Assembly (NCBI RefSeq): GCF_002160915.1
Contig: NZ_NFLM01000024.1
Coordinates: 1 to 35,033 of the forward strand
From: Faecalibacterium sp. An121
GTDB lineage: Bacteria > Bacillota > Clostridia > Oscillospirales > Ruminococcaceae
Direction of reading: 5' to 3'
Length of the DNA: 35,033 nt
Made by a program: the position numbers and the translations under genes. Below are positions 1 to 35,033 of the stretch, piece after piece. The notes under the pieces were generated by a model, which was given only the letters and a program-made list of their open reading frames with translations, did no database searches and was not told the DNA's origin. The number at the start of each line of letters is the position of its first letter. Within the stretch, counting starts at the first letter, position 1.

Positions 1-40
1 CCTTGGCAAGGTGGCGCTCTACCAGATGAGCTACGGCCGC
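1..40 (-). tRNA. tRNA-Gly (anticodon GCC), 3' part outside window
   Basis: Read on the minus strand from position 40, the sequence opens with GCGGCCG, followed by TAGCTC and a D loop containing TGGTAGAGC. An anticodon stem CCACC encloses the loop TTGCCAA, whose central triplet GCC decodes glycine GGC/GGU codons. The variable loop, T arm and acceptor 3' strand lie beyond the window edge, so the gene is partial here. It follows tRNA-Phe by only three bases and is presumably processed from the same transcript. Confidence 0.9.
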
Positions 41-43
41 ATA

Positions 44-119
44 TGGTGCCTCCGATCGGAATCGAACCAATGACACGGGGATTTTCAGTCCCCTGCTCTA
101 CCAACTGAGCTACAGAGGC
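44..119 (-). tRNA. tRNA-Phe (anticodon GAA)
   Basis: A complete 76-nt cloverleaf is visible on the minus strand. The acceptor arm GCCTCTG pairs with CGGAGGC, with one G-T pair. The D arm is GCTC/GAGC. The anticodon arm GGGGA/TCCCC holds the loop CTGAAAA, with anticodon GAA. The T arm is ATTGG/CCGAT with loop TTCGATT, and a discriminator A and encoded CCA complete the 3' end. It is the first gene of a two-tRNA (or longer) minus-strand unit. Confidence 0.95.
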
Positions 120-135
120 GCACCGGACGTTGATT

Positions 136-163
136 ATTATACCGCAAAATCCGGATTTGTAAA
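136..163 (-). promoter_or_regulatory. Promoter of the tRNA-Phe/tRNA-Gly unit
   Basis: On the minus strand, TTTACA (158-163) and TATAAT (136-141) are separated by 16 bp. This places the start site about 10 bp upstream of the tRNA-Phe 5' end at 119. A perfect -10 box with a near-consensus -35 box is typical of stable RNA genes. Confidence 0.75.
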
Positions 164-243
164 GGGGGAATTTCAATTTTTTTCAAAGAATTTGAAAACC
201 GGCGTCCGTACGAATCAATTCCAGGCCCAAAGATGCCATGGAT

Positions 244-273
244 TTGACTTTTGGCCGCCGGATATGCTTAAAT
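244..273 (+). promoter_or_regulatory. Promoter of the topoisomerase operon
   Basis: TTGACT (244-249) and TTAAAT (268-273) are separated by 18 bp. The -10 box is preceded by TGC, an extended -10. The predicted start lies about 40 bp before the parE-like start codon. This is the only promoter-like match found between the tRNA promoter and the gene. Confidence 0.55.
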
Positions 274-318
274 GGACTCTTGAAAGCAATGTGAACGATG
301 ATTTGCCGGAGGAATGAC

Positions 319-2310
319 ATGGCAAAAAAACAGGAATACGGCAACGAGAGCATCACTTCCCTCAAAGGAGCGGACCGGGTCCGCAAGCGCCCCGCGGTCA
401 TTTTCGGCTCGGACGGGGTGGAAGGATGCGCCCATTCGATCTTTGAGATCATATCCAACTCCATCGACGAGGCCCGGGACGGCTACGGCAAGACCATCCA
501 CGTCACCCGCTGCAAGGACGGCAGCGTGCGGGTGGAGGACTTTGGCCGGGGCATGCCGGTGGACTGGAACAGCGGCGAGGACCGCTACAACTGGGAACTG
601 CTGTTCTGCGAGATGTACGCGGGCGGCAAGTACGGCGAAGGGGAGGACAACTACGAGTACAGCCTTGGCCTCAACGGCCTGGGCCTGTGCGCCACCCAGT
701 ATGCCTCGGCGTGGATGACCGCCGATATCTACCGGGACGGCTTCCACTACCACCTGGACTTCGCGAAGGGCGAGAACGTGGGGGGCCTGCACAAGGAGCC
801 TTACAAGGGCCGCCGCACCGGCAGCATCATCCACTGGAAGCCGGACGACGAGGTGTTCACCGACATCCAGGTGCCCGCCGGCTATTATAAAGATGTGCTG
901 CGCCGCCAGGCGGTGGTGAATGCGGGGCTGACCCTGACCTTTACCGACGAGCTGGAACCGGACCCCGCCACCGGCAAGCCCTGGCAGGAGAGCTACTGCT
1001 ACCAGAACGGCATCGCCGACTATGTGCAGGAGACGGCGGGGGAGGACGCTTTGACCCCCGTCTTTACCTGCGAGTCGGAGGCGTCGGGCCGGGACCGGGA
1101 GGACCAGCCGGAATATAAAGTAAAGATGAGCGCGGCCTTCTGCTTTTCCAACCGGGTGCAGATGCTGGAATACTACCACAACTCCTCCTGGCTGGAGCAC
1201 GGGGGCAGCCCCGAGCACGCGGTGCGCACCGCCTTCGTCTATCAGATCAACAAGTATCTCAAGGACAAGGGGATGTACAAAAAGGGGGAGAGCGCGGTCA
1301 GCTTCCAGGACGTGCAGGACTGCCTTGTGTATGTGTCGTCCAGCTTCTCCACCCGCACCAGCTATGAGAACCAGACCAAGAAGGCCATCACCAACAAATT
1401 CATCTCCCAGGCCATGACCGACTTCCTCAAGCACTATCTGGAAGTGTATTTTCTGGAAAAGCCCGAGGAGGCCCAGAAGATCTGCCAGCAGGTGCTGGTG
1501 AACAAGCAGAGCCGGGAGCACGCCGAAAAGACGCGCCAGAGCATCAAAAAGACCCTCTCCACCCAGATCGACCTGGCCAACCGGGTGCAGAAGTTCGTGG
1601 ACTGCCGCACCAAAGACCCCGCCCGGCGGGAGCTGTATATCGTGGAGGGCGATTCGGCCATGGGCGCGGTCAAGACCAGCCGGGACAGCGAGTTCCAGGC
1701 CATCATGCCCATCCGGGGCAAGATCCTCAACTGCCTCAAGGCGGACTATGCGCGGATCTTCAAGTCGGACGTCATCGTGGACCTCATCAAGGTGATGGGC
1801 TGCGGCATCGAGCTGGGGGGCAAGTACAACAAGGAGCTGGCCACCTTCAGCCTGTCCAACCTGCGGTTCAACAAGATCGTCATCTGTACCGATGCGGACG
1901 TGGACGGCTACCAGATCCGCACCCTGGTGCTGACCATGCTGTACCGCCTGACCCCCACCCTGATCCAGGAGGGGTATGTGTATATCGCCGAGTCGCCCCT
2001 GTATGAGATCACCACCAGGGACCAGACCTGCTTTGCCTACACCGAGGCCGAGAAGGCCGCCTTTTTGAAGAAGATCGGGGATAAGAAATACACCATCCAG
2101 CGCTCCAAAGGTCTGGGCGAGAACGACCCCGAGATGATGTGGCTGACCACCATGAACCCCGCCAGCCGCCGGCTGATCAAGGTGATGCCCGCCGACGTGG
2201 CCGAGACGGCCCGGGTGTTCGACATCCTGCTGGGGGACAACCTGGCCGGCCGCAAGGACCACATCGCCGCCCACGGGGCCGAGTATCTGGACGAACTGGA
2301 CCTGTCCTGA
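319..2310 (+). CDS. Type IIA DNA topoisomerase ATPase subunit (GyrB/ParE-like paralogue)
   Basis: This is the ATP-driven subunit of a type II topoisomerase, which passes one duplex through another together with the next gene product. The 663-residue protein has a GHKL ATPase domain with the N box EIISNSIDEARDG, a DFGRGMP box and a G-rich lid LGLNGLGL. A transducer region follows with the QTK loop (352-354). The Toprim domain has EGDSA (443-447) and DADVD (525-529), and a QRSKGLGE motif comes after it. Several signatures differ from canonical GyrB or ParE: EGDSAMG instead of EGDSAGG, and HGGSPEH where GGTHE is usual. It is therefore probably a lineage-specific paralogue rather than the main gyrase subunit. 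The start at 319 is chosen over the in-frame ATG at 298 because GGAGG (308-312) lies 6 bp upstream of it. The parC-like partner follows after 30 bp. Confidence 0.9.
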   Translation: MAKKQEYGNESITSLKGADRVRKRPAVIFGSDGVEGCAHSIFEIISNSIDEARDGYGKTIHVTRCKDGSVRVEDFGRGMPVDWNSGEDRYNWELLFCEMYAGGKYGEGEDNYEYSLGLNGLGLCATQYASAWMTADIYRDGFHYHLDFAKGENVGGLHKEPYKGRRTGSIIHWKPDDEVFTDIQVPAGYYKDVLRRQAVVNAGLTLTFTDELEPDPATGKPWQESYCYQNGIADYVQETAGEDALTPVFTCESEASGRDREDQPEYKVKMSAAFCFSNRVQMLEYYHNSSWLEHGGSPEHAVRTAFVYQINKYLKDKGMYKKGESAVSFQDVQDCLVYVSSSFSTRTSYENQTKKAITNKFISQAMTDFLKHYLEVYFLEKPEEAQKICQQVLVNKQSREHAEKTRQSIKKTLSTQIDLANRVQKFVDCRTKDPARRELYIVEGDSAMGAVKTSRDSEFQAIMPIRGKILNCLKADYARIFKSDVIVDLIKVMGCGIELGGKYNKELATFSLSNLRFNKIVICTDADVDGYQIRTLVLTMLYRLTPTLIQEGYVYIAESPLYEITTRDQTCFAYTEAEKAAFLKKIGDKKYTIQRSKGLGENDPEMMWLTTMNPASRRLIKVMPADVAETARVFDILLGDNLAGRKDHIAAHGAEYLDELDLS

Positions 2311-2340
2311 CCGGAAGGGCACTGAGAGAAAGAAGGAGCT

Positions 2341-4587
2341 ATGCCGAAAAAGAGCGCGAAAAAAACATCCGGGCCGGTGCGGCCCCAGCTGGGGGAAGGG
2401 GTGCAGATCCTGAATGCGGGCAGCGTGCTGGAGGACCCCATCACCCGCACCCTGGAGACCAACTATATGCCCTACGCCATGAGCGTCATCGTCTCCCGGG
2501 CGCTGCCCGAGATCGACGGCTTCAAGCCGGCCCACCGCAAGCTGCTGTACACCATGTACGGCATGGGCCTGCTGAAAGGCCCTCGCACCAAGTCCGCCAA
2601 CATCGTGGGCGCCACCATGCACCTCAATCCCCACGGGGATGCGGCCATCTATGACACCATGGTGCGGATGGGCCGGGGCAACGAGAGCCTGCTGGTGCCC
2701 TTTGTGGACAGCAAGGGCAACTTTGGCAAGGCGTACAGCCGGGATATGTCCTGTGCGGCGGCCCGCTACACCGAGGCCCGGCTGGAGCCGGTGTGCGAGG
2801 AGCTGTTCCGGGACATCGACAAGGAGACGGTGGACTTTGTGCCCAACTACGACGGCACCACCACCGAGCCCACTTTGCTGCCGGTGACCTTCCCCACCAT
2901 CCTGGCCAACAACACCCTGGGCATTGCGGTGGGTATGGCCTGCAACATCTGCTCGTTCAATCTGGCCGAGCTGTGCGCCGCCACCGTGGCCCTCATCAAG
3001 GATCCCCGGCACGACATCGGTTCCACCATGCCGGCCCCCGACTTTGTGGGCGGGGGACAGATCCTGTATGACGCAGCCCAGATGCAGGAGATCTTTGAGT
3101 CCGGCCGGGGCAGCGTGCGGGTGCGGGCCCGCTGGCGCGCGGTGCCGGGGGAGAACATGGTGGAGATCACCCAGATCCCGCCCACCACCACGGTGGAGGC
3201 GGTGATGGACAAGATCACCGAGCTGGCCAAGGCCGGCAAGCTGAAAGAGCTGAGCGATATGCGGGACGAGACCGACCTGAACGGCCTCAAGCTGACGCTG
3301 GACCTCAAGCGGGGGGTGGACCCCGGTAAGCTGATGGCAAAGCTGTTCCGGCTGACCCCGCTGGAGGACAGCTTCAGCTGCAACTTCAACATCCTGGTAG
3401 GGGGCAGGCCCCGCGTGATGGGGGTGCGGGAGATCCTGCAGGAGTGGACGGCCTTCCGCACCGAGTGCGTGCGCCGCCGCACCTACTACGACCTGCACGG
3501 CAAGGAAAAGCGCCTGCATCTGCTGGAGGGCCTGGCGGCCATCCTGCTGGACATCGACAAGGCGGTGCAGATCATCCGCCAGACCGAGGAGGAAGCCGAG
3601 GTGGTGCCCAACCTGATGATCGGCTTCGGCATCGACGAGGAGCAGGCCGAATATGTGGCCGAGATCCGGCTGCGGCACCTCAACCGGGAATATATCCTCA
3701 AGCGCACCGGCGAGATCGACCAGCTGAAAGCGGACATCGCAGACCTGGAGGACATCCTGGCCAAGCCCGCCCGCATCCGGCGGATCATCGTGCAGGAGCT
3801 GAACGCGGTGGCCAAAAAATACGGCCAGCCCCGCCGCAGCGAGATCCTCTACGACCTGCCCCAGGAGGAGGCCGAGGCCCGGGAGGAGGTGCCCGACTAC
3901 CCGGTGACGGTGTTCTTCACCCGGGAGGGCTACCTCAAGAAGATCCCGCCCCAGAGCCTGCGCACCGCGGGCGCCCACAAGCTGAAGGAAGGGGACGAGA
4001 TCGTGGTGCAGGCCGAGGCCCGCAACAACCTGGAGGCCCTTTTCTTCACCGACCGCCATCAGGTGTACAAGATCCGCCTGGCTGAGTTCGAGGACGGCAA
4101 GGTGGGGCAGATGGGGATCTACCTGCCCACCCGTCTGGGGATGGAGGAGGGGGAGAACCCCATCGCCATGGTGCTGACGGGGGATTACAGCGGCTGGATG
4201 CTGTTCTTCTTTGCCAGCGGCAAGTGCGCCAAGATCCCCCTGTCGGCCTACGCCACCAAGCAGAACCGCCGCAAGCTGCTGCGGGCCTACTGCGACAAGG
4301 AGCCTCTGGCGGCGCTGCTGTTCGTGCCGGAGGAGACCGACATCGCCATCCGCACCAGCGCCGGGCGTCTGCTGCTGGCCGGCACTGCCCAGATCGCCGA
4401 AAAGTCCACCCGGGACAGCCAGGGCGTGGCGGTGGTGACCCTGAAAAAGAACCAGTCCATCACCTCGGTGCGGCCGGCGGCCGGCATCGACCTGGCCGAC
4501 CCCCACCGCTACCGTGTGCGCACCCTGCCTGCGCTGGGCGCGCTGCTGCGCGGGGAGGACATCGCCGAACAGCAGACCATGGAGTGA
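2341..4587 (+). CDS. Type IIA DNA topoisomerase cleavage subunit (GyrA/ParC-like paralogue)
   Basis: This is the DNA cleavage and rejoining subunit that pairs with the preceding ATPase subunit. The 748-residue protein has the winged-helix breakage-reunion domain, with catalytic tyrosine Tyr143 in AARYTEARL. The quinolone-pocket helix carries PHGDAAIYDTMVRM. A tower and coiled-coil region follows (QLKADIADLEDILAK), then a C-terminal beta-pinwheel-like repeat region. No clear GyrA box (QRRGGKG) is seen, which suggests a decatenase (topoisomerase IV-like) rather than true gyrase activity. The position equivalent to E. coli GyrA Ser83 is alanine, while the Asp87 equivalent is kept. AAGGAG (2333-2338) sits only 2 bp before the ATG, but the next in-frame Met codons lie inside conserved sequence. 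Naming it parC is plausible but unproven. Confidence 0.9.
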   Translation: MPKKSAKKTSGPVRPQLGEGVQILNAGSVLEDPITRTLETNYMPYAMSVIVSRALPEIDGFKPAHRKLLYTMYGMGLLKGPRTKSANIVGATMHLNPHGDAAIYDTMVRMGRGNESLLVPFVDSKGNFGKAYSRDMSCAAARYTEARLEPVCEELFRDIDKETVDFVPNYDGTTTEPTLLPVTFPTILANNTLGIAVGMACNICSFNLAELCAATVALIKDPRHDIGSTMPAPDFVGGGQILYDAAQMQEIFESGRGSVRVRARWRAVPGENMVEITQIPPTTTVEAVMDKITELAKAGKLKELSDMRDETDLNGLKLTLDLKRGVDPGKLMAKLFRLTPLEDSFSCNFNILVGGRPRVMGVREILQEWTAFRTECVRRRTYYDLHGKEKRLHLLEGLAAILLDIDKAVQIIRQTEEEAEVVPNLMIGFGIDEEQAEYVAEIRLRHLNREYILKRTGEIDQLKADIADLEDILAKPARIRRIIVQELNAVAKKYGQPRRSEILYDLPQEEAEAREEVPDYPVTVFFTREGYLKKIPPQSLRTAGAHKLKEGDEIVVQAEARNNLEALFFTDRHQVYKIRLAEFEDGKVGQMGIYLPTRLGMEEGENPIAMVLTGDYSGWMLFFFASGKCAKIPLSAYATKQNRRKLLRAYCDKEPLAALLFVPEETDIAIRTSAGRLLLAGTAQIAEKSTRDSQGVAVVTLKKNQSITSVRPAAGIDLADPHRYRVRTLPALGALLRGEDIAEQQTME

Positions 4588-4596
4588 CGCAAATGA

Positions 4597-4640
4597 CCCC
4601 CGCTTTCTCGTCAGGAAAGCGGGGGCTGTGTTATTTATTT
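4597..4640 (+). terminator. Intrinsic terminator of the topoisomerase operon
   Basis: A perfect 11-bp stem, CCCCCGCTTTC (4597-4607) with its complement (4615-4625), has a 7-nt loop and is followed by the T-rich run TGTTATTTATTTTATTT. It lies 10 bp after the parC-like stop codon, between two convergent genes. Confidence 0.9.
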
Positions 4641-4647
4641 TATTTGC

Positions 4648-5133
4648 TTATTTGTGGTATTTCATGCCGGCGTTGATGGTGCAGGCGCGGTAGAGCTGTT
4701 CGGTCAGCACCAGGCGGGCCAGCTGGTGGGGCAGGGTGATCCGCCCCAGGCTGATGCGGGCCGCGGCCGCCCGCTTGACCTGGTCGGACAGCCCGTGGGA
4801 CGAGCCGATCACAAAGGCCACGTCCCCGGCGCCGCTGCCCGCCCTTTGGGCCAGCAGGGCGGCGATGTCCTCGCTGGAGACCAGCTTGCCTTCCACGCAC
4901 AGGGCCACCAGGGCCTGCCCCTTGCGCAGGCTGCCCAGGATGGCCTTGCCCTCTTTGTCCAGGGCCCGGGCCACCAGGGCGGGGGAGGCGTTCTTTTCTT
5001 CGATCTTCTCCTCGGGCAGCTCCACCACCCGGAAATGGACGAAGGCCGAAAGCCGCTTGGCGTATTCCGCCACCCCCTCGGCGCAGTACCGGGCATTCAG
5101 CTTGCCCAGGCAGATCAGGTCGATGTTTTGCAT
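4648..5133 (-). CDS. rlmH: 23S rRNA (pseudouridine1915-N3)-methyltransferase RlmH
   Basis: RlmH is a SPOUT-family enzyme that uses SAM to methylate pseudouridine 1915 in helix 69 of 23S rRNA, acting on assembled 70S ribosomes. The 161-residue product has the usual length. It shows the SAM-knot signature FVIGSSHGLSDQVKR and the family C-terminus ITLPHQLARLVLTEQLYRA, ending in MKYHK. The start at 5133 (MQNIDLICLGKL) matches the family N-terminus and has AAGGGGG (5138-5144) 4 bp upstream. An in-frame extension to 5181 would overlap the upstream gene and lacks such a site. The gene follows the M29 aminopeptidase by 22 bp and is probably co-transcribed with it. Confidence 0.95.
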   Translation of the reverse strand: MQNIDLICLGKLNARYCAEGVAEYAKRLSAFVHFRVVELPEEKIEEKNASPALVARALDKEGKAILGSLRKGQALVALCVEGKLVSSEDIAALLAQRAGSGAGDVAFVIGSSHGLSDQVKRAAAARISLGRITLPHQLARLVLTEQLYRACTINAGMKYHK

Positions 5134-5155
5134 AGCGCCCCCTTGCCGTCCGGCC

Positions 5156-6397
5156 TCACAGCACCCACTCGCCGTTTTCAAACAGGGCCACCGTCTCGCC
5201 GGCGCGGGTGCGGCCGGTGATGCGGGTGTCCTCTGCGCCGATCATCACGTCCTCGTGGATGAGGGACTGGTTCATGCCGCGGGCCAGGAGCTGCTCCTCG
5301 GTCAGGCCGGCGCCGCCCCGGGTGGTGCCGGGATAGCTGGCCCCGAAGGCGATGTGGCAGGCGGCGTTCTCGTCAAAGAGGGTGTTGCAGAAGATGACGC
5401 CGCTGCGGTTGATGGGGCTGGAGGCGGGGACCAGGGCCACCTCGCCGATGTGGCGGGCGCCCTCGTCGGTGTCCAGGATCTCGCCCAGCAGAGCCTCGTT
5501 TTCCTCGGCGCCGTAGGCGGTGATCCGGCCCTTCTCAAAGGTGACGTGGAAGCCCCGGATGGTCTGGCCGTTGTGGATGTAGGGCTTGGTGCCGTACGCC
5601 ACGCCCTCCACCTTGTCCCGGTGGGGCGCCGTGAACACCTCCTCGGTGGGGATGTTGGGCAGGAAGGGCACCCCCTTCTCGCTGACGCTGCCGGCGCTCT
5701 CCCAGACGGCGCCGTCGGCCAGCCCCACCGTCAGGTCGGTGCCGTTGCCGCTCTCGAACCGCACCGATTCCAGATCCAGCCGGTTCAACTTGTCCCGCAG
5801 CCCGGTCAGACGGTCCAGATGGGCCTTCCACGCCCCCACAGGGTCCCCGCCGGTGACCCGGCAGGTGTCGAAGATGAGCTGCCACAGCTTTTCGACGGCG
5901 TCGTCCCGGGACAGGCCGGGGAAGAGTTTGCGGGCCCATGCCGCCGAGGGCATGGCCGCGATGGACCACTGGACCCGGTCGTTCATGGTGTAGCTGCGCC
6001 AGGGGGCCAGGGCCTTGCGGCGGGCGGTGCTCACCCGGCTGACCTTGCCGGCGTCCAGCCCGGCCAGGGCTTCGGGATCGTCGGCCAGCAGGTTGAGCAC
6101 GCAGACCCCGCCTTCGCTCTCGGCGTAGTCCAGGTAGCTGCGCAGCAGGTAGGGCTTGACGTCGCACAGGGCCTCCTCGGCCCCTTTTTCCAGGCGGATG
6201 CGGGTGAGGGCGTCGTCGCTCCAGTCCACCCGCACGTCCCGGGCGCCGGCGTCAAAGGCGCTGGCGGCGCACAGACGGGCCAGGGGGGCGGCCTCCAGCG
6301 GGGCGCCGATGATGAGGGTCTGCCCCGGCTGGACGTTGCAGCCCACCCGCACGATGAAGTCGGCGTATTTGGCTAAAAGCGTATCGAAATGTTCCAT
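5156..6397 (-). CDS. Aminopeptidase, M29 family (AmpS/PepS type)
   Basis: This is a cytoplasmic dinuclear-metal exopeptidase that removes N-terminal residues from peptides. The 413-residue length matches M29 enzymes. The metal and catalytic residues expected for the family are present: Glu252/Glu253 in NIPTEEVFTAP, Glu319 in HIGEVALV, His348 in AACHIAFG, and His381 and Asp383 in LIHEDVMIG. No signal peptide is visible. AAAGGAAA lies about 9 bp before the ATG at 6397. It is the first gene of a minus-strand unit with rlmH and is transcribed divergently from glyS. Its physiological substrate cannot be told from sequence. Confidence 0.93.
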   Translation of the reverse strand: MEHFDTLLAKYADFIVRVGCNVQPGQTLIIGAPLEAAPLARLCAASAFDAGARDVRVDWSDDALTRIRLEKGAEEALCDVKPYLLRSYLDYAESEGGVCVLNLLADDPEALAGLDAGKVSRVSTARRKALAPWRSYTMNDRVQWSIAAMPSAAWARKLFPGLSRDDAVEKLWQLIFDTCRVTGGDPVGAWKAHLDRLTGLRDKLNRLDLESVRFESGNGTDLTVGLADGAVWESAGSVSEKGVPFLPNIPTEEVFTAPHRDKVEGVAYGTKPYIHNGQTIRGFHVTFEKGRITAYGAEENEALLGEILDTDEGARHIGEVALVPASSPINRSGVIFCNTLFDENAACHIAFGASYPGTTRGGAGLTEEQLLARGMNQSLIHEDVMIGAEDTRITGRTRAGETVALFENGEWVL

Positions 6398-6438
6398 GGG
6401 TCGGATTTCCTTTCTGCATTCGGGGTGGTTTTGGTATC

Positions 6439-6467
6439 AGTATAACCCAAAGGGCCCGGCGGCACAA
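6439..6467 (-). promoter_or_regulatory. Promoter of the M29 aminopeptidase-rlmH unit
   Basis: On the minus strand, TTGTGC (6462-6467) and TATACT (6439-6444) are separated by 17 bp. The -35 box lies back to back with the glyS -35 box. The two form the halves of the inverted repeat CACAAG-N6-CTTGTG (6463-6480). Confidence 0.65.
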
Positions 6468-6475
6468 GACGCCAC

Positions 6476-6504
6476 TTGTGTTTTGGCCCGGGTCATGGTA
6501 AAGT
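6476..6504 (+). promoter_or_regulatory. Promoter of glyS
   Basis: TTGTGT (6476-6481) and TAAAGT (6499-6504) are separated by 17 bp. The -10 box is weaker than that of the divergent M29 promoter. The predicted leader is about 75 nt. Confidence 0.5.
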
Positions 6505-6516
6505 AGAGGGGTACAC

Positions 6517-6565
6517 GCCCGGGGTGCGCCCGGGCTCCACGCAGCGACGCGGCAAGCCAGCCGCG
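6517..6565 (+). other. Two GC-rich hairpins in the glyS leader
   Basis: GCCCGG (6517-6522) pairs with CCGGGC (6530-6535), and CGCGGC (6548-6553) pairs with GCCGCG (6560-6565). The leader is too short for a T-box, and no T-box sequence (GGGUGGNACCGCG-like) is present. No other known riboswitch was recognised. A regulatory role is open. Confidence 0.35.
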
Positions 6566-6586
6566 GACGGAAAGGAATGGAATACT

Positions 6587-8008
6587 ATGGAACACAGCGA
6601 AAAGACCCTTGATACGATCGTGGCCCTGTGCAAGAACCGGGGCTTTGTCTTTCCCGGGTCGGAAATTTACGGCGGCCTGGCCAACAGCTGGGACTACGGC
6701 CCTCTGGGCGTCGAGTTCAAGAACAACGTCAAAAAGGCGTGGCTGAAGAAGTTCGTCCAGGAGAGCCCTTATAATGTGGGCCTGGATGCGGCCATCCTGA
6801 TGAACCCCCAGACCTGGGTGACCACCGGCCATGTGGCCAGCTTCTCGGACCCCCTGCTGGACTGCCGTGCCTGCAAGGCCCGCCACCGGGCCGACAAGCT
6901 GATCGCGGACGAGTTCCCCGACGTGAACGTGGACGCCATGAGCTTTGATGAGATGGATCAGTTCATCGCCGAGCATCCCCAGGTGGTCTGCCCGGTCTGC
7001 GGCAAGCACGATTTCACCCCCATCCGCAAGTTCAACCTGATGTTCAAGACGGCCATCGGCGTCACCGAGGACAGCTCCTCGGTGTGCTATCTGCGGCCCG
7101 AGACGGCCCAGGGCATCTTTGTCAACTTTGCCAACATCCAGCGCACCACCCGCCGCAAGCTGCCCTTCGGCGTGTGCCAGGTGGGCAAGGCCTTCCGCAA
7201 TGAGATCACCCCGGGCAACTTTACCTTCCGCACCCGGGAGTTCGAGCAGATGGAGTGCGAGTTCTTCTGCAAGCCGGGCACCGATCTGGAGTGGTTCGCC
7301 TACTGGAAGGAGTTCTGCAAGAACTGGCTGCTGAGCCTGGGCATCAAGGAGGAGCACCTGCGCCTGCGCGACCACGAGGCGGCCGAGCTGGCTTTCTACA
7401 GCCGCGCCACCACCGACATCGAGTACGCCTTCCCCTTCACCGACTGGGGCGAGCTGTGGGGCATCGCAGACCGCACCAACTACGACCTGGGCCGCCACCA
7501 GGAAGCCTCGGGCAAGAGCCTGGAGTACTACGACGCCGAGACCGGCGAGCACTATATCCCCTACGTCATCGAGCCGTCCCTGGGCTGTGACCGTGTGGCC
7601 CTGGCCTTCCTGTGCGAGGCCTACGACGAGGAGCGCCTGACCGACGCCAAGGGCAAGGAGGACGTGCGCACGGTGCTGCACCTGCACCCGGCCCTGGCCC
7701 CCTACAAGTGCGCGGTGCTGCCCCTGAGCAAGAAGCTGGCGCCCAAGGCGATGGAGATCCGCAACGAACTGTGCAAATACTTCATGGTGGACTACGACGA
7801 GACCGGCTCGATCGGCAAGCGCTACCGCCGTGAGGATGAGATCGGCACCCCCTACTGCATCACGGTGGACTTCGACACGGTGGGCGACGAGGCCAAGGGC
7901 ATCGCTGCCGACGGCTGCGTCACCGTCCGCGACCGCGACACCATGGAGCAGGTGCGTATGCCCATCACCCAGCTGCGCGCCTGGCTGGAGGAAAAGATGG
8001 CGTTCTAA
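6587..8008 (+). CDS. glyS: Glycyl-tRNA synthetase (alpha2, class II)
   Basis: The enzyme charges tRNA-Gly with glycine in the cytoplasm. It is the single-chain homodimeric type, not the alpha2-beta2 type. The 473-residue protein opens with [26 protein letters not shown], written here in part. It has a zinc-ribbon-like insertion with CRACKARH and CPVCGKH, class II motif 2 in [10 protein letters not shown], and motif 3 in [14 protein letters not shown]. The C-terminal anticodon-binding domain starts around [14 protein letters not shown]. The start at 6587 (MEHSEKTL) has GGAAAGGA about 10 bp upstream. The longer frame from 6476 runs through the promoter and is rejected. A gene for one of its substrates, tRNA-Gly-GCC, lies at the left window edge. 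Confidence 0.96.
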
Positions 8009-8044
8009 AAGCCCCGGCAGGCGGGCCGAAATGTCCTGCGCGCG

Positions 8045-8084
8045 GGTCCTCTGCCGCCCTGTGCCGGGCGCGGGGGACCTTTTT
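8045..8084 (+). terminator. Probable intrinsic terminator after glyS
   Basis: GGTCC (8045-8049) pairs with GGACC (8075-8079), and an inner GCCC (8056-8059) pairs with GGGC (8066-8069). Five T residues follow (8080-8084). The stem is imperfect, but it sits 36 bp after the glyS stop and before the next promoter. Confidence 0.6.
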
Positions 8085-8129
8085 GGCGCGCGGCGCGGGA
8101 AAATACCGGCGCCTTTTGGCTCCACACTC

Positions 8130-8158
8130 TTGCATATTCCGCCGATGTGTGGTATATT
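8130..8158 (+). promoter_or_regulatory. Promoter of the rimP-nusA-infB operon
   Basis: TTGCAT (8130-8135) and TATATT (8153-8158) have an optimal 17-bp spacing. The predicted start near 8165 gives a leader of about 70 nt that contains the hairpin at 8187-8210. Confidence 0.75.
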
Positions 8159-8186
8159 CTGATAGTACGAATACACGATTGAATGG

Positions 8187-8219
8187 AAAGTGGGCCGCAA
8201 GGTCCGCTTTTCTTGTTTG
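8187..8219 (+). terminator. Leader attenuator hairpin upstream of rimP-nusA
   Basis: AAAGTGGGCC (8187-8196) pairs over 10 bp with GGTCCGCTTT (8201-8210), including two G-T pairs, and is capped by a GCAA tetraloop. A T-rich run TTTTCTTGTTT follows. It lies between the promoter and the rimP Shine-Dalgarno sequence GGAGG (8224-8228), so it can stop transcription before the operon is entered. In Bacillus subtilis the nusA operon is known to be autoregulated by NusA-stimulated termination in its leader. The same function here is an inference. No competing antiterminator stem is evident. Confidence 0.7.
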
Positions 8220-8236
8220 ATATGGAGGTTTTCAAC

Positions 8237-8719
8237 ATGGCGAAGCAAGCGAGCGGGAATACCGCGCAGCGCGTGGAAGCGCTGGTGCGTCCCATCGTCG
8301 AGGACATGGGACTGCGGCTTTGGGACGTGGTATTTGAAAAAGAAGGTCCGGAATGGTATCTGCGGGTACTGATCGACCGGGACGGCCCGATGGACACCGA
8401 TACCTGCGCCGCCGTGTCCCATGCGCTGGACCCGGTGCTGGACGAGGTCGACCCCATCCCCCAGAGCTACTATCTGGAGGTGGGCTCCCCGGGTCTGGGC
8501 CGCCGGCTCACCCGGCCTGAGCACTACGACGCCCTGACCGGCCAAACGGTGCGGCTGCGGCTGTACCGGCCCGACGCGGCAGGCCGCCGCCAGCTGGAAG
8601 GCGTCCTGACCGGCCGCCAGGGCGGCGCCGTCACCCTGGACACCGCCGAGGGCCCCGTCACGGTGGAGCTGACCGCGGTCAGCAAGGCCCAGCTGTGCGA
8701 CGATGAGGACTTGTTTTAA
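8237..8719 (+). CDS. rimP: Ribosome maturation factor RimP
   Basis: RimP assists late assembly of the 30S subunit. The 160-residue protein has the N-terminal alpha/beta domain (RVEALVRPIVEDMGLRLWDV), the hallmark SYYLEVGSPGLGRRLTRPEHY and a C-terminal Sm-like beta domain. The start at 8237 (MAKQASGN) is chosen because GGAGG (8224-8228) lies 8 bp upstream. An in-frame ATG at 8183 would put the start inside the attenuator hairpin. It is the first gene of the operon that runs through ribF, and nusA follows after 27 bp. Confidence 0.95.
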   Translation: MAKQASGNTAQRVEALVRPIVEDMGLRLWDVVFEKEGPEWYLRVLIDRDGPMDTDTCAAVSHALDPVLDEVDPIPQSYYLEVGSPGLGRRLTRPEHYDALTGQTVRLRLYRPDAAGRRQLEGVLTGRQGGAVTLDTAEGPVTVELTAVSKAQLCDDEDLF

Positions 8720-8746
8720 TCAACATATTGGGAGGAATACCGAAAA

Positions 8747-9892
8747 ATGGCAGGCAACAATGAATTCTTCGAGGCCCTCACCATGCTGGAGCATGAACGG
8801 GGCATCACCGCCGAATATCTGATCGAGAAGATCCGGGCGGCGATCGTGATCGCCGTCAAAAAGAACTACGATGTGGAGGACGACAACGTCATCGTGGAGA
8901 TCGACCCCGCCGCAGGCGCCTTCAACGTGGCCCTGGTGCAGGACGTGGTGGCCGACGAGGATTGGGAGAACGAGCACACCCAGCTGCCCCTCAGCAAGGC
9001 CCAGACCCTGCGCCGCACCTACCAGGTGGGCGACCGGGTGATCACCCCCCTCAAGACCCGGGACTTCGGCCGCATCGCCGCCCAGACCGCCAAGCACGTC
9101 ATCCGGCAGGGCATCCGGGAGGCCGAGCGCAGCCAGCAGCTCAGCGAGATCCAGTCCAAGAGCCACGACATCGTCATGGCCACCGTCACCCGCGTGGACC
9201 ACGAGCGGGGCCTGGTGGCCGTGGATATGGGCAAGGGCGGCGAAGCCGTGCTGCCCCGCAGCGAGCAGGTGCCGGGCGAGAGCTACACCGAGGGCCAGCA
9301 GCTGCAGGTCTATGTCATCGACGTGGCCGCCACCGAGCGCGGCCCCCGCGTCATGATCAGCCGCACCCATCCCGGCCTGGTCAAGCGCCTGTTCGAGCTG
9401 GAAGTGCCCGAGATCTTCGACGGCACGGTGGAGGTCAAGGCCATCGCCCGGGAGGCCGGTACCCGCACCAAGATGGCGGTGTCCAGCCGGGACGCCAACG
9501 TCAACCCCGTCTCGGCCTGCATCGGCCCCCGCGGGGACCGTGTGGCCGCCGTGGTGGGCCATCTGCACGGCGAGAAGATCGACATCGTGCAGTGGAGCGA
9601 CGATCCCGCCGCCTTCATCGCCTCGGCCCTCAGCCCCGCCAAGGTGCTGAAGGTGGAGCTGCTGCCCGGCGAGAGCCGCTCGTGCCGGGTCACCGTCCCC
9701 GACAACCAGCTCAGCCTGGCCATCGGCAACAAGGGCCAGAACGCCCGCCTGTGCGCCCGGCTGACCGGCTACAACATCGACATCCGCCCCGAGAGCGGCT
9801 ACTATGGCGAGGAGCCCCAGGAGGAGCCCAAGGCCGAGGCCGAGGCCCGGCCCGCGCAGGCAGACCCTGAGGCGGCACCCGCCGCCGAATGA
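8747..9892 (+). CDS. nusA: Transcription termination/antitermination factor NusA
   Basis: NusA binds RNA polymerase and nascent RNA and promotes pausing, intrinsic termination and rRNA antitermination. The 381-residue protein has the N-terminal polymerase-binding domain (MLEHERGITAEYLIEKIRAA). It continues with an S1 domain (MATVTRVDHERGLVAVDMGKG) and two KH domains with CIGPRGDRV and LAIGNKGQNARL. It ends in an acidic Pro/Ala/Glu-rich tail. As usual in Firmicutes it lacks the acidic repeats of the E. coli protein. GGAGG (8731-8735) lies 11 bp before the ATG. The stop overlaps a possible upstream start of rnpM (ATGA at 9889). Expression is probably tuned through the leader hairpin at 8187-8219. 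Confidence 0.97.
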   Translation: MAGNNEFFEALTMLEHERGITAEYLIEKIRAAIVIAVKKNYDVEDDNVIVEIDPAAGAFNVALVQDVVADEDWENEHTQLPLSKAQTLRRTYQVGDRVITPLKTRDFGRIAAQTAKHVIRQGIREAERSQQLSEIQSKSHDIVMATVTRVDHERGLVAVDMGKGGEAVLPRSEQVPGESYTEGQQLQVYVIDVAATERGPRVMISRTHPGLVKRLFELEVPEIFDGTVEVKAIAREAGTRTKMAVSSRDANVNPVSACIGPRGDRVAAVVGHLHGEKIDIVQWSDDPAAFIASALSPAKVLKVELLPGESRSCRVTVPDNQLSLAIGNKGQNARLCARLTGYNIDIRPESGYYGEEPQEEPKAEAEARPAQADPEAAPAAE

Positions 9893-9909
9893 CGGGGGAG
9901 GGACGTGTG

Positions 9910-10215
9910 ATGCCGCAGCACAAGCCGCAAAAAAAGATCCCCATGCGCCAGTGCGTGGGCTGCCAGACCAGCCGCCCCAAAAAGGAGCTGGTGCGGGTGG
10001 TGCGGGGTCCCGACGGGACCATCTCCATCGACACCACCGGCAAAAAGCCGGGCCGGGGCGCGTATCTGTGCCCTGACCCCGCCTGCCTGGCCAAGGCGCA
10101 GAAAAAGAAAGCCCTGGAGCGCAGCTTTGAACAGCCCGTGCCCGCAGGGGTCTACCAGCAGCTGGCCGACCAGCTGGCCGCCGTCCAGAAGGAGGGAACC
10201 GATGCCCAAAGCTAA
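9910..10215 (+). CDS. rnpM: RNA-binding protein YlxR/RnpM
   Basis: This is a small basic nucleic-acid-binding protein of the YlxR family, reported in Bacillus subtilis as an RNase P modulator. The 101-residue product carries the family core MRQCVGCQTSRPKKELVRVVR, cited here in part, and then GRGAYLCPDPAC. Cys15 and Cys18 form the N-terminal CxxC. Two starts are possible. An ATG at 9889 overlaps the nusA stop. The ATG at 9910 has the run GGGGGAGGG (9894-9902) 7 bp upstream, and that one is preferred. The last 14 bases overlap ylxQ, so the two are probably translationally coupled. Confidence 0.9.
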   Translation: MPQHKPQKKIPMRQCVGCQTSRPKKELVRVVRGPDGTISIDTTGKKPGRGAYLCPDPACLAKAQKKKALERSFEQPVPAGVYQQLADQLAAVQKEGTDAQS

Positions 10216-10576
10216 AGCTGCGCCCAAGCCCGCCATGCCCCCCGAGGACGCTTTGTTCCAGGCCCTCAGCCTGTGCCGCAAGGCGGGCAGGCTGGTGATG
10301 GGGTTTGACGCCGTGGAGGAAGCCGCCCTCAGCGGCAAAGCCTGGCTGGCGCTCACCGCCGCCGATGCCAGCCCCAAGACCGCGAGCCGCCTGCGCGCGA
10401 GCATCGGCGACGTGGTGGACGTGCTGGCCCTGCCTTTGACCATGGAGCGGCTGGCCCCCCTGGGCCGCCGGCCCATGGCCGTATGCGCCGTCACCGACCG
10501 CAACCTGGCAAAGCTCTGCTATGACCGGCTGCAGGCCTGCGGCGCCATCAAATACGAGGAGGATATAAGCGAATGA
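10202..10576 (+). CDS. ylxQ: L7Ae-family ribosomal protein-like YlxQ
   Basis: This is a member of the L7Ae/L30e/S12e/Gadd45 family that binds kink-turn RNA. It is found between rnpM and infB in Firmicutes. The 124-residue protein has a short basic, proline-rich N-terminus, followed by the core [21 protein letters not shown] and a C-terminal [19 protein letters not shown] segment. A strong GGAGGG lies just upstream of the start at 10202, inside rnpM. An in-frame extension to 10127 has no family similarity. The stop overlaps the infB start as ATGA (10573-10576). Confidence 0.88.
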
Positions 10577-12990
10577 TCGTAAAATATAAAGTCACAGATT
10601 TTGCAAAGGACACCGGCCTTTCGGTCAAGAAGATCCTCGACACCTTGACCCAGGCCGGGATCAAGGACAAAAAGAACAGCTCCACCCTGGAAGAAAAGGA
10701 GCTGAACCTTTTGCTGGACCGTCTCAGCAGCCAGAACAGCGAGGCGGACCTGTCGGCCTTCCTGAACAGCGCCCGGCCCGAGCCCAAGGCCGCCCCCGCC
10801 CCCGCCGCCAAGAACGGCCAGAAGGGCGCCGGCAGCAGCGGCGGCGCCAAACAGGGCGCAAAGCAGCAGCCGGCCGAAAAGCACAAGCCCGCGCCCCAGG
10901 CCCACAAGAAGCGGGACGAAAAGACCGTCTCCCTCAGTGAGCTGGGCCGGGAGACCGGCACCAAGGCCTCTGCCGCCGAATCGGTGCAGGTCAAGCGCCA
11001 GGACAACCAGGTGACGGTGGATACCCGCACGGTGGATGTCAACGTGGACCGCTTCGACGTGCGTTACGACGACCTGGCCTCCACCAAGAACACCGAGAAC
11101 CGCCGCAAGCCCACCCCCCAGGGCAACAAGCAGAAGTTCACCCAGCGGGGCCAGCGCCAGCGCCAGCAGTACCAGAAGGGCAAGCGGGAGACCGAGGCCG
11201 AGCGGATGCAGCGCATCCAGCTGGAGAAGGCCCGCAACGCCCAGCTGAAGGTGTCCATCCCCGACGAGATCACGGTGGGTGAGCTGGCCGCCCGGCTCAA
11301 GCAGCAGGCCGGCAAGGTGATCGCCAAGTTCATGCAGATGGGCGAGATGCACGCCATCAACGACGTCATCGATTTCGATACCGCCTCCCTCATCGCCGAG
11401 GAGTTCCACGCCAAGGTGGAGCACGAGGTGCACGTCACCATCGAGGAGCGTCTGTTCGAGCCGGAGCAGGACAACGAAGCCGATCTGCAGCCCCGTCCCC
11501 CGGTGGTCTGCGTCATGGGCCACGTCGACCACGGCAAGACCAGCATCCTGGACGCCATCCGCAAGACCAACGTCACGGCCGGCGAGGCCGGCGGCATCAC
11601 CCAGGCCATCGGCGCGTACCAGGTCAAGGTGGGGGATGACCTGATCACCTTCCTGGATACCCCCGGCCACGAGGCGTTCACCTCCATGCGTGCCCGCGGC
11701 GCCAACATGACCGACATCGCGGTGCTGGTGGTGGCTGCCGATGACGGCATCATGCCCCAGACCATCGAGTCCATCAACCACGCCAAGGCCGCCAACGTCA
11801 AGGTGATCGTGGCCATCAACAAGATGGATAAACCCACCGCCAACCCCGAGCGGGTGATGGAGGACCTGACCAAGTACGGCCTCATCGCCGAGGACTGGGG
11901 CGGCGATACCGCCTGCATCCCGGTGTCCGCCCTCACCGGCAAGGGCATCAGCGACCTGCTGGAGCGCATCGCCCTGGAGGCCGAGGTGATGGAGCTGAAG
12001 GCCAACCCCAACCGCCGCGCCAAGGGCGCCGTGGTGGAAGCCCGCCTGGACAAGGGCCAGGGCCCCATCGCCACCCTGCTGGTCCAGAACGGCACGCTGC
12101 ACATCGGCGATGTGCTGATCGCCGGCACCGCCGTGGGCCGCGTGCGCACCATGCGGGACGACAAGGGCCGTTCCATTGCCAACGCCACCCCCTCCACCCC
12201 CGTGGAGATCACCGGCCTGACCGCCGTGCCCGAGGCGGGCGACCTGTTCGAGGCGGTGGCCGACGAGCGCCTGGCCCGTGAGCTGGCCGAGAAGCGCGCC
12301 GCTGCCGCCAAGGAGAAGCAGTTCTCCGCCTTCCAGAAGGTCACCCTGGATAACCTGTTCACCCAGATGGCCCAGAACGACATGAAGGAACTGGCCATCG
12401 TGGTCAAGGCCGACGTGCAGGGCTCTGCCGAGGCCGTCAAGCAGTCGCTGGAGAAGCTGTCCAACGAGGAAGTGCGGGTGCGGGTCATCCACGCCGGCGT
12501 GGGCGCCATCAGCAAGTCGGACGTGGACCTGGCCGACGCATCCAACGCCATCATCATCGGCTTCAACGTCCGCCCCGACAACATCGCCAAGGAGGCCGCC
12601 GCGGCCACCAAGGTGGAAATGCGGATGTACCGCGTCATCTACGACGCCATCAACGATGTGTCCGATGCCATGAAGGGCATGCTGGCGCCCAAATACCGCG
12701 AGGTGTCCCTGGGCGAGCTGCAGGTGCGCCAGGTGTACAAGATCAGCAGCGTGGGCACCGTGGCCGGCTGCCGCGTCACCTCGGGCAAGATCACCCGGGA
12801 CAGCAAGATCCGTGTGGTGCGGGACGGCATCGTCATCGCGGAGGACGAGATCGCATCCCTGCGCCGCTTCAAGGACGACGTCAAGGAAGTGGCCGAGGGC
12901 TACGAGTGCGGCGTCACCCTGGCCAAGTTCTCGGACGTGAAGGAGGGCGACGTGTACGAGGCCTTCCGGATGGAGGAGTACCGCGACTGA
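10573..12990 (+). CDS. infB: Translation initiation factor IF-2
   Basis: IF-2 is a GTPase that brings fMet-tRNA to the 30S subunit and promotes subunit joining. The 805-residue protein begins with a small IF2_N-like domain ([19 protein letters not shown]). A low-complexity linker rich in Ala, Lys, Gln and Arg follows to about residue 215, then a second IF2_N domain. The G domain has GHVDHGKT (316-323), [12 protein letters not shown] and SAL. Domains II to IV end in [29 protein letters not shown] about 10 bp before the ATG lies within ylxQ. The linker is a likely site of length variation between strains. Confidence 0.97.
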
Positions 12991-13053
12991 GCGCTCCCCG
13001 GACCAAGAGCATGACGGGCCGTTTTTCGCGCGCCGTGAGAAGGGAGAAAAGCT

Positions 13054-13425
13054 ATGTCTGAAAAAAATATGGGCCGTCTGGCCCAGGATATGAAGCGGGA
13101 GCTGATCGCCATCATTTCCCGCCTGAAGGACCCCCGCCTGGAGGGGGGCCTGCTGACCGTCACCCGGCTGGATGTGACGGCCGACCTGGATGTGGCCAAG
13201 GTGTATGTCAGCGTCATGGGCCATGAGGGCGGCCCCGCCCCGGTGGTCCAGGCCCTGAACGGGGCCGCCGGCCATGTGCGCACCGAGCTGAGCCGCAAAA
13301 TGCACATCCGCAAGGCCCCCCGGCTGGTGTTCGTGGAGGATGACGGCGCGGCCTATGCCGCCCACATCAACCAGCTGCTCAAGGACCTGAAGGTGGATGA
13401 GGACGGTCCCGCAGAGGATGCGTGA
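13054..13425 (+). CDS. rbfA: 30S ribosome-binding factor RbfA
   Basis: RbfA is a cold-shock-associated KH-type factor that binds immature 30S subunits near helix 1 of 16S rRNA. The 123-residue protein shows the typical start GRLAQDMKRELIAIISRLKDPRL, cited in part, and the RKMHIRKAPRLVFVED segment. GAAGGGAG lies upstream with suitable spacing. A 63-bp gap separates it from infB and contains no convincing terminator, so it is probably in the same transcript. Confidence 0.95.
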   Translation: MSEKNMGRLAQDMKRELIAIISRLKDPRLEGGLLTVTRLDVTADLDVAKVYVSVMGHEGGPAPVVQALNGAAGHVRTELSRKMHIRKAPRLVFVEDDGAAYAAHINQLLKDLKVDEDGPAEDA

Positions 13426-13453
13426 CCCTGCGCCGGAAAGGATGACGACAGCT

Positions 13454-14434
13454 ATGACCCAATCCATGCATGTGGAACAGGCCGCTGCCCGGCTGCTGGA
13501 AGCTGGGCAGGTGCTGATCCTGTGCCACAAGAACCCCGACGGGGATACCATCGGCTGCGGCGCCGCCCTCTGCCATGTCCTCAACGGCATGGGCCGCCAG
13601 GCGGCGGTGCTCTGCGCCGACCCCATCCCGCCCCGCCTGTCCTTCACCCGGCCCAGGCTGTTCCGGGGCGAGTTTGTCCCGGATCTGGTGGTGGCGGTGG
13701 ATGTGGCAGGGGTGGCCCTGCTGGGGGATGCGGGCCTGATGCCCGCTTACAGCCGCCATGTGGATCTGTGCATCGACCACCATGCGGGCAACGGAGGCTA
13801 TGCCGACTGCACCCTGCTGGACGCCTCGGCGGCAGCCGCGGCCGAACTGCTGTGGGAGGTGCTGCAGGCCATGGGGGCTGAGATCACCCCGCTGGTGGCC
13901 GACTGCCTGTACACCGGCCTTGCCACCGACACCGGCTGCTTCCGCTTTGCCAACACCACCGCCCGCACCCACCGGGTGGCCGCCGGCCTGATCGAGGCCG
14001 GGGCCCGGGTGGAGGAGCTGAACACCATCCTGTTCGCCACCCGGAGCCGGGGCCAGATGGAGGCCGAGCGGATCGCCCGCAGCCACCTGACCTACGAGCT
14101 GGAGGGCCGGTGCGCCGTCATCTGGCTGGACCGGGACGAGACGGCCGCCAGCGGCGCCGACCCCGCCGACCTGGACGAGCTGACCGCCCTGCCCATCGGC
14201 ATCGAAGGGGTGCAGGTGGGCCTGACCTTCCGTCAGCTGCCCGGCGGCAGCTGGCGGGTCAGCATCCGCACCGCCAAAGGGGTGGACGCCTGCGCCATCG
14301 CCCGGCGTCTGGGCGGCGGCGGGCACCTGCGGGCCGCAGGCTGTGAACTGCTGGGCACGCTGGACAACGCCCGGCAGGCGGTGCTGGCCGAGGCCCGGGC
14401 GGTGCTGGACGCCGGCGAGGAGGCCCGGCCATGA
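13454..14434 (+). CDS. nrnA: Bifunctional oligoribonuclease / pAp phosphatase NrnA (DHH/DHHA1)
   Basis: NrnA degrades short oligoribonucleotides and, in many Firmicutes, converts 3'-phosphoadenosine 5'-phosphate to AMP. The 326-residue protein has all DHH-family metal motifs: HKNPDGD (25-31), Asp83 in AVDVAG, IDHH (Asp108, His109, His110) and the TGLATDTGCF region. A DHHA1 domain with GGGGHLRAAGC follows. In-frame ATG codons occur at 13442 and 13454. The only Shine-Dalgarno-like run, GGAAAGG (13435-13441), touches the first, so the second (MTQSMHVEQ) is preferred. The stop overlaps truB as ATGA. Confidence 0.92.
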   Translation: MTQSMHVEQAAARLLEAGQVLILCHKNPDGDTIGCGAALCHVLNGMGRQAAVLCADPIPPRLSFTRPRLFRGEFVPDLVVAVDVAGVALLGDAGLMPAYSRHVDLCIDHHAGNGGYADCTLLDASAAAAAELLWEVLQAMGAEITPLVADCLYTGLATDTGCFRFANTTARTHRVAAGLIEAGARVEELNTILFATRSRGQMEAERIARSHLTYELEGRCAVIWLDRDETAASGADPADLDELTALPIGIEGVQVGLTFRQLPGGSWRVSIRTAKGVDACAIARRLGGGGHLRAAGCELLGTLDNARQAVLAEARAVLDAGEEARP

Positions 14435-15312
14435 TGCAGGGGATCCTTGTGGTGGACAAGCCCGCCGGCTGGACCAGCTTTGACGTCATTGCCAAACTGC
14501 GGGGGGTGCTGGGCACCCGCAAGCTGGGGCACAGCGGTACGCTGGACCCCATGGCCACCGGGGTGCTGCCCGTGTTCTGCGGCTCTGCCAGCAAGGCGGT
14601 GGACCTCCAGCTGGACCATGACAAGACCTACCGGGCCGTCCTGCGCCTGGGCTGCCGCACCGATACCGGGGACGTCACCGGCAGGGTGCTGGAACAGCGC
14701 CCCGTCACGGGGGGAGAGAAGGAGCTGCTGGAGGTACTGCCCCGGTTCGTAGGGCCCCAGATGCAGACGCCCCCCATGTACTCGGCGGTGAAGGTGAACG
14801 GCCAGCCCCTCTACAAGGCGGCCCGCCAGGGCCTGGAGGTGGAGCGCAAGCCCCGGCCCATCCAGGTCTACGCCATCGAGTACCAGGGCAGCCCGGCCCC
14901 CGGGGAATACACGCTGCTGGTGCGCTGCTCCAAGGGCACCTATATCCGTACCCTGCTGGAGGAGATCGCGGCGGCCATGGGCCAGCTCGGCACCATGAGC
15001 GCGCTGCGGCGGGTCCGGGCGGGCCTTTTTGCCGAGGCCGACGCCCACACCATGGACTGCATCCTGGAGGCGCGGCAGCAGGGGACGCTGGAGGCGCTGC
15101 TGCTGCCGGTGGAGCGGGTGTTCGAGCCGCTGCCGCTTTTGACGGCGGACGCGCGGGTGGCCGCCCATCTGATGAATGGCTGCCCCACCAGCCGCTATCC
15201 GGCCCCGGACGGGCGATACCGGGTGCGGGACGCCGCCGGCGCCTTTCTGGGCCTGGCCAATGTGACAGGCGGGGTGCTGCGCGTGGAAAAACTGTTTGTG
15301 GAGCGGGGCTGA
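14431..15312 (+). CDS. truB: tRNA pseudouridine(55) synthase TruB
   Basis: TruB makes pseudouridine 55 in the T loop of tRNAs. The 293-residue protein carries the catalytic motif KLGHSGTLDPMATGVL with nucleophile Asp39. It also has the family segments YRAVLRLGCRTDTGD and MYSAVKVNGQPLYKAARQG, the RCSKGTYIRTLLEEI region, and a PUA-like C-terminus. The start overlaps the nrnA stop (ATGA). GAGGAGG (14417-14423) lies 7 bp upstream, within nrnA. A second ATG three bases later is equally possible. ribF follows after 37 bp. Confidence 0.96.
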   Translation: MMQGILVVDKPAGWTSFDVIAKLRGVLGTRKLGHSGTLDPMATGVLPVFCGSASKAVDLQLDHDKTYRAVLRLGCRTDTGDVTGRVLEQRPVTGGEKELLEVLPRFVGPQMQTPPMYSAVKVNGQPLYKAARQGLEVERKPRPIQVYAIEYQGSPAPGEYTLLVRCSKGTYIRTLLEEIAAAMGQLGTMSALRRVRAGLFAEADAHTMDCILEARQQGTLEALLLPVERVFEPLPLLTADARVAAHLMNGCPTSRYPAPDGRYRVRDAAGAFLGLANVTGGVLRVEKLFVERG

Positions 15313-15349
15313 CCCGGGCCGCCGCTTGCTGAAGATATAAAGAGGAACT

Positions 15350-16264
15350 ATGCAGATCTATCCAACCATGTCCCCCCTGGATCTGGGGGACAAGCAGGGC
15401 AGCGCGGTGGCTTTGGGCTACTTCGACGGCATCCATCTGGGCCACCGTGCGGTGATCGGCGGGGCGGTGGACTGGGCCAGGGCCCATGGGGCCGCTCCGG
15501 CGGTGTTCACCTTCCAGCTGCCGGCCGGCAGCAAGATGAAGGGCCGCCGGCTGCTGTCCACCGAGGACAAGCACCGGATCATCGCCGGCCTGGGGGTGGA
15601 GCATTACCTGGTCCCCGCCTTTGAGGACATCCAGGCCATGACCCCCGAGCAGTTCGTGCGGGGGCTGGTGACCGATTGCCGGGCCAGGGCCCTGTTCTGC
15701 GGGGAAAACTTCACCTTTGGGGCCAAAGCCGCCGGCGACCCCGGCCTGCTGCGCCAGCTGTGCGCCCCCCTGGGCGTGGAGGTATATGTCCAGCCCATGG
15801 CCCAGTTCGAGGGCAAGCCGGTCTCCTCCAGCCGCATCCGCTCTGCCCTGGAGGGAGGCGACATCCCCGCCGCCAACGCCATGCTGGGCGCGCCCTATGC
15901 CATCCGGTTCCCGGTGCAGCATGGGGCAGGGCTGGGCCGCACCCTGGGTGTGCCCACCATCAACCAGATCTACCCCGCAGGCTACCAGCTGCCCCGGTAC
16001 GGCATCTACATCACCCGCACCACCATCGGAGGGGCCAGCTATCCTTCGGCCACCGGTCTGGGCTCCCGGCCCACCGTCAACGACGATCCCGCCAAGGTCA
16101 CCTGCGAGACCTTCATCCCCGGTTTCTCGGGCGATCTGTACGGCGCGGACCCGGTGGTGGAGTTCTTTGCCTACCTGAGCCCCAGCAAAAAATTCGATAC
16201 CCTGGACCAGCTGCGGGACTGCATCCAAAACGCCGCCCGCCGCGCCCAGGAATATTTCCAATAA
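15350..16264 (+). CDS. ribF: Bifunctional riboflavin kinase / FAD synthetase
   Basis: RibF converts riboflavin to FMN and then to FAD. The 304-residue protein has an N-terminal adenylyltransferase domain with GYFDGIHLGH (23-32) and SSSRIRSAL. The C-terminal kinase domain has GLGRTLGVPTIN, then GLGSRPTVND and CETFIPGF. The N-terminal FAD-synthetase part looks complete. It is the last gene of the rimP operon. In many Firmicutes rpsO follows ribF directly; here a repeat and an opposing esterase gene intervene. Confidence 0.95.
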   Translation: MQIYPTMSPLDLGDKQGSAVALGYFDGIHLGHRAVIGGAVDWARAHGAAPAVFTFQLPAGSKMKGRRLLSTEDKHRIIAGLGVEHYLVPAFEDIQAMTPEQFVRGLVTDCRARALFCGENFTFGAKAAGDPGLLRQLCAPLGVEVYVQPMAQFEGKPVSSSRIRSALEGGDIPAANAMLGAPYAIRFPVQHGAGLGRTLGVPTINQIYPAGYQLPRYGIYITRTTIGGASYPSATGLGSRPTVNDDPAKVTCETFIPGFSGDLYGADPVVEFFAYLSPSKKFDTLDQLRDCIQNAARRAQEYFQ

Positions 16265-16286
16265 ACAGCGTGTCGAAAAACGACAC

Positions 16287-16480
16287 GCTCCAGGGGGAAC
16301 CCATTTCTGCCCGCATACGCGGGTCAGAAATTCCTTCCCCCTGGTATCCCCCTGGGGACAAAATTTAGCGCTGAACCGCGCACTCGGCCTTACGGCCTCG
16401 CACACTCTCAGCGCCAAATTTCCCTGTATGTGTCCCATCCATCCGCACATGTCGGCTGGACGGGACTTTTTTGACAGTCT
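16287..16480 (+). repeat. Structured intergenic repeat, copy A (3' of ribF)
   Basis: This 194-bp element is about 94% identical to copy B at 22573-22767, which is inverted. It holds three nested stem-loops. In the first, CCAGGGGGAA pairs with TTCCCCCTGG, then ATTTCTG with CAGAAAT, with an apical hairpin at 16310-16323. In the second, GCGCTGA (16368-16374) pairs with TCAGCGC (16408-16414) around a GGCC-TTAC-GGCC hairpin. In the third, GTCCCATCCA (16432-16441) pairs with TGGACGGGAC (16457-16466) with one mismatch, and six T follow. A separate 9-bp hairpin (16267-16289) overlaps its left edge right after the ribF stop. No open frame with a ribosome site and no terminal inverted repeats were found. 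Confidence 0.9.
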
Positions 16481-16488
16481 GAAAAAAT

Positions 16489-16516
16489 CCCGCTGCTTTT
16501 GGAGCAGCGGGCTTTT
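16489..16516. terminator. Bidirectional intrinsic terminator between ribF and the esterase
   Basis: CCCGCTGCT (16489-16497) pairs perfectly with AGCAGCGGG (16503-16511). It is preceded by AAAAAA (16482-16487) and followed by TTTTT (16512-16516 after a C). It can serve both the plus-strand ribF transcript and the minus-strand esterase transcript. Confidence 0.85.
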
Positions 16517-16528
16517 TGCGTCTTGCGG

Positions 16529-18217
16529 TCAGGTCCAGAGGCTGGGGTTGTGCCAGCGCGCGTCTAGGGCGGCGCTGAACAGCCGTCCGTTCAGCACCGT
16601 GCGGATGGTCACCTCTTTGGCGTGGGGGGTGAGGGCGCCGTCCGCTTCCATGGCGTTCAGGATGCCGTCGCAGCCGGCGGGGGCGGGCCGGATGCACGCA
16701 TCCAGCGTCCGGTCATCGGCGTCCAGTACCAGGGCTTCGGGGCGGTCGGCGGTCCAGGGCTGCCAGGCGGGCAGAGCGTCGGCCCGGGGCGTCCCGGTGC
16801 GCAGGAAAGCGCCCACCGCCTGGAGGAAAGCGTCGCTCATGGCGGCAAAGCCCGCGCTCGAAAGGCCGGCCAGGCCCGCCAGGTCGTTTTCGTCCGACAG
16901 CATGGGCAGGCAGATGCCGTGGTAAGAGCCAAGGCCCAGGGCATGGATGGGGCTGCGGCTGTCCGGCGCGCCGTAGGCGATGCGGCACAGCCAGATGGGG
17001 GCGGCGTACCCGCCGTCGGTCAGGGTCCGGGCGGCGGCGGGCCCGTTGTACAGCTGGTAGAGCTCGGAGCCATACCCGACGGCCCACTGCCGGGCCGCCG
17101 CGGCCTCGCCGGCCGTGAGGCCCTGGGCCTGGTAGAAGTCGGGGAAGGGGTTGAACAGGCTGAACTCGGTGCTGGCGGTGGCCAGCAGCAGGGGGACGGC
17201 GTTGCAGGCGCCCCGGGCAAAACCGTCCCGGGGCAGGGTGACCCCGTCGGCGTACAGATGGGGGAAGCTGCTCATCCGCAGATCGCCCCCGTCGGGCATC
17301 TGCATACAGATGCGGGCGGGGTCCAGATCGTACAGCCAGCGGCGCACCTCCTCCCGGTCCTCCAGCAGCCAGCCGAAGGCGGTCTCCGGGTCGGGGCACA
17401 GGCCGTCCTCCACCGCCAGCGGGGCAAAGGCCCGCGCGATCTGCCGGGCGCTGGCCTGGGGGTCCGCCGCCGACAGTCCCCCGGACAGGGACACCGCCTT
17501 GTGGAACCGCCCGGCAAAGCAGGGGCTGGCCAGCATGGCCAGCACGTCCCGGCCGCCCGCCGAAAAGCCCATGGCGGTGACGTTGCCGGGGTCCCCGCCA
17601 AAGGCGGCGATGTTGTCCCGCACCCAGTCAAAGGCTTTGGCCGCGTCCAGCAGGGCGTAGTTGCCGGTGCTGTCGGGGCCGTTCTGGAGGGCGGGCAGAC
17701 AGTTGAAGCCCAGCAGCCCCAGCCGGTATCCCACCGACACAAAGACGCAGCCGGCCCGGGCGGCCAGCTTGGCGCCGGACATCTCCCGGGTGGAGCCGGT
17801 GCGGTTGCCGCCGCCGTGGAAATACACCACCACCGGCAGCTGCGCGGCCCCGTCGGGGGCGTAGATGTCCAGCCGGAGGCAGTCCTCGACGCCCACAGGC
17901 ATCCCGTTGCAGGGCTGCAGGGCCAGGGGAGCGGGGGCGGTGCAGTCCAGAGGCCCGGTCCAGGACGCGGGGTCCTGGGGCGGCTGCCACCGCAGCAGCC
18001 CGGCGGGCGCGGCGGCATAGGGCACCCCATACCAGACAAGGGCCCCGTGGGCGGTCTGCCCGCCCTGCACCTGGCCCCAGCGGGTGGGGCGGAGGGTCCC
18101 CCGGAGGGGCTGCGGGCCGGGGGCGGCTTGGGCCGGGAGCTGCGGCGCGGCCCACAGGCCGGCCGCGGTGAGGGCGCCCGCCTTCAAAAAGCTGCGCCGG
18201 GAAAATGCATCGTGCAT
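16529..18217 (-). CDS. Secreted carboxylesterase type B with Tat-type signal peptide
   Basis: This is an alpha/beta-hydrolase of the type B carboxylesterase family, which cleaves ester bonds. The substrate is unknown. The 562-residue precursor starts with a twin-arginine motif SRRSFLK (6-12), a hydrophobic stretch and an AQA-AP cleavage site after about residue 31. The catalytic set is recognisable: oxyanion loop HGGG (134-137), nucleophile Ser219 in GFSAGG, probable acid Glu351 in STEFSLF and His433 in SYHGICLP. AAGGAAGG lies about 8 bp before the ATG. The gene stands alone on the minus strand between ribF and rpsO with its own promoter and terminator, so it is probably a later insertion into a conserved gene order. 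Export by Tat requires a translocase that is not in this window. Confidence 0.88.
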   Translation of the reverse strand: MHDAFSRRSFLKAGALTAAGLWAAPQLPAQAAPGPQPLRGTLRPTRWGQVQGGQTAHGALVWYGVPYAAAPAGLLRWQPPQDPASWTGPLDCTAPAPLALQPCNGMPVGVEDCLRLDIYAPDGAAQLPVVVYFHGGGNRTGSTREMSGAKLAARAGCVFVSVGYRLGLLGFNCLPALQNGPDSTGNYALLDAAKAFDWVRDNIAAFGGDPGNVTAMGFSAGGRDVLAMLASPCFAGRFHKAVSLSGGLSAADPQASARQIARAFAPLAVEDGLCPDPETAFGWLLEDREEVRRWLYDLDPARICMQMPDGGDLRMSSFPHLYADGVTLPRDGFARGACNAVPLLLATASTEFSLFNPFPDFYQAQGLTAGEAAAARQWAVGYGSELYQLYNGPAAARTLTDGGYAAPIWLCRIAYGAPDSRSPIHALGLGSYHGICLPMLSDENDLAGLAGLSSAGFAAMSDAFLQAVGAFLRTGTPRADALPAWQPWTADRPEALVLDADDRTLDACIRPAPAGCDGILNAMEADGALTPHAKEVTIRTVLNGRLFSAALDARWHNPSLWT

Positions 18218-18252
18218 GGAACAGGTTCCTTCCTTTCGGATAAACTACATAT

Positions 18253-18280
18253 AGTATACCGTGTTTGGGCCCGGACGCAA
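18253..18280 (-). promoter_or_regulatory. Promoter of the carboxylesterase
   Basis: On the minus strand, TTGCGT (18275-18280) and TATACT (18253-18258) are separated by 16 bp, about 40 bp before the start codon. The -10 region is embedded in an AT-rich patch (TATACTATAT). Confidence 0.6.
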
Positions 18281-18343
18281 GTGCGTTTTGGGGCCAAAGG
18301 CGCGGACAGAAAAAATTGTTTCAACAAATCCCGTTCCGGACGC

Positions 18344-18372
18344 TTGCTTTTTGTGTGCATTTTTGCTATACT
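18344..18372 (+). promoter_or_regulatory. Promoter of rpsO
   Basis: TTGCTT (18344-18349) and TATACT (18367-18372) are separated by 17 bp. TGC precedes the -10 box, an extended -10. The predicted leader is about 95 nt. Confidence 0.75.
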
Positions 18373-18378
18373 ATCCAC

Positions 18379-18473
18379 GTTACCGCGGCGCAGCGCTGGG
18401 AGTATGCCCACAATGGGAGGACCGGTTCCCACCGCCTCGTCACGGCAGAATTCATGGAAAGAGGTAGATACAA
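18379..18473 (+). other. rpsO 5' leader, possible S15 autoregulatory RNA
   Basis: The leader contains the short pairings TGGG/CCCA and TGGGA/TCCCA around positions 18396-18438, then the ribosome site AAAGAGG before the ATG. Ribosomal protein S15 represses its own mRNA in several bacteria through a structured leader. No family consensus could be confirmed here by eye, so this is only a candidate. Confidence 0.3.
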
Positions 18474-18728
18474 ATGAACAAACAGGAAGTTATGGCCAAG
18501 GTCGCCCTCAACGAGAAGGACACCGGCTCCCCCGAGGTGCAGGTCGCTCTGCTGACCGCTCACATCAATGAGCTGAACGAGCACCTGAAGAAGAACCCCA
18601 ACGATCACCACAGCCGCCGCGGTCTGCTGAAGATGGTCGGCCGCCGCCGCAATCTGCTGGCTTACCTGCAGAAGAAGGATGTGGAGCGCTACCGCGCCCT
18701 GATCGCAACGCTGGGTCTGCGCAAGTAA
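18474..18728 (+). CDS. rpsO: 30S ribosomal protein S15
   Basis: S15 is a primary binder of the central domain of 16S rRNA. The 84-residue protein has the hallmark sequence [19 protein letters not shown], the [22 protein letters not shown] helix (cited in part) and a basic C-terminus ending GLRK. It is close to the usual 85-90 residues. It has its own promoter and terminator. It precedes pnp, an order conserved in many bacteria. Confidence 0.97.
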
Positions 18729-18743
18729 TTACAATGAACGAGG

Positions 18744-18780
18744 GGCAGGCGCCATGCACAGGTGCCTGCCTTTTTGTTTT
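18744..18780 (+). terminator. Intrinsic terminator of rpsO
   Basis: GGCAGGCGCC (18744-18753) pairs with GGTGCCTGCC (18761-18770) over 10 bp with one G-T pair and a 7-nt loop, followed by TTTTTGTTTT. It starts 15 bp after the rpsO stop. Confidence 0.9.
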
Positions 18781-18952
18781 GGCCCCCGGGGTATGGATCA
18801 AACATCGGTAAGCAGGGCCGCCGCTGCGTGTTGCAGCAGTAAATCGAGGGCCCAAGCTGCGGCTTGGGCGCTGGACTTATTGCTATAGCCCGCGGCGGCC
18901 GGCCTTGGAAGGCAGGCGCCCAGAGCGCCTGGATGAACAAGGAGGTAACTAG
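18781..18952 (+). other. pnp upstream/leader region with perfect hairpin
   Basis: This 172-bp region has a perfect 8-bp stem, GCCCAAGC (18851-18858) with GCTTGGGC (18863-18870), and a TGCG loop. A weaker AGGCGC/GCGCCT hairpin lies near 18912-18930. No T run follows the first stem, so it is not an intrinsic terminator. A TGCTATA near 18881 resembles a -10 box but has no convincing -35 partner. In other bacteria pnp leaders carry a stem that is cut by RNase III and then used for PNPase autoregulation; that role is only a possibility here. Confidence 0.4.
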
Positions 18953-21094
18953 ATGGCAATCGAATTCGGCTCCCGCAAAGAGACATTCCCCCACTACAAG
19001 GTCTACGAGATGGAACTGGCCGGCCGCCCCTTCAAGGTCGAGATGGGCAAGATGTGCGGCCTGTCCAACGCCAGCGCCCTGATCCGCTACGGTGAGACGG
19101 TGGTGCTGTGCAACGTCACCATGAGCCCCAAGCCCCGGGAAGGGGTGGACTTCTTCCCCCTGAGTGTGGAATACGAGGAGAAGCTCTACGCTGCGGGCCG
19201 CATCCCCGGCAGCTTTATGCGCCGTGAGGGCCGTCCCGGCGAGCGCGCCATCCTGACCAGCCGTGTGGTGGACCGCCCCATGCGCCCCCTGTTCCCCAAG
19301 GAGATGCGCAACGACGTCTGCATCACCATGACCGTCATGAGCCTGGACCCCGATTGCAGCCCCGAGATCGCCGGCATGATCGGCGCGTCGCTGGTGACCG
19401 CCGTCTCCGAGATCCCCTGGAACGGCCCCATCGCCGGGGTGCAGGTGGGCCTGGTGGAGGGCGAGATCGTCCTCAACCCCACCTATGAGCAGCGGCAGGT
19501 CAGCGACCTGGCCCTGACGGTGGCCGGCACCATGGACAAGATCGTCATGATCGAGGCCGGCGCCAACGAGGTGGACGAGGACACCATGCTGCAGGCCATC
19601 AAGGACGCCCATGTGGAGATCAAGAAGGTGATCGCCTTCATCAACGGCATCGTGGCCGAGCGGGGCAAGCCCAAGGTGCAGTTCCAGACCGCGGGCATCG
19701 ACATGGATATCTTCCACGCGGTGCGGGACAAGTACCTGGACCGCTTCAAGGCTGCCATGGACACCGATGACAAGAACGTGCGGGACGCGGCGCTGCTGCC
19801 CATCCTGGACGACATCGCCGCCGAGTACCCCGACCTGTCCGCCGCCGACCTGGATCTGATCAGCTACAAGATGCAAAAGCAGATCGTCCGCCGCTGGCTG
19901 CTGGACGAGGGCAAGCGGGTGGACGGCCGCGGCATCAACGAGATCCGGCCCCTGGCCGCCGAAGTGGGCATCCTGCCCCGGGTCCACGGTTCGGGTATGT
20001 TCACCCGCGGCCAGACCCAGGTGCTGACCACCTGTACCCTGGGCGGCACCAAGGACAGCCAGACCATGGACGATTTGACCGACGAGCAGACCAAGCGGTA
20101 TATCCACCACTACAACTTCCCGCCCTATTCGGTGGGCGAGGCCCGTTCGCCCCGCAGCCCCGGCCGGCGTGAGATCGGCCACGGCGCCCTGGCCGAGCGC
20201 GCCCTGGTGCCGGTGCTGCCCTCGATGGAGGACTTCCCCTACACCATCCGCTGCGTGTCCGAGGTGCTCAGCTCCAACGGCTCCACCTCCCAGGCTTCCA
20301 TCTGCGGCTCCACTCTGGCCCTGATGGATGCGGGCGTGCCCATCAAGGCGCCGGTGGCCGGCATCAGCTGCGGCCTGATCACCGAGGGCGACCGCTGGAT
20401 GACCATGCTGGACATCCAGGGCGTGGAGGATTTCCACGGCGACATGGACTTCAAGGTGGGCGGCACCCGCAAGGGCATCACCGCCATCCAGATGGATATC
20501 AAGATCGACGGCCTGACCTACGAGATCATCGCGGACGCCTTTGAGAAGTGCCGCAAGGGCCGGCTGTATATCCTGGATGAGATCATCAAGCCGGTCATCG
20601 CCGAGCCCCGCCATGAGCTGAGCCGCTGGGCGCCCAAGATGTTCAGCATCGTCATCCCCACCGACAAGATCAAGGACGTCATCGGCAAGGGCGGCAAGGT
20701 GATCCAGGAGATCTGCGCCAACTGCAACTGCAAGATCGACGTGCAGGAGGACGGCCACGTCTTTGTCTCGGCCATCGACCAGGAGGACGCCAAGCGGGCC
20801 ATCTTCACCATCAAGACCATCGTGGAAGATCCCGAGATCGGCGCCATCTACAAGGGCAAGGTCACCCGCCTGATGAACTTCGGCGCCTTTGTGGAGATCG
20901 CCCCGGGCAAAGAGGGCCTTGTGCACATCTCCAAGCTGGACACCAAGCGGGTCGAGCGGGTGGAGGATGTGGTGGCTGTGGGCGACGCCATCGTGGTCAA
21001 GGTCACCGACATCGACCAGCAGGGCCGCATCAACCTGTCCCGCCGGGATGCCATCATCGCCCTGGAGGCCCGCAAGCACGGCCAGAAGGACTGA
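18953..21094 (+). CDS. pnp: Polyribonucleotide nucleotidyltransferase (PNPase)
   Basis: PNPase is a 3'-to-5' phosphorolytic exoribonuclease and a core enzyme of RNA decay, acting as a trimer. The 713-residue protein has a first RNase PH domain (with FFPLSVEYEEKLYAAGRIPG), a linking alpha-helical domain and a second RNase PH domain. The second domain has PRVHGSGMFTRGQTQVL, GRREIGHGALAERAL and SNGSTSQASICGSTLALMDAG, all cited in part. A KH domain (GKGG at 578-581) and a C-terminal S1 domain (YKGKVTRLMNFGAFVEI) follow. The start has the strong site AAGGAGGT (18939-18946) 6 bp upstream. The protein is full length. Confidence 0.97.
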   Translation: MAIEFGSRKETFPHYKVYEMELAGRPFKVEMGKMCGLSNASALIRYGETVVLCNVTMSPKPREGVDFFPLSVEYEEKLYAAGRIPGSFMRREGRPGERAILTSRVVDRPMRPLFPKEMRNDVCITMTVMSLDPDCSPEIAGMIGASLVTAVSEIPWNGPIAGVQVGLVEGEIVLNPTYEQRQVSDLALTVAGTMDKIVMIEAGANEVDEDTMLQAIKDAHVEIKKVIAFINGIVAERGKPKVQFQTAGIDMDIFHAVRDKYLDRFKAAMDTDDKNVRDAALLPILDDIAAEYPDLSAADLDLISYKMQKQIVRRWLLDEGKRVDGRGINEIRPLAAEVGILPRVHGSGMFTRGQTQVLTTCTLGGTKDSQTMDDLTDEQTKRYIHHYNFPPYSVGEARSPRSPGRREIGHGALAERALVPVLPSMEDFPYTIRCVSEVLSSNGSTSQASICGSTLALMDAGVPIKAPVAGISCGLITEGDRWMTMLDIQGVEDFHGDMDFKVGGTRKGITAIQMDIKIDGLTYEIIADAFEKCRKGRLYILDEIIKPVIAEPRHELSRWAPKMFSIVIPTDKIKDVIGKGGKVIQEICANCNCKIDVQEDGHVFVSAIDQEDAKRAIFTIKTIVEDPEIGAIYKGKVTRLMNFGAFVEIAPGKEGLVHISKLDTKRVERVEDVVAVGDAIVVKVTDIDQQGRINLSRRDAIIALEARKHGQKD

Positions 21095-21127
21095 ACCTGA
21101 CCAGCTGACGGCCATACAAAGCATACC

Positions 21128-21161
21128 GACCGCCCCTTCTTTCCCGGAGGGGCGGTTTTTG
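21128..21161 (+). terminator. Intrinsic terminator of pnp
   Basis: ACCGCCCCT (21129-21137) pairs with AGGGGCGGT (21148-21156) over 9 bp with a 10-nt loop. TTTTT follows (21156-21160). Confidence 0.88.
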
Positions 21162-21194
21162 TGTGCCGGAAAGGTGTGACTTCTGCCCGGCGGC

Positions 21195-21223
21195 TTGTAC
21201 TGCGCCCTCTTTTTTGCTATTAT
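21195..21223 (+). promoter_or_regulatory. Promoter of glyA
   Basis: TTGTAC (21195-21200) and TATTAT (21218-21223) are separated by 17 bp. TGC precedes the -10 box. The leader of about 60 nt shows no recognisable riboswitch. Confidence 0.65.
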
Positions 21224-21293
21224 GATAGAGTAAGCAAAAACGCTGCACAGGGCGGCGGGACTTCACTTTTTTCACAAAGAGAGGGGTATGGAA

Positions 21294-22547
21294 ATGTATA
21301 AGGAAATGATGGACACCATCGGCATGGTGAACGGCGTGGACCCGGAAGTGGGCGCCGCCATGGGCCGGGAGCTGACCCGCCAGCGCCAGAACATCGAGCT
21401 GATCGCCAGTGAGAACATCGTCTCCCCGGCCGTGATGGCCGCCATGGGCAGCGTGCTGACCAACAAGTACGCCGAGGGCCTGCCGGGCAAGCGCTATTAC
21501 GGCGGCTGCGCCTATGTGGATGAGGTGGAGAACATCGCCATCCGCCGCGCCTGCGAGCTGTTCGGCGCAAAGTACGCCAACGTCCAGCCCCACTCGGGCG
21601 CCCAGGCCAACCTCGCGGTCTACTTTGCCCTGCTGGAGCTGGGGGATACCGTCATGGGGATGGACCTGTCCCAGGGCGGCCACCTGACCCACGGCTCGCC
21701 GGTGAATATGTCGGGCAAAAATTACCGCTTCGTCTCCTACGGGGTAGGGGAGGACGGCCGCATCGACTACGACGCGGTGGAGAAGGCGGTCAAAAAGGCC
21801 CGGCCCAAGATGCTGGTGGCGGGCGCGTCGGCCTATCCCCGGGCCATCGACTTTGAGCGGCTGGCCCAGATCGCCCACGGCTACGGCGCCTACCTGATGG
21901 TGGATATGGCCCACATCGCCGGCCTGGTGGCGGGCGGGGCGCACCAGAACCCGGTGCCCTACGCCGACGTGGTGACCACCACCACCCACAAGACCCTGCG
22001 CGGCCCCCGCGGCGGCCTGATCCTGACCAACAACCCCGTGCTGGCCAAGCGGATCAACTCGGCGGTCTTCCCCGGCACCCAGGGCGGCCCCCTCGAGCAC
22101 GTCATCGCGGCCAAGGCGGTCTGCTTCGGGGAGGCTTTGCAGCCCGCGTTCAAGGCGTACGCCCACAAGATCGTGGAGAACGCCCAGGTGCTGGCAGGGG
22201 AGCTGATGGCCCGCGGGGTGCAGCTGGTATCGGGCGGCACCGACAACCACCTGATGCTGGTGGACCTGCGCAGCGAGGCCTGCACCGGCAAGGAGCTGGA
22301 AGCCCGTCTGGACGCGGTGCACATCACTGCCAACAAAAACACCGTCCCCGGTGAGACCCGCAGCCCCTTTGTCACGTCGGGTGTGCGGCTGGGCACCCCG
22401 GCGGTGACCACCCGCGGCATGGGTCCCGAGGAGATGAAGGTCATCGCGGGCTGCATCGCCGACTGCATCTGGAACTTTGACGAGCAGAAAGAGGACATCA
22501 ACGCCCGCGTGCTGTCCCTGACCGAGCGCTTCCCCCTCTACGAATAA
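21294..22547 (+). CDS. glyA: Serine hydroxymethyltransferase
   Basis: GlyA interconverts serine and glycine with tetrahydrofolate, feeding one-carbon units to purine and thymidylate synthesis. It is a PLP enzyme of about 417 residues. Visible signatures are [38 protein letters not shown], and the PLP-lysine motif [14 protein letters not shown], whose Lys is residue 233 from this start. An ATG at 21288 is also in frame, but it abuts the AGAGAGGGG ribosome site. The ATG at 21294 has normal spacing and is preferred. The gene has its own promoter. It converges on cysE, and the repeat copy B fills the gap. Confidence 0.95.
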
Positions 22548-22572
22548 ATACAAAAGCCGCCCCTGAGGCTCT

Positions 22573-22767
22573 AGATTGTCAAAAAAAGTCCCGTCCAGCC
22601 GACATGTGCGGATGGACGGGACACATACAGGGAAATTTAGCGCCGAGAGTGTGCGAGGCCGCAAGGCCGAGTGCGCGGTTCGGCGCTCAATTTTGTCCCC
22701 AGGGGGATACCAGGGGGAAGGAATTTCTGACGCGCGACTGCGCGCAGAAATGGGTTCCCCCTGGAGC
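22573..22767 (-). repeat. Structured intergenic repeat, copy B (3' of cysE)
   Basis: This 195-bp element is the inverted second copy of the repeat at 16287-16480. Read on the minus strand it starts 4 bp after the cysE stop. It shows the same three stem-loops and ends with a perfect 10-bp stem, GTCCCGTCCA with TGGACGGGAC (22588-22622), and seven T. The apical hairpin at 22731-22744 differs from copy A by a compensatory C-G to G-C change. The second stem has a compensatory T-A to C-G change. The last hairpin with its T run may act as the cysE terminator. Confidence 0.9.
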
Positions 22768-22771
22768 GCAG

Positions 22772-23479
22772 TCAGCGCTTGTCCGGCCCGTCCGGCTCGG
22801 GCCGCAGCAGGGGATTGGAGCGGGCGGCCACCTGTGTGGCGGTGGGCGGCAGCTCTCCCTGGGCGGCTTTTTCCAGCTGGCTGACCCGCTGGTCCAGGGC
22901 GGTGATCCGCTGGGCCACCAGATCCGGCAGATCCTGCTGGTCCAGGTCGTCGGCGGGGTTGACCGCCTTGTTGTTGATCCGCACCACTTCGGCGGGCACG
23001 CCCACCGCCGTGCAGTTGGCGGGCAGATTGCGCAGCACCACGCTGCCGGCGCCCACCCGGGCGTTGTCCCCGATGTACACCGGGCCCAGCACCTTGGTGC
23101 CGGCGCCGATCAGCACGTTGTCGCCCAGGGTGGGATGGCGCTTGCCGGTGTCCTTGCCGGTGCCTCCCAGGGTGACCCCGTGGTAGATGGTGCAGTTGTC
23201 CCCGATCTCGGTGGTCTCGCCAAAGACGATGCCCATGCCGTGGTCGATGAACAGCCGGCTGCCGATGGTGGCCCCGGGGTGGATCTCGATGCCGGTCTTG
23301 TGGCGGCCCCGCTGGCTGATCCACCGGGCCAGGAAAAAGTGGCCGTGCCGGTACAGCCAGTGGGCGATGCGGTGATACACCAGGATGTGGAAGCCCGGAT
23401 ACAGCAGCATCACTTCCAGCACGCTGCGGGCGGCCGGGTCTTTGCGCTGGATGTTGCGGGCGTCGTCAAGCAGCCCCAT
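22772..23479 (-). CDS. cysE: Serine O-acetyltransferase
   Basis: CysE acetylates serine with acetyl-CoA, the first step of cysteine synthesis. The 235-residue protein has an N-terminal helical domain ([17 protein letters not shown]) and a left-handed beta-helix of hexapeptide repeats. The motif EIHPGATIG leads to the catalytic [16 protein letters not shown] (His80). [16 protein letters not shown] closes the active site. The C-terminal tail beyond about residue 180 is hydrophilic, contains a short coiled-coil-like [19 protein letters not shown] segment and is longer than in minimal CysE proteins. AAGGAGGGG lies 7 bp before the ATG at 23479. The neighbouring glyA also acts on serine, but the two genes are convergent. 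Confidence 0.95.
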
Positions 23480-23523
23480 AAGCAAACCCCTCCTTGCTTT
23501 TATGACAGGTCTTGTTCCCCTTT

Positions 23524-23552
23524 ATTTTAACACAGGCGGGGGATAAAGTACA
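23524..23552 (-). promoter_or_regulatory. Probable promoter of cysE
   Basis: On the minus strand, TGTACT (23547-23552) and TAAAAT (23524-23529) are separated by 17 bp. The short leader of about 40 nt has no room for a cysteine T-box. Confidence 0.45.
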
Positions 23553-23588
23553 GCGCGGCGGCCCTTTTGGCCCCCGCAAAGTGCAAAA

Positions 23589-23612
23589 CGCCCCCGCCGG
23601 GGCGGTATTTTT
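23589..23612. terminator. Terminator-like hairpin in the cysE/pyr divergent region
   Basis: CGCCCC (23589-23594) pairs with GGGGCG (23599-23604) around a CGCC loop, followed by GTATTTTT on the plus strand and preceded by AAAA. It lies upstream of both divergent promoters, so it ends no visible gene. It may insulate the two units or be a relic. Confidence 0.4.
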
Positions 23613-23679
23613 GTGAGCTTTACTAAAAATTTACCTGGACAGCGCCCCGACTTCTCACAAACAAAATCCCTCCAGAGCA

Positions 23680-23709
23680 TTGACACTTTTTGCGTTTCTA
23701 TGATAAAAT
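23680..23709 (+). promoter_or_regulatory. Promoter of the pyrC-F-K-D operon
   Basis: A perfect TTGACA (23680-23685) and TAAAAT (23704-23709) are separated by 18 bp, with TGA directly before the -10 box. The start near 23716 gives an unusually long leader of about 245 nt. Confidence 0.8.
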
Positions 23710-23739
23710 ACCTGAAAGACATTCGGGCGCGTCCGAGAA

Positions 23740-23774
23740 GGCCCGGTCCCGCCGGGCCGGATGCAGCCCGGCGG
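23740..23774 (+). other. Mutually exclusive GC-rich hairpins in the pyr leader
   Basis: GGCCCGG (23740-23746) can pair with CCGGGCC (23752-23758). The segment CCGCCGGGC (23749-23757) can instead pair over 9 bp with GCCCGGCGG (23766-23774). The two stems share bases, so only one can form. The second covers the first two G of the Shine-Dalgarno sequence GGAGAGG (23773-23779) of the leader ORF. A switch in leader translation is an inference. Confidence 0.55.
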
Positions 23775-23787
23775 AGAGGAAAGGGGA

Positions 23788-23886
23788 ATGTGTGCCATGC
23801 TGTGCGCCCACGGGTACAACAAGCTGAAAATGTGCTTTGCAGCCGGGTTTTTCGCAGCCGGTGTTTTCCCTGTTCGTGAAAGTTGA
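23788..23886 (+). CDS. Putative pyr operon leader peptide (32 residues)
   Basis: A 33-codon frame starts at ATG 23788 with GGAGAGG (23773-23779) 8 bp upstream, and ends at TGA 23884-23886. The peptide opens with MCAMLCAHGYNKLK, is rich in Ala, Gly, Phe and Val in its second half, and resembles no known protein. Its stop codon's last base is the first base of the terminator stem, so a ribosome reaching the end would cover the 5' arm. T-rich codon runs (GGG TTT TTC, GTT TTC CCT) lie in its second half. It is probably a regulatory reading frame, with no function of the peptide itself. The alternative is a fortuitous short frame. Confidence 0.5.
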   Translation: MCAMLCAHGYNKLKMCFAAGFFAAGVFPVRES

Positions 23887-23919
23887 ACTTTTCCCTTTTT
23901 TGGGGAAAAGTTTTTTTTT
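23886..23919 (+). terminator. Attenuator terminator upstream of pyrC
   Basis: AACTTTTCCC (23886-23895) pairs perfectly with GGGAAAAGTT (23903-23912) around a T-rich 7-nt loop and runs into nine T (23911-23919). It stands 40 bp before the pyrC start and downstream of the strong promoter, so it must be bypassed to express the operon. The segment AAAGT (23879-23883 region) can form a small alternative stem with ACTTT, which overlaps the 5' arm. Confidence 0.85.
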
Positions 23920-23959
23920 GCCCGCGCCCGGCGCGGATCGTGACAAGGAGGAATCAGCC

Positions 23960-25147
23960 ATGCTCATCCAACATGCAGTTGACGTCCACGGCCAGGAGGT
24001 GGAGCTGTATCTCAGCGGCGGCAGGATCCAGGCGGTGGGCCGGGGCCTTGCGGCGCTGGCCGGCCCCGACGAACCGGTGGTGGACGCCGCCGGCCTGACC
24101 GTCCTGCCCGCCTTCGTGGACCTGCACGTCCACTGGCGCACCCCCGGCTTCGAGTACAAGGAGGACGTGGCCACCGGCAGCCGGGCCGCGGCGGCGGGGG
24201 GGTATACCTTCGTCAACCTGATGCCCAACACCAAGCCGGTCTGCTCGTCGGCGGCCCAGGCGGCTGCCGTGGAGGACGAGGCCGCCCGGATGGGCCTGTG
24301 CGATGCCAACCAGACGGTGTCCATCACCCAAAACTTTGACGGCCGCACCCTGGACCACCTCAAGACCCTGCCCGAAACGGTGCGGTTCGTCACCGAGGAC
24401 GGCCATGGGGTGCAGAGCGCCAGCGTCATGGCCAGGGCCTTTGCCATCTGCCATCAGAAGGGCATCACCATCCTGAGCCACGCCGAGGATATGGAGATCA
24501 GCCCCTGGGATTACCGTCTGGCCGAGGACATCGAGACGCTGCGGAACTGCCATCTGAGCGAATACTACCAGACGAGGCTGCATATGTGCCACGTCTCCAC
24601 CCGGGGGTCTGTCGAGGCCGTCCGGATGGCCAAGCTGCGGGGGGCCCCGGTCACCTGCGAGGTGACCCCCCACCATCTGTGGTTCACCGACGATGTGTGC
24701 GATTACCGGGTCAATCCGCCCATCCGCACCGCCGACGATGTGGCTGCCCTGGTGGACGGCATCCGGGACGGCACGGTGGACGCCATCGCCACCGACCACG
24801 CCCCCCACTCGGAGGAGGACAAGGCCGCAGGCGCCGCCGGCATGGTGGGCAGCGAGACCGCCTTCGGGGTGTGCTACACCAAGCTGTGCCGGGGCGAGGG
24901 ACTGCCCCTGGAGGCGCTGAGCGTCCTGATGAGCGAGCGCCCGGCCCAGATCCTGGGGCTGAACAAGGGCCGTCTGGAGCCCGGCTACGACGCCGACCTG
25001 GTGCTGGTGGACCTGGACACGCCCTATACGGTGAAGCGGGAAAACCTGCACTCGAAATCGAAGAACAGCCCCTACGACGGGGCGCAGCTGTACGGCCGGG
25101 TCTGCGCCACCATCAAGGGCGGCTGCCTGACCTACCAGGCCGACTGA
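23960..25147 (+). CDS. pyrC: Dihydroorotase
   Basis: PyrC cyclises N-carbamoyl-aspartate to dihydroorotate, the third step of UMP synthesis. The 395-residue amidohydrolase has the metal motif DLHVHWRTPG, then PNTKP and TEDGHGVQSA, where an Asp is the likely bridging ligand. ILSHAED, MCHVSTRGS and the catalytic ATDHAPHS follow. The size and motifs fit the class I, Gram-positive type. The start at 23960 (MLIQHAVDV) has AAGGAGG 8 bp upstream. A longer in-frame start at 23837 would lie inside the leader and is rejected. It is the first gene of pyrC-F-K-D. Confidence 0.95.
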   Translation: MLIQHAVDVHGQEVELYLSGGRIQAVGRGLAALAGPDEPVVDAAGLTVLPAFVDLHVHWRTPGFEYKEDVATGSRAAAAGGYTFVNLMPNTKPVCSSAAQAAAVEDEAARMGLCDANQTVSITQNFDGRTLDHLKTLPETVRFVTEDGHGVQSASVMARAFAICHQKGITILSHAEDMEISPWDYRLAEDIETLRNCHLSEYYQTRLHMCHVSTRGSVEAVRMAKLRGAPVTCEVTPHHLWFTDDVCDYRVNPPIRTADDVAALVDGIRDGTVDAIATDHAPHSEEDKAAGAAGMVGSETAFGVCYTKLCRGEGLPLEALSVLMSERPAQILGLNKGRLEPGYDADLVLVDLDTPYTVKRENLHSKSKNSPYDGAQLYGRVCATIKGGCLTYQAD

Positions 25148-25172
25148 ACAAGGGAGCAAAGGAGAGGGAAGA

Positions 25173-26045
25173 ATGATGAATACCAACATGGACAAGCTGT
25201 ATGAGGCGGTCGAGGCCCGGGGCCCGGTGTGCGTGGGCCTGGACACCGACTTTTCCTACCTGCCCGAGACGTTCGTGGATAAGACCCTGTCCAAGGGGGA
25301 GAACATCGTCCGGTTCAACAAGGCCCTGATCGAGGCCACCAAGGCGGTGGCGGGCTGCTACAAGGTGCAGATCGCCTATTATGAGGCCCTGGGCCTGGAC
25401 GGGCTGCGGGCCTACGCCCAGACCCTCAAGGCCGTGCGGGAGGCCGGCGTGCCGGTCATTGCGGACATCAAGCGGGGCGACATCGCCAAGACCGCCGAGA
25501 TGTATGCCATCGGCCACTTTACGGGGGACTTTGAGGCGGACTTCGTCACCCTGGCCCCCTACATGGGCCTGGATTCCATCAGCCCCTACCTGCCCTATGC
25601 GGAAAAGCAGGGCAAGGGCCTGTTCGTGCTCTGCCGCACCTCCAACGGCGGCGCCAAGGACTTTGAATACGAGAAGCTGGCCGACGGCCGCCACGTCTAC
25701 GACCTGGTGGGGGACAAGCTGAACGCCCTGGGCAAGGACTACATGGGCCGGCACGGCTATTCGTCCATCGGCCTGGTGATCGGGGGCACCCACATCGAGG
25801 AGGCCGCCGAGATCCGCGCCCGCTACAAGGACAGCTTCTTCCTCATCCCCGGCTACGGCGCCCAGGGCGGCAAGGCCGAGGACATCGCACAGTACCTCAA
25901 CCAGGGCAACGGCGGCACCGTCAACTCCAGCCGGGGCATCCTGCTGGCCTACAAAAAGCAGCCCGGCGCGGCCTTTGACGAGGCGGCCTACAACGAGTGT
26001 GTGGATATGAAGGAGGCCATCGCCCATGCGTGCAGCCTGCTGTGA
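25173..26045 (+). CDS. pyrF: Orotidine 5'-phosphate decarboxylase (type 2)
   Basis: PyrF decarboxylates OMP to UMP, the last step of the pathway. The 290-residue protein belongs to the longer type 2 subfamily. It carries the catalytic DIKRGDIAKTAEMYA motif, with VGLDTDFSYLP near the N-terminus and IPGYGAQGGKAEDI for phosphate binding. Two adjacent ATG codons (25173, 25176) follow GGAGAGGG, and the second has the better spacing. The last 20 bases overlap pyrK. Confidence 0.95.
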   Translation: MMNTNMDKLYEAVEARGPVCVGLDTDFSYLPETFVDKTLSKGENIVRFNKALIEATKAVAGCYKVQIAYYEALGLDGLRAYAQTLKAVREAGVPVIADIKRGDIAKTAEMYAIGHFTGDFEADFVTLAPYMGLDSISPYLPYAEKQGKGLFVLCRTSNGGAKDFEYEKLADGRHVYDLVGDKLNALGKDYMGRHGYSSIGLVIGGTHIEEAAEIRARYKDSFFLIPGYGAQGGKAEDIAQYLNQGNGGTVNSSRGILLAYKKQPGAAFDEAAYNECVDMKEAIAHACSLL

Positions 26046-26805
26046 AGCCCAGGTGCTGCGCCACACCGCCATCCAGCCGGACATCCGGCTGCTGGAGGTG
26101 CTCTGGCCTGACCCGGCCCACGCCCCCCATGCGGGGCAGTTCTTCACCCTGCGCAGCTGGGGCGCCGGGGAAGGGCCGTTCCTGTCCCGGCCCATCAGCG
26201 TCCACAAGTGGGAGAGCGAGACGCTGACCGTCTCCTTCCTCTACCAGCTGGTGGGGGAGGGCACCCGGAAGCTGGCCGCCCTCCAGCCCGGGGACCGCTT
26301 GCAGCTGACGGGGCCGATGGGCAACGGCTTTGACCTGCCCGCCCTGGCGGCGCAGTACCGGCGCATCGCCCTGGTGGGAGGCGGCATCGGCACCGCGCCC
26401 ATGTACCAGACCGCCCGGGAGCTGGCGGCTTTGGGCATCCGGCCGGATGTGTTTTTCGGCTTCCGGGACCAGCCCTACTGCATGGAGCCCTACCGCGCCC
26501 TGGCGGGTGTGGTGAAGGTGTCCACCGACAGCGGCCGGGTGGGGTTCCACGGCTTTGTCACCCAGCTGTATGACCCGGCGGACTACGACCTGGTGCTGAT
26601 CTGCGGGCCGATGCCCATGATGCGGAATGCCGCCCGCCTGTGCGCGGAGAAGGGCACCCCCTGTCTGGTCAGCCTGGAAAAGAAGATGGCCTGCGGCATC
26701 GGGGCCTGCCTGGGCTGCACCATCGAGACGGCGGCCGGGGCCAAAAGCGTGTGTAAGGACGGCCCGGTCTTTTGGGGAACGGAGGTGTTTGGATGGCAGA
26801 CCTGA
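26026..26805 (+). CDS. pyrK: Dihydroorotate dehydrogenase B, electron transfer subunit
   Basis: PyrK carries FAD and a [2Fe-2S] cluster and links PyrD to NAD+. The 259-residue protein has the flavin motif SRPIS (54-58), the nucleotide-binding GGGIGTAPM and the cluster cysteines Cys223, Cys228, Cys231 and Cys243 in CGIGACLGC...C. Its start lies inside pyrF, with AAGGAGG (26009-26015) 10 bp upstream, so translation is probably coupled. pyrD overlaps its 3' end by 13 bp. Together they make the class 1B heterotetramer. Confidence 0.95.
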   Translation: MRAACCEAQVLRHTAIQPDIRLLEVLWPDPAHAPHAGQFFTLRSWGAGEGPFLSRPISVHKWESETLTVSFLYQLVGEGTRKLAALQPGDRLQLTGPMGNGFDLPALAAQYRRIALVGGGIGTAPMYQTARELAALGIRPDVFFGFRDQPYCMEPYRALAGVVKVSTDSGRVGFHGFVTQLYDPADYDLVLICGPMPMMRNAARLCAEKGTPCLVSLEKKMACGIGACLGCTIETAAGAKSVCKDGPVFWGTEVFGWQT

Positions 26806-27710
26806 CAACGGAACTGCTGGGCTTCCGGATGAACAGCCCGGTCATTGGCGCTTCGGGCACGGTGGGCTACGGCGTGGAATACGAGGACCTGGCCGACTTT
26901 GGAAAGATCGGCGGAATCTCGGGCAAGGGGCTGACTTTGCACGGCCAGTTCGGCAACAAGGGCGAGCGGCTGTGGGAGACCCCCTCGGGGCTGATCAACA
27001 GCATCGGGCTGCAGAATCCCGGCGTGCAGCACTTCATCGAGGTGGAGCTGCCCGAGATGCTGGCCCTGAAAGCGGCCTACGGCACGGTGGTCATCGCCAA
27101 CCTTGGCGGCCACAGTGAGGAAGAATACGTGGAGGGCGCGGCCCTTCTGGACGGCAGCGCCGTGGACATCGTGGAGCTGAACATCAGCTGCCCCAACGTC
27201 AAGCAGGGGGGGATGGCCTACGGGGTCAAGGCCGAGGCCGCAGGGGAAGTGGTGCGGATGGTGCGCCAGGTGTGCAAAAAGCCCCTGATGGTCAAGCTCA
27301 GCCCCCAGGCCGAGAACATCCCCGCGATGTGCCGGGCGGTGGAACAGGCCGGGGCCGACGCCATCAGCCTGACCAACACCTTCCAGGCCTGCGCCATCGA
27401 CCTGGAAAAGCGCCGCCCCGTCTTTGACAACATCTTTGCGGGCCTGTCCGGCCCGGCGGTGCGCCCCATCGCGCTGCGGATGGTCTGGCAGGCCGTGGGG
27501 GCCGTGCAGATCCCGGTGGTGGGCCTGGGCGGCATCGCCACCGGCCGCGACGCGCTGGAGTTCATCATGGCGGGCGCCGCCGCCGTGCAGGTGGGGGCCG
27601 CCAACTTTGCAAACCCCCGCGCCATGGAGACGGTGGCCTGCGAGATGGCCGCGTGGATGGACGCCCACGGGGTGTCCACCCTCGACGAGATCCGGGGCTG
27701 TGCCCGCTGA
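26793..27710 (+). CDS. pyrD: Dihydroorotate dehydrogenase B, catalytic subunit
   Basis: PyrD oxidises dihydroorotate to orotate with FMN. The 305-residue TIM-barrel protein is of class 1B, shown by the catalytic Cys133 in NISCPNVKQGG (class 2 uses Ser) and by its partner pyrK. Other signatures are GASGTVGYG, NSIGLQNPG and VVGLGGIATGRDALEFI. The ATG at 26793 has GGAGGT 7 bp upstream. An extension from a TTG at 26772 is less likely. It ends the first pyr unit, and no clear intrinsic terminator follows before the pyrE promoter. Confidence 0.95.
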   Translation: MADLTTELLGFRMNSPVIGASGTVGYGVEYEDLADFGKIGGISGKGLTLHGQFGNKGERLWETPSGLINSIGLQNPGVQHFIEVELPEMLALKAAYGTVVIANLGGHSEEEYVEGAALLDGSAVDIVELNISCPNVKQGGMAYGVKAEAAGEVVRMVRQVCKKPLMVKLSPQAENIPAMCRAVEQAGADAISLTNTFQACAIDLEKRRPVFDNIFAGLSGPAVRPIALRMVWQAVGAVQIPVVGLGGIATGRDALEFIMAGAAAVQVGAANFANPRAMETVACEMAAWMDAHGVSTLDEIRGCAR

Positions 27711-27763
27711 TCATGCCGAAAAGTATGCATATATAAACTAAAACTAAAATATCGCGAATAAAG

Positions 27764-27792
27764 TTGCATTTTCGACATCTGCGTGTTACAAT
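27764..27792 (+). promoter_or_regulatory. Promoter of pyrE-carA-carB
   Basis: TTGCAT (27764-27769) and TACAAT (27787-27792) are separated by 17 bp. An A/T-rich tract (27727-27760, with two AACTAAA-like repeats) lies just upstream and could act as an UP element. The leader is about 40 nt and has no attenuator. Confidence 0.75.
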
Positions 27793-27837
27793 ACCGTGAG
27801 ACGCACCTATTTGGTTTGAAGACAAGGGAGAACGACA

Positions 27838-28431
27838 ATGAGTGAAGCGATCGAGATTTTGAAGAGCTGTGACGCATTTCTGGAAGGCCACTTCCTGCTG
27901 TCCTCGGGGCGGCATTCCAGCGCCTACTGCCAGATGGCCTATCTGCAGCAGTACCCCGACCGGTGCGCCGAGGTGATGGCCCCGGTGGCGGCCAGGATCA
28001 GGGAGCTGGGGGCGGACGTCATCGTGGGGCCTGCCATGGGCGGCATCGTCTACGCCTATGAGCTGGCCCGCCAGACCGGGCTGCGGGCCATCTTCACCGA
28101 GCGGGTGGACAATGTGATGACCCTGAAGCGGTTCGCCATCCATCCGGGCGAGAAGTGCATCATCGCGGAGGACGTGGTGACCACCGGCATCTCCTCCCTG
28201 GAGACCAAGCGTGCCATCGAGGAGGCCGGCGGCATCTGCCTGGGCATCACCTGCGTGGTGGACCGCACCAAGCCCGAGGCGCCCTCTCCCATCCCCATCC
28301 TGGCCAGCGCCCTCAAGCTGGACCTGCCCAACTACGCTCCCGAGGAGTGCCCCCTGTGCAGGGAGGGCAAGCTGCCCCTGGTGCACCTGGGCAGCCGGAA
28401 GATGAGCCAGCAGGCCAAGCAGACCCTGTAA
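27838..28431 (+). CDS. pyrE: Orotate phosphoribosyltransferase
   Basis: PyrE joins orotate and PRPP to give OMP. The 197-residue type I phosphoribosyltransferase has HFLLSSGRHSSAYCQ, the GPAMGGIVYAYELAR segment and the PRPP loop IIAEDVVTTG. The C-terminal CPLCREGKLPLVHLGSRK is typical of the subgroup found in Clostridia. AAGGGAG lies upstream of the ATG. It opens the second pyr unit and precedes carA by 30 bp. Confidence 0.95.
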   Translation: MSEAIEILKSCDAFLEGHFLLSSGRHSSAYCQMAYLQQYPDRCAEVMAPVAARIRELGADVIVGPAMGGIVYAYELARQTGLRAIFTERVDNVMTLKRFAIHPGEKCIIAEDVVTTGISSLETKRAIEEAGGICLGITCVVDRTKPEAPSPIPILASALKLDLPNYAPEECPLCREGKLPLVHLGSRKMSQQAKQTL

Positions 28432-28461
28432 GTCCTGCGCAAGATAAAACGAGGGAACGCA

Positions 28462-29568
28462 ATGAACGCATATCTTCTTTTGGCAAACGGGATGGTGTTT
28501 GCGGGCCGTTCGGTGGGCGCTGCGGGCGTCACGGTGGGCGAGGTGGTCTTTGCCACCGGCATGGTGGGCTTTGAGGAGACCCTGACCGACCCGAGCTACT
28601 ACGGCCAGATCATCACCCAGACCTACCCGCTGATCGGCAACTATGGGATGAACCGCTGGGACATGGAGTCGCAGCGGGTGTGGGCCCGGGGCTACATCGT
28701 CCGGGAGGCCTGCACCACCCCCTCCAACTGGCGCAGCGAGGAGACGCTGGACAGCTTTTTGAAGCGGAACGGGATCATCGGCATCGAGGGCATCGACACG
28801 CGGCGTCTGACCCGGATCATCCGGGAGAGCGGCGTCATGAACGGCGCCATCCTGACCGAGTTCGACCCCGCCGACCCGGCCAACGCCGGCCGCACCCAGG
28901 CGCTGCTGGACGAGGTGCGGGCCTATGCCGTCACCGATGCGGTCAAGAACGTCACCTGCACCCGGCCCCAGGTACACAACCCCCAGGGCAGCCCCCACAT
29001 CGTGCTGATGGATTACGGCTGCAAGCGGAACATCGTCCGCTGCCTGGTGCGCCGGGGCTGCAAGGTGACGGTGATGCCCGCCTTCTCCACCGCGGAGGAG
29101 GTGGCCGCCCTGGCCCCCGACGGCATCATGCTGTCCAACGGTCCCGGGGACCCCGCCGAGCCGGTGCAGGCCATCGAGAACCTGCGCCGGATCTTCGAGC
29201 TGAACATCCCCACCTTCGGCATCTGTCTGGGCCATCAGCTGTCCGCCCTGGCGGCCGGCGCCAAGACCACCAAGCTCAAGTACGGGCACCGGGGCGCCAA
29301 CCAGCCGGTCACCGACTTTGCCAGCGGGCGCACCTTCATCACCAGCCAGAACCACGGCTATGCGGTGGTGGGGGACCAGCTGCCCGCCGAGATGGGCGCG
29401 GTGGCCCAGGTCAACGCCAACGACGGCACCTGCGAGGGCATCCAGTACAAGAAATGGAATTGCTTCACCGTCCAGTTCCACCCGGAAGCGAACGGCGGCC
29501 CCAAGGACACCGAGTTTCTGTTCGACCGCTTCCTGACCAACGTAAAGAACGCAAAGGAGGCGCGCTGA
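28462..29568 (+). CDS. carA: Carbamoyl-phosphate synthase small subunit
   Basis: CarA hydrolyses glutamine and passes ammonia to CarB for carbamoyl phosphate, used for pyrimidines and arginine. The 368-residue protein has the CPSase small-chain N-domain (VGEVVFATGMVGFEETLTDPSY, cited in part). Its class I glutaminase has Cys255 in FGICLGHQ and the His340/Glu342 pair in QFHPE. It directly precedes carB, with one base between stop and start. No arginine genes are nearby, so this copy probably serves pyrimidine synthesis. Confidence 0.96.
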   Translation: MNAYLLLANGMVFAGRSVGAAGVTVGEVVFATGMVGFEETLTDPSYYGQIITQTYPLIGNYGMNRWDMESQRVWARGYIVREACTTPSNWRSEETLDSFLKRNGIIGIEGIDTRRLTRIIRESGVMNGAILTEFDPADPANAGRTQALLDEVRAYAVTDAVKNVTCTRPQVHNPQGSPHIVLMDYGCKRNIVRCLVRRGCKVTVMPAFSTAEEVAALAPDGIMLSNGPGDPAEPVQAIENLRRIFELNIPTFGICLGHQLSALAAGAKTTKLKYGHRGANQPVTDFASGRTFITSQNHGYAVVGDQLPAEMGAVAQVNANDGTCEGIQYKKWNCFTVQFHPEANGGPKDTEFLFDRFLTNVKNAKEAR

Positions 29569-29569
29569 T

Positions 29570-32500
29570 ATGCCCAAGGACCCCAGAATCAAAAAGGTAC
29601 TGGTGATCGGCTCGGGGCCCATCATCATCGGCCAGGCGGCTGAGTTCGACTATTCGGGCACCCAGGCCTGCCGGGCCCTCAAGGCGGAGGGGATCGAGAC
29701 GGTCCTGCTCAACTCCAACCCCGCCACCATCATGACCGACCCCGACGTGGCCGACCACGTCTACATCGAGCCCATGACCCTGGAGGTGGTGGAGCGGATC
29801 CTGGACATCGAGAAGCCCGACTCGGTGCTGCCCAACCTGGGCGGCCAGATGGGCCTGAACCTGTCCATGGAGCTGGCCCGCAGCGGCTATCTGGACCGCA
29901 CCGGCATCCGGCTCCTGGCCTGCAAGCCCGAGACCATCGACCGGGCCGAGGACCGGGAGCTGTTCAAGGAGACGATGGAGAAGCTGCACCAGCCCATCAT
30001 CCCCTCGGAGGTGGTGGAGACGCTGGAGGACGCGCTGGCCTGCGCCGACCGCATCGGTTACCCGGTCATCGTGCGGCCCGCCTTCACCATGGGCGGCACC
30101 GGCGGCGGCATCTGCGAGAACAAGGCCAAGCTGATCGAGATCGGCACCAACGGCCTGCGTCTTTCCCCCATCCATCAGATCCTGGTGGAAAAGTGCATCG
30201 CCGGCTGGAAAGAGATCGAGTATGAGGTGATGCGGGACCACAAGGGGAACGTCATCACCGTCTGCAACATGGAGAACCTGGACCCCGTGGGCATCCACAC
30301 CGGCGACTCGGTGGTGGTGGCCCCCAGCCAGACCCTGAGCGACCACGAATACCAGATGCTGCGCACCGCGGCGCTGGACATCATCACCGAGCTGGGGATC
30401 GAGGGCGGCTGCAACTGCCAGTTTGCCCTCAAGCCGGACAGCTTCGACTACGCGGTCATCGAGGTCAACCCCCGTGTGTCCCGCTCGTCGGCCCTGGCCT
30501 CCAAGGCCACCGGCTATCCCATCGCCAAGGTGGCCACCAAGATCGCCATCGGCTACACCCTGGACGAGATCACCAACGACGTCACCGGCAAGACCTGCGC
30601 CTGCTTTGAGCCGGCTTTGGACTACATCGTGGTCAAGTACCCCAAGTGGCCCTTCGACAAGTTCGTCTATGCGGACAAGTCCCTGGGCACCCAGATGATG
30701 GCCACCGGCGAGGTGATGAGCATCGGCAACAGCTTCGAGGCCGCCATGATGAAGGCCGTCTCCTCCATCGAGCTGGGGATGGACACCCTGACCCACAAGC
30801 CCTTTGAGGAGCTGAGCGACCAGGAGATCATCTCCCACCTGTATGTGCAGGATTCCGAGCGCGTGTTCTGCGTCTACGAGGCCCTCAAGCGGGGCATCGA
30901 CCACCAGACCATCTACAACATCACCAAGATCGACTGGTGGTTTTTGGACAAGATGCAGCACCTGGCCAACCTGGAGAACGGCCTGGCCCGCTGCAGCGGC
31001 CAGCTGAGCGAGGAGCAGTACAAGGAGGCCAAGAAGTACGGCTTCCAGGACAAGACCATCCGCCGGCTGGCCGGGGTGGAGAAGCTGCCCGTCGAGGATT
31101 ACCGGGCCGGCTTCAAGATGGTGGATACCTGCGCCGCTGAGTTCTCGGCCAACACCCCCTATTTCTACTCCACCTACGACGGGGACAACGAGGCCGCAGC
31201 CTTCATCGAGGAGAAGGAGGCGGGCCGGCCCCACAAAAAGCGGGTGCTGGTGTTCGGTTCGGGCCCCATCCGGATCGGACAGGGCATCGAGTTCGACTAC
31301 TGCTCGGTGCACTGCGTCTGGACGCTGAAAAAGCACGGCTGTGAGGCCATCCTGGTCAACAACAACCCCGAGACGGTGTCCACCGACTTTGACACCGGCG
31401 ACCGGCTCTACTTCGACCCCCTGACCCCCGAGAGCGTGGACAACATCATCGCCACCGAAAAGCCGGACGGGTGTGTGGTGCAGTTTGGCGGGCAGACCGC
31501 CATCAAGCTGGCCAAGCACATGGACGAGATCGGCCTGCCCATCCTGGGCACCCCGGCGGACGCCATCGACGAGGCCGAGGACCGGGAGCGGTTCGACGAG
31601 CTGCTGGAGCGCTGCGGCATCCCCCGCGCCCCCGGCCGCACCGTCTTTACCCTGGAGGAGGCCCTGGCCGCCGCCGAGGAGATCGGCCTGCCGGTCCTGA
31701 TGCGCCCGTCCTATGTGCTGGGCGGTCAGAACATGATCGTGGCCTACACCCGGGAGGACGTCATCGAGTATATGGGCGTCATCACCGAGCACGTGGACAT
31801 GGATCATCCGGTGCTGCTGGATAAGTACATCCAGGGCATCGAGTGCGAGGTGGACGCCATCTGCGACGGCACCGACTACCTGATCCCCGGCATCATGGAG
31901 CAGGTGGAGCGGACCGGCGTCCACTCGGGCGACTCGATCTGCGTCTACCCGGCGCAGCACCTGTCCCAGAGCATCATCGACACCATGGTGGACTACACCG
32001 GCCGGTTTGCCCGGGAGCTGAAGGTGGTGGGCCTGGTCAACGTCCAGTACGCCGTGTCGGACGGCAAGGTGTACGTCATCGAGGTCAACCCCCGGTCGTC
32101 CCGCACCGTGCCCTATATCTCCAAGGTCACCGGCGTGCCCATGGTGGACCTGGCGGTCCGCTGCTGTCTGGGCGAAAAGCTGGCCGACATGGGCTACGGC
32201 ACCGGACTGCACCCCAACGCCCCCTATGTGGCGGTCAAGGTGCCGGTGTTCAGCTTTGAGAAGCTCCACGGGGTGGATACCCAGTTCGGCCCCGAGATGA
32301 AGTCCACCGGCGAGGTGCTGGGCATCGCGCCCAACTACCACGACGCGCTGCTCAAGGGCCTCATCGGCGCGGGCTATACCTTCAAGACCCCCGGCCCCGC
32401 CAGCTGCTGCATCTTCACCGTCAAGGACAGCGACAAGCCCGAGTTCGTGGACATCGCCTGGAAGCTCAAGAGCATGGGCTACAAGCTGTACGGCACCTCG

Positions 32501-32806
32501 GGCACCTGCGCCTGGCTGAACAAGCACATGGTGCCCTGCAACGAGGTGCGCAATATGTCGGGCGAGTCGCCCAACATCGTGGACCTGCTCCAGAGCGGTC
32601 TGGTGGACTATGTCTTTTCCACCAGCGCCCGGGGCCGCGACCCCCACAGAGACTCGGTCCGCCTGCGCCGCAAGGCCGTCGAACTGAGCATCCCCTGCAT
32701 CACCGCGGTGGATACGGCCAATGCACTGGTCAACTGCCTGCGCAGCGAGCACAGCCTGAAGGACGTTCCCCTGGTGGATATTGCCACGCTGTATCAGGGG
32801 AAATGA
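29570..32806 (+). CDS. carB: Carbamoyl-phosphate synthase large subunit
   Basis: CarB makes carbamoyl phosphate from bicarbonate, ammonia and two ATP. The 1078-residue protein is full length, with two homologous ATP-grasp halves. The first begins KKVLVIGSGPIIIGQAAEFDYS, cited in part, and the second begins RVLVFGSGPIRIGQGIEFDY. An oligomerisation domain lies between them. A C-terminal MGS-like regulatory domain (about 940-1078) is where UMP or ornithine would act. AAAGGAGG lies upstream, inside carA. No terminator was found before the hup promoter. Confidence 0.97.
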   Translation: MPKDPRIKKVLVIGSGPIIIGQAAEFDYSGTQACRALKAEGIETVLLNSNPATIMTDPDVADHVYIEPMTLEVVERILDIEKPDSVLPNLGGQMGLNLSMELARSGYLDRTGIRLLACKPETIDRAEDRELFKETMEKLHQPIIPSEVVETLEDALACADRIGYPVIVRPAFTMGGTGGGICENKAKLIEIGTNGLRLSPIHQILVEKCIAGWKEIEYEVMRDHKGNVITVCNMENLDPVGIHTGDSVVVAPSQTLSDHEYQMLRTAALDIITELGIEGGCNCQFALKPDSFDYAVIEVNPRVSRSSALASKATGYPIAKVATKIAIGYTLDEITNDVTGKTCACFEPALDYIVVKYPKWPFDKFVYADKSLGTQMMATGEVMSIGNSFEAAMMKAVSSIELGMDTLTHKPFEELSDQEIISHLYVQDSERVFCVYEALKRGIDHQTIYNITKIDWWFLDKMQHLANLENGLARCSGQLSEEQYKEAKKYGFQDKTIRRLAGVEKLPVEDYRAGFKMVDTCAAEFSANTPYFYSTYDGDNEAAAFIEEKEAGRPHKKRVLVFGSGPIRIGQGIEFDYCSVHCVWTLKKHGCEAILVNNNPETVSTDFDTGDRLYFDPLTPESVDNIIATEKPDGCVVQFGGQTAIKLAKHMDEIGLPILGTPADAIDEAEDRERFDELLERCGIPRAPGRTVFTLEEALAAAEEIGLPVLMRPSYVLGGQNMIVAYTREDVIEYMGVITEHVDMDHPVLLDKYIQGIECEVDAICDGTDYLIPGIMEQVERTGVHSGDSICVYPAQHLSQSIIDTMVDYTGRFARELKVVGLVNVQYAVSDGKVYVIEVNPRSSRTVPYISKVTGVPMVDLAVRCCLGEKLADMGYGTGLHPNAPYVAVKVPVFSFEKLHGVDTQFGPEMKSTGEVLGIAPNYHDALLKGLIGAGYTFKTPGPASCCIFTVKDSDKPEFVDIAWKLKSMGYKLYGTSGTCAWLNKHMVPCNEVRNMSGESPNIVDLLQSGLVDYVFSTSARGRDPHRDSVRLRRKAVELSIPCITAVDTANALVNCLRSEHSLKDVPLVDIATLYQGK

Positions 32807-32838
32807 CGGTTCGTGTGTAAATTGATACGTTTCGTGTG
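32807..32838 (+). repeat. Direct repeat TTCGTGTG upstream of hup
   Basis: TTCGTGTG occurs at 32810-32817 and 32831-32838, 21 bp apart start to start (two helical turns). Both are preceded by ACGG/ACGT-like bases and followed by TAA/AAG. The pair lies between the carB stop and the hup -10 box and could be a tandem protein site. The function is unknown. Confidence 0.5.
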
Positions 32839-32865
32839 AAGAATCTCGCGATGAGCGCCAGTCTT

Positions 32866-32874
32866 TGCTATACT
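32866..32874 (+). promoter_or_regulatory. Extended -10 promoter of hup
   Basis: TGC (32866-32868) followed by TATACT (32869-32874) forms an extended -10. The -35 position (32846-32851) reads TCGCGA and is poor. The leader of about 105 nt contains a CCAGAT/ATCTGG hairpin (32922-32939). Confidence 0.6.
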
Positions 32875-32986
32875 CTACCGCGTGCAAAAAATGCAAGAGA
32901 GCGTAAAATTTGAGAGGCACGCCAGATATTTCAATCTGGACGAAATCTCTTGTATATAACAGGTTGTTCTAGGAGGAAAGAAAGAT

Positions 32987-33310
32987 ATGACCCGTTCCCA
33001 GATGATCGAGACCGTTGCCCGCAAGACGGGCTTCCCCGAGAGCCAGGTGGAAATGACGATGGACGCCATGTTCGACCAGATCGCAGAGTGCCTGCGGGCC
33101 GACGAGAAGGTCACCATTGCCGGCTTTGGCCGCTTTGAGATGCGTCCGCGCAAGCCCAAGGCTTACACCAACCCCAAGACCAAGGTGTCCAGCCGCCTGG
33201 AGTCCACCTCCATCCCCGGCTTCAAGGCCAGCGGCCGCTTCAAGCAGAAGCTGGAGGCCGCCCGGCAGGCCGCCGCTGCGGAGAACAAGTCTCTGGAGGA
33301 GACTGCATAA
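32987..33310 (+). CDS. hup: HU-family DNA-binding protein
   Basis: HU is a small dimeric nucleoid protein that bends and compacts DNA. The 107-residue protein has the family core ARKTGFPESQVEMTMDAMFD and then KVTIAGFGRFEMRPRKPK, which leads into the DNA-binding arm. It ends with a helix and a short Ala/Glu-rich tail about 15 residues longer than minimal HU. AGGAGG (32971-32976) lies 10 bp before the ATG. The long leader and the direct repeats upstream suggest regulated expression. Confidence 0.93.
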   Translation: MTRSQMIETVARKTGFPESQVEMTMDAMFDQIAECLRADEKVTIAGFGRFEMRPRKPKAYTNPKTKVSSRLESTSIPGFKASGRFKQKLEAARQAAAAENKSLEETA

Positions 33311-33330
33311 CGCTTTCGATCCATACGCAG

Positions 33331-33363
33331 GCCGGACGCCAACAGGCGCCCGGCTTGTTTTTT
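33331..33363 (+). terminator. Intrinsic terminator of hup
   Basis: GCCGGACGCC (33331-33340) pairs with GGCGCCCGGC (33345-33354) with one A-C mismatch and an AACA loop, followed by TTGTTTTTT. Confidence 0.85.
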
Positions 33364-33372
33364 GGCCCGGGG

Positions 33373-33401
33373 CTGACAAGCGGTCCCTGCCGTGCTATAC
33401 T
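33373..33401 (+). promoter_or_regulatory. Promoter of the DEAD-box helicase gene
   Basis: CTGACA (33373-33378) and TATACT (33396-33401) are separated by 17 bp, with TGC before the -10 box. The leader is about 35 nt. Confidence 0.7.
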
Positions 33402-33446
33402 GATAGATAAGAGAGCCCAATGACTCAGAACAGAACGGAGTGAACC

Positions 33447-34634
33447 ATGCGTTACAGCGAATTGCAGTGCAGCGAGGCCATCCACCAGGCAGTGGAGCGG
33501 ATGGGCTTTGATGAAATGACCGAGATCCAGGAAAAGGTGATCCCCCTGATGATGGCGGGCCGGGACGTGATCGCCAAGGCGCCCACCGGCACCGGCAAGA
33601 CCTGTGCCTTTGGGATCCCGGTGGCCGAACAGATCCGGCCGGACCAAAAAAAGCCCCAGGCGGTGATCCTGGCCCCCACCCGGGAGCTGGCCCAGCAGAT
33701 CGCGGGGGATATGGAGGACCTGACCCACTTTATGCCCGGCGTGCAGGTGGCCTGCGTCTACGGGGGCGCCAATATGGAAAAGCAGGCCCGCCGTCTGGCG
33801 GAGGGCTGCCAGATCGTGGTGGCGACCCCCGGCCGGCTGATGGACCATTACAGGCACCACAACATCGACCTGTCCGGCGTCGTGCAGGTGGTGCTGGACG
33901 AAGCGGACGAGATGCTGAACATGGGCTTTTATAAGGACGTGCGCCACATCATCGACCTGATGAAGAACCGCAGGTCCCTGTCCATGTTCTCGGCCACCAT
34001 CAGCCGCGAGGTGATGGACATCGGCTGGCTGTATCAGCGGGATGCCGAGGAGATCACCGTGCAGCCCCGGGAGGAAAGCCAGCCCAAGATCACCCAGTAT
34101 ATGCTGGAGACCTCGGGCCGCAACAAGCTGTCCGACCTGGCCCAGCTCATCATCGGGGAGGGGTACAAGCGGGTGATGGTGTTCTGCGACACCAAGTTCG
34201 CCACCGCCACCCTGGCCAACCAGCTGGCCCGGCTGGGCTTTTCGGTGGACTGCCTTCACGGGGACCTGTCCCAGAAGGACCGCAACCGGATCATGCAGAG
34301 TTTCCGCGACGGCAAGGTATCGGTGCTGGTGGCCACCGACGTGGCAGCCCGCGGCATCGATGTGTCGGACGTGGACGCGGTGATCAATTACGACGTCCCC
34401 TCGGACAACGAGCACTATACCCACCGCATCGGCCGCACCGGCCGGGCCAAAAAGGAGGGGGTCAGCTACCTGTTCTATATGCCCGACGAGAAAAAGCGGG
34501 TGGATGAGCTGCTGCGGATGACCCGCAACACCGAGCTGTGCCTGCCGGTCCACTTCGACTTCAACCATGAGCGCATCGTGGTGGAGGAGAAAAAGGACGC
34601 CGGGGATAAGTTCCAGATCCGGAGCTACTTTTAA
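33447..34634 (+). CDS. DEAD-box ATP-dependent RNA helicase
   Basis: This enzyme unwinds RNA duplexes in ribosome assembly, decay or cold adaptation. The 395-residue protein has the two RecA-like domains: APTGTGKT (45-52), PTREL, ATPGR, DEAD (151-154), FSAT and HRIGRTGR (326-333). It is the minimal helicase core with only a short tail and lacks the long basic or RNA-binding C-terminus of CshA, DeaD or DbpA. A specific name is therefore not given. GGAG lies about 10 bp before the ATG. It is a single-gene unit with its own promoter and terminator. Confidence 0.93.
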   Translation: MRYSELQCSEAIHQAVERMGFDEMTEIQEKVIPLMMAGRDVIAKAPTGTGKTCAFGIPVAEQIRPDQKKPQAVILAPTRELAQQIAGDMEDLTHFMPGVQVACVYGGANMEKQARRLAEGCQIVVATPGRLMDHYRHHNIDLSGVVQVVLDEADEMLNMGFYKDVRHIIDLMKNRRSLSMFSATISREVMDIGWLYQRDAEEITVQPREESQPKITQYMLETSGRNKLSDLAQLIIGEGYKRVMVFCDTKFATATLANQLARLGFSVDCLHGDLSQKDRNRIMQSFRDGKVSVLVATDVAARGIDVSDVDAVINYDVPSDNEHYTHRIGRTGRAKKEGVSYLFYMPDEKKRVDELLRMTRNTELCLPVHFDFNHERIVVEEKKDAGDKFQIRSYF

Positions 34635-34691
34635 ATAAAGGAAGGGGCGTGATCCGTCGCCCCATCCGCCGCACAGAATAAGAGAAATGAG

Positions 34692-34720
34692 GCTGGATAC
34701 CGCGTGTATCCGGCTTTTTT
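34692..34720 (+). terminator. Intrinsic terminator of the DEAD-box helicase gene
   Basis: GCTGGATAC (34692-34700) pairs with GTATCCGGC (34706-34714) over 9 bp with one T-G pair, followed by TTTTTT. A shorter GGGGCG/CGCCCC hairpin (34644-34663) precedes it. The stretch from the stop at 34634 to the rRNA promoter has no gene. Confidence 0.88.
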
Positions 34721-34772
34721 GCATCCGGAGAAGGAAAGAAAGGAAAAGTCTGTCTTTTTTTGCAAAAAAGGG

Positions 34773-34801
34773 TTGACAAAAGTCCCCGGGTGTAGTATTA
34801 T
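34773..34801 (+). promoter_or_regulatory. rRNA operon promoter P1
   Basis: Perfect TTGACA (34773-34778) and TATTAT (34796-34801) have 17-bp spacing. An A/T-rich tract (TTTTTTTGCAAAAAA, 34754-34769) lies directly upstream like an UP element. Confidence 0.85.
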
Positions 34802-34866
34802 ATTCGAGCGCTCCACGGGGCGCCCACAAAACGCAAAAGAGCTTGCGAAAAGCTTCAAAAAAGAGC

Positions 34867-34895
34867 TTGACAAGCAAAAGCGGATGTGGTAAAAT
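34867..34895 (+). promoter_or_regulatory. rRNA operon promoter P2
   Basis: Perfect TTGACA (34867-34872) and TAAAAT (34890-34895) have 17-bp spacing, 94 bp downstream of P1. Tandem strong promoters are typical of rRNA operons in Firmicutes. Confidence 0.85.
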
Positions 34896-34901
34896 AAACA
34901 G

Positions 34902-35033
34902 GTCGCCGGTCGAGAGACAGCGCGGCGCAGGACCTTGAAAATTGAACAATATCGAATACTTGTAACGGAACCTTTAAAGTGTTGGAAACACTTAAAATTC
35001 CAAAAAGTAATTCACAGGACGCAAGCGATTGCG
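34902..35033 (+). other. Leader of an rRNA operon, with boxA-like element
   Basis: No coding frame is seen. ACCTTGAAAATTGAAC (about 34932-34946) resembles the boxA/processing sequence common before rRNA genes in Firmicutes. A perfect 7-bp hairpin AAGTGTT/AACACTT (34977-34993) and a CGCAAGCG-type palindrome at the end may belong to the 16S processing stem. The 16S 5' end itself is not reached, so the rRNA gene lies beyond the window. Confidence 0.7.

Follow-up and report, generated by a model that had tools for sequence, protein, structure and literature searches.

Why should pyrC of a Faecalibacterium be preceded by a short open reading frame (ORF) whose stop codon runs into a transcription terminator? 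The question is raised by a stretch of 35,033 nucleotides from Faecalibacterium sp. An121 (NCBI RefSeq assembly GCF_002160915.1, contig NZ_NFLM01000024.1, positions 1 to 35,033; hereafter the window), in which an earlier note, made from the sequence alone, had proposed a pyrBI-like attenuator. Our answer is that this is quite probably a translation-coupled transcription attenuator that senses UTP and works like those of Escherichia coli pyrBI and pyrE. The features concerned are these.

47-119, reverse strand: tRNA gene (Rfam, at gathering score; no other match in the window).
22772-23485, reverse strand: cysE, serine acetyltransferase, divergent and sharing its intergenic region with the pyr leader (TIGR01172 above cut-off).
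23680-23709, forward strand: promoter with an extended -10 TG, 11 of 12 consensus matches.
23772-23787, forward strand: Shine-Dalgarno (SD) region, GGAGAGG and then AAAGGGG, the part common to relatives being AAGGGG (sequence and comparison with relatives).
23797-23886, forward strand: putative leader ORF of 29 codons, MLCAHGYNKLKMCFAAGFFAAGVFPVRES, from the start common to relatives; 32 codons if the ATG at 23788 is used.
23839-23883, forward strand: final 45 nt of the leader ORF, rich in T (33% by base counts; mean 40% over 70 loci).
23886-23919, forward strand: predicted intrinsic terminator, called at sequence level, with a perfect 10-bp stem, a 7-nt loop and 9 T.
23960-25147, forward strand: pyrC, dihydroorotase, first gene of the operon (TIGR00857 above cut-off).
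25173-26045, forward strand: pyrF (family above cut-off).
26026-26805, forward strand: pyrK (family above cut-off).
26772-27710, forward strand: pyrD (family above cut-off).
27838-28431, forward strand: pyrE (family above cut-off).
28462-29568, forward strand: carA (family above cut-off).
29570-32806, forward strand: carB (family above cut-off).

The operon order is pyrC-F-K-D-E-carA-carB, with the genes after pyrC spanning 25173-32806 on the forward strand. The strong promoter that the earlier note had seen stands up well: TTGACA and TAAAAT, separated by 18 nt and with TG ahead of the second hexamer, make up the only promoter-like match between 22000 and 26000, where 0.2 would be expected, and near relatives retain it, as judged by eye. 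Equally intact is the perfect terminator said to share a base with the stop codon. Indeed, the last base of the TGA (23884-23886) is the first base of the stem, the arms AACTTTTCCC (23886-23895) and GGGAAAAGTT (23903-23912) form 10 of 10 pairs around the loop TTTTTTG (23896-23902), and a T run follows at 23911-23919. The leader fold beats 198 of 200 shuffles (z -2.8), and the terminator pattern of the window matches once genome-wide and not at all in a reversed control, no second leader copy being found. The ORF, on the other hand, had been described as 32 codons (23788-23886, MCAMLCAHGYNKLKMCFAAGFFAAGVFPVRES) with GGAGAGG upstream as its SD sequence, and here the relatives call for a revision. 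Their start aligns with ATG 23797, giving 29 codons with a purine-rich, SD-like sequence directly 5'; neither ATG 23788 nor GGAGAGG was seen in near relatives, the latter sitting in a GC-rich 5' stretch that the aligned near relatives lack. The ORF itself is present and kept, GGAGAGG is present upstream in the window, and the relatives point to ATG 23797 as a more likely start than ATG 23788, with AAGGGG as the shared part of the ribosome-binding region.

Further upstream of the pyrC promoter lies an inverted repeat, TTTGTGAG/CTCACAAA, at 23610-23617 and 23654-23661; its first half, TTTGTGAG, has no other match in the genome even with 3 mismatches allowed, and relatives keep the stretch in altered form (TTTTCGGTAGAGTAGCTAAAA). 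It may be an operator, or it may be part of the divergent cysE. At the pyrB loci of Faecalibacterium, no leader stands before pyrB in the 11 read (of 30 gathered), and a gene for a GntR-family regulator, which we take to be of the UTRA type, lies directly upstream of pyrB at L136:728-1483 and at the corresponding position of the other pyrB loci read from this genus (8 read), its family matches falling below every cut-off. This regulator is a candidate for a second layer of pyrimidine control.

Is the arrangement a peculiarity of one strain? The answer is clearly no. Across a sample of 31 Faecalibacterium genomes (genus mates G001-G030 among them), pyrC was found in 30, and in every one of these 30 loci, which comprise 29 distinct upstream regions, an SD-like sequence precedes an ORF whose end lies at or within a terminator. 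Among 298 genomes sampled from the family, a pyrC of this type, scoring E 1e-110 or better, was found in 44, of which 41 have the leader, before pyrC in 29 (genera g1, g33, g37, g44, g49, g55, g75, g79 and g130) and before pyrB, where pyrB precedes pyrC, in the other 12 (g42, g48, g70, g78, g99 and g108), so the unit tracks the head of the pyr cluster and not any one gene. No recognisable leader was found in two genomes with this pyrC type, G174 (g136) and G226 (g144), and a third, G231, was left unscored, its contig beginning inside the upstream genes and the place of its pyrB not being listed. Short T-rich stretches remain upstream of pyrB in G174 and G226 (L253 and L251) and may be decayed copies. 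An order-wide scan with the exact terminator pattern hit 5 of 394 genomes, four of them known leaders and the fifth G499, where no recognised pyr gene adjoins; as known variants (G087, G137) escape the pattern, little can be read into the genomes without a hit. For what follows we curated 70 leader loci, every one of which has pyrC or pyrB downstream, after re-calling the start and stem of L005, L006, L206, L214 and L254 by hand, correcting the gene start of L248, excluding L237, L240 and L251 as non-leaders and removing 18 duplicates. These 70 loci represent 67 distinct ORFs, many from close kin, and p-values are therefore too small.

What has been conserved, then, is of particular interest. 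In 62 of the 70 loci the last base of the stop codon lies 1 to 3 nt inside the stem, in five it lies 12 to 17 nt inside, in two beyond the terminator (+42 and +52, two distant genera that show the pyrBI geometry) and in one 7 nt ahead of the stem; at the level of sequence, 69 of the 70 putative leaders thus have their stop in or past the stem. When upstream sequence was shuffled (400 times for one locus from each of 14 genus groups), an ORF of at least 20 codons with an SD and ending 1-3 nt into the stem arose in 0.9% of shuffles on average, as against 13 of the 14 real groups, the ORF of the fourteenth being 16 codons long and so under the 20-codon limit. The peptide tells a different story, with an identity between genera of 10%, against 8% for shuffled peptides, and of 37% within genera; no residue is conserved at any position from genus to genus, and right-anchored identity is at chance, so no C-terminal stalling motif was found. 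Stems vary in sequence in g48, g49, g55, g70, g99 and g108 and retain their pairing. A consensus RNA fold of 35 leaders gave no usable structure, the alignment having split the stem, and the leaders may yet contain a hidden structure such as a competing antiterminator hairpin. A kept stop position, a peptide at chance between genera and stems that vary yet pair together argue for selection on an open frame that delivers a ribosome to the stem, and not on the peptide. The comparison that had been set beforehand, namely whether relatives keep the ORF, its SD-like sequence and the place of the stop at the stem, accordingly came out in favour of the earlier proposal across genera. Amino-acid attenuation by a leader peptide of the trp, his or phe type fits poorly, since the peptide is not kept between genera and the downstream genes are pyr genes.

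How rich in T are the leaders? The T-rich second half that had been noted in the window is there (33% T in the last 45 nt, although below the relatives' mean of 40%), and across all 70 loci the last 45 nt range from 24 to 62% T with a mean of 40%. In the 34 leaders with pyrC at hand this 40% compares with 15.6% in their own pyrC, where none of 4318 windows of 45 nt is as T-rich as the leader mean (the highest being 38%). T is also chosen where it makes no difference to the protein: at synonymous T/C codons it is used in 293 of 553 cases in the leaders against 1256 of 8001 in pyrC, Phe is written TTT in 106 of 152 cases against 157 of 322 (34 loci in both comparisons), and the T share at synonymous T/C codons is at least 44% in each of 17 groups. 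In the final two codons ahead of the stop, T reaches 64% (70 loci). The leader of the window lies below its relatives' mean, with T at 8 of 18 synonymous codons and Phe as two TTT and two TTC. Since T is preferred at synonymous positions, the bias acts at the level of RNA, and a U-rich leader on which RNA polymerase would be expected to pause is a feature of UTP-sensing attenuators, although the T richness might have another use, for instance in keeping the path of the ribosome unstructured. We looked for the NusG pause motif TTNTTT, which is absent from the leader of the window and occurs in 53 of the 70 leaders against 43.5 expected; this is no clear excess over composition, and the motif was dropped as a pausing element.

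The same data bear on the best of the alternatives, which we nevertheless regard as unlikely: an attenuator of the same build might respond to another signal, be it charged tRNA, the general speed of translation or ppGpp. The ribosome gate would be identical, and Phe is the commonest leader residue (16%), as it would be in any case because its codons are T-rich. In addition, antibiotic-sensing leaders of such a sort do occur in Firmicutes, as described for Bacillus subtilis tlrB (yxjB), where a ribosome near the stop codon of a leader ORF interferes with the terminator in a manner timed by polymerase pausing, the signal being tylosin, sensed via a conserved RYR stalling motif (PMC6851288). In our leaders, however, there is no kept motif and no amino acid position kept between genera, T is preferred even where C encodes the same residue, and none of the 70 precedes an amino-acid gene. 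It is the UTP-sensing reading, in our view, that takes in the anatomy, the conserved ORF and stop, the U bias, the lack of peptide conservation between genera, the link to pyr genes and, as set out below, the lack of PyrR.

PyrR is the obvious competitor in this phylum, since attenuation of the B. subtilis type governs the same genes and likewise stops transcription when pyrimidines abound, and the earlier note had left it standing as an alternative. It does not survive. PyrR attenuation requires both the protein and an RNA element and is used by other genera of the family, whereas neither was found here: the protein (NF003549) scores above cut-off in none of the 31 Faecalibacterium genomes against 16 of 61 relatives (G000 has only weak, partial matches, the best at E 6e-6), in none of the 44 genomes with this pyrC type against 121 of the 254 others (Fisher p 1e-11, kinship ignored), and in none of seven leader-clade genomes behind named loci against two of two Bacillales, the seven partly overlapping the 44 (L052, L053 and L054 are apparently G080, G313 and G188). 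The RNA element was detected in 95 of the 298 family-sample genomes, in none of the 44 and not in the genome of the window. We therefore rejected PyrR-controlled attenuation for the leader-clade genomes examined.

Does the loss of PyrR by itself bring such a leader? It seems not: in 27 further genera that lack PyrR, with one locus upstream of pyrB sampled in each, we found no clear leader, and 23 of these loci had no terminator call, although pyrB is possibly not the operon head in those genera, which makes this weak evidence of absence. A doubtful candidate is L260 (g94), where a 20-codon T-rich ORF, MLHQVNKRKEISFFLCFYLL, stops 5 nt short of an imperfect hairpin that carries a T run, possibly a different build. 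At L274 (g63) a stem comes 4 nt after the end of an ORF that we take to be SpoVM-like, and the locus was set aside; the terminator calls at L255 (g73) and L275 (g96) are not leader-like and were likewise rejected. Thirteen PyrR-positive controls contain no ORF ending in the leader's range, the ORF of L294 ending 27 nt past the stem start.

Another kind of trans-acting regulator, such as an RNA-binding protein, or else a riboswitch or aptamer, could of course govern the terminator and leave the ORF a secondary role. We consider this improbable. The arm CTTTTCC/GGAAAAG is constant in many genera, beyond what pairing needs, and this is the best that can be said for it, but the stems of g48, g49, g55, g70, g99 and g108 depart from it and still pair, the part 5' of the ORF is short and variable among loci, the clade has neither PyrR nor its element, and at gathering score Rfam matches nothing in the window besides the tRNA.

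Still less credit goes to the notion that there is no regulation at all, the ORF simply encoding a small protein and ending at a terminator of its own that leaks, or the terminator being a fixed partial one. The partial conservation of the peptide within genera would fit, but between genera it falls to chance while the stop stays at the stem, and the unit moves to pyrB where pyrB comes first. Nor does the terminator look ordinary: the leader stems are short and U-rich, with energies of -9.2 to -15.1 kcal/mol, against a median of -20.9 for the terminators of one Faecalibacterium genome under the same scoring, and weaker, U-rich stems of this kind would suit a tunable stop. Least plausible of all is an inverse switch, in which an antiterminator would form between the purine-rich SD and the pyrimidine-rich 5' arm and a ribosome initiating on the leader would favour termination, since the complementarity seen by eye between SD regions (for example GAAAAG) and CTTTTC is expected of any purine-rich SD, and the fixed position of the stop is left unexplained.

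How might a UTP-sensing attenuator of this build work? In E. coli, pyrBI control is described as a combination of UTP-dependent pausing and a block by the ribosome (PMC4824070), and for the Faecalibacterium leader we infer the corresponding elements, namely that transcription terminates there in vivo, that a ribosome can block this, that UTP is the signal and that the response depends on translation. RNA polymerase would start just past 23709 and soon expose the SD of the 29-codon ORF, on which a ribosome would load. At high UTP, the polymerase would clear the T-rich half of the ORF and the terminator ahead of the ribosome, so that the hairpin could form and transcription would stop before pyrC. 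At low UTP, it would dwell in the U-rich stretch made up of the end of the ORF, the 5' arm of the stem and the loop, while the ribosome reached the stop codon at the stem foot and covered the 5' arm, permitting readthrough into pyrC-F-K-D-E-carA-carB. The identity of the peptide would not matter, the only need being a ribosome able to reach the stem.

Such a scheme depends on a ribosome that keeps close to the polymerase. In E. coli, termination of about 90% is reported to fall below 10% when a stop codon is placed 5 bp before the terminator, and pausing is described as a requirement for leaders about 100 nt long (both PMC4824070); in B. subtilis, by contrast, polymerase is described as outrunning the ribosomes, a short spacing between stop codon and terminator being taken as a sign of this (PMC7858274). 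Using one method on stretches of three genomes, we obtained a median spacing of 16 nt for a Faecalibacterium, where 120 of 630 ORFs had a terminator call, as against 9 nt for Fictibacillus (138 of 356) and 20 nt for E. coli (63 of 333). Faecalibacterium thus differs from Fictibacillus (p 1e-5), whereas no difference from E. coli was detected (p 0.44). A stricter analysis of a smaller amount of sequence kept the order, with medians of 15, 10 and 22, and mid-gene false calls numbered 25 of 630, 6 of 356 and 15 of 333, respectively. Against this, 20 of the 120 Faecalibacterium calls lie at most 3 nt from a stop codon or inside a gene, compared with 3 of 63 in E. coli, which runs counter to the prediction of strict coupling. 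On this analysis, terminator spacing favours transcription-translation coupling in this lineage, if indirectly.

The comparison with known systems qualifies the pyrBI label. The general anatomy of a UTP-type attenuator fits: like pyrBI, with its leader pyrL, the unit heads a pyrimidine operon and combines a short, T-rich leader (FFF in pyrL) with an intrinsic terminator. However, pyrL has 44 codons that run through the terminator, its stop ending 47 nt after the stem start, whereas 62 of our 70 leaders stop at the stem foot; pyrBI is, moreover, gammaproteobacterial and the Faecalibacterium leader is from a Firmicute. In its stop-at-stem-foot geometry the window is closer to the pyrE attenuator of E. 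coli, where translation of the upstream ORF ends just before the terminator that precedes a pyr gene and the frameshift carried by MG1655 lowers pyrE expression (in that strain the stop of the frameshifted rph lies 34 nt before the stem). There the upstream ORF is a full-length gene, rph, and not a dedicated leader of about 30 codons. As a separate observation, the E. coli pyrBI terminator ends T8-GCCC and most of the leaders here end T9-GCCC, the stems being unrelated; chance, shared constraint or descent could account for this.

In the literature searched (open-licence papers), we found no pyrimidine leader of this sort in this group and no account of pyrimidine control in Faecalibacterium, in keeping with the earlier note, which knew of no such description. 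Histidine leader peptides have been predicted before hisS in bacilli (PMC2965389), and the same paper states that, ermC excepted, none had been shown outside the Proteobacteria and Actinobacteria.

What would all this mean? We think it likely, if a little less so than for the mechanism at this one locus, that a PyrR-less clade of Firmicutes, comprising Faecalibacterium, Gemmiger, Subdoligranulum, Anaerofilum and relatives, uses a ribosome-gated UTP sensor of the pyrBI/pyrE kind that arose independently of the enterobacterial one. If true, this would be a second and seemingly independent lineage of UTP-sensing, translation-coupled attenuators, lying outside the Proteobacteria, in genomes that are without PyrR although many relatives of the same family carry it. 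It would also need a close coupling of transcription and translation, something unexpected in this phylum if one goes by the runaway transcription of B. subtilis, making it a testable matter whether these Clostridia are coupled like E. coli or uncoupled like B. subtilis; the natural variants among the 67 distinct ORFs, with stops at, in or past the stem, furnish a ready test series. And the organism in which the question arises, Faecalibacterium, is a major commensal of the human gut.
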